A stretch of 64,000 bases of DNA, from positions 1 through 64,000 of the forward strand of contig JAJZPR010000011.1 in NCBI GenBank assembly GCA_021847835.1, given 5' to 3'. Position 1 is the first letter of the stretch. Every line of letters begins with the position of its first letter. Shown piece after piece: positions 1 through 64,000 of the stretch. This stretch comes from Pseudomonadota bacterium (GTDB taxonomy: Bacteria; Pseudomonadota; Gammaproteobacteria; Burkholderiales; Thiobacillaceae). The notes below the pieces were generated by a model. The model searched no databases. It was not told the origin of the DNA and saw only the letters and a list, made by a program, of their open reading frames with translations. Both the position numbers and the translations under genes were made by a program.

Positions 1-56
1 TTGCCCGCGCCATCGACACCTTCGAGCGTGATGAATTTTCCGGGCTGTATGGCCAT
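1..56 (-). CDS. tmk: thymidylate kinase, N-terminal fragment cut by window edge
   Basis: Reverse complement of 1-56 reads ATG GCC ATA CAG CCC GGA AAA TTC ATC ACG CTC GAA GGT GTC GAT GGC GCG GGC = MAIQPGKFITLEGVDGAG, typical Tmk P-loop start; lies directly downstream of mltG. Confidence 0.85.
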   Translation of the reverse strand, partial: MAIQPGKFITLEGVDGAG

Positions 57-74
57 GTTCAAGTCCCGGCGGGC

Positions 75-1070
75 CTATTGCTGTTTTCTCTGGTAGCGGT
101 TGACCGCACGGTTGTGCTCTTCCAGCGAGCCGGAGAATACATGGGTGCCGTCGCCCCTGGCCACGAAATACAGCGCCTTTGATTGCGCCGGATTGAGCGC
201 GGCGCGGATGGCTTCCTCGCCCGGCATGGCGATGGGCGTAGGCGGCAGGCCGGCGCGCGTGTAGGTATTGTAGGGCGTGTCCCTGAGCAGATCTTCCTTC
301 CTCAGGTTGCCGTCGAATTTCGCGCCCAGGCCGTAGATCACCGTGGGATCGGTCTGCAGGCGCATGCCCTTGTTGAGCCGGTTGATGAACACCGCGGCGA
401 TGAGCGGCCTTTCTTCGGGCGCGCCGGTCTCCTTTTCGATGATGGATGCCATGATCAGCGCATCGTAAGGCGTCTTGTAGGGCAGCCCGGGGGGGCGCGT
501 TTCCCAGGCCGCCTGCAGCTTCTGGCGCTGCAACTGGTAGGCGCGGCGCAACAGGTCGATGTCGGGCGAATGCGGGCTGAAGAAATAGGTGCTGGGAAAG
601 AACAGGCCTTCCGGATGGCCTTCCACGGCGCCGATCGCAGCGAGCAACTCGGCATCGGTCATGTCGGGAAGACGGTGCTCCAGTTGCGGGTTGCGCGCCA
701 GTTCCTGGCGCACCTCGCGGATGTTCCAGCCTTCGACGAACAGCACTGCACCCTGGATGACTTCGCCGCGCGCGACCTTGCCGAGCAGTTCCAGCGGCGT
801 AAGCGGTCTTGCAATGGAATAGGTGCCCGCCTGGATGCGTCCGGCATAGCCCATCACGCGCCCGAGGATGCGAAAACGCACCTCCTCCTTCAGCACGCCA
901 TCCTTTTCGAGCCTTGCTGCCAGCTTTTTCAGGCTGCTGCCCGGCGCAATGGTGAACTCATAAGGCGTACCCGGCAGCGGCAGCGGCCGAAAACTGAACC
1001 ACGCCATCCAGGCGGCCAGGGCTGCAAGCCCGAGCAGGCAAAATACAATCAGCTTCTTAATGGTCTTCAT
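75..1070 (-). CDS. mltG: endolytic murein transglycosylase MltG (YceG-like)
   Basis: ORF with N-terminal TM; motifs ASIIEKETGAPEERPLIAAVFINRL and LQTDPTVIYGLG typical of MltG. Confidence 0.95.
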   Translation of the reverse strand: MKTIKKLIVFCLLGLAALAAWMAWFSFRPLPLPGTPYEFTIAPGSSLKKLAARLEKDGVLKEEVRFRILGRVMGYAGRIQAGTYSIARPLTPLELLGKVARGEVIQGAVLFVEGWNIREVRQELARNPQLEHRLPDMTDAELLAAIGAVEGHPEGLFFPSTYFFSPHSPDIDLLRRAYQLQRQKLQAAWETRPPGLPYKTPYDALIMASIIEKETGAPEERPLIAAVFINRLNKGMRLQTDPTVIYGLGAKFDGNLRKEDLLRDTPYNTYTRAGLPPTPIAMPGEEAIRAALNPAQSKALYFVARGDGTHVFSGSLEEHNRAVNRYQRKQQ

Positions 1071-1869
1071 CCAGCCAGTTTCTTAGTTTTTCCGCCCAGC
1101 CGTCATCCGGCCAGTGTTTTTCTTCGAGATCAGCCACGCGCCACACGCCGATGAGACTGTTGCACAGGAACAGACCGTCCGAGGCAAGCAGACGTTCGCG
1201 CGGCAGCGGCTCCACCTTCACCGCCAGCCCCTGCCGTTCCGCTGCGCGCAGGATGCGCCCACGCGCCACGCCAGCCACGCCGCAGCCGGAAAGCGAGGGC
1301 GTGACCAATGTCTCCTGCTCGACGATGAACAGATTGCTCATGGTACCGCAGATGGCGTGTCCCGTTTCATCCAGCAGCAAGCCTTCGGCAATGCCGGCAT
1401 CCTCCCATTCCGAGCGCGCCAGCACGTTTTCCAGGCGGTTAAGGTGCTTGACACCGGCGAGTCTGGGCTGCGAAGACAGGCGCAGCTCGCACCAGCGCAC
1501 GCGCACGTCCAGGTTCTCGCGCCCGCTGAACGGAAATCCCATGACGATGCGGGCAGGCGCGGCATCCGCAGGAATGCCATAGCCGCGCCGGCCGCTGCCG
1601 CGGGTGACGACAATCTTGACCACGCCCACGCCTGGCTCGCGCGCAAGCTGGCGCACTTCCGCCTCCAGCATCGCCTTGTCGGGGCAGGCAATGCCCAGTG
1701 CCGCGCAATCCTCATCGAGCTTGCGATACTGGTCCCACCACCAGCGCACCTCGCCTGCCGCGACCTTGAGGGTGCGGAACACCCCGTCGCCGTAGTGCAG
1801 GCCCCGATCCAGCGCATTGACGCAATCCATGCGTTCGCCATTAATCAGGCTCAGCCCCTCACGCCTCAC
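1057..1869 (-). CDS. pabC: aminodeoxychorismate lyase
   Basis: Class IV aminotransferase fold motifs (RGLHYGDGVFRTL; GTMSNLFIV); adjacent to pabB and mltG. Confidence 0.9.
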   Translation of the reverse strand: MRREGLSLINGERMDCVNALDRGLHYGDGVFRTLKVAAGEVRWWWDQYRKLDEDCAALGIACPDKAMLEAEVRQLAREPGVGVVKIVVTRGSGRRGYGIPADAAPARIVMGFPFSGRENLDVRVRWCELRLSSQPRLAGVKHLNRLENVLARSEWEDAGIAEGLLLDETGHAICGTMSNLFIVEQETLVTPSLSGCGVAGVARGRILRAAERQGLAVKVEPLPRERLLASDGLFLCNSLIGVWRVADLEEKHWPDDGWAEKLRNWLDEDH

Positions 1870-3179
1870 GTCTCACCCCTCACCAATGCCTTCAACAGGC
1901 CCTTGGCCTTGGCCCGCGTTTCGGCCAGCTCGCGTTCCGGCTCGGAGTCGGCCACGATGCCGGCGCCGGTCCTGAACCAGGCCGTGCGGTCTTTTACCAG
2001 AAAACTGCGAATCAGGATGTTGAGGTCGAGCGTGCCGTCCAGGTTCAGGTAGCCCAGGCTGCCGGTATAGGCCCGGCGCGGCGCGGATTCCAGTTCTCGG
2101 ATGATCTGCATGGTGCGCACCTTGGGACAGCCGGTGATGGTGCCGCCCGGGAATACTGCGCGGATCACTTCGAGGAGCCCGACGTCTTTTCTGAGCTGTC
2201 CGGCCACGCTGGATTCGAGGTGATGCACGTGGGCGTAGCTCGCCAGTTCCATCAGCGCCTCGACCCGCACGCTGCCGGGCTCGCAGATCCTGCCCAGATC
2301 GTTGCGTTCCAGGTCGACCAGCATGATGTGCTCGGCGCGCTCCTTGGGATGCGCGGACAAGCGGGCTTTCAGCGCGGCATCCTCTTCTTCCGTATCCCCG
2401 CGCGGGTGAGTGCCGGCGATGGGCCGGGTGAGAATGCGGCCGCCCTGCTCCAGCCTGACCAGGCGCTCGGGCGAAGAACTGACGATGCTCCAGCCATCCA
2501 TGTCCGCGACGGCGGAAAACGGTGCGGGATTGCTGCGGCTCAGCTTGCGATAGAGCAGCGACGATGCGACCGGCGCGGCAAAATCCGCTCGCCAGCCGCG
2601 CGACAGGTTGACCTGGAACACGTCGCCCTCGCGGATGTAGGATTTGATGCGCGAGACGCCGTCGAGGAAAGCCTCGGCCTCGTCCTCGCACAGTTGCATG
2701 CCGGGCAGGGGCGTCTCCTTCGGCGAAGCCACGGTGCGCAGGTCGGCCTGCATTTCCTCCAGCAATGCCTGCTGTCCGTCCTCGGCCATGAGCCAGGTCT
2801 GTTTTTGCCGATGGTCGATCAGAATGGCCGCCGGAATGCGCTGCGCCCAGGCGAGCGGAAAATTTTCGGGGTCTTCCGCCATGCCGGCCGTCGGCTCGAG
2901 CACTCCCCCCAGTTCATAGCTCAAGGCGAGCAGCCAGCCGCCGCGAAACGGCAACGATGAGGAAGCAACGCTTGCGGAAGGCTGGGGCAGGCTGCCAAAA
3001 AAGGCCTCGGCTTCTCGTGTGCCAGCCCCGCGGGGAAGGGTTTTGCTTGCCTGCGGACAGGCGAACAGGATGTCCCAGCCCGCACCGCCGCCCGTCCTGA
3101 ACAGGGCCGGGTAGCGGTCGGGCCAGGCAGCTTTTAAGGCGAGGAGATCCGGCGTATCAGGCCAGGCCAGCGTCTCCAC
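1866..3179 (-). CDS. pabB: aminodeoxychorismate synthase component I
   Basis: Chorismate-binding motifs (RPIAGTHPRG, PGGTITGCPKVRTMQII, YTGSLGYLNLDG). Confidence 0.92.
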   Translation of the reverse strand: METLAWPDTPDLLALKAAWPDRYPALFRTGGGAGWDILFACPQASKTLPRGAGTREAEAFFGSLPQPSASVASSSLPFRGGWLLALSYELGGVLEPTAGMAEDPENFPLAWAQRIPAAILIDHRQKQTWLMAEDGQQALLEEMQADLRTVASPKETPLPGMQLCEDEAEAFLDGVSRIKSYIREGDVFQVNLSRGWRADFAAPVASSLLYRKLSRSNPAPFSAVADMDGWSIVSSSPERLVRLEQGGRILTRPIAGTHPRGDTEEEDAALKARLSAHPKERAEHIMLVDLERNDLGRICEPGSVRVEALMELASYAHVHHLESSVAGQLRKDVGLLEVIRAVFPGGTITGCPKVRTMQIIRELESAPRRAYTGSLGYLNLDGTLDLNILIRSFLVKDRTAWFRTGAGIVADSEPERELAETRAKAKGLLKALVRGET

Positions 3180-3187
3180 TGGTCAGG

Positions 3188-4423
<1,236 letters not shown>

Positions 4424-4457
4424 GATTTTGTCTCGGAAAGAGCTTTAAAAACAGGCA

Positions 4458-4691
4458 TCAACCCTTGTGGGCGTTGACGTAGTCGATGGCTTGCTGAACG
4501 GTGGTGATTTTCTCGGCTTCCTCGTCGGGGATTTCGCATTCGAATTCCTCTTCCAGCGCCATCACCAGCTCCACGGTGTCCAGCGAATCGGCGCCCAGGT
4601 CGTCCACGAAGGAGGATTCGTTCTTTACATCCGCTTCATTGGCGCCCAGTTGTTCCGCAACGATTTTCTTGACGCGTGCTTCGATATCCAT
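4458..4691 (-). CDS. acpP: acyl carrier protein
   Basis: 77 aa, [20 protein letters not shown] phosphopantetheine site. Confidence 0.98.
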
Positions 4692-4715
4692 GTTAGTCCT
4701 CTTTGGTTGATACAG

Positions 4716-4779
4716 GCTTTGGCTCGGCCAAAGCGGGAGAATTTTACCAAACTTGGCCTGGATACAGCCAAGTTCGGTA
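4716..4779. promoter_or_regulatory. two tandem inverted repeats in the acpP leader
   Basis: GCTTTGGC-TCG-GCCAAAGC (4716-4734, perfect 8-bp arms) and TACCAAACTTGGC-N9-GCCAAGTTCGGTA (4745-4779, 12/13 bp). Confidence 0.5.
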
Positions 4780-4800
4780 AAGCCTTGTTAAAACATGCTG

Positions 4801-5538
4801 TCAAATCATGTACATGCCGCCGTTCACATGCAGCGTGGTGCCGGTGATGTAGGCGGCCTTGTCGCCCGCCAGGAAGGCCACGGCCTCGGCAATGTCGTCC
4901 GCCGCGCCGAGCCGGCCCAGCGGAATGTGTTCAAGCAGGGCCTGGCGCTGCGCCTCCGGCAGTGCGCGGGTCATGTCGGTATCGATGAAACCGGGCGCCA
5001 CGCAGTTGACGGTGATGTTGCGGCTGCCGACCTCGCGCGCGAGCGACTTGGTAAAGCCCATGATGCCGGCCTTGGCCGCGCTGTAATTGGTCTGCCCGGC
5101 ATTGCCCATGGCCCCCACCACCGAGGCGATGGAAATGATGCGCCCGGCGCGCGCCTTCATCATGGCGCGCAGCACGGCGCGCGACAGCCGGAAGACGGAA
5201 GTGAGGTTGGTCGCCATGATCTCGTCCCACTCCTCGTCCTTCATGCGCATGAGCAGGTTGTCGCGGGTGATGCCGGCATTGTTGACCAGGATCGCGATGG
5301 TGCCGAAGTCCTTCTCGATCGCGGCGATCACGGCATCGACTTCGGCGGCATCGGTCACGTCGAGCTTCATGCCGCGGCCCTTGGCGCCGGCCGCCTGCAG
5401 ATAGGCGCTGATGGCCTCGGCGCCCTTCTCGGAGGTTGCCGTACCGATCACGGTGGCGCCCTGTTTGGCCAGCGCCAGCGCACAGGCCTGGCCGATGCCG
5501 CGCGATGCGCCGGTCACCAGAGCGATTTTGCCTTCCAT
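4801..5538 (-). CDS. fabG: 3-oxoacyl-ACP reductase
   Basis: MEGKIALVTGASRGIGQACALAL; YSAAKAG motif; start trimmed to 5538 from longer ORF 4801..5649. Confidence 0.97.
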   Translation of the reverse strand: MEGKIALVTGASRGIGQACALALAKQGATVIGTATSEKGAEAISAYLQAAGAKGRGMKLDVTDAAEVDAVIAAIEKDFGTIAILVNNAGITRDNLLMRMKDEEWDEIMATNLTSVFRLSRAVLRAMMKARAGRIISIASVVGAMGNAGQTNYSAAKAGIMGFTKSLAREVGSRNITVNCVAPGFIDTDMTRALPEAQRQALLEHIPLGRLGAADDIAEAVAFLAGDKAAYITGTTLHVNGGMYMI

Positions 5539-5549
5539 CCTGATTCTCC

Positions 5550-6464
5550 TTATTTGAGGGATTGCAAGCTTGCCTCGTCCACCAAGGCAATGCAGGGAAT
5601 GTCGTTGATGCGCTTCGCAAGGCCCGCCAGCACCTTGCCGGGACCGCACTCCACGCAGCGCTCCACGCCCCGGGCCGCCAGGGCCTGCACGGTTTCCACC
5701 CAGCGCACCGGCGAATGCAGCTGGCGCGCCAGCGCGTCCTTGATCGCGGCAGGATCGGCAAAGGCTTGAACATCGGCGTTCTGCAGCACGGGAATTTCCG
5801 GCGCACGCAGGCTGACGCCTTCGAGATAGGCGCGGAACTGGTCGGCTGCCGGCTTCATCAGCGCGGAATGCGAAGGCACCGACACCGGCAGCGGCAGCAC
5901 GCGCTTGGCGCCCTTCTCCTTGGCCAGCACCATGCCGCGCTCGACCGCGGCCTTGTTGCCGGCGATCACCACCTGGCCGGGCGAATTGAGGTTCACCGCT
6001 TCCAGCACTTCGTCCTGCGCAGCCTCGGCGCAGACCGCGCGCACGGCGTCGTCATCCAGTCCCAGCACCGCGGCCATGGCGCCGACGCCTTCGGGCACGG
6101 CGTTCTGCATGGCTTCGGCACGGAAGCGGGTCAGTTTCACGGCGTCGGCAAAGTCCAGCGCACCCGCCGCAGTCAGCGCGGCGATCTCGCCCAGGCTGTG
6201 CCCGGCCATGAGCGCAGGCTTCATGCCGCCTTGCCCGCGATACACGCGCCAGGTGGCAATGCCGGCCGCCAGCATGGCAGGCTGGGTGTAGGTGGTCTGG
6301 TTGAGCGTCTCGGCCGGGCCTTCGGTCACCAGCTTCCACAAATCCTCGCCCAGCGCGGCGGAGGCTTCGTCGAAGGTCTGCTTCACTTCGAGGAACTGGG
6401 CCAGGCCGGCCATCATGCCGACTGATTGGGAGCCCTGGCCGGGGAATAGGAACGCGGTTTTCAT
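5550..6464 (-). CDS. fabD: malonyl-CoA:ACP transacylase
   Basis: MKTAFLFPGQGSQ; GHSLGE active site. Confidence 0.97.
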   Translation of the reverse strand: MKTAFLFPGQGSQSVGMMAGLAQFLEVKQTFDEASAALGEDLWKLVTEGPAETLNQTTYTQPAMLAAGIATWRVYRGQGGMKPALMAGHSLGEIAALTAAGALDFADAVKLTRFRAEAMQNAVPEGVGAMAAVLGLDDDAVRAVCAEAAQDEVLEAVNLNSPGQVVIAGNKAAVERGMVLAKEKGAKRVLPLPVSVPSHSALMKPAADQFRAYLEGVSLRAPEIPVLQNADVQAFADPAAIKDALARQLHSPVRWVETVQALAARGVERCVECGPGKVLAGLAKRINDIPCIALVDEASLQSLK

Positions 6465-6493
6465 AATCATTCAGTCAAGAAAAGCAAATTCAG

Positions 6494-6567
6494 CCACAGA
6501 GAGCACAGAGAACACAGAGGTGATTCTCCTGATTGTTTTCCCTGTGCCCTCTGTGTCCTCTGTGGCT
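6494..6567. repeat. imperfect palindromic element built from CACAGAG/CTCTGTG units (copy 1)
   Basis: Left arm GCCACAGAGAGCACAGAGAACACAGAGG (6494-6521), right arm CCCTGTGCCCTCTGTGTCCTCTGTGGC (6541-6567); second copy at 59856-59965. Confidence 0.8.
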
Positions 6568-6580
6568 GGCATTTCAATCT

Positions 6581-7540
6581 TTAAAACCTCACCAGTGCCG
6601 AACCCCAGGTGAAGCCGCCGCCGAAGGCTTCCATCAGCAGGGTCTGGCCGCGCCGGATGCGGCCGTCGCGCACGGCGGTATCGAAAGCCAGCGGAATGGA
6701 AGCAGCGGAGGTGTTGCCGTGCTGGTCAACCGTGATCACCACGCGCTCGGCCGGCAGGCCCAGCTTCTTGCCGGTGGCCTGGATGATGCGGATATTGGCC
6801 TGGTGCGGCACCAGCCAGTCGATGTCGGATTTTTCCATGCCGTTGGCGGCCAGGGTCTCGTCGACGATGGCGTCCAGCGTGTTCACCGCCATCTTGAACA
6901 CGGCATTGCCCTGCATGCGCATGGCCGCCTTCTCTCCGTTGCCCATGGATGGGCCGCCATCCACGTACAGCAGTTCCTGGTAGCGGCCGTCGGCGTGGAT
7001 ATGGGTGGAAATGATGCCCGGCTCCTCGCTCGCGGTCAGCACCACGGCGCCCGCGCCGTCGCCCCACAGGATGCAGTTGCCGCGATCGCTGTAGTCGGTG
7101 ATGCGCGACAGGGTTTCCGCGCCGATCACCAGGGCGGTGCGCGCCTGGCCGGCCTTGATGAAGTTGTTGGCGGTCGCCAGTGCGTAGATGAAGCCGCTGC
7201 ACACCGCCTGCACGTCGAATGCGGGGCAGGCGTTGGCGATGCCCAGCTTGGCCTGCACGATGCAGGCGGTGCTGGGAAATACACGGTCCGGCGTGGTGGT
7301 GGCGACGATGACGAGGTCGATGTTGGCCGGCACCACGTTCGCCGCCTCCAGGGCACGGCGCGCCGCCGCCACGGCGAGGTCGCTGGTCAACTCGTTTTCC
7401 GCCGCCACGTGGCGCACCTTGATGCCGGTGCGCTCGACGATCCACTGGTCGGTGGTGTCGATCATTTTCTCGAAATCGGCGTTGGTCAGCAGGCGTTCCG
7501 GCAGATAGCTGCCGGTGCCGATGATGCGCGAATAAATCAT
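6581..7540 (-). CDS. fabH: 3-oxoacyl-ACP synthase III
   Basis: [39 protein letters not shown]. Confidence 0.97.
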
Positions 7541-8562
7541 GCCTGCTCCAAGGGGTTAAGCTGATGCATTTGGTCGGAGATGCGTTTCAATACGTTGCCC
7601 TGCACTTCCTCGGCAGCAGCCTCGATGGCGTGTTCGAAGGCAAAGCGGTCGGCGCCGCCGTGGCTTTTCACCACCACGCCGCGCAGCCCCAGGAGGGTGG
7701 CGCCGTTGAAGCGGCGCGGGTCGACCTGGCGCTTGAAGGCGTTCATCACAGGCAAGGCGAAAAGCCCTGCCAGCCTGGTCAAGAGATTGCGGCCGAATTC
7801 CTGGCGCAGCAGGGTTGCAATCATCTTGGCAATACCCTCCGAGGATTTCAGCGCCACATTGCCCACGAAGCCGTCGCACACCACGACATCGGCCGTGCCC
7901 TTGTAGATGTCGTCGCCCTCGACGTTGCCGTGGAAATTGATCAGGCGGCTTGCGCGGATCAGTTCGGCTGCGCGCTTCACGAGCTCGTTGCCCTTGATTT
8001 CCTCTTCGCCGATGTTGAGCAGGCCGACGCTGGGGCGTTCCTTGTGGCTGACCACGGCAGCCAGCATCGAGCCCATGAGCGCGAACTGGAACAGGTGCTC
8101 GGCCGTGCAGTCGACGTTGGCACCCAGGTCCAGCATCAGCACCGGGCCCTTGAGGCTGGGCAGGAAGGTGGCGATGGCCGGGCGGTCGATGCCGGGAAGG
8201 GTTTTCAGCACGAAACGCGCGGTCGCCATGAGCGCGCCGGTATTGCCCGCAGACACGCAGGCGTCGGCCTCGCCGGACTTCACCAGGTCGATGGCCACGC
8301 GCATGGAAGAATCCTTCTTGTTGCGCAGCGCGAGCGCCGGCGACTCGTCCATGGCCACGACTTCGGAGGCGTGGCGGACGCGCAGGCGCGGCCCCGGCTT
8401 GGCATGCCGGGCCTTGAGTTCGGCTTCGATGGCGTCCTGCGAACCGACCAGGATGACGTTGAGGCTGCCGTTCCGCGCCAGGCACTTGATGGCGGCGGGA
8501 ATGGTGACGTGCGGGCCGTGATCGCCACCCATGACGTCGATGGCGACGGTGATATCCCTCAT
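7537..8562 (-). CDS. plsX: phosphate acyltransferase
   Basis: [24 protein letters not shown]; start trimmed to 8562. Confidence 0.96.
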
Positions 8563-8588
8563 CGGGTCAGCTTGATTCCGGATGGGCG

Positions 8589-8620
8589 GCCGGCCCCTGC
8601 CATACCAGGCAGGGGCCGGC
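8589..8620. promoter_or_regulatory. perfect 13-bp stem inverted repeat between rpmF and plsX
   Basis: GCCGGCCCCTGCC-ATACCA-GGCAGGGGCCGGC. Confidence 0.6.
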
Positions 8621-8628
8621 AAAGGGCC

Positions 8629-8808
8629 TTATTCGCCCTTGGCCTTGGCCACTTTTTTGCCGCGGTAGTAGCCGGAGGGCGATACGTGGTGGCGCAGATG
8701 CACCTCGCCCGTGGTGGACTCGACCGCCAGCGGAGGGTTGGTCAGGAAATCGTGGGAACGATGCATGCCCCGCTTGGAAGGGGACTTTTTGTTCTGTTGA
8801 ACGGCCAT
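8629..8808 (-). CDS. rpmF: 50S ribosomal protein L32
   Basis: Not in ORF track (59 aa): [59 protein letters not shown]. Confidence 0.97.
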
Positions 8809-8823
8809 TGCTAACTCCTTGTC

Positions 8824-9201
8824 TTAAACATCCGCCGCCGGTTCCATGCTGCAATCCTCATGCATGGACACGACCGGCAGACTCAGTAGTACTTCGTCTT
8901 CAATCACGCTCGCCAGATCCAGGTTCTGGCCGGCAACAATCACTTCAATGTCTTCGTCGGCAAGCGCAGATTCCAGCCGGTCGGCATCTGCTTCGCTGGC
9001 GGCAAGGTAGAGCAGCCGGTCGCCGTCGACCGCCACGCTGACCGGCCTCAGACAGCGCTGGCATTCCAGCTCCACGCTGCCAGAAACCTGACAGTGCAGC
9101 CTGGAGCGCCCGCGCGCATCCTGCCCGCCGCAAATCCGGTATCGCAATATGGCTTCCGGATTCACAAACTCTTGAGCAAGTCGCTCGAAATCACCTACCA
9201 T
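8824..9201 (-). CDS. YceD/DUF177 family protein
   Basis: C-terminal 125 aa of the over-extended ORF 8824..11010: MVGDFERLAQEF...LECQRCLRPV...; canonical position upstream of rpmF. Confidence 0.88.
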   Translation of the reverse strand: MVGDFERLAQEFVNPEAILRYRICGGQDARGRSRLHCQVSGSVELECQRCLRPVSVAVDGDRLLYLAASEADADRLESALADEDIEVIVAGQNLDLASVIEDEVLLSLPVVSMHEDCSMEPAADV

Positions 9202-9354
9202 CGCGTTTCCCTCCCAACAACGGGATTTTTCCGCAAAGTTCGACGGTGAAACGACAGGCCTTTCAAACATTCCGGTAGCGTCGTTCGAGCATAAGCGCAC
9301 AATTTTATGATTTTGCAGTAGTTTTGTCAAAGACCAAGCACAGGGAAAACGCGG

Positions 9355-10773
<1,419 letters not shown>

Positions 10774-10777
10774 AAAC

Positions 10778-12625
10778 ATGGCCAAAGTACATATTACTGA
10801 CCTTGTCCTGCGCGACGGCCACCAGTCGCTCATCGCCACGCGCATGCAGACCGCCGACATGCTGCCCATCTGCGCCAAGCTCGACTCGGTCGGCTTCTGG
10901 TCGCTGGAAGCCTGGGGCGGCGCCACTTTCGACGCCTGTGTGCGCTTCCTCAAGGAAGACCCCTGGGAGCGGCTGAGGAAATTGCGCAAGGCCCTGCCCA
11001 ACACGCGCATCCAGATGCTCCTGCGCGGCCAGAACCTGCTCGGCTACCGGCATTACTCCGACGACGTGGTGCGCGCCTTCGTGCAAAAAAGCGCCGACAA
11101 CGGCGTCGACGTGTTCCGCATCTTCGACGCCATGAACGACCTGCGCAACATGCAGGTTTCGATCGAAGCCGTAAAAAAAGCCGGCAAGCATGCCGAAGGC
11201 GCAATCTGCTACACCACCAGCCCGGTGCACGATATCCCGCACTTCGTGAAGCTGGCCAGGGGCTTCGCCGAACTGGGCTGCGACACCATTGCCATCAAGG
11301 ACATGGCCGGCCTGCTCACGCCGCACACCGCCTTCGAACTGGTCAAAGCCCTGCGCAAAGCCACCAGCCTGCCGGTGCACACGCACAGCCACGCCACCTC
11401 GGGGCTGTCGCACATGACGCACCTCAAGGCCGTGGAGGCCGGCGCCAGCATCATCGATACCTGCATCGGCGCCTTCGCCGAGGGCGCTTCGCACCCCACC
11501 ACGCAAAGCATGGTCGCAGCGCTCGCCGGCACCGAATACGACACCGGCCTGTCGCTGCCGCTGCTGGAAGAAATCTCCGCCTACTTCAGGGAAGTGCGCA
11601 AGAAATACTGGCAGTTCGAAAGCGATTTCACCGGGGTGGACACGCGCGTGCTCATCAACCAGGTGCCCGGCGGCATGATTTCCAACCTCGCCAATCAGTT
11701 GAAGGAGCAGAGCGCGCTCGACAAAATGGACGCGGTGCTCGAGGAGATCCCGCGCGTGCGCGAGGACCTCGGCTACCCGCCCTTGGTCACCCCCACTTCG
11801 CAGATCGTCGGCACCCAGGCCGTGCTCAATGTCATGACCGGCGCCCGCTACAAGAGCATCACCCAGGAAGTGAAGCTCTACCTGCAGGGCGGCTACGGCA
11901 CCACCCCAGGCAAGGTCAACGAAGAAGTGCGTCAACTCGCCATCGGCAACGTGGATGTGGTGAGCTGCCGCCCCGCCGACCTCATTCCCCCCGAACTCGA
12001 CAAGCTGCGCAACGAAGTCGACAGCCTGGCCAAGTGCGACGAGGACGTGCTGACCTACGCCATGTTCCCGGACCTGGGCCGCACCTTCCTGCAGGAGCGC
12101 GCCGCCGGCAGCCTCAAGCCCGAGCCGCTGCTGCCCATCGAGGCAAGGAACGGCGAAGGCGCGGCGCGCTTTGCCGCCGACGAATTCAACATCACCCTGC
12201 ACGGCGAGACCTACCACATCAAGCTCTCGGCGAGCGGACGTGCGAGCGAAACCCAGCGCCCCTATTTCGTGACCGTGGACGGCGTGTCCGAGGAAGTGCT
12301 GGTGGAGGCGCTGAACGAAGTCGAGATTGCCGGCGGGCATCACGGCAAGGCCAAGAAGCACACCGGAAAAAAGCAGGCCGCCGGCCAGAAGCCCCGCCCC
12401 GCGCACAAGGGCCATGTCACCGCCGCCATGCCCGGCGCCATCGTCGACGTGCTGGTGAAAGCCGGACAGAAGGTCAACGCGGGTGACCCGGTGCTGGTGA
12501 TCGAAGCCATGAAAATGGAAAACGAAGTGCAGGCGCCGGTATCCGGCACCGTCACCGGCATCTTCACCGCCAAGGGCGAGTCGGTGACGCCGGACATGGC
12601 GCTGATCGAGATACAGCCGGAGTGA
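10778..12625 (+). CDS. carboxyltransferase + biotinyl domain protein (pyruvate carboxylase subunit B / oxaloacetate decarboxylase alpha family)
   Basis: ITDLVLRDGHQSLIATRM; C-terminal biotin attachment motif VIEAMKMENEVQAPVSG. Confidence 0.9.
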   Translation: MAKVHITDLVLRDGHQSLIATRMQTADMLPICAKLDSVGFWSLEAWGGATFDACVRFLKEDPWERLRKLRKALPNTRIQMLLRGQNLLGYRHYSDDVVRAFVQKSADNGVDVFRIFDAMNDLRNMQVSIEAVKKAGKHAEGAICYTTSPVHDIPHFVKLARGFAELGCDTIAIKDMAGLLTPHTAFELVKALRKATSLPVHTHSHATSGLSHMTHLKAVEAGASIIDTCIGAFAEGASHPTTQSMVAALAGTEYDTGLSLPLLEEISAYFREVRKKYWQFESDFTGVDTRVLINQVPGGMISNLANQLKEQSALDKMDAVLEEIPRVREDLGYPPLVTPTSQIVGTQAVLNVMTGARYKSITQEVKLYLQGGYGTTPGKVNEEVRQLAIGNVDVVSCRPADLIPPELDKLRNEVDSLAKCDEDVLTYAMFPDLGRTFLQERAAGSLKPEPLLPIEARNGEGAARFAADEFNITLHGETYHIKLSASGRASETQRPYFVTVDGVSEEVLVEALNEVEIAGGHHGKAKKHTGKKQAAGQKPRPAHKGHVTAAMPGAIVDVLVKAGQKVNAGDPVLVIEAMKMENEVQAPVSGTVTGIFTAKGESVTPDMALIEIQPE

Positions 12626-12640
12626 CCGAAAAGAACAAAT

Positions 12641-12713
12641 CAAAAGGCAAAATTCAAAAAGCAAAAATCAAAAATAAAGAACGCCAGTAGAATCACTTTT
12701 TGCCTTTTGCCTT
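12641..12713. repeat. A-rich/T-rich quasi-palindrome with CAAAAGGCAAAA / TTTTTGCCTTTTGCC arms
   Basis: CAAAAGGCAAAATTCAAAAAGCAAAAATCAAAAATAAA opposed to CTTTTTGCCTTTTGCCTTC immediately before maf ATG. Confidence 0.6.
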
Positions 12714-12714
12714 C

Positions 12715-13293
12715 ATGAAACTCGTTCTCGCCTCCACTTCGCGCTACCGCCGCGAACTGCTCTCGCGCCTGCATATTCCTTTCGAGGTAGTCTCGCCAGA
12801 CGTGGACGAAACGCCGCTGCCCGGCGAATCGCCTTCGGAAACCGCGCTCAGGCTGTCCATGCTGAAGGCGCAGGCGACGTCAAGACAGTTCCCGGACGCG
12901 CTCATCATCGGCTCGGACCAGGTATTGATGCTGGAAGCCGAACAACTCGGCAAGCCCGGCAATTTTGCCAATGCCTTCGCACAGTTGAAGAAAATGTCGG
13001 GCAAGGCCATGGTGTTCCACACCGCGCTCACCCTGCTCAACAGCAGGACCGGCCATGCCCAGACCCGCGACGTGCCCACCGTGGTGCACATCCGCAAGCT
13101 CAGCGACGCGCAGATCGAGGCCTACCTCAGGAAAGAGGAGCCCTACGATTGCGCGGGTTCGGCCAAGAGCGAATCGCTCGGCATCGCACTGATGGAGCGC
13201 ATGGACAGCCCCGACCCCACCGCGCTGATCGGCCTGCCCTTGATGGCGCTGACGGAGATGCTGATGAACGAGGGCGTGGATGTGCTGAAATGA
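12715..13293 (+). CDS. maf: Maf family nucleotide pyrophosphatase
   Basis: MKLVLASTSRYRRELLSRL; SDQV; YDCAGSAKSESLGIAL. Confidence 0.93.
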   Translation: MKLVLASTSRYRRELLSRLHIPFEVVSPDVDETPLPGESPSETALRLSMLKAQATSRQFPDALIIGSDQVLMLEAEQLGKPGNFANAFAQLKKMSGKAMVFHTALTLLNSRTGHAQTRDVPTVVHIRKLSDAQIEAYLRKEEPYDCAGSAKSESLGIALMERMDSPDPTALIGLPLMALTEMLMNEGVDVLK

Positions 13294-13997
13294 GTACAGG
13301 CACGCTTTACCTGATTCCGGTACCGCTCGGCCCCATCGCAGCGGAAACCTGCCTGCCGCCGGACACGCTGACCGTCGCAAGACGCCTGGAATACTTCGTC
13401 GCCGAGCGCGCCAAGACCGCGCGCGCGCACCTCAAGGCCATGGGCCATCCCAGGCCCTTGCAGGAATTGGTCATTGCCGAACTGAACGAGCACACCAAGG
13501 CAGGCGAAATCGTCGCCCTGCTGGAGCCGTTGAAGGCGGGCCATGACGTGGGGCTGATGTCGGAGGCCGGCTGCCCGGCGGTGGCCGACCCTGGCGCGGA
13601 ACTGGTGAAGGCCGCGCACCGCGAAAACATCCCCGTGGCGCCGCTGATCGGTCCCTCTTCCATCCTGCTCGCGCTGATGGGATCGGGCCTGGGCGGCCAG
13701 CGCTTCTGCTTTCACGGCTACCTGCCGGCCAAGGAACCGGAGCGTGCCCAGAAAGTCCGCGAACTGGAAAAAGCCGCGCGCAAGGACCACGCCACCCAAC
13801 TCTTCATTGAAACGCCCTACCGCAGCGCTGCACTGCTGGAAGCGCTGGCGGCCACGCTGGCGCCGGACACGCCGGTCAGCGTCGGCGCCGACCTCAGCCT
13901 GCCGGGCCAGTTCATCAGGACCGCCAGCGCGAAAAACTGGCGCGGAAAAAGCGAAACGGTGAAGGATCGGCTGGTTGTATTTGGGATAGGCGGCTGA
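13290..13997 (+). CDS. SAM-dependent tetrapyrrole methylase-family protein (RsmI-like)
   Basis: GTLYLIPVPLGPIA; SEAGCPAVADPG; LIGPSSILLALMGSGL; ATGA overlap with maf. Confidence 0.85.
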   Translation: MSTGTLYLIPVPLGPIAAETCLPPDTLTVARRLEYFVAERAKTARAHLKAMGHPRPLQELVIAELNEHTKAGEIVALLEPLKAGHDVGLMSEAGCPAVADPGAELVKAAHRENIPVAPLIGPSSILLALMGSGLGGQRFCFHGYLPAKEPERAQKVRELEKAARKDHATQLFIETPYRSAALLEALAATLAPDTPVSVGADLSLPGQFIRTASAKNWRGKSETVKDRLVVFGIGG

Positions 13998-14222
13998 TCA
14001 GAACAAGAGCCAGTCCAGCCTGAGCGCGAGCCTCTCGCCGGATTCGGTCATCGCCTCCAGCCACTCCACGCCTTCACGGGCATAGACATCGAGTGGCAGC
14101 AGGCGATGACGCCCGGCATGTTCGCCTTGCCGCACCTCGATTTCCAGCCACTGCCTTTTCAGCACGGCAAACTCCAGCCGCTCGTGGCTGGCGCAGGTAA
14201 TCGGGCGGTAGGGTTCGTTCAA
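13998..14222 (-). CDS. Rof-like Rho-binding antiterminator family protein
   Basis: 74 aa MNEPYRPITCASHERLEFAVLKRQWLEIEVRQGE...; resembles Rof N-terminus (YxPIxC...LE). Confidence 0.65.
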   Translation of the reverse strand: MNEPYRPITCASHERLEFAVLKRQWLEIEVRQGEHAGRHRLLPLDVYAREGVEWLEAMTESGERLALRLDWLLF

Positions 14223-15157
14223 TGCAGCGGGGAAGCGCCGCCAATCAGCGGCTTCAGCGCCTTGGCCATGCCGATGCCCAGCTTGTCGGCCAGGCGCGAA
14301 GCCAGGTCGTCGCGCGGCGTGAAGTCGATGATGTTCTCGGCCTTGATAATTTCGCGCGCAACGTAATCGGCGCTGCCGTAGGCGTCGGCCAGGCCCAGTT
14401 CGATGCTCCTGGCGCCGCTCCAGACCAGGCCGCTGAACATGTCCGGCGTTTCCTTGAGGCGTTTGCCGCGGCCCTTGCGCACCACGTCGATGAACTGCTG
14501 GTGGATTTCCGTCAGCATGGTCTTGGCGTAGGCTTCCTGCTCGGGGTCGGCCGGCGAGAAGGGGTCGAGGAAGCCCTTGTTCTCGCCTGCGGTCAACAGA
14601 CGGCGCTCGACGCCGAGCTTGTCCATGGCCCTGGTGAAGCCGAAGCCGTCCATGAGCACACCGATGGAGCCGACGATGCTGGCCTTGTCGACGAAGATCT
14701 TGTCGGCGGCGGCAGCGACATAGTAGCCGCCGGAGGCGCAGATGTCGTCCACCACCACGTACAGCGGCGTGGACGGATACTTTGCGCGCAGGCGCTTGAT
14801 TTCATCATAAATCTGGCCCGCCTGCACCGGACTGCCGCCCGGGCTGTTGATGCGCAGGATGACCCCCATGGTGCGCTTGTCCTCGAAAGCCGACTGCAGG
14901 CCGGAAACCACCATGTCGGCACTGACTTCGTCGCTGGCAATCACGCCCTGCATGTCGATCAGCGCGGTATGCTTGCCGAGCACCTTTTCGCTCTGACCCA
15001 TCCAGCCCATGAAGGCGAACAGCAGGATAAATAGATAAAGGAAGGTGAGCGACTTGAAGAAAATCCCCCACTGCCGCGACTTGCGCTGCTCCTGCACCGC
15101 GGCCAGGGCCACTTTTTCCAGTGCCTGCCGTTCCCAGTTGTTGTCCGTGTCGCTCAT
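14219..15157 (-). CDS. sppA: signal peptide peptidase SppA-type S49 peptidase
   Basis: N-terminal TM; RINSPGGSPVQAGQIYDEIKRL; ICASGGYYVAAAAD; GSIGVL. Confidence 0.94.
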   Translation of the reverse strand: MSDTDNNWERQALEKVALAAVQEQRKSRQWGIFFKSLTFLYLFILLFAFMGWMGQSEKVLGKHTALIDMQGVIASDEVSADMVVSGLQSAFEDKRTMGVILRINSPGGSPVQAGQIYDEIKRLRAKYPSTPLYVVVDDICASGGYYVAAAADKIFVDKASIVGSIGVLMDGFGFTRAMDKLGVERRLLTAGENKGFLDPFSPADPEQEAYAKTMLTEIHQQFIDVVRKGRGKRLKETPDMFSGLVWSGARSIELGLADAYGSADYVAREIIKAENIIDFTPRDDLASRLADKLGIGMAKALKPLIGGASPLH

Positions 15158-15513
15158 GTGTTTGCCAGACGATGTTCAGTTAAACAGATTCGATTGTCGC
15201 GCTCTTCCACCGGCAGGCTGGTCAGGCCCTTGCCGCTGCATCTTCCAGTGATGCAATGCCCGTCTTTCGGGCTGTACAGGGCCCCGTGCGTGGCGCAGAT
15301 CAAGTATACGCCGTCATCATCAAAAAACTCACCTTCCTGCCAGTCCAGTTCCACCGGCACATGACCGCACTGGTTGAGAAAGGCATGCGCCACGCCCTGA
15401 TAGCGGATGACGAAAGCCGGCATCGCCTGGCCATGCCAATCGACGGCAAAACGCACGCCCCTGCCGCCATCCGGCAAGTCGCCGGAGGCGCAGATCACGC
15501 GCTGATCGTTCAT
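15154..15513 (-). CDS. Rieske [2Fe-2S] domain protein
   Basis: CGH-x(n)-CATHG cluster motif (NQCGHVPVELDW...YLICATHGALY). Confidence 0.88.
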   Translation of the reverse strand: MNDQRVICASGDLPDGGRGVRFAVDWHGQAMPAFVIRYQGVAHAFLNQCGHVPVELDWQEGEFFDDDGVYLICATHGALYSPKDGHCITGRCSGKGLTSLPVEERDNRICLTEHRLANT

Positions 15514-16166
15514 GCGCGGTTCAGCAGCCATGTTTTCACTTCCGCGAAGGTGTCCAGCACCGCGACCGGCGCATGCTCGTGCAAGTCCCCGGGCAGGTGG
15601 GCGCCGTAGCTCACCCCTAGCCTGTCCACCCCGGCATTAACGGCCATCAGCATGTCGTGGCTGGTGTCGCCGATCACCAGGGCCTGGTGCTTTTCCAGCA
15701 TGAGTTCGGCGAGGATTTCCTCGACCATGGCCGGATGCGGCTTGGAATGGGTCTGGTCGGCGCAGCGCGTGGCGGAAAAATACGGCCGCAGTTGCGAATG
15801 ATCGAGCGCGCGCTCCAGGCCTTTCAGGCTCTTGCCCGTGGCCACCGCGAGGGTGAAACCGGCGCCGTGCAGTTCGCGGATGCCCTCCTGCACCCCGCCG
15901 AACAGCGGGATCTCCGCATCGCGGCCCAGATAGTGGTGGCGGTAGCGATCGACCAGCCGGGGATACTCGCCTTCGGGCAGATCGGGCAGCAGGGTCTGCA
16001 AGGCCTGTTGCAGCCCCAGGCCGATGATCTGGCGGCAGGCGCGATCGTCCGGCACCGGGATGCCGACATCGGCGCAGGCCTGCTGGATGGAATCCACGAT
16101 ATGGCCGGCCGAATCCATCAGGGTGCCATCCCAGTCGAAAATCAAAAGCTCATACTGCCTGGGCAT
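15510..16166 (-). CDS. HAD-superfamily phosphatase (phosphoglycolate phosphatase-like)
   Basis: LLIFDWDGTLMDSAGHI; KPHPAMVEEIL; VIGDTSHDMLMAVNAG. Confidence 0.88.
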   Translation of the reverse strand: MPRQYELLIFDWDGTLMDSAGHIVDSIQQACADVGIPVPDDRACRQIIGLGLQQALQTLLPDLPEGEYPRLVDRYRHHYLGRDAEIPLFGGVQEGIRELHGAGFTLAVATGKSLKGLERALDHSQLRPYFSATRCADQTHSKPHPAMVEEILAELMLEKHQALVIGDTSHDMLMAVNAGVDRLGVSYGAHLPGDLHEHAPVAVLDTFAEVKTWLLNRA

Positions 16167-17112
16167 CTTTGTCCAACTTATTCAAAAACTGTTGCAGGTC
16201 ATCTGGCAGCGGCGCCTCGAAAATCAAGGGCTCGCCGCTAATTGGATGATTGAAACTCAGCTTGGCGGCATGCAGGAACATGCGTTTCAGGCCCTGCCCG
16301 GCCAGTTCCCTGTTGAGAGGGAAGTTGCCGTATTTGTCGTCGCCGGCGATGGGGTGCTTCAAATAAGCCAGATGCACGCGGATCTGATGCGTGCGGCCGG
16401 TCTTGAGTTCCGCTTCCAGCAGGGTGAAGCCCGGCCAGGTCTTCACGCGGCGGAACACCGTGTGCGCGCTCTGCCCGCCCTCGTCCACGCTGACCCGGCG
16501 TTCGCCCTCACTGGTGACGAACTTGCGCAGCGACAGCTTGACGTTGCGCAGCTCGTCGCGCCAGCGCCCGGTCGCCAGTACGAGATAACGCTTGTCGATG
16601 CGGTGCTGGCGGAAAATATCGTGCAGCGCGGTGAGTGCGCGGCGCTTGATCGCCACCACCAGCACGCCCGAGGTTTCGCGGTCCAGACGATGCGCCAGTT
16701 CCATGAAGCGGAACTGGGGGAATTCCAGGCGCAACTGCTCGATCACGCCGCGGGAAATGCCGCTGCCGCCGTGCACCGCCATGCCGGCGGGCTTGTTCAG
16801 CACGATGATGAACTCGTCCTGGTACAGGATGCGCGGCGCCAGGCGGGGTACGTCCCTTGGCAGGGTCGTGGCCTTGGGCAGGGACTCGGCCACCCGCACC
16901 GGGGGGATGCGCACCTCGTCGCCCGTCTTGAGCTTGTAGCTGGCCTCGGCGCGGCCGCCGTTGACCCGCACCTCGCCCCCGCGCACCAGCTTGTAGATGC
17001 GGCTCTTGGGCACGCCCTTGAGCTGGCCGAGCAGAAAGTTGTCCAGGCGCTGGCCTTCATGGCCCTCGTCCACTTTCACCCGCTTGACCGAAACTTTGCC
17101 TAAGTCATTCAT
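16150..17112 (-). CDS. rluC: 23S rRNA pseudouridine synthase RluC
   Basis: S4 domain then HRLDRETSGVLVVA, TGRTHQIRVHLAYLKHPIAGDDKYG; divergent from rne; start trimmed to 17112. Confidence 0.92.
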   Translation of the reverse strand: MNDLGKVSVKRVKVDEGHEGQRLDNFLLGQLKGVPKSRIYKLVRGGEVRVNGGRAEASYKLKTGDEVRIPPVRVAESLPKATTLPRDVPRLAPRILYQDEFIIVLNKPAGMAVHGGSGISRGVIEQLRLEFPQFRFMELAHRLDRETSGVLVVAIKRRALTALHDIFRQHRIDKRYLVLATGRWRDELRNVKLSLRKFVTSEGERRVSVDEGGQSAHTVFRRVKTWPGFTLLEAELKTGRTHQIRVHLAYLKHPIAGDDKYGNFPLNRELAGQGLKRMFLHAAKLSFNHPISGEPLIFEAPLPDDLQQFLNKLDKDAQAV

Positions 17113-17460
17113 TTTTAATATACTGAACCGGTTCTTGGCGGTTTCGAACGGCCATCGAACCCGAATCCACCGGTTGTTTTCACCCACCGGCACTTTGCAT
17201 CCACCCCTCGCGCCCGCGCGCCCTGAAAAAAACTCAGAACCGCGACGCCCGCGCCCGTAATGATGCGAAGGAAAAAGTGGTGATACTAACTTAATGTAAC
17301 GTGCATTACGCATACGACTGACTCGGCCACGCATTGCCGGGTCTAAGAAGCAACGCTCGCGTCGAGCAATCTCCGCGGCGTTTTGACCGGACTGAAAAAC
17401 CCTTCAATTATTTTTTGATGACCGTTCTGCTGACCCCAATTCATAGGCCTCACAGACCCT

Positions 17461-17494
17461 GACGGTTTTTCCGTCCCGTATGCGTGCGCACGGG
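17461..17494 (+). promoter_or_regulatory. rne 5' UTR hairpins adjacent to start codon
   Basis: GACGG-TTTTT-CCGTC (17461-17475) and CCCGT-N10-ACGGG (17475-17494), directly upstream of rne ATG 17503. Confidence 0.45.
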
Positions 17495-17502
17495 AGTAAA
17501 AC

Positions 17503-20109
17503 ATGAAGCGCATGCTATTCAACGCCACCCAGGCGGAGGAACTGCGGGTGGCCATCGTAGACGGGCAGAAGCTCGTCGACCTGGATATCGAATCCTCTGC
17601 AAAAGAACAACGCAAGAGCAACATCTACAAGGGTGTCATCACCCGCATCGAGCCCAGCCTGGAAGCGGCTTTCGTCGACTACGGCTGCGAGCGCCACGGT
17701 TTCCTGCCGTTCAAGGAAATCGCCCGTTCCTGCGTCAAGGGCTCGGGCCGCCCCGCCGACCTCATCCGCGAGGGCATGGAACTCATCGTGCAGGTGGAAA
17801 AGGACGAGCGCGGCAACAAGGGCGCGGCGCTCACCACCTACGTTTCGCTCGCCGGCCGCTATCTGGTGCTGATGCCCAACAACCCGCGCGGCGGCGGCGT
17901 GTCGCGCCGCATCGAGGGCGAAGACCGCAACGAACTCAAGGATGCCATGGCCGGCCTGGAAGTGCCAGACGGCATGAGCCTGATCGGGCGCACCGCCGGC
18001 ATCGGCCGCACCACCGAAGAACTGCAGTGGGACCTCAACTACCTGCTGCAACTGTGGAAAGCCATCGAAGGCGCGGCCACCAGCCAGACCGGCGCCTTCC
18101 TCATCTACCAGGAAAGCTCGCTCGTCATCCGCGCCATCCGCGACTACTTCCAGCCCGACATCGGCGAAATCCTCATCGACACCGAGGACGTATACGAGCA
18201 GGCGCAGGGCTTCATGGCCCACGTCATGCCCGGCAACGTCAACCGCGTCAAGCTGTACAAGGATGACGTGCCGCTGTTCTCGCGCTTCCAGATCGAGCAC
18301 CAGATCGAATCCGCCTATGCGCGCCAGGTCAACCTGCCCTCCGGCGGCGCCATCGTCATCGACCACACCGAGGCACTGGTGTCCATCGACGTCAACTCGG
18401 CGCGCGCCACCAAGGGCGGCGACATCGAGGAAACCGCCTACCGCACCAACCTGGAAGCGGCCGACGAAATCGCCCGCCAGGCGCGTTTGCGCGACCTCGG
18501 CGGCCTGATCGTCATCGACTTCATCGACATGGAGTCGCAGAAGAACCAGCGCGAAGTGGAAAATCGCCTGCGCGACGCCCTGCACCACGACCGCGCCCGC
18601 GTGCAGATGGGCAAGATCTCGCGCTTCGGCCTGATGGAGCTGTCGCGCCAGCGCCTGCAGCCGTCACTGGGCGAAACCAGCCACCAGCCCTGCCCGCGCT
18701 GCAGCGGCACCGGCCACATCCGCGGCGCCGAGTCCACCGCCCTGCACATCCTGCGCATCCTGCAGGAAGAGGCCATGAAGGAAAACACCGGCGCCATCCA
18801 CGCCCAGGTGCCGGTCGAAGTCGCCACCTTCCTGCTGAACGAAAAGCGCCAGGACATCCATGCCCTGGAAGCCCGCTTCAAGATCAACGTGGTGCTGATC
18901 CCCAACATCCACCTGGAAACGCCTCACTACACCATCGAGCGCGTCAAGCACGAGGATCTCAACCGCGAAGGCACCATCGAGCCCAGCTACAAGATGGTGG
19001 TCGTGCCCGAGGCCGAAAAAGCCTACGCGGCGCGCGAACAGAAACCGGCCGCGCCGGAAGCCATGGTCAAGGGCATCACGCCGTCGCAACCCGCGCCGGT
19101 GATCGTGCCCCAACCCGCTGCCGCACCGGCTGCCGAGCCTTCCGGCCTGATCGGCCGCATCCTCGGCTGGTTCAAGAAGGTTGAACAGCCTGCGCCGCTT
19201 GCCGAGGAGCCCAAGCGCGAAGCCCGCAAGCCTGGCGTTCGCCGCGAGCGTGGAGAGCGTGGAGAGCGTGGAGAGCGCGGCGAACGCCGCGAGCGCCCTG
19301 CCCGCCCGCCGCGCGAAGCGCGCCGCGGCGAGCAGGCGGAAACCGCCGAAACCCGCGCCCCGGAGGCACGTGAAAAGCCGCAGCGCCAGCCCAAGCCACA
19401 GCGCCAGCCCAAGAGCGATCAGGCAGCCCAGGGCGAAGCCCAACGCCAGCCTGCGCAAGCCGGAGAGGTGCCGCAACGCGAAGGCGGCGGACGCCGCCGC
19501 CGTGGCGGACGCGGCGGCGAACGTGGCGAACGCGGTGGCGAACGCGCCCAGCAACAGCCCGATCTGGCCCAGCTTCAGGCAGAGGCTGCGCCGTCCGCAC
19601 GGCCGGCTGCGCCCGTCGAAACTGTCGAGGCGGCCCCCGCCCCTGTCGTGGTGTCCGCGGCCGAGCCTGTAGCCCAACAGGCAGCGCCCGCACCGGTCGC
19701 CGAGGCTCCGGTCGCGATATCTGCGCCGGAAGCAGCCATCCAGGCAGAACCCGCGCCCGCCATCGTTGCCCCGGCCGAACCGATTGCGCCCGCGGGCGTC
19801 ACCGCCAGACCGGAAGACATCCTGAAAACCCTGAACGGCGAAGCCGGACTGAGCCAGATAGAGACGCAAGGCGCATTCGCCCCGACCGCGGAAAGAGAAA
19901 CTGCCGCGCCGGCCGGCCGCCGCCGCCGCCCCCAGCCTGCCACGCCGGCGCAAATGGAGCTCATGCAGGTGGAAACCAGCGCACCTGCCACCGCTCCCCC
20001 GGTTGCCGAGGAGACGCCCGCGCGCACCCACGGCCCGGGCCGCCGCCGCCGAGCCGGCAGCCAGCCAGCCGCCGCCGAGCCGCTGGTTCAGGTGGAAACC
20101 CAGCAGTAA
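17503..20109 (+). CDS. rne: ribonuclease E
   Basis: [25 protein letters not shown]1 domain; CPRCSGTG Zn-link; long Arg/Pro/Ala-rich C-terminal tail. Confidence 0.97.
19246..19287 (+). repeat. 9-bp tandem repeat GAGCGTGGA inside rne
   Basis: GAGCGTGGA x3 followed by degenerate units, encoding (ERG)n; neighbouring [11 protein letters not shown] duplication. Confidence 0.85.
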
Positions 20110-20123
20110 GCAGCGTCCGCAGG

Positions 20124-20157
20124 AACGACAAGGGGGCCGCATGGCCCCCTTGTCGTT
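20124..20157. terminator. strong hairpin between convergent rne and protein-tyrosine phosphatase gene
   Basis: AACGACAAGGGGGCC-GCAT-GGCCCCCTTGTCGTT, perfect 15-bp stem. Confidence 0.85.
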
Positions 20158-20172
20158 TATGCAGCGGCAATA

Positions 20173-20655
20173 TCAGGCACTGGCCGGAAAGGCGGTGCGA
20201 ATGTCGCTGATCAGGCCAGCTACCGCATCCTCGATCATGTCGAGGTTTTCCTCGAAGCCCCTTGCCCCGCCGTAATAGGGATCGGGCACTTCCTGATCGG
20301 GATACCTGCTGCTGTACGACAGCAGCAGGCGGATTCTCTCCTGCGCATGGGGCGGCGCATTGCGCCTGAGGATGCCGAGGTTGGCCTCGTCCATGGCCAG
20401 GATGTAGTCGAACTCATCGAAATCGACATCCGTCACCTGGCGGCCGCGCAGGCCGGAAATGTCCACCCCGCGCCGGCGGATGGCAGTTTGAGCGCGCGGG
20501 TCGGGCGGCGCGCCGATGTGGTAGCTGTGCGTGCCCGCCGAGTCGATCCTGACCCTGTCCTGCAGACCGGCCTTGGCGATTTCGTGCCGGAAAATGCCCT
20601 CGGCCATGGGCGATCTGCATATGTTTCCCATGCAGACGAAAAGAACGCTAGGCAT
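20173..20655 (-). CDS. low molecular weight protein-tyrosine phosphatase
   Basis: VLFVCMGNICRSPMAEGIF (C-x5-R loop), VPDPYYGG. Confidence 0.93.
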   Translation of the reverse strand: MPSVLFVCMGNICRSPMAEGIFRHEIAKAGLQDRVRIDSAGTHSYHIGAPPDPRAQTAIRRRGVDISGLRGRQVTDVDFDEFDYILAMDEANLGILRRNAPPHAQERIRLLLSYSSRYPDQEVPDPYYGGARGFEENLDMIEDAVAGLISDIRTAFPASA

Positions 20656-20793
20656 GTTCGATCGTGGTCTCGATTTGAAAGTATGGGAAACGGGAAGTGT
20701 AAGGCAAGGATCGAATCCGCGCAGTCCCCTGACGAATCCGCCGCAAAAAAACGCCCCGCAGGGCGCAAAGTTCCTATCGGAGGAGACGCGGAA

Positions 20794-22791
20794 TCAGTCG
20801 CAGGAGGCAGCCTGCAGGATGCGGTTCCGGGGGCCGGGAGCCACCGGCGAATGCGCGGCGAAGTAGGCTTCCAATGCGTCCAGATCGAGGTCGCCGCCCA
20901 ACTGGTCGGTCCCCTGGCTGAACACGCTGAATCTGTCGCCGCCTGAAGCCAGGAAGGAATTCATGGTCACGCGGTAGCCGGCCGACTTGTCGATGAGTGT
21001 GCCATTGAGGGTGACGGAACCGTCACACACATATTTCCCGCCCAGCGGGCTGGAACCCGACACGAAGGTGTGCTTGTAGGCAAAGCCCCCGGAAACCTGC
21101 AGGATGGTGCCTCTGGCCGACTTGTCGGCGGCCCACTGCTGTTCCAGCAGGTCGTAGATTTGCTGCCCGGTGAAGGTCTTCACCACCAGCGTGTTGCCGA
21201 AGGGCTGGACAGTGAAGGCCTCGCCGTAGGTGACGTTGCCGTCGCCTTCGCCCGCCGGGCTGCCGGCATGGCGCAGATCGGCGCGGATGCCGCCGGGATT
21301 CATGAAGGCGATGACCGCGCCGCCCTTGTCGGCCGCCCGGGTGGCCTCCAGTTGCGCATCGGCGATGACGTCGCCCAGCGCGGACTCGCCCGCCGCGGTG
21401 ACGGCGCGGGTGATGTCCGCGGTGATCGAGCCGATCACGCGGTTGGCGATGGGAGCCGCGATGGCGTTGTAGTTGGCGACGATGGCGCCGATTTCGGCCA
21501 CGGGCGCGATGGGCTCGGCGGCGCCCAGCACGTTGTTGCGGTCCACCAGCCTGTTTTCCGCAACCGCCGCGACCACGTCCCTGGTGCGGGTATCGATGGT
21601 GAGATCGATGGAAGTCATCAGGCGGCCGAAGGCGGCGGCGCTGGTGACGGGAATGGCGCGGCCGACGCTGTTGGGCAGGCGGCAGTTGTAGGCCCAGTGC
21701 GTGTGGCCGGAAACGACCAGGTCCACCGCATCGTCCAGACGCCCGACGATATCGACGATGGGCCCCGAGATGCCCGCGCAGCCGTTGATGCTGCCGGGCG
21801 CGAAACCGCCTTCGTGGATGAGCACCGCGACGGACCGGATGCCCTGTTTCCTGAGTTCCCTGACCAGGCCGTTCACCGTGTCGGCTTCGTCGCGGAATTC
21901 CAGCCCGGCCACGCCGGATGGCGTGACGATGCTGGGCGTGTTCTTCAGGGTCATGCCGATGAAGGCCACCGGGTTGCCCTTGAAATCCTTGACGCCGTAA
22001 GCGGGCAACAGGGTCTTTCCGCTGGCGGTATCGACCACATTGGCAGCCAGGAAATCAAACTTGGCACCCTCGAACGGATAGGGCGTGCCGACCGCATTGC
22101 CCTGGCAGGAATTGGGATCGGCGGGATGGCAGCCGCCGTATTGCATGCGCAGCAGTTCCTCGCGCCCCTCGTCGAATTCGTGGTTGCCCACGGCGTTGAA
22201 ATCCAGGCCTAGGCGGTTCATCGTCTCGATCGCCGGCTCGTCGTGGAACAGCGCGGAATTCAGCGGACTGGCGCCGATCAGGTCGCCCGCCGACACCACC
22301 ACGCTGTTGGGCGAACCGGCCTTCAGCTGCCTGACCAGCCCCGCCATGTAATCGACGCTGCCCGCCGGCGTGCGCGGCGGGATGCCGTCCGCCGCGCTGC
22401 CGAAACTCAGGCTGGCGCCGTCGATGTTGCCGTGGAAATCATTGAAGGCGATGATGCGCACCCTGATGGTCTTGCCCACGTCGGACCCGGCCCCGGCTTC
22501 CAGCAGCGCCTCCGCCTCCCCGGCAGTGACGACGCCGTCTTTGCGCCAGTTTGTGACGAGCTTCTCCAGCACGGCAACGAATTCGCCGTGATTGCCGTAG
22601 TTGGCGCCTTCGTCCTCGGTATCGACGATCAGATCGTTCAGGCACGCGCCGTCAACGGCTTTGTTGGCCACCGCGGTCGTGACCTGCGCGGCGCCTTCGC
22701 CGATGGTGACATGGCCGCCGCAATCTGCCAGCGCGGAACCGGCAAGGACGAGGCCGGCAAGAAAAACGGCTGGAATCTTCAGGGATGGCAT
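20794..22791 (-). CDS. secreted 5'-nucleotidase / metallophosphatase
   Basis: Signal peptide MPSLKIPAVFLAGLVLAGSALA; NDFHGNID, SAGDLIGASP, VGNHEFDEG, GHTHW; start trimmed to 22791 from ORF 20794..23094. Confidence 0.9.
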   Translation of the reverse strand: MPSLKIPAVFLAGLVLAGSALADCGGHVTIGEGAAQVTTAVANKAVDGACLNDLIVDTEDEGANYGNHGEFVAVLEKLVTNWRKDGVVTAGEAEALLEAGAGSDVGKTIRVRIIAFNDFHGNIDGASLSFGSAADGIPPRTPAGSVDYMAGLVRQLKAGSPNSVVVSAGDLIGASPLNSALFHDEPAIETMNRLGLDFNAVGNHEFDEGREELLRMQYGGCHPADPNSCQGNAVGTPYPFEGAKFDFLAANVVDTASGKTLLPAYGVKDFKGNPVAFIGMTLKNTPSIVTPSGVAGLEFRDEADTVNGLVRELRKQGIRSVAVLIHEGGFAPGSINGCAGISGPIVDIVGRLDDAVDLVVSGHTHWAYNCRLPNSVGRAIPVTSAAAFGRLMTSIDLTIDTRTRDVVAAVAENRLVDRNNVLGAAEPIAPVAEIGAIVANYNAIAAPIANRVIGSITADITRAVTAAGESALGDVIADAQLEATRAADKGGAVIAFMNPGGIRADLRHAGSPAGEGDGNVTYGEAFTVQPFGNTLVVKTFTGQQIYDLLEQQWAADKSARGTILQVSGGFAYKHTFVSGSSPLGGKYVCDGSVTLNGTLIDKSAGYRVTMNSFLASGGDRFSVFSQGTDQLGGDLDLDALEAYFAAHSPVAPGPRNRILQAASCD

Positions 22792-22904
22792 GGGAAAGCT
22801 CCTTGGGGTCGCCGACAATTGCGCGAAGCATTGCATGGCCCGGTTTCGGCTTCGTGACAGTGCGTCGCGAAGCCAGGGGGCCGCCCGGCTCTTGGCTGCC
22901 GCCA

Positions 22905-23423
22905 TCATTCGGCGTCTCCGGCGGCCGCGGGAACGTTCTTGCCGCCATTGAAGCGGAACACCCATTCGGCATAGTACTGCTTGCCTTCGAAGGCCGCATA
23001 GGCCGCGGGAAAATTCGCTTCCTTGAACGGAATCGCGTCGGACAGGCTGTACACGCCGGCAATGCCGCCGTCGGCGTCCTTGACCAGCCCCCACTCCGTG
23101 GAGCCGGTCATGGGGTCCGGGTAAACCCTGCGCAAATGGCGCACGGCATGGGGAAAGCGCGGATCCCTGAGCAGTTCGCCGAAATTCTTCGGCAGCCTCT
23201 CCAGGCCCTTGGGCGAGGCCTGCCAGAAGCTGGCGATGGCCCGCCGGTACTGATCGCCGACGAACAGCAGCTCCCTTTCCTTCTCGCGTTGCGCCGCGCT
23301 ATGCCACATCGTGCCCAGCGCGGCCATGGCCACGCCCATGCCGGCGATGAGGAACAGCAGGCCCAGGAGGGTGAAGCCGTGCTGGCGGCGGCCATGGTCA
23401 CCATTCCGCATAAGGCTGCCCAT
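22905..23423 (-). CDS. pseudopilin-like protein
   Basis: Prepilin-type N-terminus RQHGFTLLGLLFLIAGMGVAMAALG. Confidence 0.78.
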   Translation of the reverse strand: MGSLMRNGDHGRRQHGFTLLGLLFLIAGMGVAMAALGTMWHSAAQREKERELLFVGDQYRRAIASFWQASPKGLERLPKNFGELLRDPRFPHAVRHLRRVYPDPMTGSTEWGLVKDADGGIAGVYSLSDAIPFKEANFPAAYAAFEGKQYYAEWVFRFNGGKNVPAAAGDAE

Positions 23424-23793
23424 TGCCGGCCGTCCCCTCCGCCCCGCTGCGGACGTCGTAGACGCCCGTTCCGCCCTCCGGCGGTACGGTTATCCAGGTG
23501 TCGGCGCTGCCGGTGACGGGGTCGGCGGGAACGGCGCGCAGGTAGCGGCTTTCGGCCAGGCTTTCCAGGGAGTCCGGCCACCTGCCCTTGTCGGCGTGAT
23601 ACTGGTCGATGGCGTCGCGCACGACAGCGAGGTTCTCGCGCAGCACGGCTTCCTTCGAGCGGTCCACATGCCGGAAGTAGCGCGGCACCGCGATCGCGAG
23701 CAGCGTGGCGATGATGGCCAGCACCACGAGCAGTTCGACGAGGGTGAATCCTTTTTTTCGGGCGTTCATCATTCTCGCGGGGCGCATCACCAT
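23398..23793 (-). CDS. GspG/PilE-like pseudopilin
   Basis: KKGFTLVELLVVLAIIATLLAIAVPRYF. Confidence 0.88.
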   Translation of the reverse strand: MVMRPARMMNARKKGFTLVELLVVLAIIATLLAIAVPRYFRHVDRSKEAVLRENLAVVRDAIDQYHADKGRWPDSLESLAESRYLRAVPADPVTGSADTWITVPPEGGTGVYDVRSGAEGTAGNGQPYAEW

Positions 23794-24266
23794 GCCGAAT
23801 ACGGCACGCCGTTCAGCCCGACCTTTTCCGACAGCGAATGCACGTCGAAGACATCGTCGCCTTCCTGCGGGGCGTCGGGCGGGCTGGCGTAGCTGCGCTT
23901 GCCCCAGGTTTCCTGCGGCGGCGCTTCGGGGTCGGGGTAAAACGGGTCGCGCGGCAGGCGACGCAGGAAGTAGATCCTGCGCAGGTCGGGCCGGGTGATG
24001 TCGGGCACGCCTGCAGCCAGGGATTCGAGATCGGGCGGGTAGCCGCTGGCGTCCGCCGGTGACTGGATGCGCCTGTCGAGCACGGCCTGATGATAGGCGT
24101 CGATGGCGCTCCTGATCTGGCGCAGGGCGGCGCGCAGTTCCTGTTCCTTCTGCCGCTGCGCGGTGATTTCCATGAGCGGCGCGGCGAGCATGGCCAGCAC
24201 CGCGACGATGGCCACGGCGATGACCAGTTCGATGAGGGTGAAGCCTTTGGAACGTTCGGCAGGCAT
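23787..24266 (-). CDS. pseudopilin-like protein
   Basis: SKGFTLIELVIAVAIVAVLAMLAAP prepilin motif. Confidence 0.87.
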   Translation of the reverse strand: MPAERSKGFTLIELVIAVAIVAVLAMLAAPLMEITAQRQKEQELRAALRQIRSAIDAYHQAVLDRRIQSPADASGYPPDLESLAAGVPDITRPDLRRIYFLRRLPRDPFYPDPEAPPQETWGKRSYASPPDAPQEGDDVFDVHSLSEKVGLNGVPYSAW

Positions 24267-24294
24267 TGCTTTCGGGCGGGGCTGAGGGCAGTGG

Positions 24295-26250
24295 CTACGG
24301 TTCGACTACCGGCTGTCTGGCGGGCGCGGGCTTGTTATCCGGCATCGTCTCCGGCCCGGCCTCCGCATCCCGTTCGTTTGCGCTGCCGGCGGGCGCCTGG
24401 TGCGGCGCATCGGGCCGAAGCGGCGCCTGGCCGGGCGAGGACACTCCCGTTGCAGGGCCCAGGCGCAAGGGCTGGGTGGAAGTATTGCTCTCGGTGCCGG
24501 CGAAGAATTCGGCTTCGCCCAAGTCGGGGCGTTCGATGTTGCGAATGATGTGCGGCGTGATGAGCAGGACGATCTCGGTCTTGTTCTTCTCGTCGCGGTG
24601 GCTGGAGAACAGGCGCCCGAGCAGAGGCAGGTCGCCCAGGCCGGGGAATTTGCTGACGCCGTTGCGGTCCTCGTCGGAGATGAGGCCGGCCAGCATCTGG
24701 GTTTCGCCGTCGCGCAGGCGCAGGACGGTGCTGGCGTTGCGGCTGCCGAGCTGGTAGGTGAGCGTGCCGGTCGCGCTCCTGATCTCGCGCACGATGTTGG
24801 AGACTTCCATGCCGACCTTGATGGCGACGTCGCCCTCGAGGTGCACCTGGGGTTCGACGTCGAGCTTGAGGCCTACGTCGAGAAAGGAGACCGACTCGGA
24901 TGTCACGCCGGTGGAGGTGACGTTGGAGGTGATGACCGGCACCTTGTCGCCGATGTGTATCTTGGCCTTCTCCCTGTTCTTCACCCGGATACGCGGATTG
25001 GCGAGGAGGTTCACGTCGCCGTCCTCGGCGCGCAGGTTGAGCGTGGGGTTGGGAAAGACACCGATGTCGGCGCGCGAGAGGCTCCTGAGGCTTTCGAGGG
25101 TAAGCCGGCTTGCCGGCGTGGTGGTGGTGACGAGGACGCCACCCGTGGTGCTGGTGGTGGTGGCGGCTTCGGGAGTCAGCACGCTCAACTGGGTGGGCCA
25201 TTGCGGACCGAGTTCCATCAGCCGGCTGCGCTTGACTTCCATGATCTCGACTTCCAGCATGACTTCGGGCTCGGACCGGTCGGCGACGCGCACGAGTTTC
25301 TCGGCCAGGCGCACCGCCTCGGGCGTGTCGCGCACCATGATCATGTTGAGCGCCTCATCGAAATAGACGTCCCTCACCTTGGCCATGGTCTTGATCATGT
25401 TCACCGCCTGCTTGGCGTTGGCATTGGCGAGGAAAAAGCTCTTCACCACCACGTCCTCGTAGTCCTTGCGCTTGGCAGGCTGGTTGGGGTAGACGAGCAG
25501 GGTATTGGCATTGAGCACCTTGCGCGAGAGCTGGCTGGTGGCGAGCAGCATGTCGAGCGCATCGACCAGCGCGGTGTCGCGGGCGAAAATGGTGGCCCTC
25601 TGGTCCAGGCGCACGTCCTTGTCGAACACGATGTTGAATCCGCCCTGGCGCGAAATGGCGTCCATGACGGATTTCAGCGGGGCGTCGCGGAACTCCAGGG
25701 TGACGGTGCGGCGCAGGGCGGCGCTCAACTGCGGGAATTCGACGCCGCGGACGCGGCCGGTCTTGTCCTCCGCCAGCTTGAGCAGGCGCGCGGCCTCGGC
25801 ATGGTCGGGCTGCCTGGCCAGTATCGCGCGCAGTTTCGTCTGTGCGGTTTCATGTTCCCCCTTCGCCATGGCCGCCTCGCTCTCGGCGAACAGCACGGCG
25901 TTCTGCCTGCGGATTTCGATGGCCGAGAGCGAGGCGGCGGCGCGCGGGTTTTGCGGGTGCATGCGCAGCACGTCCCTGTAGCGGGCCTCCGCCTCTTGCG
26001 GGCGCCCGGCCTTGAGGGCCGCATCGCCTTCTGCCAGCAGGCGGTTGAGATGGCTTTCCCGGCTGTGGGCCAGCGCGGTCCGGTATCGGGCGTCGTCCGG
26101 CGCTTCGCGCACCGCCTGTTCCAGGGACTTGATGCCTTCCTCCGTCCTGCCTTCGGCGATCAGGCGCCGGCCGTCGCGATAGGCCTGGTCGCTGGCGCAA
26201 CCGGCAGCGGACAGCGCGATGAGCGCGATCAGGATGGTCTTGTTCTTCAT
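24295..26250 (-). CDS. TPR-containing secretin (GspD/PilQ superfamily lipoprotein)
   Basis: Lipobox ALSAAGC; TPR-like repeats; secretin signature GDLPLLGRLFSSHRDEKNKTEIVLLITPHII. Confidence 0.92.
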   Translation of the reverse strand: MKNKTILIALIALSAAGCASDQAYRDGRRLIAEGRTEEGIKSLEQAVREAPDDARYRTALAHSRESHLNRLLAEGDAALKAGRPQEAEARYRDVLRMHPQNPRAAASLSAIEIRRQNAVLFAESEAAMAKGEHETAQTKLRAILARQPDHAEAARLLKLAEDKTGRVRGVEFPQLSAALRRTVTLEFRDAPLKSVMDAISRQGGFNIVFDKDVRLDQRATIFARDTALVDALDMLLATSQLSRKVLNANTLLVYPNQPAKRKDYEDVVVKSFFLANANAKQAVNMIKTMAKVRDVYFDEALNMIMVRDTPEAVRLAEKLVRVADRSEPEVMLEVEIMEVKRSRLMELGPQWPTQLSVLTPEAATTTSTTGGVLVTTTTPASRLTLESLRSLSRADIGVFPNPTLNLRAEDGDVNLLANPRIRVKNREKAKIHIGDKVPVITSNVTSTGVTSESVSFLDVGLKLDVEPQVHLEGDVAIKVGMEVSNIVREIRSATGTLTYQLGSRNASTVLRLRDGETQMLAGLISDEDRNGVSKFPGLGDLPLLGRLFSSHRDEKNKTEIVLLITPHIIRNIERPDLGEAEFFAGTESNTSTQPLRLGPATGVSSPGQAPLRPDAPHQAPAGSANERDAEAGPETMPDNKPAPARQPVVEP

Positions 26251-26762
26251 TGCGCGATTCCCAAGGTTCGTTGCATGTCGAGCGGCTGGTAGATGAGAAC
26301 CATCCTTGTCTTTGCGATTTCATCCACCCGCCAGCCACCGGGCAGGACTTCGCCGCCACGAACGCGCAGCACGCCATTGCCGTGTGCGAGGAACACGACT
26401 TCGCCGTCCGCCTCGGCCCAGCGGCCGAGGTATTTGAACGGCAGCGGCGGCGGCGCAGGCGGAGGGGGAGGCGGCGGCGCGGGCGGAGGCGGAGGCGGCG
26501 GCACCCAGGTCTGGGCCGGAAACAGGTCGACCGCCATCTCGGGGGTGAAGCGCGGTGCGGCAAGCTCCCGGCCGGTACCGTCCTCAGCCGGGACAGCCTG
26601 CATGGCGGAAACGGCCGCCAGTGCATTCGTGGCAGCGGGCGCGGCGCGGACGCGGCGAACGGGTTCCGCCGTCGCGAGGCCCAGCGGTTCTTCCGCGGGC
26701 CAGAACGCAGCCGCCAGCGTGGCCGCCAGGACCGCGGCCAGCACGATGCGACGGGCGTTCAT
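26247..26762 (-). CDS. Pro-rich periplasmic protein, PilP/GspC-like position
   Basis: N-terminal TM; linker PPPPPPPAPPPPPPPAPPP; C-terminal small beta-rich domain; between secretin and PilO/GspM-like gene. Confidence 0.6.
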   Translation of the reverse strand: MNARRIVLAAVLAATLAAAFWPAEEPLGLATAEPVRRVRAAPAATNALAAVSAMQAVPAEDGTGRELAAPRFTPEMAVDLFPAQTWVPPPPPPPAPPPPPPPAPPPLPFKYLGRWAEADGEVVFLAHGNGVLRVRGGEVLPGGWRVDEIAKTRMVLIYQPLDMQRTLGIAQ

Positions 26763-27283
26763 GGCCCCTCCTCCAGGTAAAGGGTGAAGCGCAGGACGGC
26801 GTCGAGATCGGCTTCCTCGATGGCTTCGCGCCGCAGTTGCACGGCGTTGAGGGCGAGCGCGTGATCGTTGTTGAGCGCCTTGGCGAGAAAGGCGCGGATG
26901 GCGGGATAGCTTCCCGTCACCGGCAGGGTGAGCTGATAACGGCGGGCCGTGCCGGATTCGTCGGTGAGTCTGTAGTCGCCCTGGTCCAGGCTCAGCCCTT
27001 CTTCCTCGGCGGCCTGGAACAGTTGCCTGAGCGCGGCTTCCGCCGCCGGGCTGAGCGGCAAGGCCGGCTGCGCCTGTGCGTTTTCCTGCGCGCGGGCTTG
27101 CGCCCTGTTCTCCTGGAGGAGCCGTTCGTTGCGCACGGCGAGCTCTGCGCGCTCGGCCTGCATGGGCCGCACGAGGCCGGCTTCCGCGATCAGCGCGGCC
27201 GCGATCAGCGCCGCGCCCAGGCCGCCGATACGGCCGAGGTGCTGCGCGCGGTAAAGCAGGATATCGAGCATGCGCGCCATCAT
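26759..27283 (-). CDS. PilO/GspM-like inner-membrane protein
   Basis: Single TM then coiled coil and small domain; 4-bp overlaps on both sides; start trimmed to 27283. Confidence 0.6.
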   Translation of the reverse strand: MMARMLDILLYRAQHLGRIGGLGAALIAAALIAEAGLVRPMQAERAELAVRNERLLQENRAQARAQENAQAQPALPLSPAAEAALRQLFQAAEEEGLSLDQGDYRLTDESGTARRYQLTLPVTGSYPAIRAFLAKALNNDHALALNAVQLRREAIEEADLDAVLRFTLYLEEGP

Positions 27284-27795
27284 CTTCCCCAGCGCAGGCG
27301 CACCATGAAACGCAGCGGCTGCTGCGGAGCTTCCGCGCGCACGGCGTGGCTGGACAGCACCACGGTATTGAAGCCGGACTGCTTGCGCAGCCGCTCCAGG
27401 TAATCGAGCATGACGCCGGGATTCCTGGCTTCGGCAGTCAGGCTGGCCTCGCGCTTGCGGCCGTCGGCATCGAGGGAAAGCAGCGCGATTTCGTCCGGGC
27501 GGCTTTGCTCCAGCCGCACGAACAGGGCATCCCAGGGCAAATCCAGCTGGGTGCGGCCAGCCGCTTCGCTTGCAGCCTGCAACGGCACGGCGGCCTTGAC
27601 GGGTTTCTTCGCCGTCCGTGCGGCATCGAGGCTTGCGGCGACGGCACGTTCGCCGGCCAGTGACCGCTCGGCTTTCAGGTAGCGCAAGAAGGCCGTTGCG
27701 CCCAGGACGATGCCGGCCGCGAGCAGCAGCCAGGCCGCCGCGGACAGGCGGGGCGTCTCGCGCAGGAAATCGAGTTCCGGCTTGCGCATGCGCAT
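27280..27795 (-). CDS. PilN/GspL-C-like inner-membrane protein
   Basis: MRMRKPELDFLRETPRLSAAAWLLLAAGIVLGATAF...; start trimmed to 27795; synteny. Confidence 0.6.
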   Translation of the reverse strand: MRMRKPELDFLRETPRLSAAAWLLLAAGIVLGATAFLRYLKAERSLAGERAVAASLDAARTAKKPVKAAVPLQAASEAAGRTQLDLPWDALFVRLEQSRPDEIALLSLDADGRKREASLTAEARNPGVMLDYLERLRKQSGFNTVVLSSHAVRAEAPQQPLRFMVRLRWGR

Positions 27796-27800
27796 GTCGT

Positions 27801-28547
27801 TCAGGCTCCCAGCATGGGCGCCAGCCCGCTCTGCGCGGCCGCCGGTCGCCGCACTTCCAGGCCGGAACGGCCTTGCCAGTCGGCCTGGATCCGGACGCAT
27901 TCCAGCCACACCGGCAAATCGTCGGCAAGCTCGCCGCGCAGGCTTTCCCGCGCCACCATCCCGGCGAGGGCGGCGGCCGGATCGCCTGTCATGCGGCTGG
28001 AACGCAGGCTGCGGAAGACGCCGCGCTCCAGCCGGGCCAGGGTGATCCGCCCGGGCTCGGCCAGGGCCAGCCAGGTTCCTTCACTGCCCAGCGCTGTCGG
28101 CAGCCGCGCACACGCCACGGCAAGCCATGGCTCGACGACAGCCGGCTTGAGCCCGCGCTGCGACAGGGTTTGCCGCAACGCGGCAAACCAGCCGGCATCG
28201 ACCGCACCGGTCAGCACGGGCCGTCCGGGCGGCGCGGGCTGCCACACGAAGCGCCAGCCTTCTGCCACGTCGCCGAACTGCCGCACATAATGCTCGCGCA
28301 CCCAGGCTTTCATTTCGCCCGTGTTCAAGCGCACGGGCGGCGCAGTCAACAGCCCCACCCTGGCCAGTTCGTGCGACAGCACCACCCGCGCCCGCCCGCG
28401 CAGCGAGAGCGAACCGAGGAGTCCGTCGAGGGCGTCCAGCGCGTCACCGCCTTCCTCGACCGCAGCCTCGCGGTACAGGCGCGGAGCGGCTGCCGCCACG
28501 AGTCCCGGCGTGAGGGCGATGCGGATGTCAGGCGACAAAAGTGACAC
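27801..28547 (-). CDS. PilM/GspL-like cytoplasmic actin-fold protein (by synteny)
   Basis: Co-directional between gspE and PilN-like gene; sequence divergent. Confidence 0.5.
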   Translation of the reverse strand: MSLLSPDIRIALTPGLVAAAAPRLYREAAVEEGGDALDALDGLLGSLSLRGRARVVLSHELARVGLLTAPPVRLNTGEMKAWVREHYVRQFGDVAEGWRFVWQPAPPGRPVLTGAVDAGWFAALRQTLSQRGLKPAVVEPWLAVACARLPTALGSEGTWLALAEPGRITLARLERGVFRSLRSSRMTGDPAAALAGMVARESLRGELADDLPVWLECVRIQADWQGRSGLEVRRPAAAQSGLAPMLGA

Positions 28548-30204
28548 GGTTGATTTCCTCCAGCGTGGTCTCGCCGCGCCGCACCAGTTGCAGCGCAGAT
28601 TCCCTGAGCAGGCTCACGCCCGCCCGCGCCGCCGCCTGCTTGATCTGGCGGATGGGGGCGCCGGCTGCGATGAGTTCGCGGATCTCGTCGTTGAGCGGCA
28701 TGAGTTCGGCAATGGCCTTGCGCCCCCTGTAGCCGCTGCCGCGGCAATGCCCGCAGCCGCGCCCGGCGCGGAAATCGGACCCCGCCGCCGCTTCGGGCGT
28801 GAGGCCGGAAGCAGCGAGCAGTTCCGGCGCGGGCGCATCCGGTTCGGCGCAGTGGGGGCAGTTCACGCGCACCAGGCGCTGGGCCAGGATGAGGTTGAGC
28901 GACGAGACGAAGCTGTAGGGATCCACCTGCATGTGCAGAAAGCGGCCCACCACGTCGAAGACGTTGTTGGCGTGCACGGTGGTGAAGACCAGATGCCCCG
29001 TGAGCGCGGACTGCACGGCGATCTGCGCGGTCTCGGGGTCGCGGATTTCGCCGACCATGATCTTGTCCGGGTCGTGGCGCAGGATGGAGCGCAGGCCGCG
29101 CGCGAAAGTGAGGCCCTTCTTTTCGTTGACCGGAATTTGCAGCACGCCGGGCAACTGGTATTCCACCGGGTCTTCGATGGTGATGATCTTGTCGTGCCCG
29201 GTGTTGATCTCGGACAGGGCGGCGTAGAGCGTGGTGGTCTTTCCCGAGCCTGTCGGCCCGGTGACCAGCACCATGCCGTAGGGTTCGCGCACGTGCTTGC
29301 GCAGCATCGCCATGGCGGTTTCGTCGAAGCCCAGGCGTTCGAGGGTGATGCCCTTGAGTTCGTCGGCCAGCTGCTGGCGGTCCAGCACGCGCAGCACCGC
29401 GTCCTCGCCGAAGACGCCCGGCATGATGGATACGCGCAGGTCGATTTCGCGTCCCTGCATGCTCACCTTGAAGCGGCCGTCCTGCGGCACGCGGCGTTCG
29501 GCGATGTCGAGTTCGGCCATGACCTTGACGCGCGAGATGACCTGCTCGGCCATTTCGCGCCCCGGCGGCTGCGCGATGAGATTGAGCACGCCGTCAATGC
29601 GGTACTTGATGGCAAGGCCGTGGATGTCGTTTTCCAGATGGATGTCGGAAGCCCCGGCGGACAAGGCATCGTACAGGGTGGAATGGACCAGCTTGACCAC
29701 CGGCGAGGCGTCGGCGCCGATGGCCTTGAGGGAGATTTCCTCGGCGTGCGCGCCGGATGCGGCGCCCTGCGCCTCGGCCACCACGCCGTCCATGGCGCGC
29801 AGGTTCGTCTCCAGGCGGTGCAGCCAGGCGAGGATGTCGTCGCGCAGCGCCAGCGCGGGCCGGAAGCTCTGCGGCAGGCGCTGTTCCGCCCATTCCGGCA
29901 GGCCGGGATCGAGCGGGTCGGAAAACACGAACCAGACCGTGCCGGTTTCGTCGCGGCAGGCGGCGCATTCCCGTTCCAGCGCCTGGCTGAAGGGCAGCAG
30001 GTCGAAGGCCGGCTCCATGCCGCGCAGTTGCTCCATGTCCAGATGCGGGTAGCTGAAGGCGCGGCCGAGTTCGGCGAGAAATCCGGGCTTGGGCAGCGCC
30101 AGCAGGGATTCCAGCGCGGCAAGCGTGGTGCCGCCCTCGCGCGCGGCCTCGTCCGCGGCCTGACGCAGGAGTTGCACGGTGATGCGCGTGAGGGGCTCGT
30201 TCAT
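28528..30204 (-). CDS. gspE: type II secretion ATPase GspE/PulE
   Basis: Walker A GPTGSGKTTTLYAAL; EDPVEYQLPGVLQIPVNEKKGLTFARGLRSILRHDPDKIMVGEIRD; CPHC...CGHC; start trimmed to 30204. Confidence 0.96.
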   Translation of the reverse strand: MNEPLTRITVQLLRQAADEAAREGGTTLAALESLLALPKPGFLAELGRAFSYPHLDMEQLRGMEPAFDLLPFSQALERECAACRDETGTVWFVFSDPLDPGLPEWAEQRLPQSFRPALALRDDILAWLHRLETNLRAMDGVVAEAQGAASGAHAEEISLKAIGADASPVVKLVHSTLYDALSAGASDIHLENDIHGLAIKYRIDGVLNLIAQPPGREMAEQVISRVKVMAELDIAERRVPQDGRFKVSMQGREIDLRVSIMPGVFGEDAVLRVLDRQQLADELKGITLERLGFDETAMAMLRKHVREPYGMVLVTGPTGSGKTTTLYAALSEINTGHDKIITIEDPVEYQLPGVLQIPVNEKKGLTFARGLRSILRHDPDKIMVGEIRDPETAQIAVQSALTGHLVFTTVHANNVFDVVGRFLHMQVDPYSFVSSLNLILAQRLVRVNCPHCAEPDAPAPELLAASGLTPEAAAGSDFRAGRGCGHCRGSGYRGRKAIAELMPLNDEIRELIAAGAPIRQIKQAAARAGVSLLRESALQLVRRGETTLEEINRVTFVA

Positions 30205-31385
30205 TCCAGGCTCGCGGCCAGTTCGAAGATGGGCAGATAAAGCAGCACCACGATGAGGCCGATGATGAGGCCGATCGCGGTCATGAGCAGGGGCTCGAAC
30301 AGGCGCGTGAACCATTCCACGAAGCGGTTCGTCTCTTCATCGTGGAAGGCGGCGATGGATTCCATCATCTCGCCCATGCGGCCGCTCTTCTCGCCCACGC
30401 GCAGCATGCGCGAAGCCACCGGCGTGGTGAGGCCGGCGCGTTCCATGGCCGCCGAGATGGACTTGCCCTCGCGGATGTCGCGGGCGGCAGCGGCAAGGCG
30501 CTGGCGCAGTTCGGGATTGAGCAGCCCGCCGGCCATTTCCAGCGAGGCGGTCACGGTGATGCCGCCGGACAGCAGCATGCCGACGGTGCGATAAAAACGG
30601 GTGAGCTGGAAAATGCGCAGGCGCTCGCCCAGGAGGGGCAGGCGCCAGGCCATGCGGCCGATGGCGGCGCGCGTGGAGGGCCGGATGGCCAGGGCTGTCG
30701 TGCCGGCGAGCGCGGCCAGCCCGAACAATCCCGCTCCCAGGCCGTGTTTCTGGATCAGAGCACCCCACTCCATCAGCAGCCGCGAAGCCCAGGGCAGGCG
30801 TTCCATGTTGTCGGCGTATATGGAGGCGAAGCGCGGCGTGACGTAGCCCAGCAGAAAGATCGAAACCAGCCCGCCCACGAAGATGAGCATGACGGGGTAC
30901 ACCGCCGCGGCAACGGCTTTCTTGCGCACCTGCTCCACCTGTTCCTGGTAAGCCACGTAGCGGCCCAGGGCCTGGGGCAGGTCGCTGGTGCGCTCGGCCG
31001 CGCGCACCGTAGCGACATAGAGCGGCGGGAAGGCCGCGGGATTGCGCCCGACGGCGGCGGAGAAGGATTCGCCTTCGTACAGGTGCTTGAGCAGCTCCTG
31101 CAGCACCTTGCGCGTCTCGGGGCGCGACTCCTTTTCGGCCAGGGTTTGCAGGGATTCCACCAGCGAAAGCCCGCTGCCCAGCAGAGCCAGCAGTTCGCGC
31201 GAGAACAGCGTGAGCGGAAAACGCGCGGGACGTTTCAGCGCCAGGACCGGCAGGCCGCCGGCGCGCACGCCAAGCACGGTAAGCCCCTGCAGCCGCGCCT
31301 GCTCGGCTGCGTCGGCGGCGTCGGCGGCGTCGAGGCGGAGACGCTCGCGTCGGCCTTCGCCCAATGCCGTGACTTCAAACAGCAT
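30201..31385 (-). CDS. gspF: type II secretion inner-membrane protein GspF
   Basis: GspF domains (FTRELLALLGSGLSLVESLQTL-like; TFYRTVGMLLSGGITVTASLEMA). Confidence 0.93.
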   Translation of the reverse strand: MLFEVTALGEGRRERLRLDAADAADAAEQARLQGLTVLGVRAGGLPVLALKRPARFPLTLFSRELLALLGSGLSLVESLQTLAEKESRPETRKVLQELLKHLYEGESFSAAVGRNPAAFPPLYVATVRAAERTSDLPQALGRYVAYQEQVEQVRKKAVAAAVYPVMLIFVGGLVSIFLLGYVTPRFASIYADNMERLPWASRLLMEWGALIQKHGLGAGLFGLAALAGTTALAIRPSTRAAIGRMAWRLPLLGERLRIFQLTRFYRTVGMLLSGGITVTASLEMAGGLLNPELRQRLAAAARDIREGKSISAAMERAGLTTPVASRMLRVGEKSGRMGEMMESIAAFHDEETNRFVEWFTRLFEPLLMTAIGLIIGLIVVLLYLPIFELAASLE

Positions 31386-31387
31386 GC

Positions 31388-31825
31388 TTACCAGTTGGCG
31401 ATGTCGGCAGCTTCGCCGGCGCCGCCCGGCTGGCCATCCTTGCCGTAGGAGAAGAGGTCGATTTCGCCGTGTTCGCCGGGATAACGGTATTGGTAGGGAT
31501 TGCCCCAGGGATCGTTGGGCACCGCCTTTTTCAGGTAGGGCCCCTGCCAGCGGGCCTCCCCCGCGGGCGCGCTGTTCAGGGCCGCCAGGCCCTGCTCGCT
31601 GGAAGGGTAATGGCCGACATCCAGACGGTACTGGTCGAGGGAATCCTCCAGCGCCTTGATCTGGGCTCTCGCGGCCTTGATTTCCGATTTGCCGACCTGG
31701 GAAAAATAGCGCGGGCCCACATAGCCCACCAGCAGGCCGATGATGACCAGAACCACCAGGAGTTCGAGCAGGGTGAAGCCTGCATGCCTTTTCCCCGGTG
31801 TCGTTTGTCTTGCCCGCACTGCCAT
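31388..31825 (-). CDS. gspG: type II secretion major pseudopilin GspG
   Basis: HAGFTLLELLVVLVIIGLLVGYVGPRYF; NDPWGNPYQYRYPGEHGEIDLFSYG. Confidence 0.96.
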   Translation of the reverse strand: MAVRARQTTPGKRHAGFTLLELLVVLVIIGLLVGYVGPRYFSQVGKSEIKAARAQIKALEDSLDQYRLDVGHYPSSEQGLAALNSAPAGEARWQGPYLKKAVPNDPWGNPYQYRYPGEHGEIDLFSYGKDGQPGGAGEAADIANW

Positions 31826-31832
31826 TTTCCCG

Positions 31833-33548
31833 TCAGACCGCAAGGAGTTCCACACTGTCTTTCCTGATCAGGAAGGTTTTCAGCGTGTAGAGCCCGGCCT
31901 GCGGCTGGCGGACGGTGGTGACCGCCTTCATGGTGCAGGTGACGTCCTTCTGCCCGACGTCCATCAGGCAGTAGCCGTGGGTGGAGGAGTTGAAGAACTT
32001 CATGTGCGGATTGCTCGCCATCAGCAGGCTTTCCACGCCCACGCCGGGCGGGGTGGGGATGGGCACGGGCAGCGGCGCGCTCGGCAACGGAACCTGCGAC
32101 TGGGCAAGCTCGACGAGGTTGGCCGAGCTGATCGAGCCCACCACCAGTTCCACGCCCACCGGCGCCGAAGCGTCGTCGAAGTCCGGTTTCAGGTAGCCGG
32201 CGATGAAGCTGTGGATGTCGCCGGTGATGGCGATGAAATTCTTCACGCCATTGAGGCCGATGCTCGACAGCAGATGGGCGCGCTCCGCCGGGTAGCCGTC
32301 CCACTGGTCCAGGGTGACGTAGGACGGCCCCACTTTCATCTGCATGGCGGTGACTTCGTTGGCCCAGATTTTCCAGGTCGCCGTGCTGTTGCGCACGGTG
32401 TCGAGGAACCAGTCGCGCTGGGTCGTCCCGAGCATGGTGCGGTCGGCGCTTTCCGCCTCGGCGCAGCGCGAAGCGAGATAGCGCAGCGCGGTGTCGCCGC
32501 CGCAGGGCGGGCCGTCGCGGTACAGGCGTTCGTCGGTCGCCACCAGTTCCATGAGGTTGCCGAAGCGGAAGCTGCGGTAGATCTTCACCGACGCCAGCGG
32601 GTCCGCGGCAGGATCGAAAGGCACGTCCGCCAGGCCGTATTCCACCCAGGCCTGGTTGGCCGCCTGCCGCAGTTCGGGCGTGGGCGCGCCGGGATCGGGA
32701 TTGTTGTCGGGGTGGTAATCCCGGTAGCCGTCGTTGGCGAATTCGTGGTCGTCCCAGAGCTGAATGCAGGTGAAGCGCTCGTGCACCGCCTGCAGGTTGG
32801 GATCGGACTTGTACACCCGGTACAGGTGCCGGTAGTCCGCCAGGCCGGCGGCCGCGCTGCCTCCGCTCGGCAGCGGCGGCACGGGACGCACCTGGGCGTT
32901 CTGGAAGCTGGGATCGGCGACGGTTTCGTAGATGTAATCGCCGAGGAAGACGACGAAGTCCGCGTCTTCCTTCGCCAGGTGTGACAGGGCGGTGTAGTAG
33001 CCGTTGGAATAATCCTGGCAGGAAAGGAAGGCGAACTTGACGCGGTCGAGGCTGGCGCCGGCTTCGGGCAGGGTCTTGAAGCGCCCCGTGCGGCTCGCGC
33101 ACTTGTTGTAGATGAAGCGGTAATAGTAGGTCCGCAGCGGCTCCAGCTTTTTGTGCTGGATCGGCAGCTTGACGGTGTAATCGTTGGCGCCGTCCAGCGT
33201 CGCGCGCCCGCGGATGACGATGCTGCCCTGGCGGAATTCGGGGTCGCCGGCGATCTCAAAGGCGACCGCGCCGGGCGAAGCCGGGTCCGCCATCGCGGCG
33301 GGATCCACCCGCGTCCACAACACGATCCCGTGCGGGCGCGGATCGCCGCTGCCCACGCCCAGGCTGAAAACGGAGCCGGGGGCGATGGCCGGATCGATCT
33401 GGAAATCCTGCTCGTACGACAGGAGGTCCACGAAGCTGACCGGATTGCTGTAGCCGTCCAGCACGTCACCGGCCGCACTGCGTCCGGACATCAGCCAGGC
33501 GACGGCGCCCGCCGTCCCCAGGCCCTTGAGAAAGTTTCTTCGGTTCAT
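31833..33548 (-). CDS. phoD: PhoD-family alkaline phosphatase (Tat exported)
   Basis: Tat signal MNRRNFLKGLGTAGAVAWLMSG; SVASGDPRP-type motif (GVGSGDPRPHGIVLWTRVDP); FLGDYIYE; WDDHEFANDGY. Confidence 0.93.
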   Translation of the reverse strand: MNRRNFLKGLGTAGAVAWLMSGRSAAGDVLDGYSNPVSFVDLLSYEQDFQIDPAIAPGSVFSLGVGSGDPRPHGIVLWTRVDPAAMADPASPGAVAFEIAGDPEFRQGSIVIRGRATLDGANDYTVKLPIQHKKLEPLRTYYYRFIYNKCASRTGRFKTLPEAGASLDRVKFAFLSCQDYSNGYYTALSHLAKEDADFVVFLGDYIYETVADPSFQNAQVRPVPPLPSGGSAAAGLADYRHLYRVYKSDPNLQAVHERFTCIQLWDDHEFANDGYRDYHPDNNPDPGAPTPELRQAANQAWVEYGLADVPFDPAADPLASVKIYRSFRFGNLMELVATDERLYRDGPPCGGDTALRYLASRCAEAESADRTMLGTTQRDWFLDTVRNSTATWKIWANEVTAMQMKVGPSYVTLDQWDGYPAERAHLLSSIGLNGVKNFIAITGDIHSFIAGYLKPDFDDASAPVGVELVVGSISSANLVELAQSQVPLPSAPLPVPIPTPPGVGVESLLMASNPHMKFFNSSTHGYCLMDVGQKDVTCTMKAVTTVRQPQAGLYTLKTFLIRKDSVELLAV

Positions 33549-33592
33549 GTCATGCCCGCATATTGCTGAACCGGTAAAAATAACGAGAGTTT

Positions 33593-33610
33593 GTTACAGA
33601 CAGATGACTT
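33593..33610 (-). promoter_or_regulatory. candidate PHO box upstream of phoD
   Basis: Minus strand AAGTCAT-CTGT-CTGTAAC: two 7-mers at 11-bp period, 11/14 match to CTGTCAT-N4-CTGTCAC, 45 bp upstream of phoD ATG. Confidence 0.4.
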
Positions 33611-33845
33611 GCTCGAAAACGGCTGGCTGCATACGCAGAGTGCCTTCGCTTGAACGGAAACCCGGACTGTTTTTTGCTCGTCCCTAATAACTTTGACGCC
33701 CCGGGAATAAATTCCATCCGCTACTGTTTATTTACATGACTTTGTGGTGAACGGATTCCGAAGTTCCATGTTCCAAGATTGTGCTTATCACGCCGGCGCA
33801 GCGTGCCGCTGTGCCTAATTCATCATTTGTGCGAAAGGAAAATCC

Positions 33846-35216
33846 ATGAGCCTTACCCGCAGAGACATACTCAAACTGGCGACCCTGGCCGCCCTGGGCG
33901 GCATGGCCGGCGTGCGGCCGGCGCTGGCGAAGCCATCGGCGGACGCCGCCGACACCGGTACCGACCGCGTGTTCATCTGCAACGAGGATTCCAACACCCT
34001 CAGCGTCATCAATCCCTACAGCAACACCGTGGAATCCACCGTCAACCTCACCAGCTTCGACGAAGACCCGCGCCCGCCCTTCCAATTCGTCACCGGCGGC
34101 GTGATTCCCACCCACGCGGCCATGATCCACAAGCCGCTCTACCACGGCGCCATTGCCATCCACGGCGCGGCGCCCTCGCCCGACTCGCTTCTAATCGCCA
34201 CCACCGGGCGCGGCAGCAGCAACGTCTATCTCATCGATACGCGGACCCAAAGCGTGGTCGGCAACACGCCGAACCCACAAGCAAGCGACAAGACCAATGC
34301 CCAACGCCTGTCCAGCGGCATCCTCATCGGACGCGAGCCGCACGAGCCGACCTTCACCCGCAACGGCAAGGAGCTGTGGGTCACCCTGCGCGGCGAGGAC
34401 CGCATCGTCATTCTCGACGTGGAGCGCGCGCGCAGGCAGGCCGGCGGCAAGGATGCCGGCGCCGTGCGCCAGTACCTCGACACCCTCAACGGTCCGGCCC
34501 AGGTGTGGTTCAGCGCCGACGGCAAGCTGGCTTTCGTCATTTCGCAAAAGGTGTCGAAGGTCGATGTGTTCGAGCTGAACGCAGACCGTCACGGCTACAG
34601 CCGCCCCAAGCGCAAGACCACGCTCGACCTCAAGGCGCAGGATCCCTTCGGCTTCACACCCTTCCAGAAGACCACGCCCGACGGCAGGGAAGTATGGTTC
34701 TCGCACAAGCTGGCCGACAGCGTATCGGGCTGGGAAACCACGGGCGCGCACCGCGTGCTCGATCACGTGAAGCTGGGCGAGCAGGCCCGCCCCAATCACG
34801 TGGAATTCGTCGAGAACGCCAGGGGCCGCGCGGTCTACGCCAGCCTTGCGCGGGTGGACGACGGCGGCCCCGGCAACGTCGCTTCCAGCCGGATCGCCAT
34901 CATCGACCGCGGCGCGCCAGCAGGCAGCCGCAAGGTGGTGGGCAGCTTCTTCAGCCACGGCCGCGAGGCCCACGGCCTGTGGACCAACCCGGAAAACACG
35001 CGGCTCTACATCGCCCACGAGCAGGACGAGCTGCCGGGCACGCCCGCCGAAGGCCAGACCGTGTGCAGCGTGTTCGACGTCAGCGATCCGTTCAGGCCCG
35101 GCTTCATCGCACAGATTCCGCTGGGCAGCCTGGACCTGCCTTCCGGCAAACTGCGCAACAAGAAAAGCATCAACCTGGTCTACGTGCGTCCCGGCGCGCG
35201 CAGCCAGGCGGGATGA
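33846..35216 (+). CDS. Tat-exported YVTN/YncE-like beta-propeller protein
   Basis: Tat signal LTRRDILKLATLAAL; repeated propeller blades (RVFICNEDSNTLSVINPYSNTV; GKELWVTLRGEDRIVILDV). Confidence 0.78.
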   Translation: MSLTRRDILKLATLAALGGMAGVRPALAKPSADAADTGTDRVFICNEDSNTLSVINPYSNTVESTVNLTSFDEDPRPPFQFVTGGVIPTHAAMIHKPLYHGAIAIHGAAPSPDSLLIATTGRGSSNVYLIDTRTQSVVGNTPNPQASDKTNAQRLSSGILIGREPHEPTFTRNGKELWVTLRGEDRIVILDVERARRQAGGKDAGAVRQYLDTLNGPAQVWFSADGKLAFVISQKVSKVDVFELNADRHGYSRPKRKTTLDLKAQDPFGFTPFQKTTPDGREVWFSHKLADSVSGWETTGAHRVLDHVKLGEQARPNHVEFVENARGRAVYASLARVDDGGPGNVASSRIAIIDRGAPAGSRKVVGSFFSHGREAHGLWTNPENTRLYIAHEQDELPGTPAEGQTVCSVFDVSDPFRPGFIAQIPLGSLDLPSGKLRNKKSINLVYVRPGARSQAG

Positions 35217-35674
35217 CGGCGATGAAACGGCCGCTGCTTGCAGCCTGCGTCCTCGCGCTGTCCGCGAGCGCCGGGGCGCGGGACGAAGTGGCAGGCCACG
35301 CGCATCACGGCGTGGCCGCGCCGCAAGCCGAAGCGGCGCGCCACCCCGCCGAATTCCAGCGCTTCATCCGCGAGATGGACCACGGCATGCAGCAGATGAT
35401 GGCCGACATGCACGCCCCCGGCTACACCGGCAACGCGGATGCGGACTTTCTCGCCATGATGATTCCCCACCACCAGGGCGCGGTGGACATGGCGCGCCTG
35501 GTGCTGATCCACGGCAAGGATCCGCTCACCCGCCGGCTGGCGGAGGAAATCATCGCCTCCCAGACCGCCGAAATCGCCGCCATGCGGGCACGTCTGGAAA
35601 TCCTGCGGCGCGCGGCGGACGCGGAACCGGGCGGATTCCCCGCCTTGCACGGGACGCGCGGGATACGCGAGTGA
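35213..35674 (+). CDS. DUF305 family secreted protein
   Basis: Signal peptide; MDHGMQQMMADMHAPGYTGNADADFLAMMIPHHQGAVDMARLVL; ATGA overlap with upstream gene. Confidence 0.88.
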   Translation: MTAMKRPLLAACVLALSASAGARDEVAGHAHHGVAAPQAEAARHPAEFQRFIREMDHGMQQMMADMHAPGYTGNADADFLAMMIPHHQGAVDMARLVLIHGKDPLTRRLAEEIIASQTAEIAAMRARLEILRRAADAEPGGFPALHGTRGIRE

Positions 35675-35897
35675 TGCTCTGCCGCGATTCATCGCGGCCG
35701 GATGGTCTGCCTTGCGCAATGTAAGGGGCTCATGGGCCATCCGGCATATCCGCCTGCCTGACACATAAGGTTTAAATTTAATTAATCTAACCTTCATCCC
35801 TCTAGAACATATCCCTTACAAGATATGCAGACCCAGCACTGGCTCGGGCCTCGTTTCCACCTCCGAATTCTGAATAAACTGAAAGGGATTTTTAGAC

Positions 35898-37250
35898 ATG
35901 ATGAAAAAAACAGTTCTGGCTGCCGCGCTGGCGGCACTCTCCCTGAATGCCCTGGCCGAGCCCACTGACGGCCCCATGGGCTTCACTCCCATCGCCGGTT
36001 CGGCCTACGGCCTCGAAGGCGATGCCAACATCAATACCGCCCCCTGGGTCATTCCTGCGGGCTTCGTGCAGTCCATCGTGTCAGATGAAAACAGCCTGAA
36101 CATCTACGTCGGCAACGACTGGAACGACATGAACACCGTGAACGAAACCGGCAAGCTCGCCGGCCGTTACCTGTACCGCACCCATGAAGTGCGCGCCAAG
36201 GGCGATGACCCCAGAAACTCGCTGCGCAACGACGGCGGCAGCGGCGGCGCCGTGTCCGTGGTCGACCTGAAGACCGGCATGGCCAAGGAAATCGTCGGCC
36301 GCGCCGACTGGGAAGCCCTGGACGGCATCGTCTGGACGCCGTGGCAAACCCTGCTGTTCGCCGAGGAAGTCATTACCTCCACCCGTCCCGACCCCGACCA
36401 TCCCGCCGCCACCAGCGGCCTCGTCTATGAACTCAAGCTCGATCCGCTCGATCCCACGTCGATGGAAAGCGTGACCGTGCGACCCATGCTCGGCGCGCTG
36501 TCGCACGAAGGCATCGAGATCGACGCCGAAGGCAACGTCTACGTCATCGACGAAGACAAGAATGGTTCCATCTACAAGTTCGTGCCGGCCAATTACGGCG
36601 ACCTTTCCAGCGGACAACTCTACGTTCTGCGCGTGAAGAACGGCGCCAAGACGGGTGCCGCCGAATGGGTTGCCCTCGATATGGCGCAGGCCCAGATCAG
36701 CGCCCGCGTGGCCGCCGCCGCCGTGGGCGCCACGCCCTATTGCCGTCCCGAAGACCTCGAGCGCATCGGCCAGACCCTGTATGCCGCGCTGACTTGCGAA
36801 GACGTCGACAATCCCACCAACATCAGCGGCAAGAACGCTGCGGGTTACTCCGTGGGCGCGGTGCTGGCCGTCAACCTGGGCGAGCAACCTTCTGCCAAAT
36901 TTGTCGTTGCCCCCGGCAAGAACGCCCCATTCGAAGTCCAGCCTAGCGCTACCAACCCTGGCGTAACTGGCTTCGCCAAGGTCGACAACCTGGCCAACGG
37001 TCCGGACGGCAAGTTGTGGATGGTGGAAGACAACGACTTCAGCGACATCTGGGTATACGACCCGCGCTCGAAAGACGTTAACGGCGACGGCTACAAGGAT
37101 GGCGTGCATCTGTTTGCATCGCTGAAGGACAAGCCAGCCGAAGGCACCGGTATCTACTTCGGCAAGGATCCGCACACCCTGTTCGTCAACGTGCAGCATT
37201 CCGGCACCGGCAACGACAAGACCATGGCCATCACCAAGATCGCCAAATAA
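35898..37250 (+). CDS. PhoX/DUF839-family secreted protein
   Basis: Sec signal MMKKTVLAAALAALSLNALA; DWEALDGIVWTPWQTLLFAEE; SHEGIEIDAEGNVYVIDED; GPDGKLWMVEDN. Confidence 0.8.
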   Translation: MMKKTVLAAALAALSLNALAEPTDGPMGFTPIAGSAYGLEGDANINTAPWVIPAGFVQSIVSDENSLNIYVGNDWNDMNTVNETGKLAGRYLYRTHEVRAKGDDPRNSLRNDGGSGGAVSVVDLKTGMAKEIVGRADWEALDGIVWTPWQTLLFAEEVITSTRPDPDHPAATSGLVYELKLDPLDPTSMESVTVRPMLGALSHEGIEIDAEGNVYVIDEDKNGSIYKFVPANYGDLSSGQLYVLRVKNGAKTGAAEWVALDMAQAQISARVAAAAVGATPYCRPEDLERIGQTLYAALTCEDVDNPTNISGKNAAGYSVGAVLAVNLGEQPSAKFVVAPGKNAPFEVQPSATNPGVTGFAKVDNLANGPDGKLWMVEDNDFSDIWVYDPRSKDVNGDGYKDGVHLFASLKDKPAEGTGIYFGKDPHTLFVNVQHSGTGNDKTMAITKIAK

Positions 37251-37284
37251 GCCCGTCCCGGTTGCCGGCCAGGCCGGCTAAACG

Positions 37285-37314
37285 AAAACCGCGGCTCATG
37301 CCGCGGTTTTTTTT
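37285..37314 (+). terminator. Rho-independent terminator
   Basis: AAAACCGCGGC-TCAT-GCCGCGGTTTTTTTT. Confidence 0.93.
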
Positions 37315-37339
37315 GGCTCCCGAAAATTCGTCGAGCAGT

Positions 37340-39376
<2,037 letters not shown>

Positions 39377-39449
39377 GGTTACAATTTGCCGATTTCGCGC
39401 AGAATTCGCGCAAAAACAGGCATTTTACGCTTTGACCACCCGCCAAACC

Positions 39450-40649
39450 ATGAACCCCCTGCTCTCCCGCCGCGTCCAGTCGATCAAGCCCTCCCCCACC
39501 CTCGCGGTCACCGCCCGCGCCGCCGCGCTCAAGGCCGAAGGCCGCGACATCATCGGGCTGGGCGCCGGCGAACCGGACTTCGATACCCCCGACCACATCA
39601 AGCAGGCGGCGATCGAGGCGATCAACCAGGGCTTCACCAAGTACACCGCGGTGGACGGCACCCCCGGCCTGAAGAAAGCCGTCATCGCCAAGTTCCAGCG
39701 CGACAACGGTTTCGCCTATACACCGAAGCAAATCCTGGTGTCCTGCGGCGGCAAGCAGAGCTTCTACAACCTGGCGCAGGCGGTGCTGGATGCCGGCGAC
39801 GAAGTCATCATCCCGGCGCCCTACTGGGTGTCCTACCCGGACATGGTGCTGCTGGCCGACGCCAGGCCGGTCATCGTCTACGCCGGCATCGAACAGGGCT
39901 TCAAGATTACGCCCGCCCAGCTCGAAGCCGCCATCACCCCCCACACCAAGCTCTTCGTCATCAACAGCCCGAGCAACCCCACCGGCGCGGTGTACACGAA
40001 AGACGAACTGGCGGCGCTGGGCGAGGTGCTGAGGAAGCATCCGCGCGTCTTGATCGCGACCGACGACATGTACGAACACATTCGTCTCAACGACGCGGCC
40101 TTCGTCAATATCCTCAACGCCTGCCCCGACCTCCACGAGCGCACCCTGGTGCTGAACGGCGTGTCCAAGGCCTATTCCATGACCGGCTGGCGCATCGGCT
40201 ATGCGGCAGGACCCGAGGCCATCATCCAGGCCATGGCCAACATCCAGTCGCAGTCCACCTCCAACCCCACCTCGATCTCGCAGGTGGCGGCGGAAACCGC
40301 GCTGAACGGCGACCAGGGCTGCATGGCGCCCATGCTGGCCGCTTTCCGCCAGCGCCACCGCCTGGTGGTGGACGGGCTCAACGCCATTCCCGGCCTGAAA
40401 TGCCTGGACGCAGGCGGCGCCTTCTACGCCTTTCCCGACGCGCGCGAAGCCGCCGCCCGCATGCAGGCCGCCGGCAAGATCAATGAGGCCACCGACCTCG
40501 CGCTGTCCGAATACCTGCTGCTGGAAGCCGGCGTGGCCGTGGTGCCGGGCTCCGCCTTCGGCGCCGACGGCTACATCCGCCTGTCCTTCGCCACCTCCAA
40601 CGCCAACCTGGAAAACGCGCTGGCAAGGATGGCCAAGGCCCTCGCCTAA
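39450..40649 (+). CDS. class I/II PLP-dependent aminotransferase (aspartate aminotransferase-like)
   Basis: VTARAAALKAEGRDIIGLGAGEPDFDTP; SKAYSMTGWRIGYAAGP. Confidence 0.93.
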   Translation: MNPLLSRRVQSIKPSPTLAVTARAAALKAEGRDIIGLGAGEPDFDTPDHIKQAAIEAINQGFTKYTAVDGTPGLKKAVIAKFQRDNGFAYTPKQILVSCGGKQSFYNLAQAVLDAGDEVIIPAPYWVSYPDMVLLADARPVIVYAGIEQGFKITPAQLEAAITPHTKLFVINSPSNPTGAVYTKDELAALGEVLRKHPRVLIATDDMYEHIRLNDAAFVNILNACPDLHERTLVLNGVSKAYSMTGWRIGYAAGPEAIIQAMANIQSQSTSNPTSISQVAAETALNGDQGCMAPMLAAFRQRHRLVVDGLNAIPGLKCLDAGGAFYAFPDAREAAARMQAAGKINEATDLALSEYLLLEAGVAVVPGSAFGADGYIRLSFATSNANLENALARMAKALA

Positions 40650-40661
40650 ACGGACTACAAT

Positions 40662-40687
40662 GCAGGTTCTCCTGCGGGAGAATCTGC
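40662..40687 (+). promoter_or_regulatory. RNA hairpin masking SD of the Y-family polymerase gene
   Basis: GCAGGUUCUCC-UGCG-GGAGAAUCUGC (11-bp stem, one G-U, cUNCGg-type tetraloop) abutting ATG at 40688. Confidence 0.6.
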
Positions 40688-41908
40688 ATGTTTAGTTCGC
40701 TTTACGTCGATCTCAATTCCTTCTTCGCCTCGGTCGAGCAGCAGCTCGACCCGGGCTTGCGCGGCAAGCCGGTCGGCGTGCTGCCGGTGCTGGCGGAAAC
40801 CACCTGCTGCATCGCCGCCAGCGTCGAGGCCAAGCAGTTCGGCATCAGGACCGGCACCCCGGTGTGGGAGGCGAGGAAGCGCTGCAAGTCCATCCGCTTC
40901 GTGCAGGCGCGCCCCTCCGTATACGTGGAAATGCACCACCGCATCGTCGAGGCCGTGGAGTCCTGCTACCCCGTTGCGGCGGTGCTGTCCATCGACGAAA
41001 TGGCGCTCGACCTCACCGGCCGACACACCCATGAACCCCATGCGCTGAAACTTGCGCAGCAGATCAAGCGCGCCATCTACGCACAGGCCGGCCAGGTCAT
41101 GCACTGCTCCATCGGCATTGCGCCGAATCGTTTTCTGGCCAAGACCGCATCGAATTTCAGGAAGCCCGACGGCCTCGAACTCATCCGCCCGCAGGACCTG
41201 CCGCACATCCTGCACAAACTGGAACTGACCGACCTCAACGGCATCAACCGCGGCATGGGAAAACGCCTGAATCGCGTCGGCATCCATACCGTGGAACAGC
41301 TTTGCGCCGCGCCGGTGGAAAAATTCCGCCTCGCCTGGGGCGGCGTCGAGGGCGAGCGCTATTTCGCCAGGCTGCGCGGCGAAACCCTGCCGCCGCTGCC
41401 CACGCAGCGTTCCACCGTCGGGCATTCCCATGTATTGCCGCCGGAAATGCGCAACGACGAAGCCGCGCTCGCCGTGCTCTACCGCCTGCTGCACAAGGCT
41501 GCCATGCGGCTGCGGCATTACGGCTATTACGCGGGCTCGATGAGCGTGCACGTGCGCTATCAGGACGGCGGGCGCTTTGCCGAGCAGACCCGCTTCGCGC
41601 CGCATGCGGACACCTTCATGTTCAACCATGTATTGGCCGGGCTGTGGGCCAAGCGTCCGCACGGGGCCGACAGGCCCATGAAGATAGGCGTGGTGCTGTC
41701 CGGGCTCACCGAGCAGCGCTGCGTGGCGCGCGACCTGTTCACAGAAGACCGCCAGGGCGAGGGCTTGTCCATCGCCATGGACCAGATCAACCGGCGCTTC
41801 GGCCCCAACGCCGTGCACTTCGGCGCGGCCCACAAGGGCATCGGCTCCGCGCCCATGCGCATCGCCTTCAACCACATCCCGGAGCTGGCGGTGGAAAACG
41901 ACGGCTGA
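40688..41908 (+). CDS. Y-family DNA polymerase (DinB/ImuB-like superfamily)
   Basis: SLYVDLNSFFASVEQQLDPGLRGKPVGVLPV; VLSIDEMALDLT; IGIAPNRFLAKTASNFRKPDGL. Confidence 0.9.
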   Translation: MFSSLYVDLNSFFASVEQQLDPGLRGKPVGVLPVLAETTCCIAASVEAKQFGIRTGTPVWEARKRCKSIRFVQARPSVYVEMHHRIVEAVESCYPVAAVLSIDEMALDLTGRHTHEPHALKLAQQIKRAIYAQAGQVMHCSIGIAPNRFLAKTASNFRKPDGLELIRPQDLPHILHKLELTDLNGINRGMGKRLNRVGIHTVEQLCAAPVEKFRLAWGGVEGERYFARLRGETLPPLPTQRSTVGHSHVLPPEMRNDEAALAVLYRLLHKAAMRLRHYGYYAGSMSVHVRYQDGGRFAEQTRFAPHADTFMFNHVLAGLWAKRPHGADRPMKIGVVLSGLTEQRCVARDLFTEDRQGEGLSIAMDQINRRFGPNAVHFGAAHKGIGSAPMRIAFNHIPELAVENDG

Positions 41909-42047
41909 ACCGGGCGGCGGCGGAAACCGCTCACAAGCGGCCTTTTCCACAATATGAAAAAAATATGAATTTCGGGGAATTGCCCACAAAGGTAAGGTGG
42001 GCTATTGTTGCACCTGCTTCCCCCCCCGATAACAAACGGAGACCGCC

Positions 42048-43205
42048 ATGAGCAAGAAATACGACAGCAATCCCGCAGACAAACCCGAAGCCAAACTGAG
42101 CCGACGCAAGTTCCTCGGCGCAGCGGCGGCGACCGCAACCGGCGCGACCGCGCTCGGCTTCCCGGCGATCGCCAAGGCGGCAGCGCCTGTAAGCCTGCGC
42201 TTCCAGAGCACCTGGCCTTCCAAGGACATTTTCCACGAGTACGCCGTGGACTTCGCCAACAAGGTCAACGCCATGTCCGGCAAGGAACTCAAGATCGAGG
42301 TGCTGCCCGCCGGCGCCGTGGTGAAACCCTTCGAACTGCTCGATGCGGTCAGCAAGGGCACCCTCGACGGCGGTCATGGCGTGGTGGCCTACTGGTACGG
42401 CAAGAACTCGGCCGTGGCGCTGTGGGGATCCGGCCCCGCCTTCGGCATGGACGCCAACATGCTGCTGGCCTGGCACTACTACGGCGGCGGCAAGGAGCTG
42501 CTGGACGAAATCTACAAGGACCTGAACATGGACGTGGTGTCCATGCTCTACGGCCCGATGCCGACCCAGCCCTTCGGCTGGTTCAAGAAACCCGTCACCC
42601 GTGCCGAACAGATGAAGGGCCTCAAGTTCCGCACCGTGGGCCTGGCGGTGGACATGTACAAGGACATGGGCGCGGCGGTGAACCCCCTGCCCGGCGGCGA
42701 GATCGTGCCGGCTCTCGACCGCGGCCTGCTCGATGCGGCCGAATTCAACAACGCCTCCTCCGACAACCTGCTGGGCTTCCCCGACGTTGCCAAGGTGTGC
42801 ATGCTGCAAAGCTTCCACCAGGCGAGCGAACAGTTCGAAATCCTGTTCAACAAGAAAAAGTACAATGCGCTCAATGCCGAGCACAAGGCCATCATCAAGC
42901 ACGCCATCGAGGCGTCTTCGGCCGACATGTCCTGGAAGGCGATCGACCGCTACTCCAAGGACTATATCGACATGAGCACCAAGAAGGGCGTCAAGTTCTA
43001 CAAGACCCCGGATGCCATCCTGAAGAAGCAGTTGCAGTCATGGGACAAGATCATGAAGGAGAAGAGCGCCGAGAATCCCTCCTTCAAGAAAGTGCTCGAA
43101 TCCATGCGCACCTTTGCCGGCCGCGCCGCACGCTGGCAGAACGACACCACCGTCGACTACAAGATGGCCTACAATCACTTCTTCGCAGGCAGGAAGAAAG
43201 GCTGA
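42048..43205 (+). CDS. TRAP transporter substrate-binding protein (DctP family, Tat signal)
   Basis: SRRKFLGAAAATATGATALGFPAIAKA; PVSLRFQSTWPSKDIFHEYAVDFANKVN. Confidence 0.92.
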   Translation: MSKKYDSNPADKPEAKLSRRKFLGAAAATATGATALGFPAIAKAAAPVSLRFQSTWPSKDIFHEYAVDFANKVNAMSGKELKIEVLPAGAVVKPFELLDAVSKGTLDGGHGVVAYWYGKNSAVALWGSGPAFGMDANMLLAWHYYGGGKELLDEIYKDLNMDVVSMLYGPMPTQPFGWFKKPVTRAEQMKGLKFRTVGLAVDMYKDMGAAVNPLPGGEIVPALDRGLLDAAEFNNASSDNLLGFPDVAKVCMLQSFHQASEQFEILFNKKKYNALNAEHKAIIKHAIEASSADMSWKAIDRYSKDYIDMSTKKGVKFYKTPDAILKKQLQSWDKIMKEKSAENPSFKKVLESMRTFAGRAARWQNDTTVDYKMAYNHFFAGRKKG

Positions 43206-43220
43206 TCCGGAAAGCGCCCG

Positions 43221-43246
43221 CCGCCGGCTCCCGCCGGCGGTTTTTT
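43221..43246 (+). terminator. terminator between TRAP SBP and permease genes
   Basis: CCGCCGGC-TCCC-GCCGGCGG-TTTTTT. Confidence 0.85.
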
Positions 43247-43264
43247 CTCTTCAGGTAGTTCCAC

Positions 43265-43855
43265 ATGCATAAGCTCTTGTTGGCGGTCGACCGCCTGTCC
43301 ACCTTCGCCGGGCGCTTTTTCGCCTGGTCGATCGTGTTGCTGACCTTGCTGGTATCGTGGGAAGTGTTTTCCCGCTACGTACTGAACCATCCGCATCCCT
43401 GGGCCCTGGACGCCCAGATCATGCTGTACGGCATCCTGTTCATGATGGCCGGCGCCTACACCCTGGCCCATCAGGGACATGTGCGCGGCGACATCCTCTA
43501 CGGATCCTTTTCCCCACGCGGCCAGGCCGGCATCGACCTGGTGCTGTACCTCCTCTTTTACCTGCCCGGCGTGCTCGCGCTGACCTGGGCGGGCTGGATC
43601 TACGCCAACGAATCCCTGGCGATCCGGGAAAACACCTTCAGCCCGGACCCGCTGCCGCTCTACCCCTTCAAGTTCGTCATCCCGGCCGCTGGCGCGCTGC
43701 TGCTCGCGCAGGGCCTGGTCGAAATCCTGCGCTGCATCATCTGTCTGCGCGAAAACAAGTGGCCGACGCGCCAGAAGGACGTGGAAGAAGTGGACGTGGA
43801 AGAACTCAAGGCCATGGTCAAGGACGAAGTTGAAGAACTGGAGCGCCGGGCATGA
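43265..43855 (+). CDS. TRAP transporter small permease (DctQ)
   Basis: 4-TM small permease pattern (FSRYVLNHPHPWALDAQIMLYGILFMMAGAYTLAHQGHVRGDILY). Confidence 0.92.
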   Translation: MHKLLLAVDRLSTFAGRFFAWSIVLLTLLVSWEVFSRYVLNHPHPWALDAQIMLYGILFMMAGAYTLAHQGHVRGDILYGSFSPRGQAGIDLVLYLLFYLPGVLALTWAGWIYANESLAIRENTFSPDPLPLYPFKFVIPAAGALLLAQGLVEILRCIICLRENKWPTRQKDVEEVDVEELKAMVKDEVEELERRA

Positions 43856-46029
43856 AAAAGGAACTCCTCTTCGGCTTCGGCCTGATGGCCGTCGTCCTGC
43901 TCCTCATCGCGGTGTTCACGCCCTGGGCGAACCTGAACAACGGCCATGTCGGCATGATCATGCTGGCCCTCATCGTGGTGGCCATGATGATGGGCTTCCC
44001 GAGCGCATTCACCCTCATGGGCATGGGCGTGCTGTTCACCTGGTATGCCTACTACACGGAAACCCCGCAAATAGCCGTGCAGCAGACCCTGGACCTGACC
44101 GTGCAGCGGACCTACGGCGTGATGACCAGCGATGTGCTCATTGCCGTGCCGCTGTTCCTGTTCATGGGCTATCTGGTTGAACGTGCGAACCTGATCAAGA
44201 AACTGTTCCACGCCATCCACATCGCCACTGCGCGCATTCCCGGCTCGCTGGCGGTTGCCACCCTGGTCACCTGCGCCATCTTCGCCACCGCCACCGGCAT
44301 CGTCGGCGCGGTCGTCACGCTGATGGGCCTGCTAGCCCTGCCGGCCATGCTGCGCGCCGGCTACGACACCAAGCTATCCTCCGGCGTGATCGCCGCCGGC
44401 GGCACCCTGGGCATTCTCATCCCGCCGTCCATCATGCTCATCGTCTACGGCGCCACCGCCGGCGAGTCCGTGGTGCGGCTCTATGCCGGCGCGTTCTTTC
44501 CCGGGCTGCTGCTTGCCACCCTCTACATTATTTATGTCGTCTTGATAGCCAAGCTGAAGCCGCACTGGGCACCGCCGCTCAGCCATGCAGACCGGACCGT
44601 GCCGCTGCCGCCGCACATGCAGCAACTGGCCTCGCGCTACGGCAAACTTGCCCTGCCCGCCCTGGTGCGCGGGGTATTCGCGCGCGACCGCGCCGTCGCG
44701 CGCAAGCTCGCCGGAAAGGAGCTTTTCCTGGCGAGCCTGCCTGCGCTGGCCTTCATCCTCGTCATGGGCCTGGCCTGGAATGCGCTGACCAAGCCGCAAG
44801 AGAACTACGACATTTCCGGACTGCAGGAAATGGGCGTTTCCCTGGAAGCGCCGAAAGCCGAAAGCTACGCCGATGACCTGGGCCTTGGCGTTTCCGAGCC
44901 GCCGATGGAAGAAGAAACCGCGCCGGGCATTTCCGAGCCGCCCGCCCAGGAAGAACCGCCCGTCCTGGAAGAGCCGCCGACGCTTGCAGAACCCCCGGCA
45001 GCGGAATCGGTTGCCGAACCCACAGCCCCCGCGCTTGCCGAGGCGGCGGCAATTTCTCCGGACAAGGCCGAACCTGGCCGCCTGCCAGCCCCGGCCGCGT
45101 TCTGGGAAACGCTGGCCATCGGATTCGCCGTGCTGGCCGTGCTGTATTTCCTGCTGAGCTTCCCGCGCCTGGAAGTGTTTCGCATGCTGCTCACCTCCTT
45201 CTTCCCGCTGGCGGTGATGATCCTTGGCGTGCTCGGCTCCATCGTGTTCGGCCTCGCCACGCCTTCCGAGGCGGCCGCCATCGGCGCGCTGGGCGGCTTC
45301 GTGCTGGCGGCGTTCTACATGGCCATGGAGAAGCCGCGCGAGCTGCGCAGAAAATGGTGGCCAAGCTGGATCGTGCTGTGGACGGTGTTTCTCGCCTCGG
45401 TGGTATGGTTCATCCTGTACAAGGCCCAGGCCACGTCAAAACCGGTGCCGCCCATGCTGGGCTGGATCTCCATGGCCGCTTTCCTGTTATGGGCCTTTCT
45501 CGCCAGCTGGCAGGCCAAGCTCACTACCATGCTCAAGGAGTCGGTCTTCCTGACCGCGAAAACATCCACCATGGTGTGCTGGCTGTTCGTGGGCGCCAGC
45601 ATCTATTCGGCGGCGTTCTCGCTGCTGGGCGGCCACCAGGTGGTGGAGGAATGGGTGCTGTCGCTCAACATGACGCCCATCCAGTTCCTGATCCTCAGCC
45701 AGCTCATCATTTTCCTGCTGGGCTGGCCGCTGGAATGGACCGAGATCATCGTGATCTTCATGCCCATTTTCGTGCCGCTGCTGCCGCATTTCGGCATCGA
45801 TCCGCTGTTCTTCGGCATCCTGGTGGCGCTGAACCTGCAAACTTCCTTCCTGTCGCCGCCGATGGCGCCGTCCGCGTTCTATCTGAAAGGCGTCGCGCCG
45901 CCCAACGTGACACTGGGCCAGATCTTCCTGGGATCCATGCCCTTCCTGGGCATCGTGATCGTGGCCATGATCATGCTCTACGTGTGGCCCGAGATCGCGC
46001 TGTGGCTGCCGGCAGCACTCTATAACTGA
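43852..46029 (+). CDS. TRAP transporter large permease (DctM) with central Pro/Glu-rich insertion
   Basis: DctM motifs (MGFPSAFTLMGMGVLFTW; GGTLGILIPPSIMLIVYG; TPSEAAAIGALGGFVLA); 4-bp overlap with DctQ. Confidence 0.93.
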   Translation: MKKELLFGFGLMAVVLLLIAVFTPWANLNNGHVGMIMLALIVVAMMMGFPSAFTLMGMGVLFTWYAYYTETPQIAVQQTLDLTVQRTYGVMTSDVLIAVPLFLFMGYLVERANLIKKLFHAIHIATARIPGSLAVATLVTCAIFATATGIVGAVVTLMGLLALPAMLRAGYDTKLSSGVIAAGGTLGILIPPSIMLIVYGATAGESVVRLYAGAFFPGLLLATLYIIYVVLIAKLKPHWAPPLSHADRTVPLPPHMQQLASRYGKLALPALVRGVFARDRAVARKLAGKELFLASLPALAFILVMGLAWNALTKPQENYDISGLQEMGVSLEAPKAESYADDLGLGVSEPPMEEETAPGISEPPAQEEPPVLEEPPTLAEPPAAESVAEPTAPALAEAAAISPDKAEPGRLPAPAAFWETLAIGFAVLAVLYFLLSFPRLEVFRMLLTSFFPLAVMILGVLGSIVFGLATPSEAAAIGALGGFVLAAFYMAMEKPRELRRKWWPSWIVLWTVFLASVVWFILYKAQATSKPVPPMLGWISMAAFLLWAFLASWQAKLTTMLKESVFLTAKTSTMVCWLFVGASIYSAAFSLLGGHQVVEEWVLSLNMTPIQFLILSQLIIFLLGWPLEWTEIIVIFMPIFVPLLPHFGIDPLFFGILVALNLQTSFLSPPMAPSAFYLKGVAPPNVTLGQIFLGSMPFLGIVIVAMIMLYVWPEIALWLPAALYN

Positions 46030-46054
46030 CGGCCCCGGGCAGCGGAGGAAAAGC

Positions 46055-46933
46055 GTGAACCTCGCATTCATCGGTCTCGGCATCATGGGCAGGCCCATGG
46101 CGCTCAACCTGAAGAAGGCCGGGCACAGGGTGTTCGTGCACGGCCGCCGCGCCGAATCCATGGCGCCGCTGGCACAGGCCGGTTGCACTGCCTGCGCCTC
46201 GCCGGCCGAGGCCGCCGCGCAGGCCGATGTCACCATCGTCATGGTGTCCGACACCGCCGACGTCGAGCAGGTCATCTTCGGCGACAAGGGCGTGGCTCAG
46301 GGCGCCAAGCCCGGCTCGGTGGTGGTCGACATGAGCACCATCTCGCCCACCGCCACCAAGGCCTTCGCAGAGAGGCTCATGGCCCAGGGCGTCGAGATGC
46401 TCGACGCGCCGGTGTCCGGCGGCGACGTCGGTGCCATCAACGCCACCCTGTCCATCATGGTCGGCGGCAAGCCCGAGGTGTTCGAGCGCGTGAAGCCGGT
46501 GTTCGAGGCCATGGGCAAGAACATCGTGCTCGTGGGCGGCAACGGCGCCGGCCAGGTGGCCAAGGCCTGCAACCAGATCGTGGTGGCGGTCACCATCGAG
46601 GGCGTGGCCGAGGCGCTCACCTTCGCGCGCAAGAACGGCGTCGACCCGGCCAGGGTGCGCGACGCGCTCATGGGCGGCTTCGCAGGCAGCCGCATCCTGG
46701 AAGTGCACGGCAAGCGCATGCTCGACAACGAATACAAGCCCGGCTTCAAGACCAAATTGCACCAGAAGGACATGAACATCGTGATGCAGACCGCGCGCGA
46801 ACTCGGCCTGTCCCTGCCCGGCGCGGCGCTGGTGATGCAGCACTTGAATGCGCTCATGGGCACGGGCGACGCCGAACTGGATTCGGCGGCGGTGATGAAG
46901 ATCGTCGAACGCGCCTCCGGCATGGAGCGCTGA
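46055..46933 (+). CDS. 2-hydroxy-3-oxopropionate (tartronate semialdehyde) reductase-like
   Basis: NLAFIGLGIMGRPMALNLKKAGH; DAPVSGGDVGAINATLSIMVGG; GAGQVAKACNQIVV. Confidence 0.9.
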   Translation: MNLAFIGLGIMGRPMALNLKKAGHRVFVHGRRAESMAPLAQAGCTACASPAEAAAQADVTIVMVSDTADVEQVIFGDKGVAQGAKPGSVVVDMSTISPTATKAFAERLMAQGVEMLDAPVSGGDVGAINATLSIMVGGKPEVFERVKPVFEAMGKNIVLVGGNGAGQVAKACNQIVVAVTIEGVAEALTFARKNGVDPARVRDALMGGFAGSRILEVHGKRMLDNEYKPGFKTKLHQKDMNIVMQTARELGLSLPGAALVMQHLNALMGTGDAELDSAAVMKIVERASGMER

Positions 46934-47883
46934 TGAGTGAGCGCATCGTCTTCCTCGACCGCAAGAGTATCATCGCCGACATCCGTGCGCCCGCTTTCGC
47001 GCACGCGTGGATCGACCACGACAAGACAGGGCCTGACGAAGTCCTCGCGCGCATCCAGGACGCCAGCATCGTCGTCAGCAACAAGGTCAAGCTGCCCGGC
47101 GACATCCTGGCGCAGGCGCCCGGCGTGAAAATGATCGCGGTGTGCGCCACCGGCACCGACAACGTCGATCTCGCCTGGTGCCGCGCCAACGGCGTCATCG
47201 TCTCCAACATCCGCGGCTATGCCGTGCACACCCTGCCCGAGCACGTGTTCATGCTGATGCTGGCGCTGCGCCGCAACCTGCTGGGCTGGCGCGAGGACGT
47301 GCGTGCAGGTTTATGGGAAAAGGCCGACCAGTTCTGCCTGTTCACGCGCACGATCCATGACCTCCACGGCAGCACGCTCGGGCTGATCGGCCTCGGCACG
47401 CTGGGCCGGAGCGTGCGCAGGATCGCCGAAGCCTTCGGCATGAAGGTGCGGGTCGCCGAGCACAAGAACGCCGCGACCGTGCGCGAGGGCTACACCGCGT
47501 TCGACACCGTGCTCAGGGAAGCCGACGTGATCTCGCTGCACACCCCGCTCACCCCGGAAACCCGGCACATGATTTCCGCGCGCGAGTTCGGCCTGATGAA
47601 ACCCTCCGCGCTGCTCATCAACACCGCGCGCGGCAATCTGGTGGACGAGGCGGCGCTGATCGAGGCGCTCGAGTCGAAGCGCATCGCCGGCGCCGGCTTC
47701 GACGTGCTCTCGGTCGAGCCGCCGCGCGAGGGCAACCCGCTGCTGGAACTCGACCTGCCCAACTTCATCCTCACCCCGCATGTCGCCTGGGCCAGCCGCG
47801 ATGCCATGCAGATCATGGCCGATCAGCTGATCGACAACATCGAGGCCTTCGTCGCCCGCGCCCCGCGCAATGTCGTAAGCTGA
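46933..47883 (+). CDS. D-2-hydroxyacid dehydrogenase (hydroxypyruvate/glycerate type)
   Basis: [54 protein letters not shown]; start trimmed from ORF 46183..47883. Confidence 0.9.
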
Positions 47884-47903
47884 ACTTCCGCAAAGGCAAG
47901 GCA

Positions 47904-50081
47904 ATGACCGAACGCATCCAGCTAGCCGGTTTACAGATCGCCAGGCCGCTTTACGACCTGGTGCGCGACGAGATCGCGCCGGGCACCGGCATCTCCGCCG
48001 ACCGCGCCTGGCAGGGCTTCGCCGACCTTGTGCGCGAGCTGACGCCAAGAAACCGCGCCCTGCTCGCCAGGCGCGACGAACTGCAGGCCAGGATCGACGC
48101 CTGGCATCTCGAACGCAAGGGCCGGCCACACGATGCCGCCGCCTACAAGCAATACCTCTACGACATCGGTTATCTCCTGCCCGAGGGCGATGACTTCAGC
48201 ATCGGCACGGAAAACGTCGACGACGAGATCGCCCGCATCGCAGGGCCGCAACTGGTGGTGCCGGTCAACAACGCGCGCTACGCGCTCAACGCCGCTAACG
48301 CGCGCTGGGGCAGCCTGTTCGACGCGCTCTATGGCACCGATGCCATTCCCGAAGACGCTGGCGCGGAGAAGAAAGGCGCCTTCAATCCCGTGCGCGGCGC
48401 CAGGGTCATCGCCACCGCCAAGGCCTTCCTCGACGAGGCGGCGCCGCTCACCGAAGGCAGCTACATCGACGCCATCGCCTATGCCGTCAAGGATGGCGGG
48501 CTCACGGTGACGCTTTCCAGCGGCGCACGCGTCGGACTGCGCGATCCCGCGCAGTTCAGGGGCTACCAGGAAAAGGCCGGCGGCATCACCTCCATCCTGC
48601 TGCGGCACCACGGCCTGCACATCGAGATCCATTTCAACACCGACCACCCCATCCACGAACTGCATCCCACCGGCATCCGCGACATCTATCTGGAGGCCGC
48701 CCTCTCCACCATCATGGACTGCGAGGATTCGGTCGCCGCGGTGGACGGCGACGACAAGGTGCGCGTCTACCGCAACTGGCTGGGTCTCATGAAGGGCGAG
48801 CTTTCCAGCAGCTTCGAAAAGGGCGGCAAGACGCTGACGCGCGCGCTCAATCCCGACCGCCGCTATCTCTCGCCCGAGGGCCGCTATTTCGAAATTCCCG
48901 GACGCAGCCTGATGCTGGTGCGCAATGTCGGCCACCTGATGACCACCGATGCGGTGCTGGACGAGCACGGCAACGAAGTGTTCGAGGGCCTGCTCGACGG
49001 CTTCGTCACCAGCTACTGCGCGCTGCACGACCTCAAGGGCACCAGCCGTCTCAAGAACAGCCGCGCCGGCAGCATCTACATCGTCAAGCCCAAGCAGCAC
49101 GGCCCCGACGAAGTCGCCTTCACCGTCGACCTGTTCGGGCGCATCGAGAACGTGCTGGAACTGCCGAAAAACACGCTCAAGATCGGCGTCATGGACGAGG
49201 AACGGCGCACCACGCTCAACCTCAAGGCATGCATCCGCGCGGCCTCCGAGCGGCTGATCTTCATCAACACCGGCTTCCTCGACCGCACCGGCGACGAGAT
49301 CCACACCTCCATGGAAGCCGGCCCGGTGCTGCGCAAGGGCGACATGAAAACCGCCGCCTGGCTCAAGGCCTACGAGAACTGGAACGTGGACGTGGGACTC
49401 GCCTGCAGGCTCTCCGGCCGCGCGCAGATCGGCAAGGGCATGTGGACCATGCCCGACCTCATGGCCGGCATGATGGCGGCGAAGCAGGCGCACCCCGAGG
49501 CCGGCGCCAATACCGCCTGGGTGCCTTCGCCCACAGCCGCAACCCTGCACGCCATCCACTACCACCGCGTCGACGTGTTCGCGCGCCAGCAGGAATTGCG
49601 CTCGCGCCCGCGCGCCTCGCTCGACGACCTGCTCGCGATACCGATCGTTGAAAAACCGAACTGGAGCGCGGAAGACATCCAGCAGGAACTCGACAACAAC
49701 ATCCAGGGCCTGCTCGGCTACGTCGTGCGCTGGATCGACCAGGGCATGGGCGCCTCCAAGGTGCCCGACATCCACAACGTCGGCCTCATGGAAGACCGTG
49801 CAACCCTGCGCATCTCCAGCCAGCATGTCGCCAACTGGCTGCACCACGGCATCGTCAGCGAAAGCCAGGTCATGGAAACGCTCAGGCGCATGGCCAGGCT
49901 GGTCGACCAGCAGAACGCCGGCGACCGCAACTACATCAACATGGCGCCGCACTACATCAGCCTCGCCTTCCAGGCCGCGCAGGACATGATCTTCCACGGC
50001 CGCCGCGTGCCCAACGGCTACACCGAACCCACCCTGCACCGGCGCCGGCGCGAGTTCAAGGCGGCCCTGCGCGGCGATTAG
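47904..50081 (+). CDS. glcB: malate synthase G
   Basis: 725 aa, [43 protein letters not shown]-type; [22 protein letters not shown]. Confidence 0.96.
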
Positions 50082-50171
50082 CCACGCGAATTAATCTCGG
50101 CGCGGCGACTAGTCGCGAAAATGTGGCTCAGCGCGAAGACTGAGACAACGCAAGGCCAAGGCCGGGCGGAT

Positions 50172-50540
50172 TCAGCTCACCGAGCCGAAGGACGGGTCAG
50201 CCGCGTGCGGCGCTTCCGGCAGGCCGGCCAGCTTCATGCCCTGCCGCACCGGCCCGCCGGGAAACAGCAGGAAGAGCCAGCGGCGGCCGCCCTGCTCCGC
50301 GAAGCGCTCTTCCAGCGCGCGCAGGATGTGCTGAGCGCCCTGACCGATGGCACCATGCGAGATGGCATAGTCGCGCAGAAAGTCCAGCACCTCAAAATGC
50401 TCGTCGGTCAGGGTAAGCCCTTCAGCCTTGGCCAGGCCGCGGGCCATGTCGCGCGACCATTCGCCGACCTCCACCAGGTTGCCGAAATGGTCGCGCACCA
50501 GCTGCTTGCCCTGGATGGCTTCCAGAATCGGGATGGCCAT
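50172..50540 (-). CDS. DsrC/TusE-family protein lacking all cysteines
   Basis: DEHFEVLDFLRDY...HILRALEERF...LFPGGPVRQGMKLAGLPEAP: DsrC C-terminal signature with both conserved Cys positions replaced; start trimmed to 50540. Confidence 0.85.
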   Translation of the reverse strand: MAIPILEAIQGKQLVRDHFGNLVEVGEWSRDMARGLAKAEGLTLTDEHFEVLDFLRDYAISHGAIGQGAQHILRALEERFAEQGGRRWLFLLFPGGPVRQGMKLAGLPEAPHAADPSFGSVS

Positions 50541-50554
50541 GTCCGCCCCTCCTC

Positions 50555-51061
50555 TCATTCGACGCGGATGGTAACGGACCTGGGCCTGCCCGGCTCGGCC
50601 TTGGGCAGCTCCACCCGCAGCACGCCGTTCTTGTAGGCGGCGCGCGCCTCCTCGGCCTTGACCGGCACCGGCAGCGGCACCACGCGGCGGAAGCTGCCGT
50701 AGGCGCATTGCATCACACGCCAGCGGCCCTCGGTTTCCTCGCGCGCGAAGCGCTTCTCGCCGGATACCACCAGGGCGTCGTCCAGCACCTCGATGCCGAT
50801 GTCCTCCTTCTCCATGCCCGGCACTTCCAGGCGCACGACCAGGCGCCTGTCGTCCTCGAACACGTCGCCGCCCAGCAGGGCCCAGCCGCGGTTGGGCAGC
50901 CAGGACACGTCATCCACCTCGACCTGGGCCGGCAGGTTGGTCTTCTCCCCGGCCCTGAAGCGCGTGAGCGCGCCGGCGGCGGACTGGATCATCTGCCGCC
51001 AGCCGTCGGCCAGGTTGTCCCAGAGGGACCCGACACTCTCTTTCAATGATTCCAGTTTCAT
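50555..51061 (-). CDS. Hsp20/alpha-crystallin small heat-shock protein
   Basis: DRRLVVRLEVPGMEKEDIGIEVLDDALVVSGEK; C-terminal VTIRVE. Confidence 0.93.
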   Translation of the reverse strand: MKLESLKESVGSLWDNLADGWRQMIQSAAGALTRFRAGEKTNLPAQVEVDDVSWLPNRGWALLGGDVFEDDRRLVVRLEVPGMEKEDIGIEVLDDALVVSGEKRFAREETEGRWRVMQCAYGSFRRVVPLPVPVKAEEARAAYKNGVLRVELPKAEPGRPRSVTIRVE

Positions 51062-51109
51062 GTCAGCCTCCTTGGTTCGCATGCGGGGCATCGAAGCCCC
51101 ATTCCCGAT

Positions 51110-51490
51110 TCAGTTCACCTTGACCTCGATGCGCCGCGGCTTGGCATGCTCGGCCTTGGGGATGTGCAGCTTGAGCACGCCCTGCCGGAATTCCGCGCTC
51201 ACCTTGTCGGTGTCGAGTTCCTTGGACAGGGTAAACATGCGGCGATAGCGCGGCAGGCTGACCTCGGCGTGGCTGGCCTCCATGCCCTCGGGCATGTCTA
51301 GCGCGATCTCGCCCTCGATGGTGAGCGTGTCGGCCTCCACCTGCAGCGCGAGCTTGTCCTTCGGCACGCCGGGCAGGTCGGCATACAGGGTAATGCCGCC
51401 GGCGTCCTCGATTACATCCACAGGCGGCAGTATGGCCGCCTCGCTGCGCGAGGCATCGGCGGTTTTGGCAACAGCAGCTTTTTCACTCAT
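51110..51490 (-). CDS. Hsp20/alpha-crystallin small heat-shock protein
   Basis: ITLYADLPGVPKDKLALQVEADTLTIEGE...LPRYRRMFTLSKELDTDKVSAEFRQGVLKLHIPK. Confidence 0.95.
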   Translation of the reverse strand: MSEKAAVAKTADASRSEAAILPPVDVIEDAGGITLYADLPGVPKDKLALQVEADTLTIEGEIALDMPEGMEASHAEVSLPRYRRMFTLSKELDTDKVSAEFRQGVLKLHIPKAEHAKPRRIEVKVN

Positions 51491-51502
51491 GGTCTGTCCT
51501 CC

Positions 51503-51934
51503 TTATTGAACGGTGATGCGCCTGGGCTGCGCTTCTTCCTTGCGCCGCACCGAGACGTGCAGCACGCCGTCGCGGTACCTGGCCTCGACGGTATTGGCGT
51601 CGATGTCGTCGGGCAGGCTGATCACGCGGCGGAAGCGGCCCGCGAAGCGCTCATCGATGTGCAGGGTCGCCGACTCCGGCACCTCGTCCAGCTTGCGCTC
51701 GCCGGCGATGGTGAGCACGCCCTTCTCGATTTGTACCTCGATGGACGCGGGATCGAGGCCGGACGCAAAGGCGTAAATCTCCACCGAACGTGGTGTACCA
51801 CCCACGTTCAGCGCCGGAAAACCGCGCGCAACGCCGCGGATGCTGGAGCCGAAATCGAAGCCCTGCTGCAGCTCGCGCTGCAGTCGGTCCAGTTCCGCGA
51901 ACAGGTCGCGGGGAAACAGGGAACGATAAAGCAT
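51503..51934 (-). CDS. Hsp20/alpha-crystallin small heat-shock protein
   Basis: VEIYAFASGLDPASIEVQIEKGVLTIAGERK...FRRVISLPDDIDANTVEARYRDGVLHVSVRR. Confidence 0.95.
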   Translation of the reverse strand: MLYRSLFPRDLFAELDRLQRELQQGFDFGSSIRGVARGFPALNVGGTPRSVEIYAFASGLDPASIEVQIEKGVLTIAGERKLDEVPESATLHIDERFAGRFRRVISLPDDIDANTVEARYRDGVLHVSVRRKEEAQPRRITVQ

Positions 51935-51939
51935 ATATG

Positions 51940-51970
51940 CCTCCTTTCTTCATTGCGTGCGCCAGCGAGG
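51940..51970 (-). promoter_or_regulatory. candidate ROSE-like SD/anti-SD pairing in hsp20 leader
   Basis: RNA CCUCGCU (51970-51964) can pair with SD AGGAGG (51945-51940) leaving a bulged G, as in ROSE UYGCU/SD pairing. Confidence 0.35.
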
Positions 51971-51985
51971 GCGCTCCTGAGCCCT

Positions 51986-52013
51986 ACATAGGGCGTCTCG
52001 TTTCAAGTTCAAC
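51986..52013 (-). promoter_or_regulatory. sigma32-type promoter of hsp20 operon
   Basis: -35 GTTGAAC, 13-bp spacer, -10 CCCTATGT (7/8 to CCCCATNT). Confidence 0.65.
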
Positions 52014-52015
52014 CC

Positions 52016-52044
52016 CTTGATTTGCGGATGGATATTCCACATTT
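52016..52044 (+). promoter_or_regulatory. sigma32-type promoter of cbpA-cbpM
   Basis: -35 CTTGATT, 14-bp spacer, -10 CCACATTT (7/8 to CCCCATNT). Confidence 0.6.
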
Positions 52045-52084
52045 TATCAAGCCATCGTTACAAATCGCAGCAGGTGGGAATCGC

Positions 52085-53005
52085 ATGAAATACCATGACT
52101 ACTACCATACGCTCGGGGTGAGCAGAGAAGCGTCGGCGGACGAGATCAAGAAGGCCTTCCGCCGCCTTGCGCGCAAGTACCATCCGGACATATCGAAGGA
52201 AGCGGACGCCGAGATGCGCATGAAGGAAATCAACGAGGCCTATGCGGTGCTCTCCGACCCCAAGAGGCGCGCCGCCTACGACCGCCTCGGCCAGGGCTAC
52301 CACACAGGCGAGGAATTCCACCCGCCGCCGGACTGGGGCGAGCGCTTCCACTTTTCCGCGCGCGGCTTCTCGCCCGACGAGGCCGCGCAGTTCAGCGACT
52401 TCTTCAGCGAGCTGTTCGGCGGCCCGGGCGGCTTCGGCCGCCAGGGCGGGCGTGGCTTTTCCGCGAACGGCGAGGACACCCATGCACGTGTGCTGTTGGA
52501 CATCGAGGACGCCTTCACCGGTGCCACGCGCCAGTTCAGCCTGCAGGTGCCGCAGGTCGACGCCCATGGCCAGCTGCGCATGGCGACCCGCACCCTCAAC
52601 GTGAAAATTCCCGTCGGCGTGCACGAAGGCCAGATCATCCGTCTGGCGGGCCAGGGCGCGCCCGGTTTCGGCGGCGGCCAGCCCGGCGACCTCTTGCTGG
52701 AAGTGCGCTTCAGGCCGCACCCGCGCCTGCGCGCGGAAGGCCGCGACCTCCATCTCAGCCTGCCGCTGGCGCCCTGGGAGGCGGCACTCGGCGCGGTGGT
52801 GTCGGTCGATCTGCCCAATGGCCCGCTCAAGGTGCGCATCCCACAGGGCGCGCAGAGCGGACGCCAACTGCGCGTGCGCGGCAAGAGCATCCCCGGCTCG
52901 CCGCCCGGCGACCTGCTCCTCGACCTCACGGTGGTGCTGCCGCCGGCCGACACGGCCCGGGCGCGCGAACTCGCTTTCGACCCGCGCCGTTCCTGGAGGG
53001 CATGA
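52085..53005 (+). CDS. cbpA: DnaJ-type co-chaperone CbpA (curved DNA-binding protein)
   Basis: J domain YYHTLGVSREASADEIKKAFRRLARKYHPDIS, HPD; no zinc-finger; DnaJ C domain; start trimmed to 52085. Confidence 0.92.
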   Translation: MKYHDYYHTLGVSREASADEIKKAFRRLARKYHPDISKEADAEMRMKEINEAYAVLSDPKRRAAYDRLGQGYHTGEEFHPPPDWGERFHFSARGFSPDEAAQFSDFFSELFGGPGGFGRQGGRGFSANGEDTHARVLLDIEDAFTGATRQFSLQVPQVDAHGQLRMATRTLNVKIPVGVHEGQIIRLAGQGAPGFGGGQPGDLLLEVRFRPHPRLRAEGRDLHLSLPLAPWEAALGAVVSVDLPNGPLKVRIPQGAQSGRQLRVRGKSIPGSPPGDLLLDLTVVLPPADTARARELAFDPRRSWRA

Positions 53006-53301
53006 ACATGCGCGAACAAGACATGCTGCCGGGCAGCCTGCTGGAAGAAAACTGGCTGACTCTGGAACAGGCGGCCGCAGCCTGCGCGGTGGAGCCGGAA
53101 TGGCTGCTCGCCCGCATCGAGGAAGGCCTGTTCCACCACGCCGAGAGCGCCTCCGGCCTGTGGCGCCTGTCCTGTGCTGGCCTCGTGCGAGCACGGCGCA
53201 TGCGCAATCTGGAGCGCGACTTCGAGGCGGTGCCGGAACTTGCCGCGCTGGTAGCCGACCTGCTAGAGGAAATGGACGCGCTGCGCGCCCGCCTGCGCTA
53301 A
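53002..53301 (+). CDS. cbpM: CbpA modulator CbpM
   Basis: 99 aa MerR-like HTH; overlaps cbpA stop by 4 bp. Confidence 0.85.
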   Translation: MNMREQDMLPGSLLEENWLTLEQAAAACAVEPEWLLARIEEGLFHHAESASGLWRLSCAGLVRARRMRNLERDFEAVPELAALVADLLEEMDALRARLR

Positions 53302-53361
53302 GGCTTTTCAAGCGGCGCGTTTTTTTGTTAATTTTTTCCTGCGCCCTGCATGGAGGAGTGT

Positions 53362-53988
53362 ATGGAAATCCTGCAAAGCATTACCGCCCAGATCGAAGCG
53401 GTCGGCCTGCCGCTTTATGCCGTGACCGTCAGCGCCGTGCCGCGGCCCGACACGCCGCTCCTGCTCGCGCTGCACTGGCACGGCTTCCGGCGCGACGAGG
53501 CACTCCCGCGCGATGCGCCGCCCGCCAACCGCCCTGTGCCCGGCTCCGCCCTGCAGCTCAACCAGCCCTGGACTGCGCTGGAGGAAATCGACCGCGCCAT
53601 GCTCGACGCCGCCTGGCGGCTCGGCGCGTGGGACATGGAGCGGCGAACCGCCCGCGCCTGCTCCCACGTCGGCGCCTCGGCGCGCGAGGCGCTGGAATGC
53701 CGCCAGGCTTTCGGTGACAACCCCTTCGCCCCCGGCGACGAATCCCACCTGCTGGCCGAGGCCCCCGACCGCGCCGACCTCATGTATCTGGCCGCGGCCA
53801 AGGGCTACGTGCGCTGGCTGTTCCGTCCGGTGCTTGGCGGGCTGTGGCGAAACACTGCCGAGGACGACACCCTCGCGCCTGACGGCGGCCGAGCCCCGCC
53901 CTGCCCCGTCGCACCGCAGGCGACGGGCGGGCGCAACGCTCGAACCATCTACCGCCTGGGCAGGGTTTCGCGCATCATCGTGCGCTGA
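53362..53988 (+). CDS. hypothetical protein between cbpM and groES
   Basis: ORF with good SD (GGAGGAG) before ATG 53362; no family recognised. Confidence 0.65.
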   Translation: MEILQSITAQIEAVGLPLYAVTVSAVPRPDTPLLLALHWHGFRRDEALPRDAPPANRPVPGSALQLNQPWTALEEIDRAMLDAAWRLGAWDMERRTARACSHVGASAREALECRQAFGDNPFAPGDESHLLAEAPDRADLMYLAAAKGYVRWLFRPVLGGLWRNTAEDDTLAPDGGRAPPCPVAPQATGGRNARTIYRLGRVSRIIVR

Positions 53989-53996
53989 ACACCCCT

Positions 53997-54024
53997 CTTG
54001 AAATCCCGCGCGGCATCCCTAAAT
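53997..54024 (+). promoter_or_regulatory. sigma32-type promoter of groESL
   Basis: -35 CTTGAAA (perfect), 13-bp spacer, -10 CCCTAAAT (6/8). Confidence 0.75.
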
Positions 54025-54147
54025 CACTTCCGCCGGTTTTCCGCCGGCATGATCCGCCGCCCGGGCGCCGGACCCTCTCCCGCTGCGCCGGCGGCGCGAT
54101 CGTTTCATTCTCATTGGTGACATGAACTCGTTAAAGGAGACAGAACT

Positions 54148-54465
54148 ATGCATATTCGTCCCCTGCACGACCGGATCATCGTCAAGCGAGTCGAAGCGCA
54201 GCGCACGACGGCTTCCGGCATCGTGATCCCCGATACCGCCGCAGAAAAACCCGAGCAGGGCGAAGTCATCGCCGTCGGCCCCGGCAAACGTGACGACAAG
54301 GGCACGCTGATTGCCATGGACATCAAGGTCGGCGATCGCGTGCTGTTCGGCAAGTACGCCGTCCAGACCGTCAAGGTTGAAGGCGAGGAACTGCTGGTGA
54401 TGCGCGAGGACGACGTCATGGGCGTCATCGAGGACGGCGCCCAGGCCGTCAAGAAGGCCGCCTGA
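54148..54465 (+). CDS. groES: co-chaperonin GroES
   Basis: [29 protein letters not shown]. Confidence 0.97.
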
Positions 54466-54484
54466 CCCCCTTTGCAGGCTTTAG

Positions 54485-56119
<1,635 letters not shown>

Positions 56120-56133
56120 TCGGCGCCCTTCCG

Positions 56134-56160
56134 CATCCCGCTCCCGCCCGGGGCGGGATG
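56134..56160 (+). terminator. hairpin after groEL
   Basis: CATCCCGC-N11-GCGGGATG followed by TCTTTTCC. Confidence 0.6.
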
Positions 56161-56187
56161 TCTTTTCCATACGCACCGCGCACTGCC

Positions 56188-56685
56188 ATGAACGACACGC
56201 GCCAGCGTTCGACCCTCTCCGAATTCAAGGTGGCATGGCCGCTGATGAGTTTCTACGAACGCTTCGAACAGATCGTCGCCCTGCTGCTTTCCGGCGTCAT
56301 CGCCGTGGTCATCGTCATCTCGCTCGTGCAGCTAGTGCGCACGGTATATCACCTGCTTTTCCTGGAAGCCTTCAACCCGCTCGAGCATCATGTCTTCCAG
56401 ACCGTGTTCGGCATGATCATGACGCTGCTCATCGCCATGGAGTTCAAGCACTCCATCATCAAGGTCGCACTGCGCCGCGACAGCATCATCCAGGTGAAGA
56501 CCGTGGTGCTGATCGCCCTCATCGCGCTGTCGCGCAAGTTCGTCATCCTCGACGCCGACGCGAGTCCCGCGCGCATCGCCGCCCTGGCCGCGGCCGCGCT
56601 GGCACTGGGCGCCATCTACTGGCTGCTGCGCGAACGCGACGACAGGATCGGCGAGACCGCTGCAGAACAACGTGAAAGTGCCTGA
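56188..56685 (+). CDS. PsiE family membrane protein (phosphate-starvation-inducible type)
   Basis: FEQIVALLLSGVIAVVIVISLVQLVRTVYHLLF...FGMIMTLLIAMEFKHSI...RKFVILD. Confidence 0.88.
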   Translation: MNDTRQRSTLSEFKVAWPLMSFYERFEQIVALLLSGVIAVVIVISLVQLVRTVYHLLFLEAFNPLEHHVFQTVFGMIMTLLIAMEFKHSIIKVALRRDSIIQVKTVVLIALIALSRKFVILDADASPARIAALAAAALALGAIYWLLRERDDRIGETAAEQRESA

Positions 56686-56688
56686 AGC

Positions 56689-57231
56689 TCAGATGCCGGG
56701 CAGTTCCAGGGTGAAGAGATCACCCAGCGCCTGGCGGATTTCGCCTACCGTCAAGTGGCGCGGAATGCCCATGCCGGCGGCATACTGATCGCTCTGGCAA
56801 GTGAGCCGCAGCACCCCGGGCTGCCGCTCGGAGCGCAGCGTGAAGACGGTCTTGTAGAACATCTGGCTTGGCCGGTCGATGCCGGCAAAGGCCGCCCGCA
56901 TGAAGAACCCGGGTTTGGCAGCGATAGTGCTCTCGCTGCGCGTCACCCTCACGATGGCAAAGCTGTCCGCTGCCACCCGTTGCGGCATCTCGCGTACCGT
57001 GCCGATCTCGAAAATGCAGTGCGGCGACTGCTCCTGCACATGGCCGAAAGCCACCACCCTGCCGCCCTGGATCCGCACCGTCGCCCAATTCGCCGGAATT
57101 TCCACAGCGCGGTTCAACACCAGGCGGCTGTCCGCAGAAAATCTGTAGTAGGGCGTCTCCGGGCCGTAGCTGCGTGGCGTATCGCAGCCCCACAAGAATA
57201 CGGCAAGACACAACAGCAAGGCATGTTTCAT
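56689..57231 (-). CDS. hypothetical lipoprotein
   Basis: Lipobox LWGC; 180 aa. Confidence 0.65.
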   Translation of the reverse strand: MKHALLLCLAVFLWGCDTPRSYGPETPYYRFSADSRLVLNRAVEIPANWATVRIQGGRVVAFGHVQEQSPHCIFEIGTVREMPQRVAADSFAIVRVTRSESTIAAKPGFFMRAAFAGIDRPSQMFYKTVFTLRSERQPGVLRLTCQSDQYAAGMGIPRHLTVGEIRQALGDLFTLELPGI

Positions 57232-57351
57232 GGCTGTCCTTCCCCCGTCGGTTTCTTCTCTTAGCCGATTCGCGGAAGGATCGGGTCAAGGAGCATGGAG
57301 TATGGCCCGAGAAGCGAAATCAGAGCGCGCCTCCACTGCCATACCCTGGCC

Positions 57352-57672
57352 TTATCCCTTCTCTTGTACCACGACCTTGTCCCGCTCGATGATCCTGCGG
57401 AACTCCCCGCTCGTGCTTGCCCAGTCCACGACATCCACCTTCCACGGGAGATCGGATTCCGAGAAATCGTCTGCCAGCGCGGCACTCACCGAAAGCGGCA
57501 GCGGCACGTTGGCGATGATGGCAAGATCAAGGTCGGAATATGGTTTGGCCGTCCCTTTGGCGCGTGAGCCGAAGGCCCATACCTCATGCTGCGGCACATG
57601 CTTTTGCAGAATTCCACTCACAATGCGCCAGTGATCCGGGCGAATGTCAATGGACGGAACGCCTTCGGTCAT
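57352..57672 (-). CDS. MNT-type nucleotidyltransferase (MntA-like antitoxin)
   Basis: GSRAKGTAKPYSDLDLAI minimal nucleotidyltransferase motif. Confidence 0.9.
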   Translation of the reverse strand: MTEGVPSIDIRPDHWRIVSGILQKHVPQHEVWAFGSRAKGTAKPYSDLDLAIIANVPLPLSVSAALADDFSESDLPWKVDVVDWASTSGEFRRIIERDKVVVQEKG

Positions 57673-58082
57673 GCCAGCCTGGCTCTCAGTTGGTCGCGCA
57701 ACCAGACGGTTTCCTGCAGGAAGTCCGGAATGCCGCCCACCACCACCAAGGCCACCTCTTCATCGTAGGTGTGGCTGGTTTTGCTTCGCATGTCGCGATA
57801 CTGCCGCCACCGCGGCCAGTCGCTGCGCAATAAACCCTGCTCGTTTGCAGTGCGAATCAGGTCCTGGAAAGACATGGCGTCAAATTGCGCGGGCGTGGCC
57901 GATGCAAACTCGAGATAGCGCTTGAGCATTTTGTGGCTGAGTTCATAGGTGAACTCGAAACGCTGGATGAGCCCGTCGCGGATTTGCGTGTCTGCAACGT
58001 CATTTTGATAACGCAGCCAGCCTTCCTGCAGGCGATCGATTGCTTTCTCGAATGCGGCGATATCGGGTTTTTCACTTGCCAT
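57669..58082 (-). CDS. HEPN-family (HI0074-like) toxin
   Basis: RX4HXY motif RSKTSHTY; 4-bp overlap with the MNT gene; start trimmed to 58082. Confidence 0.87.
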   Translation of the reverse strand: MASEKPDIAAFEKAIDRLQEGWLRYQNDVADTQIRDGLIQRFEFTYELSHKMLKRYLEFASATPAQFDAMSFQDLIRTANEQGLLRSDWPRWRQYRDMRSKTSHTYDEEVALVVVGGIPDFLQETVWLRDQLRARLA

Positions 58083-58223
58083 TTTGGTTCTCCCAAAACC
58101 CAAGATGTTCAGACAGGCCTCAATCCCTCCGGCCACACATCGCACGAAGCTTGCCGGTGGAAGCTTACATCTGCCCGGCAAAATGAAAAAGGCCAGCGCC
58201 TGAACGCTGACCTTTGTATTTCT

Positions 58224-58299
58224 TGGCTCCCCGACCTGGGCTCGAACCAGGGACCTGCGGATTAACAGTCCGTCGCTCTACCGACTGAGCTATCGGGGA
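58224..58299 (-). tRNA. tRNA-Asn (anticodon GTT), CCA encoded
   Basis: Reverse complement TCCCCGATAGCTCAGTCGGTAGAGCGACGGACTGTTAATCCGCAGGTCCCTGGTTCGAGCCCAGGTCGGGGAGCCA folds as a cloverleaf. Confidence 0.97.
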
Positions 58300-58310
58300 A
58301 CAGGAAAGCG

Positions 58311-58330
58311 CGCATTCTAAGCAGAATGCG
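58311..58330. other. perfect 8-bp inverted repeat between rfbD and tRNA-Asn
   Basis: CGCATTCT-AAGC-AGAATGCG. Confidence 0.6.
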
Positions 58331-58410
58331 GGTTCCGGTCAAGCTTGCAGGCACTTCCACTGCCGATATTTCCTGCCTGCCGCGCCTTGTCTGGCGCAGA
58401 TTCGGCGGGT

Positions 58411-59292
58411 TCAGGCGAGGCAGAGCGCCAGGGCTTCCTGCCAGTCCGGCATGCGGATGCCGAAGGTCTGCTCCAGCTTATCGTTGCGCAGCACGGAGTT
58501 GGCGGGACGCTGGGCGGGGGTGGGATATTCGGCGGTGGAAATGGCGTTGAGAAGAGGAATCTTTTCGCCGCGCGCCTGCATGTCGTGCAGGATGGCTTCG
58601 GCGAAGCCGTGCCAACTCACGCGGCCGCCGCAGCTCATGTGATAGATGCCGGACAGGCGCCGGCGATCCTCGGGTGTGGCGCCGGGCACAAGCCACAGCG
58701 CCAGCACCTGCGCGGTGGCCTCGGCGATGCTGCGCGCCCAGGTCGGTGCGCCGAACTGGTCGGCGACGACGGAGAGCTTGTCGCGCTCGCGCGCGAGGCG
58801 CTGCATGGTGAGCAGGAAGTTCTTGCCGCGCAGGCCGTACACCCAGCTGGTACGCAGGATCAGATGTTCCGCCCCGCTCGCCTGCACCAGTTCCTCGCCG
58901 GCCTGCTTGCTGGCGCCGTAAACCCCCAGCGGGCGCGGGGCGTCGGTTTCGGCGTAGGCGCCGAACTGGCTGCCGTCGAACACGTAGTCGGTGGAGAAAT
59001 GCACCAGGGTGATGCCGCGCTTCGCGGCTTCCTTCGCCAGCGCCAGCGGTGCTTCGGCATTGATGGCATAGGCCAGTTCCTGCTCGCTTTCCGCCTTGTC
59101 CACGGCGGTGTAGGCGGCGGGATTGACGATGAGGTCGGGCTTGATGGCGCGCAGCGCGGCGGCCAGGGTCTCGGGCCTTGCAAGGTCGAGTTCGGCATGG
59201 CTCGGCGCGACCACGCGGCCCAGGGTGGCGAGCGTGCGCTGCAACTCCCAGCCCACCTGGCCGCTCGCGCCGGTGAGCAGGATGGTTCTCAC
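58411..59292 (-). CDS. rfbD: dTDP-4-dehydrorhamnose reductase
   Basis: GTG start VRTILLTGASGQVGWELQRTL; HFSTDYVFDG. Confidence 0.95.
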   Translation of the reverse strand: MRTILLTGASGQVGWELQRTLATLGRVVAPSHAELDLARPETLAAALRAIKPDLIVNPAAYTAVDKAESEQELAYAINAEAPLALAKEAAKRGITLVHFSTDYVFDGSQFGAYAETDAPRPLGVYGASKQAGEELVQASGAEHLILRTSWVYGLRGKNFLLTMQRLARERDKLSVVADQFGAPTWARSIAEATAQVLALWLVPGATPEDRRRLSGIYHMSCGGRVSWHGFAEAILHDMQARGEKIPLLNAISTAEYPTPAQRPANSVLRNDKLEQTFGIRMPDWQEALALCLA

Positions 59293-59831
59293 GCGTACAC
59301 CTCGGCTTCGCTCAGCGGCATTCCCTTGCGGTCCTTGTCGGACAACAGCGGTTCGCCTGCCAGCGGCCATTCGATGCCAAGGGCCGGATCGTTCCACAGC
59401 ATGGAGCGCTCGTGCTCGGGCGCGTAGTAGTCGCTGGCCTTGTACAGCACCTCGGCGATGTCGGAAGTGACATAGAAGCCGTGCGCGAAGCCAGGCGGAA
59501 TCCAGGCCATGCGCTTGTTCTCGGCGGACAGGGTCATGCCCACCCACTTTCCGAAGGTGGGCGAGGAACGCCGGATATCCACGGCCACGTCGAAGATTTC
59601 GCCCGCCACCACGCGCACCAGCTTGCCCTGCGGCTGTTTGAGCTGATAATGCAGGCCGCGCAGCACGCCATGGGCGGAACGCGAGTGGTTGTCCTGCACG
59701 AAATCATGCTCGATGCCGAACGCAGCCATGGCACGGCGGTTGTAGCTTTCCAGGAAGAAGCCGCGATCGTCGCCGAACACTTTAGGCGCGATCATGAACA
59801 CCTCAGGGATGGCGGTGGGTATCTTTTCCAT
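59289..59831 (-). CDS. rfbC: dTDP-4-dehydrorhamnose 3,5-epimerase
   Basis: VFGDDRGFFLESYN; QDNHSRSAHGVLRGLHYQ. Confidence 0.97.
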   Translation of the reverse strand: MEKIPTAIPEVFMIAPKVFGDDRGFFLESYNRRAMAAFGIEHDFVQDNHSRSAHGVLRGLHYQLKQPQGKLVRVVAGEIFDVAVDIRRSSPTFGKWVGMTLSAENKRMAWIPPGFAHGFYVTSDIAEVLYKASDYYAPEHERSMLWNDPALGIEWPLAGEPLLSDKDRKGMPLSEAEVYA

Positions 59832-59855
59832 TTGCTTTTCAAAACCTCACTTCAA

Positions 59856-59965
59856 GCCACAGAGTGCATAGAGAAATTCTCGCTTTCGATTGCCAGAGGC
59901 ATCAGCAAAAGAGCGGGGACCAAGCGCAAAGCTTTTTCCTCTGTGAACTCTGTGTTCCCTGTGGC
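59856..59965. repeat. palindromic CACAGAG/CTCTGTG element (copy 2)
   Basis: GCCACAGAGTGCATAGAG (59856-59873) opposed to CCTCTGTGAACTCTGTGTTCCCTGTGGC (59938-59965). Confidence 0.75.
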
Positions 59966-59978
59966 TTTTTTTGGTTTG

Positions 59979-60863
59979 TCAGAAAATCCGTTCCTTCAGC
60001 AGCGCCAGCAGGTACTGGCCGTAGCCGTTCTTCGCCAGCGGCGCAGCCAGGCGTTCGATCTGCGCGGCGTCGATGAAGCCCTGGCGGTAGGCAATCTCCT
60101 CGGGGCAGGCGATCTTCAGGCCCTGGCGCTTTTCGATGGTTTCGATGAACAGCGCCGCTTCCAGCAGGGATTCGTGCGTGCCGGTGTCGAGCCAGGCCTG
60201 GCCGCGGCCCATGACCTGCACGTCGAGTTCGTTCCATTCCAGGTACTGGCGGTTGACGTCGGTGATTTCCAGTTCGCCGCGCGGCGAGGGCTTGAGGTTC
60301 CTGGAAATGTCCACCACGCGCGCATCGTAGAAATACAGCCCCGTCACGGCGTAGCGCGACTTGGGCGACCTGGGCTTTTCTTCCAGGCTGACGGCGCGGC
60401 CCTGGGCGTCGAATTCCACCACGCCGTAGCGCTCGGGGTCGTGCACCGGATAGGCGAACACGCTGGCGCCGCTGGTCCTGGCATCGGCCTGCTTGAGGTC
60501 GTTGGCCATGTCGTGCCCGTAGAAGATGTTGTCGCCCAGCACCAGCGCGCTGGGGGAGCCATTGAGAAACTGCTCGCCGATGATGAAGGCCTGCGCCAGG
60601 CCGTCGGGCGAGGCCTGCACCGCGTACCGGATGCTGATGCCCCACTGGCTGCCGTCGCCCAATAATTGTTCGAAGCGCGGCGTGTCCTGCGGCGTGGAAA
60701 TCAGCAGGATGTCGCGGATGCCGGCCAGCATGAGCGTGGACAGCGGGTAGTACACCATGGGCTTGTCGTACACCGGCAGGAGTTGCTTGGAAACCGCCTG
60801 CGTCACGGGATAAAGTCGTGTGCCGGATCCTCCGGCGAGGATGATGCCTTTGCGTGTCGTCAT
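59979..60863 (-). CDS. rfbA: glucose-1-phosphate thymidylyltransferase
   Basis: [39 protein letters not shown]. Confidence 0.97.
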
Positions 60864-61924
60864 GTTCTTGCCGCGTAGTTGGTCTGCACCCAGTGGCGGT
60901 ATTCGCCCGAAATCACGTCATCGACCCAGGCCGCATTCTCCAGATACCAGATGACAGTCTTGCGAATGCCGCTCTCGAAGCTCTCCTGCGGACGCCAGTC
61001 CAGCTCGTGCTGGATCTTGCGGGAGTCGATGGCATAGCGCGCATCGTGGCCGGGGCGGTCCTTGACGAAGGTGATCAGCTTTTCGTGCGGCGTCACGGGC
61101 GAATCGGGATGCAGCTCGTCGAGGATGGCGCAGATGGTCTTGACCACTTCCAGATTGGTCTTCTCGTTGTTGCCGCCGACGTTGTAGGTCTCGCCCACCC
61201 TGCCCTTTTCCAGCACCGCCATGATGGCGTGGCAATGGTCGGTGACGTACAGCCAGTCGCGGATGTTGCTGCCGTCGCCGTAGATGGGCAGCGGCTTGCC
61301 GCTGATGGCGTTGTGGATCACCAAGGGGATCAACTTTTCCGGGAACTGGTAGGGGCCGTAGTTGTTGGAACAGTTGGTGGTGAGCGTGGGCAGGCCGTAG
61401 GTGTGGTGATAGGCGCGCACGAGGTGGTCGGACGCGGCCTTGGACGCGGAATACGGGCTGTTGGGTGCATACGGCGTGGTTTCCGAGAAGGCCGGGTCGT
61501 TCTTTTCCAGCGAACCGTAGACCTCGTCAGTGGAAACGTGCAGGAAGCGGAAGTTTTCCTTTGCCTCCCCCTCCATGCCGTTCCAGTGCGCGCGCACCGC
61601 TTCCAGCAGATTGAAGGTGCCGACCACATTCGTCTCGATGAAATCGGCCGGGCCGTGGATGGAACGGTCGACATGGCTTTCGGCGGCGAAATTGACCACC
61701 GCGCGCGGCTTGTATCGTGCCAGCAGCCTTTCCGCCAGGGTGCGGTCGCCGATGTCGCCCCGCACGAACACATGGCGCGGATCGCCTTGCACGGCTGCCA
61801 GGCTGGCGAGGTTGCCGGCATAGGTCAGCTTGTCCAGATTGATAAGCGGCTCGCCCGTGCGGGCCAGCCATTCCAAAACAAAATTCGCGCCGATGAAGCC
61901 GGCGCCGCCGGTGACCAGAATCAT
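60860..61924 (-). CDS. rfbB: dTDP-glucose 4,6-dehydratase
   Basis: [52 protein letters not shown]; start trimmed to 61924. Confidence 0.97.
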
Positions 61925-62664
61925 TTTTTCTCCCAAAGCGAGTTTCGGCGCAGGCCAAGGTGCGCCCTGCATGCGGGGTGCCGGGGGCAATGCCGGCGCC
62001 GCCGGTGTCGAGAATCCATCATAAATAATGGGCCTTTCGGGTCCTTGTTTGTGCTGCGTACGGCCGGATTTTATCCTGTTCATGACCCATGCCAAAAAGC
62101 CGTGGTTTTTGGCATCATTTCAGCCATTGGCTGCCGAAAATCCGCTGCTCGGCCCCGGGCTGCTCGATTGCGTGGCCGCCATGAACGTGCATGACGACGA
62201 GCGCGATGACATCTTGGTCATCGTCGACGCGCAGAAGTTTCACTTCTGCACGCAGTTTGCCCGGAGCGCCGATGCGGGATCTCCATTCGTACTGCGGCGG
62301 GAAAACAGATGGACGGCTCCGTTAACGATTTCCATTGACTCAGGCTGCCGTCGCGATTTGTGTTACGCTGCCAGGCAGCGGTTTCCGGCTTTTCCGTCCA
62401 TACGGCAGCAACCGGTCGGCAGCCGGCTCATGCAATGTACGGCAAGGTGAGGCAAGGTGCGTTCGTCACCCCTCATGTGCAACTCAAGAGAATGCGGATT
62501 CGTATGGAATGCGACTGCAAGACATATCAAGGAACCGTTCTTCCTTGTTCAGCGACAAACACATGTCGGGCTTCTCTCCCGCCTGCCGGAGCACGCAACG
62601 CGGCCGGCACGCGAGCCAGTGGCCCGCGTTTGCAATTGTGCGATACCAGGCGGAAGGAAACGAC

Positions 62665-62883
62665 ATGAATACAGGCAAGATTGCGGGACTGATATTGATC
62701 GTGGCGGGCACGCTGGGACTGATTTACGGCAGCTTCAGCTACACCAAGGAAACGCATGAGGCCAAGGTGGGACCGCTCGAATTGACGGTGCAGGACAAGG
62801 AGACGATCAACATCCCGGCCTGGCTGAGCGTGGGCGCGATCGCCGTCGGCGCGGGGTTGTTGCTATTCGGAAACAGGAAATGA
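62665..62883 (+). CDS. small two-TM membrane protein (DUF3185-like)
   Basis: MNTGKIAGLILIVAGTLGLIYGSFSYTKETHEAKVGPLELTVQDKETINIPAWLSVGAIAVGAGLLLFGNRK. Confidence 0.75.
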   Translation: MNTGKIAGLILIVAGTLGLIYGSFSYTKETHEAKVGPLELTVQDKETINIPAWLSVGAIAVGAGLLLFGNRK

Positions 62884-62951
62884 AGGTCGGTGGCTGATTC
62901 GCACCCGGCTGCGCAAATCCATACACACGCAAGCCTGTCGGAAACGCAAAC

Positions 62952-63194
62952 ATGCATCTCGTCATCTTCCTGATCGTCGGCCTGGTGGCCGGCTGGCTGG
63001 CCAGCGTGCTTGTGCGCGGCGGCAGTCTGGGCCTGGTCGGCAACCTCGTCGTCGGGATCATCGGCGCGTTCCTCGGCGGCTTCGTCTTCGGCGCGCTCGG
63101 ACTTGCGGCCTTCGGCACGCTCGGTTCCATCATCCAGGCGACCGTCGGCGCGGTGCTCCTGCTCGTCATCATCAGGGCGCTGCGAAAGGCCTGA
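62952..63194 (+). CDS. GlsB/YeaQ/YmgE-family stress response membrane protein
   Basis: 80 aa; Gly-rich TM pattern GLVAGWLASVLVRGGSLGLVGNLVVGIIGAFLGG. Confidence 0.88.
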   Translation: MHLVIFLIVGLVAGWLASVLVRGGSLGLVGNLVVGIIGAFLGGFVFGALGLAAFGTLGSIIQATVGAVLLLVIIRALRKA

Positions 63195-63425
63195 CTGCGC
63201 GGCTCGCTTGCCAGCCGATGCCCGCCGCACGCGAACGGGGCCTCGCGGCGGATGGAACTCCGCCGCGAAGCCCCGGTCTGACTCCGGGCAATAAAGCCAT
63301 AGCGGTCAGGGAGCGTACCAGTTCGGACAGTCCCCCGCATGGATGACGAACGGGAGGCGCCTGCGTGGCTGGCGGCACCCGCTTCCGCCAAAAACAACCA
63401 TACCAACCCGAAAGGAGCCATAAAA

Positions 63426-64000
63426 ATGCAAAAACGAATCATCGTCCTTCCCCTGGCTGCAACCCTGCTGCTTGGCGGCTGTGCCACCAATGACCTTGGC
63501 GACAGGCGCGAACTCAGCAAGACCGAAAAGGGCGCCATCATCGGCACGGTGAGCGGCGCCGCGCTCGGCGCCATCATCAACCACAAGAACCGCGGCAAGG
63601 GCGCGCTGATCGGCGCGGTGGGCGGCGGCCTGGCCGGCGCGGGCGTGGGCTACTACATGGACAAGCAGGCGCAGGACTTGCAGAAGCAGTTGCAGCCCGA
63701 AATCCAGCGCGGCGAGATCACCATCGAGAAGCGCCAGGGCGACAACGCGCTGCTGGTCAGCATGACGTCGAACACCGGCTTCGACACCAATTCCGCCACG
63801 CTGAAGTCGGGCTACCTGCCGACCCTGAACAAGATCGCGCATGTGCTGAACCAGTACGGCAAGACCACGGTCAGCGTAATCGGCCATACCGACAACGTGG
63901 GCACGCACGAGTACAACCAGGCCTTGTCGGAACGGCGCGCGCGGGCGGTGGTGGATTATTTCGCCGGCCAGAACGTCAACCCGCTGCGCCTGGAATCCTA
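63426..64000 (+). CDS. OmpA-family lipoprotein (YiaD-like), truncated at window end
   Basis: Open to window edge so absent from ORF track: MQKRIIVLPLAATLLLGGCATNDLG...glycine-zipper...VSVIGHTDNVGTHEYNQALSERRARAVVDYF. Confidence 0.9.
   Translation, partial: MQKRIIVLPLAATLLLGGCATNDLGDRRELSKTEKGAIIGTVSGAALGAIINHKNRGKGALIGAVGGGLAGAGVGYYMDKQAQDLQKQLQPEIQRGEITIEKRQGDNALLVSMTSNTGFDTNSATLKSGYLPTLNKIAHVLNQYGKTTVSVIGHTDNVGTHEYNQALSERRARAVVDYFAGQNVNPLRLES

Follow-up and report, generated by a model that had tools for sequence, protein, structure and literature searches.

The last gene of an hsp20 operon in this Thiobacillaceae genome, with orthologues in further sulfur-oxidising bacteria, encodes a DsrC-family protein without a single cysteine. 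Alignments indicate that it belongs to a separate DsrC subfamily, recognised by a conserved C-terminal tail, and among 399 genomes of the order this tail was found only where dsrA was also present. We consider it quite possible, though short of probable, that the gene product is a thiol-free DsrC paralogue, induced by heat shock, that would act by docking on a Dsr-pathway protein, as a cap or an adaptor, and not by sulfur carriage. Positions refer to the window, the whole 64,000-nucleotide stretch of DNA analysed, and are collected in Table 1.

A DsrC-family protein without cysteine

The reading frame begins with ATG, preceded by GAGAGGAGGGG, a strong Shine-Dalgarno stretch. Its 122-aa product matches PF04358 (DsrC; 3.9e-20, 72.7 bits against a cut-off of 24.9) and TIGR03342 (71.5 bits against 53.5), and falls below the cut-off of the TusE equivalog NF008562 (66.2 against 191 bits). 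The best solved relative by sequence is A. vinosum DsrC (1yx3, 1.9e-15). An AlphaFold model built on 13 sequences reached a mean pLDDT of 76.9 (a single-sequence model with pLDDT 53 was discarded), and Foldseek matched it with probability 1.00 to 1yx3, 1ji8, 7syb and 3or1_C and to no other structure. By this model, the DsrC fold is present in the Cys-free protein; the C-terminal tail is predicted with pLDDT below 50-57.

The penultimate cysteine CysA (Cys111 in A. vinosum) has been described as strictly conserved in DsrC (PMC3397948), and CysB (Cys100) is a feature of DsrC that occurs with DsrAB. Neither of these marks of a functional carrier is present here: the CysB place is occupied by Met102, within QGMKLAGLP, and CysA is missing, the chain running on as ...EAPHAADPSFGSVS. 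An earlier note, made from the sequence alone, had described the protein as a Cys-free DsrC homologue, which is correct, and had taken both signature cysteines to be replaced. The latter stands for CysB; at CysA nothing has been substituted, and the chain continues into a different conserved tail (DxSFGSV). We agree with the note that persulfide or trisulfide carriage should be impossible on chemical grounds, because the protein is truly Cys-free.

The protein thus shares with DsrC (dissimilatory sulfite reductase gamma; PF04358/TIGR03342) the fold, the core helices, the LFPxGPxxQ..AGLP motif and the core length, but differs from it in lacking CysA and CysB, in ending with eight residues, DPSFGSVS, where DsrC ends PTGC(I/V), and in being encoded in an hsp20 operon rather than a dsr operon. 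TusE, of the tRNA 2-thiouridylation relay, falls in the same Pfam and TIGRFAM subfamily but retains the penultimate Cys. Cysteine variation among DsrC relatives (PMC3397948) and viral DsrC variants (PMC4164917) were already known. The earlier note had proposed looking for a canonical dsrC elsewhere in the genome, and a two-Cys dsrC is indeed found at C9:41043-41360, together with five other PF04358 genes. Counting PF04358 matches as dsrC therefore overstates the number of sulfur carriers, with seven matches in this genome and one canonical two-Cys DsrC.

The hsp20 operon and its predicted promoters

As the earlier note had it, the dsrC-like gene follows three same-strand hsp20 genes, all matching PF00011, the last of which stops 14 nt before its start codon. 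No terminator-like site was seen on the minus strand from hsp20a to the dsrC-like gene, and an Rfam search near the operon gave nothing above threshold. A scan with an E. coli-type sigma-32 consensus predicted one promoter site upstream of each of hsp20a (distance 51 nt), cbpA (40 nt) and groES (about 120 nt). These are the only three sites scoring at least 11.3 on either strand of the window, and all stand ahead of transcription units of the island described below. Simulation gave a mean of 4.5 such sites, so that a count of 3 does not exceed chance; it is the placement of these predicted sites, not their number, that is the evidence. Matching sites occur in the related genomes G108, G113, G036, G574 and G531 (hsp20 side, p <=0.007 by shuffling), with weaker ones in G088 and G079. 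A counterpart of the 212-aa protein of the island, 208 aa long, is encoded at the same place in G036 (gene call in L073).

Table 1. Features of the dsrC-like locus in the window
Feature	Position	Strand	Description and support
Accessory stress block	50082..56688	.	missing at this place from three congeners; flanks contiguous in G003, G004, G001
Cys-free DsrC-family gene	50172..50540	-	122 aa; last gene of hsp20 operon; PF04358, TIGR03342, Foldseek to DsrC structures
Codons of conserved C-terminal tail DPSFGSVS	50175..50198	-	residues 115-122; tail in all close relatives found and in 64 collected members
Met102, at DsrC CysB place	50235..50237	-	Met in 10/10 clade members (alignments)
hsp20c	50555..51061	-	168 aa (longer reading starts at 51091); PF00011 6.7e-21
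hsp20b	51110..51490	-	126 aa; PF00011 1.2e-17
hsp20a	51503..51934	-	143 aa; first gene of operon; PF00011 1.7e-19
Sigma-32-like promoter of hsp20-dsrC-like operon (predicted)	51986..52013	-	GTTGAAC-N13-CCCTATGT; consensus scan
Divergent sigma-32-like promoter of cbpA (predicted)	52016..52044	+	CTTGATT-N14-CCACATTT; consensus scan
cbpA-type DnaJ	52085..53005	+	306 aa; PF00226 and PF01556
cbpM-like co-chaperone modulator	53002..53301	+	99 aa; 4-nt overlap with cbpA; PF13591 31.7 bits; name CbpM from place behind cbpA
212-aa protein	53350..53988	+	no Pfam or NCBIfam match
Sigma-32-like site ahead of groES (predicted)	53997..54024	+	CTTGAAA-N13-CCCTAAAT; consensus scan
groES	54148..54465	+	translation, named from sequence
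groEL	54497..56119	+	TIGR02348 854 bits
Intrinsic-terminator-like hairpin behind groEL	56133..56161	+	
psiE-family gene	56188..56685	+	PF06146 5.8e-32

One possible explanation for a DsrC-like gene in such an operon is a transcriptional regulator, in which the helical DsrC core would bind DNA and, under stress, control the dsr genes or the island itself. The literature mentions that DsrC may take part in regulating transcription (PMC7787665, citing Venceslau 2014), but the protein has no HTH family match above threshold, Foldseek gave good scores to DsrC structures only, with HTH proteins at E 2 or worse, and the last gene of a sigma-32 chaperone operon needs no extra regulator. We regard this reading as improbable.

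A Cys-free clade linked to hsp20

The earlier note had also suggested a family-wide alignment for Cys-less members with hsp20 neighbours, and this yielded a clade of ten from two families. Orthologues were found in seven further genomes of the family (58-69% identity), making the gene present in 8/117 family genomes, and in two from another family of the same order. The ten members form one branch with support of 100/99, and in the alignments each is Cys-free with Met at position 102. A sequencing error restoring the cysteines, which the note had named as a refutation, is excluded as the source of their absence by the agreement of nine independent orthologues. Values of dN/dS between close pairs of the clade (0.05-0.17) point to purifying selection and rule out a pseudogene.

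Recurrent linkage to hsp20 in relatives, its absence having been set beforehand as a second refutation, was observed in all ten members, each within a chaperone cluster. In the typical arrangement, degP-psiE-(kefB)-trx-ftsH-htpX-cbpM-cbpA is divergent from a set of one to three hsp20 genes, after which the dsrC-like gene comes; the gene next to it is often dnaJ, dnaK or a further hsp20. The exception is G079, where no hsp20 was called ahead of the dsrC-like gene and one follows directly after it. Together with the sigma-32-like promoter, this context supports the stress function suggested in the note. The gene might instead be a passenger, caught in the island by chance and persisting without function, as its patchy presence (the eight family genomes and the two of the other family) could suggest. 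The low dN/dS, the position kept in rearranged clusters and the conserved tail speak against this, and we consider it very improbable.

The C-terminal tail defines a subfamily in sequence comparisons

A profile of the Hsp20-linked clade, which was not chosen for the tail, found about 30 further genes in searches of the class and order. All genes read from this search end in [DNE]x[SAGH]FG[ST], none has a penultimate Cys, and the CysB place holds Cys, Ser, Met, Asn or Gly. About half of this wide DxSFGSV subfamily retains a single Cys at the CysB position, and most of it lies away from hsp20, the other members inspected having no adjoining hsp20. By comparison of these sequences, the tail, rather than the cysteines, is the conserved feature, and it defines a separate DsrC subfamily without the penultimate Cys, not a decayed DsrC arm. 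The variation at the CysB place also bears on sulfur carriage by another route, with Met102 or a bound cofactor standing in for cysteine chemistry. Met is invariant there within the clade, but in relatives the residue is Ser, Asn, Gly or Cys, no persulfide can form on methionine and the clade is without any Cys, so that we find this hardly credible.

A paralogue in the same genome (G000:C1:67086-67455) is representative of the single-Cys members: it shares the last eight residues, DPSFGSVS, and the motif QG[CM][RK]LAGL with the dsrC-like protein, but has Cys at the CysB place, and its neighbours are srkA and a HAMP/sensor gene instead of hsp20. In at least three genomes of the genus (L013:7084-7455, L049:8381-8752, L053:6851-7222), single-Cys tail paralogues are flanked on one side by an srkA-like stress kinase gene and on the other by a gene for a HAMP-type sensor. 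Other neighbours were also noticed. Several family genomes (L076:7135-7995, L078(rev):3304-4164, L128(rev):2619-3488) encode an FGE-sulfatase/SUMF1-like protein (PF03781) immediately upstream of tail-bearing DsrC-like genes, frequently close to moaC and a gene for a BepA-type M48 protease, and a small acidic protein with the motif FEPKN(E/D)LE...VFMP, possibly SseB-like, adjoins tail-bearing genes in three genomes (L124(rev):3033-3452, L129(rev):7389-7832, L135(rev):5963-6358).

Beyond these genomes, a scan of genome contigs gave one named relative, Thiobacillus sp. UBA2597, and tblastn against plasmids gave no direct DPSFGSV homologue, only TusE-like matches of <60% identity. DsrC genes are carried by 16 IMG/VR contigs (L161-L176), nearly all with the canonical two-cysteine C-terminus; none of these 16 viral loci has the tail, and L173, ending in PAACG, is the only one without the canonical C-terminal arm.

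Co-occurrence with dsrA and proposed function

For the 399 genomes of the order, the tail was sought with a 29-residue profile (threshold 1e-8, canonical DsrC arms reaching only about 1e-5) and dsrA was called with TIGR02064 (E <=1e-40). The tail was found in 61 genomes from 13 families and dsrA in 87; the tail is present in 61/87 dsrA-positive versus 0/312 dsrA-negative genomes (Fisher p about 1e-51, with related genomes counted as independent samples). This restriction to dsrA-bearing genomes had escaped the earlier note. All ten Hsp20-linked clade genomes have dsrA, some as fragments, and in six genomes a tail gene lies within about 12 kb of dsrA. In one genome, two tail-bearing DsrC-like genes (G582:C6:19190 and 28532) are about 12 and 2.7 kb from it. 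In G413, a class-level genome with tail genes that is 72% complete, dsrA was not found. It may be sulfur oxidisers as a group, and not Dsr itself, that the co-occurrence follows.

The chaperone modules themselves give a further comparison. The cbpM-cbpA / hsp20a-hsp20b-hsp20c module recurs in the dsrA-negative genomes G023, G536, G579 and G618, where tblastn found it to lack a DsrC-like gene. Two dsrA-positive genomes, G674 and G498, have Hsp20c relatives with no dsrC-like gene nearby, and the gene is therefore no obligatory cargo. From these small numbers, it looks like an optional add-on of chaperone modules, present only in Dsr organisms.

The main rival to a Dsr-directed role is a general proteostasis co-factor, in which the DsrC fold would have been recruited to serve Hsp20, CbpA, FtsH or DnaK as an adaptor for clients or chaperones and would have nothing to do with sulfur enzymes. 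The shared operon with hsp20, the dnaK/dnaJ, ftsH, htpX and degP genes adjoining in relatives and the lack of cysteine are all in keeping with it. It leaves unexplained, however, both the restriction of the tail subfamily to dsrA-positive genomes and the missing dsrC-like gene in the same module of dsrA-negative ones, and we judge it somewhat unlikely.

Docking on a Dsr-pathway protein fits best, because it accommodates the thiol-free DsrC surface, the selection on the gene, the predicted co-expression with chaperones and the restriction to Dsr organisms. Under this proposal, heat shock would switch on the sigma-32 promoter, and the Hsp20 chaperones and the DsrC-like protein would be made from one transcript. 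The protein would keep the globular surface of DsrC, with the DPSFGSV tail where the CysA tip would be, and would bind a dissimilatory Dsr-pathway protein, for which DsrAB, DsrEFH and DsrMK are candidates. It might then cap a sulfur-transfer site, protecting or parking the enzyme during stress, or it might pass a damaged complex to the Hsp20/CbpA system. A bolder form of the proposal, which we offer as speculation and think unlikely, is that this Cys-free mimic of DsrC is induced together with Hsp20 and, during stress, caps or parks the reverse Dsr machinery as a hibernation-type factor for dissimilatory sulfur oxidation, and that the DxSFGSV-tail subfamily is a new class of non-carrier Dsr partners.

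DsrC is defined by its cysteines, and a Cys-free branch that is under selection and travels with chaperones suggests that the DsrC surface is useful apart from sulfur transfer. The strict co-occurrence of tail and dsrA likewise suggests that the Dsr pathway has a layer of protein-protein contacts not recognised so far. The DsrC fold and family are known; for the tail subfamily, its co-occurrence with dsrA and the Cys-free branch in an hsp20 operon, our literature search found no description, nor any usable account of Cys-less DsrC. A review beyond the scope of that search (Venceslau 2014) reportedly discusses DsrC homologues lacking cysteines.

An accessory stress island

The operon lies in a 6.6-kb block, also missed by the earlier note, that comprises the dsrC-like gene, three hsp20 genes, cbpA, cbpM, groESL and psiE. 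In G003, G004 and G001, the orthologue of the malate synthase gene at 47904-50081 (89-90% identical) is followed directly by the orthologue of 56689-57120; since the flanking genes are contiguous there, the block is accessory and the contig native. A contaminating contig (the contamination estimate of the MAG is 7%) is ruled out by flanking genes 86-90% identical to those of congeners and in the same order.

The clusters of relatives share FtsH, HtpX, Trx, KefB, PsiE, DegP and Hsp20 with the tLST / LHR / TLQC stress island, but differ from it by the addition of CbpA, CbpM, GroESL and the DsrC-like gene. Published tLST families include FtsH, Trx, KefB, PsiE, HtpX and DegP; in that review DsrC goes unmentioned, and cbpA, cbpM and groESL are not tLST genes (PMC8290217). 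As to the core that defines tLST (PMC8290217), neither the island nor the clusters of relatives have clpG (ClpG/ClpK) among their called genes, and we therefore call the cluster tLST-like, not tLST. The tLST-type accessory families occur in relatives such as G574; in the window, psiE is the only one. An HtpX relative, 60-80% identical, occurs on 1254 plasmid records, and the one inspected has the order psiE-htpX-degP (DegP-like). Beyond the block, at 57352-58082, two short minus-strand ORFs, nucleotidyltransferase-like and HEPN-like by eye, resemble an MNT/HEPN toxin-antitoxin pair; G001 has no matching genes at this place, and the stretch is of lower G+C (0.586).
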